The translations under genes were made by a program, and so were the position numbers. Source: Peptostreptococcaceae bacterium (GTDB taxonomy: Bacteria; Bacillota_A; Clostridia; Peptostreptococcales; Acidaminobacteraceae). From it: a DNA stretch of 8,185 nt. The notes beneath the pieces are model-generated. The model was given only the letters and a program-made list of their open reading frames with translations. It was not told the origin of the DNA and ran no database searches. The stretch is taken from the NCBI GenBank assembly GCA_013619035.1, contig JABXKX010000037.1, forward strand, positions 1-8,185, in the 5' to 3' direction. This document shows positions 1-8,185 of this stretch, piece after piece (position 1 is the first letter of the stretch; every line of letters starts with the position of its first letter).

Positions 1-152
1 TTGATAGGATGTTTGGGTGTCAATTGTTCCGATATCTTCTCAAAAACATAACCATTACCCAAATAATTACCCGCTTCATCCATAACAATGAAAATATTCT
101 TTCTATCATTACCTTGTATACCTTCTTTTGGATTAAATATTTTAATATTCAT
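1..152 (-). CDS. N-terminal fragment of a small protein, possibly a GNAT-type acetyltransferase
   Basis: The reading frame is open from an ATG at 150-152 leftward off the window edge, giving 50 residues beginning MNIKIFNPKEG. A purine-rich AGGGGG lies 5 bases upstream of the ATG, so the start is well supported. The visible part has a beta-strand (NIFIVMDEAGN) followed by a turn and a second strand (YLGNGYVFEKI). This alternation, with an acidic turn and a Gly-rich YLGNGYVF, resembles the opening strands of GNAT-family N-acetyltransferases. The acetyl-CoA binding motif would lie outside the window, so the family call is an inference. The gene is divergent from the RND exporter at 247. I am confident of the gene and unsure of its function. 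Confidence 0.7.
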   Translation of the reverse strand, partial: MNIKIFNPKEGIQGNDRKNIFIVMDEAGNYLGNGYVFEKISEQLTPKHPI

Positions 153-168
153 AATACCCCCTGATCAT

Positions 169-198
169 ATTATATCAGAAAACATTTCATACTTTCAG
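169..198 (-). promoter_or_regulatory. Putative sigma-A promoter for the leftward gene at 152
   Basis: On the minus strand a perfect TATAAT (169-174) lies 18 bases from CTGAAA (193-198), a 4-of-6 match to TTGACA. The predicted transcript start, near 162, would leave a very short leader that just includes the AGGGGG ribosome binding site. This tight fit is the main reason for doubt. Confidence 0.4.
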
Positions 199-234
199 TC
201 ATGAATTACTTAAATCATAATGGGTATATAGATG

Positions 235-242
235 AAAGGAGG
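235..242 (+). promoter_or_regulatory. Ribosome binding site that fixes the RND exporter start at 247
   Basis: AAAGGAGG at 235-242 is a near-perfect Shine-Dalgarno sequence and ends 4 bases before the ATG at 247. An upstream in-frame ATG at 232 would translate this site as Met-Lys-Gly-Gly, which is a typical sign of an over-long start call. Confidence 0.75.
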
Positions 243-246
243 TTTT

Positions 247-2259
247 ATGCAAAATTATATTTTATTTATACAAAAGTTTAGAAAATACCTTTTTCTGTTA
301 TTTATCGTCATGATGATTTTTGCAGTTATAGGCGTCACTCGGCTCAATATCAATGCAAACTTTGATATTTTTAAATTATCCGACTCCAAACATCAAGAGT
401 TAATGGTTGATATGGAAGAGGTTTTTGGAAAAAGCGATCAAACACTTTTGATGATTGAAAGTCATACCACCATCGAAGGCGATATAGAAACTATCGATAA
501 TTTAATGGATGATTTACTTCCAAATAATTTTATATCTCCTAAGACTTTGTTAAGTTTAAGTGGCGAAGGTGATATAGAAACAAAAGCATCACAATTAGGA
601 CCATTATCACCAGTTATCTTTAAAGACGATATGACATACATAACCTATTCACTTAAAGTTGAAAGCGACTTTGATTTTGATACATTATACGATGCTTTAG
701 ATAAAAATAATTTTACCTATTATCTTAGTGGTACCGCATATATGCAGTACGAAATTATAAATATGATTACCATCATACTCATGTTAATTCCACCAATAGC
801 TATGATTCTTATTTTACTAACTTTCAGATCACAGTTGCATTCTTTTAAAGCTGCAATATTATCTATTTTACCTGCTGGTATTGCTGCTTTATGGACATTA
901 GGTCTTGCAGGATGGTTTGGTGGCGAAGTCTCCATAATTACTGTTCTAGCGCCTATTTTCTCTATTGTAATAGGTTCTGCCGATGGTTTGCACTTTATCA
1001 GTCATATGGAAGATGAGTATTATAAAGGGCAGAATAACATTACCTCTTTAACACAGACGTTAAACCTTGTTGGTATGCCTATGTTCATTACTACAACCAC
1101 TTCAATGGCAGGTTTTTTAGGATTACTACTTATTAAAACTGATGCTATAAGAGATCTTGCACTCTTTGCATCAATAGGGATTTTTTTAGCAGGTTTGGTC
1201 ACGTGGTATGTTCTACCACTTATTTTTACAGGCTCTATAATATTAAAGTCTGCTTCACACAAAGACTTTAATCAACATATTAAAAAAGCATGGGGAAAAC
1301 CTAGTTTTATTGGGATTGCACTATTACTATTAATTTCAATAACATTTATCCCTCGAATCAGTACTGAGTTTAATCAATTGATGTTCTTTAAACAATCCAA
1401 TCCCGTACAAAAGAATTTCGAGAAAATATTGGATATTAACGGTGGTGCTATACCTCTATATTATTTTGGTACCACTACTCTTGATGAAAGAGAAGAAACA
1501 ATCATCGCTTTAGATAATATGTTGACTGATTTAGAGAAGGAAACCACAGTCAACAAAGTTATGAATCCCCTTTCAATGGTTGGAAATATTGAAACGCCAT
1601 CATTAACACTACTCAATCAAGCAAAAGAATTTATAAGGATTAATAATAATACAATTTATTATCGAATCATGATTTTCCCAAGAGATCTTAAAAATGATAC
1701 CCTCACAGAAATCGTCTCAAAAATAGAAACATATGAGGACGTAGAGGGTCAACTGGTTGGGATACAGTTTTTAATAAAAGAATTGAACACCTCTATTATT
1801 AGTGGTCAATTAAAAAGTATCTTTTTTACATTGGTTCTGATTATTATTATGCTTCTTATCTTATTAAGATCGATAAAGCTTACTATAATTGCCTGTTTAC
1901 CTATTGTCTTAACCAGCATTATTTTATATGGTTTCTTAGGACTTACACAGATTTCTTTGAGCATTACAAGTACAACAATATTTAGTATTTCACTTGGTAT
2001 TGGTGTAGATTATGCCATACATTATATTGCTATATACAAATACTATAAAGATCTCAATCATCAATATCCCCGAGAAGAAGCTCTTAAGTATAGTTCAAGA
2101 CCTATTCTAGCCAATGCTTTTGGATTATCACTTGGTATGACAGCTCTATGGTTATCACCGCTTCTTATTCATCAGCACATCTCAATTCTGATGTGGATCG
2201 CAATGATGACTTCAGTAGGCATTAGTTTAACTTTAATACCGACTCTACTCAAAAATTAA
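247..2259 (+). CDS. RND superfamily (MMPL / HAE3-like) membrane exporter
   Basis: This 670-residue integral membrane protein, counted from the ATG at 247, has the two-fold internal repeat of RND transporters. It has a TM helix at about 14-30, an extracytoplasmic domain at about 31-168, and TM helices 2-6 at about 170-335. The second half repeats this with a TM at about 352-370, another loop domain and five TMs at about 523-665. The conserved TM4/TM10 acidic motif is present in both halves as GSADGLHF (Asp246) and GIGVDYAIHY (Asp588), matching the GxxxDyxxH pattern that MMPL and HAE3 proteins use for proton coupling. By family it would use the proton gradient to move lipids or other hydrophobic compounds across the membrane; the substrate is unknown. 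No membrane-fusion or outer-membrane partner is adjacent, which suits a single-membrane cell. At 670 residues it is somewhat short for the family. No convincing promoter was found upstream. Confidence 0.9.
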   Translation: MQNYILFIQKFRKYLFLLFIVMMIFAVIGVTRLNINANFDIFKLSDSKHQELMVDMEEVFGKSDQTLLMIESHTTIEGDIETIDNLMDDLLPNNFISPKTLLSLSGEGDIETKASQLGPLSPVIFKDDMTYITYSLKVESDFDFDTLYDALDKNNFTYYLSGTAYMQYEIINMITIILMLIPPIAMILILLTFRSQLHSFKAAILSILPAGIAALWTLGLAGWFGGEVSIITVLAPIFSIVIGSADGLHFISHMEDEYYKGQNNITSLTQTLNLVGMPMFITTTTSMAGFLGLLLIKTDAIRDLALFASIGIFLAGLVTWYVLPLIFTGSIILKSASHKDFNQHIKKAWGKPSFIGIALLLLISITFIPRISTEFNQLMFFKQSNPVQKNFEKILDINGGAIPLYYFGTTTLDEREETIIALDNMLTDLEKETTVNKVMNPLSMVGNIETPSLTLLNQAKEFIRINNNTIYYRIMIFPRDLKNDTLTEIVSKIETYEDVEGQLVGIQFLIKELNTSIISGQLKSIFFTLVLIIIMLLILLRSIKLTIIACLPIVLTSIILYGFLGLTQISLSITSTTIFSISLGIGVDYAIHYIAIYKYYKDLNHQYPREEALKYSSRPILANAFGLSLGMTALWLSPLLIHQHISILMWIAMMTSVGISLTLIPTLLKN

Positions 2260-2265
2260 AAAAAA

Positions 2266-2288
2266 TAAGCAACTCATTGAGTTGCTTA
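2266..2288 (-). terminator. Rho-independent terminator of the 44-residue gene, probably bidirectional
   Basis: A 10-bp perfect stem (TAAGCAACTC / GAGTTGCTTA) has a 3-base loop. On the minus strand it is followed by a run of eight T after TTA, a classic U-tract. On the plus strand it sits 6 bases after the exporter stop, with a poorer tail (AATTCTT), so termination there is likely but weaker. The minus-strand stop codon (2286-2288) lies within the stem. Confidence 0.8.
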
Positions 2289-2420
2289 ATTCTTAAAAAT
2301 ATTACCAAGGAAGTTTGTACCTTTTCCATGGATAGTTGCTTCATCTAAAAACTTACCGTTTTTTAAGCTATAATCCTTTGGTGTTAACTTTCTTTCTTTA
2401 TTCTTTTGATTTGTCTTCAT
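2286..2420 (-). CDS. Uncharacterised 44-residue basic protein
   Basis: A short ORF begins MKTNQKNKERKLTPKDYSLK and ends GTNFLGNIFKN. I do not recognise the family. It is lysine-rich at the N-terminus, with no signal peptide, membrane segment or Cys. It ends in a Gly- and Phe-containing segment (HGKGTNFLGNIFKN) that may be conserved. GGAGG at 2427-2431 stands 6 bases before the ATG. A near-consensus promoter lies upstream (2453-2481), and a terminator with a strong U-tract overlaps the stop. A complete, isolated transcription unit around a 44-codon frame is strong evidence for a real expressed gene and argues against a chance ORF. It could be a small regulatory or ribosome-associated protein, but nothing in the sequence decides this. 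Confidence 0.75.
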   Translation of the reverse strand: MKTNQKNKERKLTPKDYSLKNGKFLDEATIHGKGTNFLGNIFKN

Positions 2421-2452
2421 ATTATGCCTCCATTCAATAGTAGTTGAATAGA

Positions 2453-2481
2453 ATTATAGTAAGATTTGAAAGCAAAGTCAA
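2453..2481 (-). promoter_or_regulatory. Near-consensus sigma-A promoter for the 44-residue gene
   Basis: On the minus strand TTGACT (2476-2481) and a perfect TATAAT (2453-2458) are separated by exactly 17 bases. The expected start is near 2446, giving a leader of about 26 bases that contains GGAGG. This is the best promoter match in the window, implying substantial expression of the small gene. Confidence 0.75.
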
Positions 2482-2609
2482 TACAAATTATCAGAATATT
2501 CTAACTAGGCAATTTATTTTAATGCTTACAATTAAAATTGAACTCTGTACCTGTATTTGCAACAATTCCAGGAAAACGTTTACATTCTCATTTGTTCAAA
2601 AAATACACA

Positions 2610-2628
2610 AAACTCTCATTGAGAGTTT
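2610..2628 (-). terminator. Rho-independent terminator of the RarD gene
   Basis: An 8-bp perfect stem (AAACTCTC / GAGAGTTT) has an ATT loop on the plus strand. Read on the minus strand, it is followed by TGTGTATTTTTT. The stop codon of the gene (2627-2629) overlaps the upstream arm, so the hairpin starts at the last codon. Confidence 0.75.
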
Positions 2629-3508
2629 ATGTTGTCAACATTTTAATTTGAGAATATATAAAGCATAACAATCCTGCCCATATAATTAAAAACGGTATCA
2701 ATTCTGCCATACTAAATGGTTCTTTAAAAACAAAAATACCTAAACATAATCCTATTGTTGGGGCAATATATTGCAAAAAACCAACCACTTTTAATGGCAG
2801 TCTTTTTGTACCTTCAGCATACAATAATAGTGGTACAGCCGTAACAATACCACTAAGTGCTATCAAGATCCAAAATGACGGTTCTAAGTTACCTACAATA
2901 CCTTGACCAGATACTTCTGAAAATATCAAATAAATGCTGGCAGGTATCCCTACAATCAAAGTTTCAAATCCCAGTCCCATTAATGAAGATAGATGTGACT
3001 TCTTCTTAAGCAATCCATAAATCGCAAATGAGACGGCCAGTATAAGTGCTAATATAGGCACTTTACCATAAAATATAACTTTTACCATCACACCAGTTGC
3101 AGCTAAGCCGATACCTATTTTTTGTAGTCCATCAAGCTGTTCTCTATAAAACAAACTCCCCAGTAACGTTAGAACCAACGGATTCATGTAATAACCTAAA
3201 CTGGTTTCAATAACATAACCATTATTAACACCCCAAATATATGTCAACCAATTGATTGAAATAAACAGAGCTGGCCCTAAAGTTAACCACCAATTTTTCT
3301 TATCCTTTAAGAGATTGATGAATATTTTTATGTTCTTCTGTTGTATCATTATTAGTGTCACAAAAATTAGCGACCAAACCACTCGATGCACAAATATCTG
3401 ATAAGGATTAAGTGCACTTACAAGCTTCCAATACAGTGGTAATAGTCCCCAAAGTACAAAAGCTACCCCCCCTGATGTTAATCCTTTTATATAATTTTTT
3501 TTGTCCAT
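2627..3508 (-). CDS. rarD: RarD-type EamA-family permease
   Basis: This 293-residue, roughly ten-TM protein belongs to the drug/metabolite transporter superfamily (EamA). The N-terminus has the RarD signature: a WGLLPLYWK motif at about 20-28, then a helix ending in HRVVWS at about 41-46. Both are typical of RarD and distinguish it from other EamA proteins. Length matches the family (about 290-300). The role is inner-membrane transport. The name comes from chloramphenicol sensitivity in E. coli relatives, and the natural substrate is not established. The start is set by GGAGG 4 bases before the ATG. The gene follows the selenoprotein gene on the same strand after 76 bases, but a terminator lies between. 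A TATGAT at 3529-3534 could serve as a -10 box, though no good -35 accompanies it. Confidence 0.9.
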   Translation of the reverse strand: MDKKNYIKGLTSGGVAFVLWGLLPLYWKLVSALNPYQIFVHRVVWSLIFVTLIMIQQKNIKIFINLLKDKKNWWLTLGPALFISINWLTYIWGVNNGYVIETSLGYYMNPLVLTLLGSLFYREQLDGLQKIGIGLAATGVMVKVIFYGKVPILALILAVSFAIYGLLKKKSHLSSLMGLGFETLIVGIPASIYLIFSEVSGQGIVGNLEPSFWILIALSGIVTAVPLLLYAEGTKRLPLKVVGFLQYIAPTIGLCLGIFVFKEPFSMAELIPFLIIWAGLLCFIYSQIKMLTT

Positions 3509-3558
3509 AGGACCTCCAGCCTTATGGTATCATATCTCTTGAAAAAGACATAGAAAAA

Positions 3559-3576
3559 AGCAACTCTAAAGTTGCT
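3559..3576 (-). terminator. Rho-independent terminator of the selenoprotein gene
   Basis: A 7-bp perfect stem (AGCAACT / AGTTGCT) with a 4-base loop begins 8 bases after the selenoprotein stop codon. On the minus strand it runs straight into TTTTTT. The stem core is the same GCAACT/AGTTGC as the terminator at 2266-2288. It marks the end of the Sec-containing frame and separates it from rarD. Confidence 0.8.
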
Positions 3577-3584
3577 CACATTGA

Positions 3585-3815
3585 TTAACCGTTTTTAGCA
3601 GCTAATAATTTTTCTTTATTTAAACCAACAACTGCTTCGCCATCAATTAAGAATGATGGAACACCCATAAGTTTATTTTTCATCATTAATTTTCTTGCGT
3701 CCATATCTTCTGATACGTTGTGCTCTGTGTATTCAATATCGTTTGCTTTAAGGAACTCCTTAGCAGGTACACAATGAGGTCACGTTGATGTTGTAAACAT
3801 AATAATCTCTTTCAT
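3585..3815 (-). CDS. Glutaredoxin-like selenoprotein with a Sec-Pro-His-Cys active site
   Basis: Reading through one in-frame TGA (3780-3782) gives 76 residues: MKEIIMFTTST, Sec12, Pro-His-Cys15, then about 61 more. It matches short glutaredoxin/YruB-like proteins throughout: first beta-strand KEIIMFTTST, redox motif UPHC replacing CPxC, helix VPAKEFLKAN, strand IEYTEHNVS, the cis-Pro motif MGVPSF (Pro53), and the Gly motif GEAVVGLNKEKL (Gly64). Length is typical for the family. Sec replaces the N-terminal, nucleophilic Cys, the position where selenium most increases reactivity. The likely role is cytosolic thiol-disulfide or peroxide-linked redox chemistry; the partner is unknown. AGGAGG at 3821-3826 stands 5 bases before the ATG. 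Promoter and terminator flank the full frame, so the part after the TGA belongs to the gene. SelB is encoded in the same window. Frame and family are seen directly; Sec insertion is inferred. Confidence 0.9.
3744..3765 (-). promoter_or_regulatory. Bacterial SECIS-like hairpin in the selenoprotein coding sequence
   Basis: On the minus strand, starting 15 bases after the UGA, a stem-loop can be drawn. It has outer stem TGC/GCA (3 bp), a 2-base AA bulge on the 3' side, inner stem TAAGG/CCTTA (5 bp) and apical loop AGTT. The loop starts 23 bases after the UGA and has G as its second base. Known bacterial SECIS elements are short hairpins directly downstream of UGA, with a G in the first two loop positions and a loop roughly 16-37 bases away, so this fits. 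The SelB C-terminal winged helices would bind it. Confidence 0.75.
3780..3782 (-). other. In-frame UGA selenocysteine codon
   Basis: This TGA, codon 12, falls exactly where the first Cys of a CxxC redox motif is expected, and is followed by Pro-His-Cys. Clear glutaredoxin homology continues in the same frame on both sides, with no other in-frame stop. Confidence 0.88.
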
Positions 3816-3843
3816 AAAATCCTCCTATTTGTTTGTTAGTTCA

Positions 3844-3871
3844 ATTATAACACTCTTTGGATTTAATTCAA
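3844..3871 (-). promoter_or_regulatory. Extended -10 sigma-A promoter for the selenoprotein gene
   Basis: On the minus strand TTGAAT (3866-3871) lies 16 bases from a perfect TATAAT (3844-3849). The -10 box is preceded by TGT, forming an extended TGnTATAAT. Transcription would begin near 3837, leaving a leader of about 20 bases with the AGGAGG site. Confidence 0.65.
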
Positions 3872-3895
3872 TTTATTGAGTATTACGAAATTTAA

Positions 3896-3924
3896 TGTTA
3901 TATATAGAAAAACTATATATAACA
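3896..3924. repeat. Perfect 12-bp inverted repeat between divergent genes, possible operator
   Basis: TGTTATATATAG and its exact complement CTATATATAACA flank a 5-base A tract. The repeat lies 25 bases upstream of the selenoprotein -35 box and about 90 bases before the lipoprotein start at 4012. Its arms are A/T-only apart from two G/C pairs per arm and no T-run follows on the plus strand, so it does not look like a terminator. It may bind a dimeric regulator acting on one or both divergent genes. Confidence 0.5.
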
Positions 3925-4011
3925 GAAATTTTATTATTCCTAACTTTTTGCAACATCTGCATATTTTGTACCGAATGATGGTATTATGGCATTATACAAG
4001 GAGGTACTATT

Positions 4012-4878
4012 ATGAAAAAACTTATTTTAAGCATATTATTACTTTCACTTTTGGGCTGTAATGATGATGTCATTAATAACACAGATACCAATAAATCTCT
4101 TGATACTGTAGAAGTTGAAGAGACTGTTATAGAGACTTTTGAAGAAACATCCGAAGAAAATGTCGCGATGAAACCAATGACGCTTGAGGTTGGTAAATCA
4201 ACCGTCTTATACGCTGCAGCTGACGGACTAGATATCACAGCTGATTTATATCTCATCGACGAGACTTCCCCACTATTTATTCTCTTTCATAAAGCGAGTT
4301 GGAGTCGCGGTGAATACAAAGACACTGCTCTGAAGCTAAATAAAATGGGTTATAATGCTATGGCTGTTGATCAACGATCAGGTATGGCTTGTAATGGTAT
4401 TGTAAACGAAACAGCTAAACGTGCAACTGAAAAGGGCTTTGCAACCAATTATTCTGATGCTTCTAAGGATGTCAAAGCTTCAATTCAATATGCAATTGAT
4501 CACTTCGATACTGATATCTATGTTTTAGGCAGTTCCTATTCTGCATCTTTGGTTTTAGTTCTATCCCAAAAATACGCAGAAAATGTAAAAGGCATTTTTG
4601 CTTTTTCTCCAGGTGAGTATTTTTCATATGCAGGAAGATCCATTGCAGAAAACACAGAAAAATTAACGATACCTACTTTTATCACCTCTGGAAGTTATGA
4701 AACAGATGATTGGCAACGTATTTTTGACAGTGTTGGTTCAGATTATAAATTCGCATTTTATCCTGAAGAATTCGGTAGACATGGATCAGAATCCTTATGG
4801 GAGAGTACAAAAGAAAATACAGAGTTCTGGATGGCCATAGAATACTTCTTAGAACAAATCGAAGAGGATGCTAATTAG
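4012..4878 (+). CDS. Lipoprotein with alpha/beta-hydrolase fold
   Basis: This 288-residue protein starts with a lipoprotein signal peptide. MKKLILSILLLSLLGC has a lipobox LLGC, so Cys16 would be lipidated and the protein anchored outside the membrane. Residues 17-55 are an acidic, Thr/Glu-rich linker. The hydrolase domain spans about 58-282. It contains a strand and turn (FILFHKASWSRGEY), a VDQRSG segment, the nucleophile elbow LGSSYS with candidate Ser175, Asp232/Asp233 after the SGSYE strand, and candidate catalytic His257 in EFGRHGSES. The order Ser-Asp-His is as expected for the fold and closest in style to dienelactone-hydrolase-like esterases or peptidases. The elbow has Ser where the last Gly of GxSxG is usual. 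Substrate is unknown. AGGAGG lies 7 bases before the ATG; no clear promoter was found. It is divergent from the selenoprotein and converges on the GerMN gene. Confidence 0.85.
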   Translation: MKKLILSILLLSLLGCNDDVINNTDTNKSLDTVEVEETVIETFEETSEENVAMKPMTLEVGKSTVLYAAADGLDITADLYLIDETSPLFILFHKASWSRGEYKDTALKLNKMGYNAMAVDQRSGMACNGIVNETAKRATEKGFATNYSDASKDVKASIQYAIDHFDTDIYVLGSSYSASLVLVLSQKYAENVKGIFAFSPGEYFSYAGRSIAENTEKLTIPTFITSGSYETDDWQRIFDSVGSDYKFAFYPEEFGRHGSESLWESTKENTEFWMAIEYFLEQIEEDAN

Positions 4879-4887
4879 CATCCTCTT
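4862..4887. terminator. Shared bidirectional terminator between convergent genes
   Basis: A perfect 26-base palindrome forms an 11-bp stem (AAGAGGATGCT / AGCATCCTCTT) with loop AATT. It holds the stop of the lipoprotein gene (4876-4878) and overlaps the stop of the GerMN gene (4886-4888). The stem is strong but the U-tracts are weak on both sides: AATTATTG on plus, CGATTTGTTCT on minus. Termination is likely but perhaps incomplete. Confidence 0.65.
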
Positions 4888-5761
4888 AATTATTGTAATA
4901 TAAAATTTTCCAAACGCCACTTTCTTTGATTACTGGCCAAGAAAAAGTGAGTTCTAAAGGGCTCTCTGAGTCCAATATAATATCTTCAGTATTCGCAAAT
5001 TCCCTAAGAACATATTTCACTTGAATCAAATATTGTCCCTTTTCTCGTTTTGCAAATATATATCTTTGAGTATAACCTTTGATATCATTTCTAATCAATA
5101 ACATCGATTCTCTAAAATCATCAAAATTGACATATTGTTTACTCTCACTATCAATCATATCATATGCTAAATCATATCGTCCTAAGGTTACATATTCTAA
5201 GAATTTTTTAACGATATCCTTATGTGTTAATTCCTTAGCCTGAACAATAGTTGTATTTCTTGATAACGGAATGGATAAAGCTGCTAATTCAATATCATTC
5301 ATACGTTTTCCATCTATAAGAATTTGTACTGAATCGACCGGATCTAATTCCGTTAGGGTATTAACAATACTCATAACATTAAGATACAATCTTTCATCTT
5401 TTGCTTCTAAGAATTTTTTTGAAAGATTAACATAACAAATACGATCTGATGTTTCAACCGATAAGATATCCACTTCATCATTTATGGGTGTCTGATAAGA
5501 TTCTATTTTCGAACCCTTTTTTAGTTCTTTTACAGCAGCCAATTCAGTTTCTAACTTTTCTACGTTAAATGTTCTGTTTTCACTAATCAACTGGTCTTCA
5601 AATATAAAATATAACCTAGTATACTGAGTTGTACCTTTAGAATAAGGTGAAATAACCGTTAAACCTTCTGCATCATTATACGAAATACCATTGCCCGACA
5701 TAATTAAAAATACGATACTCAGTACCAGTAATAAGAGAATAATTATAAATAATCTTTTCAT
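4886..5761 (-). CDS. Membrane-anchored GerMN-domain protein, third gene of the two-component operon
   Basis: This 291-residue protein has one N-terminal membrane helix (about 3-21) with no lipobox Cys, so it is probably membrane-anchored and faces outward. A GerMN domain follows at about 46-155: the opening strand TRLYFIFEDQLISENR, strand DRICYVNLSKKF, and the hallmark SIVNTLTELDPVDSVQILID with GK after it. The C-terminal part, about 178-291, has helices VKKFLEYVTLGRYDLAYDMI and then strands ending in SGVWKILYY, like an NTF2-like domain. GerMN domains occur in the spore protein GerM and in actinobacterial LpqB. The ATG lies 3 bases after the kinase stop; a usable AAAGGA lies 12 bases upstream, inside the kinase gene. 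Co-transcription with the kinase is near certain, and a role modulating that sensor or the envelope is the natural inference. It may be the operon's last gene, given the hairpin at its stop. Confidence 0.85.
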   Translation of the reverse strand: MKRLFIIILLLLVLSIVFLIMSGNGISYNDAEGLTVISPYSKGTTQYTRLYFIFEDQLISENRTFNVEKLETELAAVKELKKGSKIESYQTPINDEVDILSVETSDRICYVNLSKKFLEAKDERLYLNVMSIVNTLTELDPVDSVQILIDGKRMNDIELAALSIPLSRNTTIVQAKELTHKDIVKKFLEYVTLGRYDLAYDMIDSESKQYVNFDDFRESMLLIRNDIKGYTQRYIFAKREKGQYLIQVKYVLREFANTEDIILDSESPLELTFSWPVIKESGVWKILYYNN

Positions 5762-5764
5762 ATC

Positions 5765-7204
5765 CTATATGATTCCTTTCGGTATTTCTATGGTCACAGT
5801 CGTACCTTTATGCAATTCACTATCAATTGAAATTTCGCCTTGATGCAAATGAACAATTTGTTGAACGATAGATAGTCCTAAACCTGTACCACCTGATTTT
5901 CTATTACGCGCTTTATCAGTTCTATAAAAACGATCAAAAACGAATGGTAAACTATCTTCAGCAATACCAAAACCATCATCTATGACTTGTATCAAGAATG
6001 TTGTTCGTTTACTAACAAGGGTTACCAGTACATGTCCGTTTTCACGATTGTACTTAATCGAATTCGCTATAATATTGGATAGACATTGATGTAGTTTAGG
6101 TTTGTCAAAAGACGCCCATACTTTATCATCCGCCTGTATCTCTATTAATATGTTTTTTTGTTCTGCTAAAGGTTTGAGTAAATAAACGACCTTTGTTAAC
6201 AAGAAATTAACTTTCGAATTTGTATAATGCAGTTCCAATTCTTTTTTCTCTAAATCTACTAAATACAATAAACCATCAATAATCTCATTTAGTCGATCAA
6301 CCTCTGAATCTATATCCGTTAAAAACTCCTTATAGATTTCAGGTTTAGTTGTTTCATCACTAATTAATGAACTAGATAATAATTTTATTGAGGTTAAAGG
6401 TGTTCTGAGTTCATGAGATACATTGGCAACAAACTGTTTTCTCTGTGTATCTACTTGGTCAAGCTTCGTCATCATCGTATTAAACGAATTACTTAAGACC
6501 TTTATTTCATCATTACCTTCTACTTCTATCTTCTCATCGTATTTACCAAAAGCGACTCTATTAACCAGTTCCGTTAATTTTTCAACTGGTGAAGCAATGA
6601 TCTCAACAAATATAAAACTCGTTGCTACTGTAAATCCAATACAGACAATCGCCAACACAAACAGACTGTTGAGTAATTCACTCAAACTTTCATAGATCGG
6701 TTCCAATGAGCTTGTAAGTAAAATAGAACCAATAACATCAGTCTGATTAACTACTGGTACTGCAATATATACCACTCTTCCAATGTCATCATATCTATAG
6801 ATATCAGATGATTGTGTCCCTTTAAGAGATTTATTAAGCTCTTTGTTATTAATCGCATCTTCTGAATTGAACTCACTATAAGAGTCTATTAATACACGGC
6901 CCTCTTGATCTGCGACTATAATTCTAGCTCCAATTTCTTTTGAAAAATCTTTCACAACATCTGTATAATAATCATTGGTATGAGGTTGTGATAAGTTTAA
7001 AAACTCTGCAATCAAAGTATTAGATAAGATATTGGCTTGTGTAAAGAGAAAATCTTGATGTTCACTGATGTTTCTTTCCTCTAATGAAGACATCACAAAA
7101 CTTAACATGAGTCCTAAAGTAAGGACTATTAAAAGCAAATAGGTGAAAACAAGTTTCCACCTTATACTCACAAATCTACTATTAATCTTTAAAATAGTAA
7201 CCAA
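5765..7204 (-). CDS. Membrane sensor histidine kinase, WalK/PhoR-like without a PAS domain
   Basis: This protein has up to 479 residues. It has TM1 at about 17-37, an extracytoplasmic sensor of about 40-178 (Cache/PAS-like, with GARIIVADQEGRVLIDS typical of such folds), and TM2 at about 179-200. Then come HAMP (about 200-248), a dimerisation domain with phosphoacceptor His264 in NVSHELRTPL, and an ATPase domain. The ATPase has N box NIIANSIKYN (Asn377, Asn381), DDGFGIAE, FDRFYRTD and GGTGLGLS. All catalytic motifs are intact. WalK normally has a cytoplasmic PAS domain between HAMP and the His domain; here there is none. The start is uncertain. TTG at 7202-7204 overlaps the regulator by 23 bases and has no properly spaced ribosome site. 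A GTG at 7169-7171, 10 bases past the regulator stop, would give 468 residues. I kept the longer form because residues before SIRWKLVFTY resemble family N-termini. It pairs with the adjoining regulator. Confidence 0.9.
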   Translation of the reverse strand: MVTILKINSRFVSIRWKLVFTYLLLIVLTLGLMLSFVMSSLEERNISEHQDFLFTQANILSNTLIAEFLNLSQPHTNDYYTDVVKDFSKEIGARIIVADQEGRVLIDSYSEFNSEDAINNKELNKSLKGTQSSDIYRYDDIGRVVYIAVPVVNQTDVIGSILLTSSLEPIYESLSELLNSLFVLAIVCIGFTVATSFIFVEIIASPVEKLTELVNRVAFGKYDEKIEVEGNDEIKVLSNSFNTMMTKLDQVDTQRKQFVANVSHELRTPLTSIKLLSSSLISDETTKPEIYKEFLTDIDSEVDRLNEIIDGLLYLVDLEKKELELHYTNSKVNFLLTKVVYLLKPLAEQKNILIEIQADDKVWASFDKPKLHQCLSNIIANSIKYNRENGHVLVTLVSKRTTFLIQVIDDGFGIAEDSLPFVFDRFYRTDKARNRKSGGTGLGLSIVQQIVHLHQGEISIDSELHKGTTVTIEIPKGII

Positions 7205-7868
7205 CTCCCCATTTTGTTAAAATGTATCTTGGCTGACTTGAATTTTCTTCAATTTTTTCTCTTAATCTTCTGATGTGAACATCTACCGTTCTAACATCAC
7301 CGAAGTATTCGTAACCCCAGATAATTTCTAACAATTCTTCTCTTGAATAGATTTTTTCTTTATTTGTTACAAGTAATAACAATAAGTCAAATTCTTTTGC
7401 TGTAAGAGCAACACTATTACCATTGATATCAATTTTTCTACCAAGTGTATTAATCTTAAAACCACTCATCTCAATAACATTAGTATGTTGTTTTGGAACA
7501 TCTACACTAACTCTTCTTAGAATTGCTTTAATACGAGCTTTTAATTCTAAAACGTTAAACGGTTTTGTTAAGTAATCATCAGCACCATATTCTAAACCTA
7601 AAACTTTAGATGAATCTTCACCTTTAGCAGTTAAGATAATAATTGGTACCATCGATTTTTCTCTAATCTTCTTACATACTTCTAATCCGTTCATTTTTGG
7701 TAACATTAAGTCTAAGATGATTAAATCATATTCTTCGTTTTGAGCTTTATCATAAGCTTCTTCACCATCCACTGCAGTATCAATTTCATAATTTTCCTGT
7801 TCTAAACTATATTTAAGTCCTTTTAGTAAAACTGGTTCATCATCTACTACTAATAGTCTTTTTTGCAT
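7182..7868 (-). CDS. OmpR/PhoB-family response regulator, WalR-like
   Basis: This 228-residue regulator has an intact receiver domain (1-118): acidic pocket Asp9/Asp10, phosphoacceptor Asp53 in IILDLMLPKMNG, Thr80 and Lys102 in TKPF. A winged-helix DNA-binding domain follows at about 130-227. Its recognition region EYFGDVRTVDVHIRRLREKI and the ending WGVGYYFKD are very close to WalR (YycF) of low-GC Gram-positives, which controls cell-wall metabolism genes. I call it WalR-like, not walR, because the usual YycH/YycI neighbours are missing. GGGGAG lies 5 bases before the ATG. A promoter lies 54 bases upstream, so it leads the operon with the kinase and GerMN genes. Phosphorylation by the kinase at 5765-7204 is expected. 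Confidence 0.93.
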   Translation of the reverse strand: MQKRLLVVDDEPVLLKGLKYSLEQENYEIDTAVDGEEAYDKAQNEEYDLIILDLMLPKMNGLEVCKKIREKSMVPIIILTAKGEDSSKVLGLEYGADDYLTKPFNVLELKARIKAILRRVSVDVPKQHTNVIEMSGFKINTLGRKIDINGNSVALTAKEFDLLLLLVTNKEKIYSREELLEIIWGYEYFGDVRTVDVHIRRLREKIEENSSQPRYILTKWGVGYYFKD

Positions 7869-7921
7869 AATTTCTCCCCATCATCTATATGTTAAAATTT
7901 ATTAAATAGTTTCTCATACCC

Positions 7922-7950
7922 ATCATAAAGAATAAATACTCCTTTTGCAA
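7922..7950 (-). promoter_or_regulatory. Sigma-A promoter of the regulator-kinase-GerMN operon
   Basis: On the minus strand TTGCAA (7945-7950) and TATGAT (7922-7927) are separated by exactly 17 bases. The start is expected near 7915, about 47 bases before the regulator ATG. The box lies in the 98-base gap after selB. No terminator is visible between the selB stop and this promoter, so read-through from selB is possible. Confidence 0.65.
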
Positions 7951-7966
7951 GGGTTATGGTGTTACA

Positions 7967-8185
7967 CTATCTTAACATTCGCTCGTCACCAACACGTTTT
8001 GTAATACCTTTTGTATCAAAATACTCCATAATCGGAACAATATATTTCCTAGATGTATCTAATAAATCACGACACTCAGCTAAACTTAACTTACCGTTCT
8101 CCTCAAAAGCAGCCTTTAAGAGCTCTAAAGCCTTATCATATACTTCTTTTGTTAAATAAATTGCATCAGAAATTCTTACAAATTT
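7967..8185 (-). CDS. selB: C-terminal end of selenocysteine-specific elongation factor SelB
   Basis: The last 72 codons of a gene enter from the right edge and end at TAG (7967-7969). The residues include KLSLAECRDLLDTSRKYIVP, then IMEYFDTKGITKRVGDERMLR, a helix-turn-wing typical of the final winged-helix domain of SelB. The LLDTSRKY and EYFD..GITKRVGDER segments are characteristic of this family. SelB is a GTPase that brings selenocysteinyl-tRNA to the ribosome; its C-terminal winged helices bind the SECIS hairpin just after a UGA. The GTPase domains lie outside the window. Its presence implies that selA, selD and tRNA-Sec exist elsewhere, and supports reading the TGA at 3780-3782 as selenocysteine. 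The opposite-strand frame over this region is a shadow. Confidence 0.9.
   Translation of the reverse strand, partial: KFVRISDAIYLTKEVYDKALELLKAAFEENGKLSLAECRDLLDTSRKYIVPIMEYFDTKGITKRVGDERMLR

Follow-up and report, generated by a model that had tools for sequence, protein, structure and literature searches.

An open frame of 77 codons on the minus strand of an 8,185-nucleotide contig (hereafter the window) from a Peptostreptococcaceae bacterium ends in TAA and contains a sole in-frame TGA, at codon 12, which raises the question of whether this codon stops translation or is decoded as selenocysteine (Sec, U). The preliminary description placed the TGA exactly at the first redox-Cys position of a glutaredoxin, with family-like sequence on either side; the coordinates and the position of the TGA proved exact, and with C put at the TGA the product matches the Pfam Glutaredoxin family (PF00462, 5.7e-14, 52.5 bits versus a cut-off of 22.9). 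Taken alone, a one-TGA open frame is not remarkable here, since the whole window holds four ATG-to-TAA/TAG frames that span 60 codons or more and contain a single TGA each; the candidate frame rises above chance because homology flanks the TGA on both sides and because the TGA is kept in relatives. The ribosome binding site, promoter and terminator that had been described are all present, as an AGGAGG, a promoter-like site and a terminator-like hairpin (Table 1). Within positions 3400-4050, promoter-like sites number 6, versus 3.1 expected in shuffles, and terminator-like sites 1, versus 0.1 expected.

Table 1. Features of the putative selenoprotein locus and of the selB end in the window
Feature	Position	Strand	Remarks
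Putative Sec-containing glutaredoxin-like redoxin gene	3585..3815	-	76 aa, if UGA is read as Sec
In-frame TGA, codon 12	3780..3782	-	opens the UPHC redox motif
AGGAGG ribosome binding site	3821..3826	-	ATG 5 nt downstream; read from sequence
Sigma-70-like promoter site, TTGAAT-16-TATAAT	3844..3871	-	TG before -10; consensus match only
Intrinsic-terminator-like hairpin with T run	3558..3577	-	signal scan
Bacterial SECIS-like hairpin core	3749..3762	-	nt 18-31 after TGA
selB C-terminal end (Sec-specific elongation factor), winged-helix domain	7967..8185	-	runs off the window

A search for redoxin homologues among 5.8 billion proteins gave 18 matches: seven were CPHC proteins of 112-120 residues, one (P0009, 76% identical) has C at the redox position, seven (P0002-P0008) have W at position 12 and three (P0010-P0012) start after the TGA site. 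Four genome relatives of the gene (L001, L002, L003 and L004; 97, 92, 87 and 82% identical, respectively), one of them from Acidaminobacter sp. JC074 and the other three from metagenome-assembled genomes, all have TGA as codon 12. In a sample of 393 genomes from the order to which one of the closest genomes (G002) belongs, 175 have matches to the family profile, and at least 47 matches, in at least 38 genomes, contain one TGA. As had been proposed, U12 falls on the redox Cys when the homologues are aligned: U opens the (U/C)xxC motif in all 48 TGA homologues (47 among the matches listed, plus the window), and all 37 stop-free homologues examined have Cys at the U-aligned position, these controls having been chosen by us among the stop-free matches listed and being mostly the better-scoring ones. 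Such comparison shows the gene and the position of U in it. Relatives of the redoxin gene were absent from the viral_contigs scan, and searches of phage and plasmid proteins returned 5 and 9 records, respectively, with 33-47% identity among the matches listed. The best match in the plasmid collection, from Acetoanaerobium noterae, is a Cys homologue (CSYC) that was considered as evidence on annotation and set aside, because a record of 2.6 Mb with just 4 annotated features is uninformative in this respect.

The alternative that survives best, itself very improbable, is that UGA is a true stop or that translation starts downstream of it, a fragment of 61 residues being the protein and the upstream codons being untranslated or a leader. 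This would agree with P0010, the nr entry of the nearest relative, which is named 'glutaredoxin family protein', is 61 aa long and begins at codon 16 with GTG, and with P0011 and P0012, which likewise begin past the TGA site; however, codon 16 is GTA, GTG, GTT, GTA and GTT in the window and L001-L004, respectively, so that this GTG start is present in just one of five loci and is not conserved. Such a fragment would also be devoid of the first strand (model residues 4-8) and of both redox residues, whereas at the protein level codons 1-11 are conserved across all five loci, and in the window and L001 AGGAGG stands directly before the upstream ATG.

Less probable still is that UGA means tryptophan or another standard residue in this organism, as the W at position 12 in seven of the 18 database matches might suggest. 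Two of these proteins, P0004 and P0008, are letter for letter the products of L003 and L004 except for the W at the TGA of the DNA, so in those two the W is an artefact of the translation table. Moreover, a mechanical count finds one or two long ATG frames closed by TGA at every one of the four relative loci. The eight other frames of the window use TGG 25 times with no internal TGA, although no frame among them ends in TGA, and the 37 stop-free homologues examined never have Trp at the redox position. A pseudogene or a sequencing error at codon 12 is just as improbable and found no support, as the identical TGA in four other genomes makes a base-calling error very unlikely and TGA occupies this motif position in at least 47 matches from the order, where the amino acids to either side are conserved.

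The published model of the bacterial SECIS (bSECIS) hairpin, as set out in the relevant passages of PMC13188914, has a loop of 3-9 nt with G within the first two loop positions and a stem of 4-16 bp, lies 16-37 nt from the UGA and has an MFE of -7.5 or below. The gene in the window agrees with this model, energy limit included: the apical loop (nt 23-26) is AGUU, carries G at its second position and lies 22 nt past the TGA, and the MFE is -9.0 kcal/mol. By itself this hairpin is unexceptional (z -0.78 against dinucleotide shuffles, p ~0.1 against synonymous shuffles), and since it is weak singly the SECIS case rests on the family. Our own scan based on the bSECIS model, which took the best of several sub-windows per gene for Sec and Cys genes alike, detected a model hairpin in 46 of the 48 Sec genes (matches listed plus the window), with 2 of the 48 devoid of it, versus 17 of the 37 Cys genes; with an MFE of -7.5 or below, the counts were 37/48 (same set) and 5/37 (Fisher 3e-9). 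The uninterrupted stem of the Sec genes averages 6.2 pairs; synonymous shuffling gives 2.9, the highest value of 500 rounds being 3.5, and 28 of the 48 genes (matches listed plus the window) reach p <= 0.05 for the stem singly. In the Cys genes the mean stem is 3.3 versus 2.7 in synonymous shuffles, a value that 0 of 500 shuffles reached, so that a slight hairpin signal remains in these genes as well. Pairing positions covary: nt 18-31 are occupied by T-A, C-G, A-T and G-T in 14 genes of one loop-length group, and in 24 genes of another nt 17-33 are mainly C-G and T-A and nt 18-32 are G-C and A-T. Codons 18-22 are identical among all five close homologues. Comparison shows the hairpin as a property of the family.

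The decoding machinery is partly visible in the window, the last 219 bases of which encode the end of SelB (PF09107, 1.6e-21, 76 bits versus a cut-off of 23.2); TIGR00475 matches there with 1.3e-11 over its last 67 model positions only, and hence under its full-length cut-off. A tRNA scan of the window found zero tRNA, and an Rfam scan gave three matches under the gathering score, none of them relevant. Genes for tRNA-Sec, selA and selD were found over cut-off in all four closest genomes (G001-G004), while the same cut-offs were passed among 14 control genomes by tRNA-Sec in 5, by selA in 1 and by selD in 2. Across the order, selA (E <= 1e-60) is present in 245 of the 393 genomes, and in 38 of the 38 genomes with a TGA homologue among the matches listed (hypergeometric 5e-9, with kinship uncorrected; the overlap of the 38 genomes with the selA list was checked by eye). 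The preliminary description made its reading depend on tRNA-Sec, selA and selD in the genome; this part stood for the four closest genomes, with the selB end in the window itself, while the source genome is covered via its relatives only, from which its own tRNA-Sec, selA and selD are deduced. The read-through of UGA that had been claimed is supported, at the level of sequence, by the conservation of the TGA, by its motif position in all 48 genes (matches listed plus the window) and by this machinery in relatives. A separate observation concerns selD itself, the best match of which in each of the four closest genomes (L047-L050) is read through one TGA; Sec-containing SelD is known.

An AlphaFold2 model with C at the TGA has a pLDDT of 94.6, and its best match in the PDB is the dithiol glutaredoxin cGrx1 (7c10). 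This protein of Clostridium (Alkaliphilus) oremlandii (7c10, 7c12, 7c13) is the nearest solved one by both sequence and fold (TM 0.89, with 46% identity when aligned by structure; 34 identical residues among 69 aligned), and shares with the window protein its length class, fold, motif type and native Sec at the catalytic position. According to the sections of PMC7642778 that describe it, cGrx1 is a native selenoprotein with the motif U(or C)PXC, which is CPHC in the Cys form. Sec-glutaredoxins were listed as early as 2006 for Alkaliphilus metalliredigenes, Geobacter sulfurreducens and Moorella thermoacetica in the part of PMC1794560 concerned with them, where the likeness to the window protein is one of description and two of the three organisms are clostridial; they are also included in a current review, in the portion relevant here (PMC13188914), and the kind to which the window protein belongs is therefore already known. 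The earlier claim that Sec-containing glutaredoxin-like proteins occur in some clostridia is borne out by cGrx1 and by the 2006 list, as far as these two texts describe them (PMC7642778, PMC1794560).

Within this kind the window protein stands somewhat apart. Its best family match, TIGR02196 (GlrX_YruB), gives 63.9 bits over residues 4-70, under the cut-off of 88.55, and two further models are also below their cut-offs, Uxx-star NF041212 with 38.7 bits versus 66 and NF047338 with 19.8 versus 97. Judged by their names, the Uxx-star families (NF041212 and relatives) are glutaredoxin-like proteins with Sec; Uxx-star family 1 (NF041114) is given as UxxT in the corresponding passage of PMC13188914, whereas the window protein keeps Cys at that position. 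In a tree of 86 rows, built with the redox column masked on 80 columns, which are few and leave many forks unresolved, the window and L001-L004 form one clade of their own with a long branch (SH-aLRT 99), outside the well-supported cGrx1 group. All five members of this clade, as seen in DNA, carry Sec; the protein-database relative P0009 has Cys. Sec and Cys are exchanged on the tree by 17 changes, 4 of which are forced by branches whose support is 95 or higher. The gene in the window thus represents a divergent clade within a kind of selenoprotein that is already known, and there is about an even chance that this is a separate, unnamed clade of Sec-redoxins of Acidaminobacter-like clostridia, within a larger under-annotated UPHC set that includes a Sec-glutaredoxin with a zinc-ribbon-like tail. 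A search of the open-licence literature found no paper on an Acidaminobacter selenocysteine glutaredoxin.

We consider it highly probable, judging from these comparisons, that the locus is a genuine selenoprotein gene, with UGA decoded as Sec under the direction of a hairpin and a redoxin as the product. SelB and Sec-tRNA(Sec) would decode the UGA of codon 12, the hairpin with its loop 22 nt downstream directing the insertion, and the resulting protein would be a thioredoxin-fold redoxin of 76 residues whose active site reads Sec-Pro-His-Cys. If it acts as cGrx1 does, Sec12 may attack disulfides or the sulfenic or selenenic acids of partners, for example Sec-MsrA, after which Cys15 might resolve the selenenylsulfide. 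That Sec is actually inserted in the cell, which enzyme is the partner and where the electrons come from are what we infer from the comparisons.

The relevant passages on cGrx1 propose that it reduces MsrA, a selenoprotein as well, in the same organism (PMC7642778), and CoMsrA is reported, in the part of PMC4479559 that deals with its reductants, to be reduced by glutaredoxin but not thioredoxin. MsrA-family frames with TGA-encoded U in the motif GUFW occur in three of the four closest genomes (G001, G002 and G004), and in the remaining one (G003) none of the three MsrA rows has a TGA. Since cGrx1 is the nearest protein, MsrA reduction is on record and GUFW-type MsrA is found in three genomes, the function that we consider likeliest is a role like that of cGrx1, Sec-MsrA regeneration included, and we propose it tentatively, at somewhat less than even probability. 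The frames concerned are L135 (G004), L136 (G002) and L137 (G001), each with the in-frame TGA at GUFW; those of L136 and L137 start with a hydrophobic stretch and extend into a part that we take to be MsrB-like. The label 'glutaredoxin' needs care as far as the use of glutathione is concerned. Redoxins of the NrdH-like type are able to use thioredoxin reductase.

The neighbouring genes in the window and in L001-L004 suggest no functional partner. L001-L003 share their neighbourhood with the window, L004 does not (genes recognised by eye): in the first three, selB lies upstream, and response regulator, kinase and Germane-domain genes, identified by likeness to those of the window, are arranged as they are there. 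Elsewhere in the window, a Lys-/Asn-rich frame of 44 residues with zero NCBIfam match lies on the minus strand between the MMPL and RarD genes (2286-2420).

The expectation that standard gene calling would report only a fragment after the TGA came true for the nearest relative: the 61-aa nr entry P0010, called from GTG, equals the product of L001 after the TGA. None of the NCBIfam models was over cut-off for the window protein or for four homologues from the order that were tested, and these low scores, together with the P0010 fragment, suggest why annotation misses the gene. With TGA homologues in at least 38 of the 393 genomes, small Sec-dependent redoxins seem to be common in the order. Standard gene calling can lose or shorten them, so the selenium-dependent thiol redox capacity of anaerobes may be underestimated.

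A longer type was observed alongside: 19 of the 48 TGA sequences (matches listed plus the window) have 111-116 codons and a C-terminal CxxC...CxxC tail, zinc-ribbon-like, behind the glutaredoxin domain. It includes L051, L052, L053, L059, L065 and L083, and each of the closest genomes has a copy (L065 in G001, L083 in G002, L059 in G003 and L051 in G004). Zinc-ribbon Pfam models gave weak matches under cut-off for three tailed examples tested, and a zinc ribbon was not found among the open-licence literature matches listed.

Sec and Cys versions of the redoxin are closely related, and some Cys versions have leftover SECIS-like hairpins, which makes the family convenient for studying the exchange of Sec and Cys. 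In three Cys homologues (L098, L114 and L116) a SECIS-like hairpin still lies at the right distance, and these hairpins are candidates for remnants of Sec-to-Cys changes.
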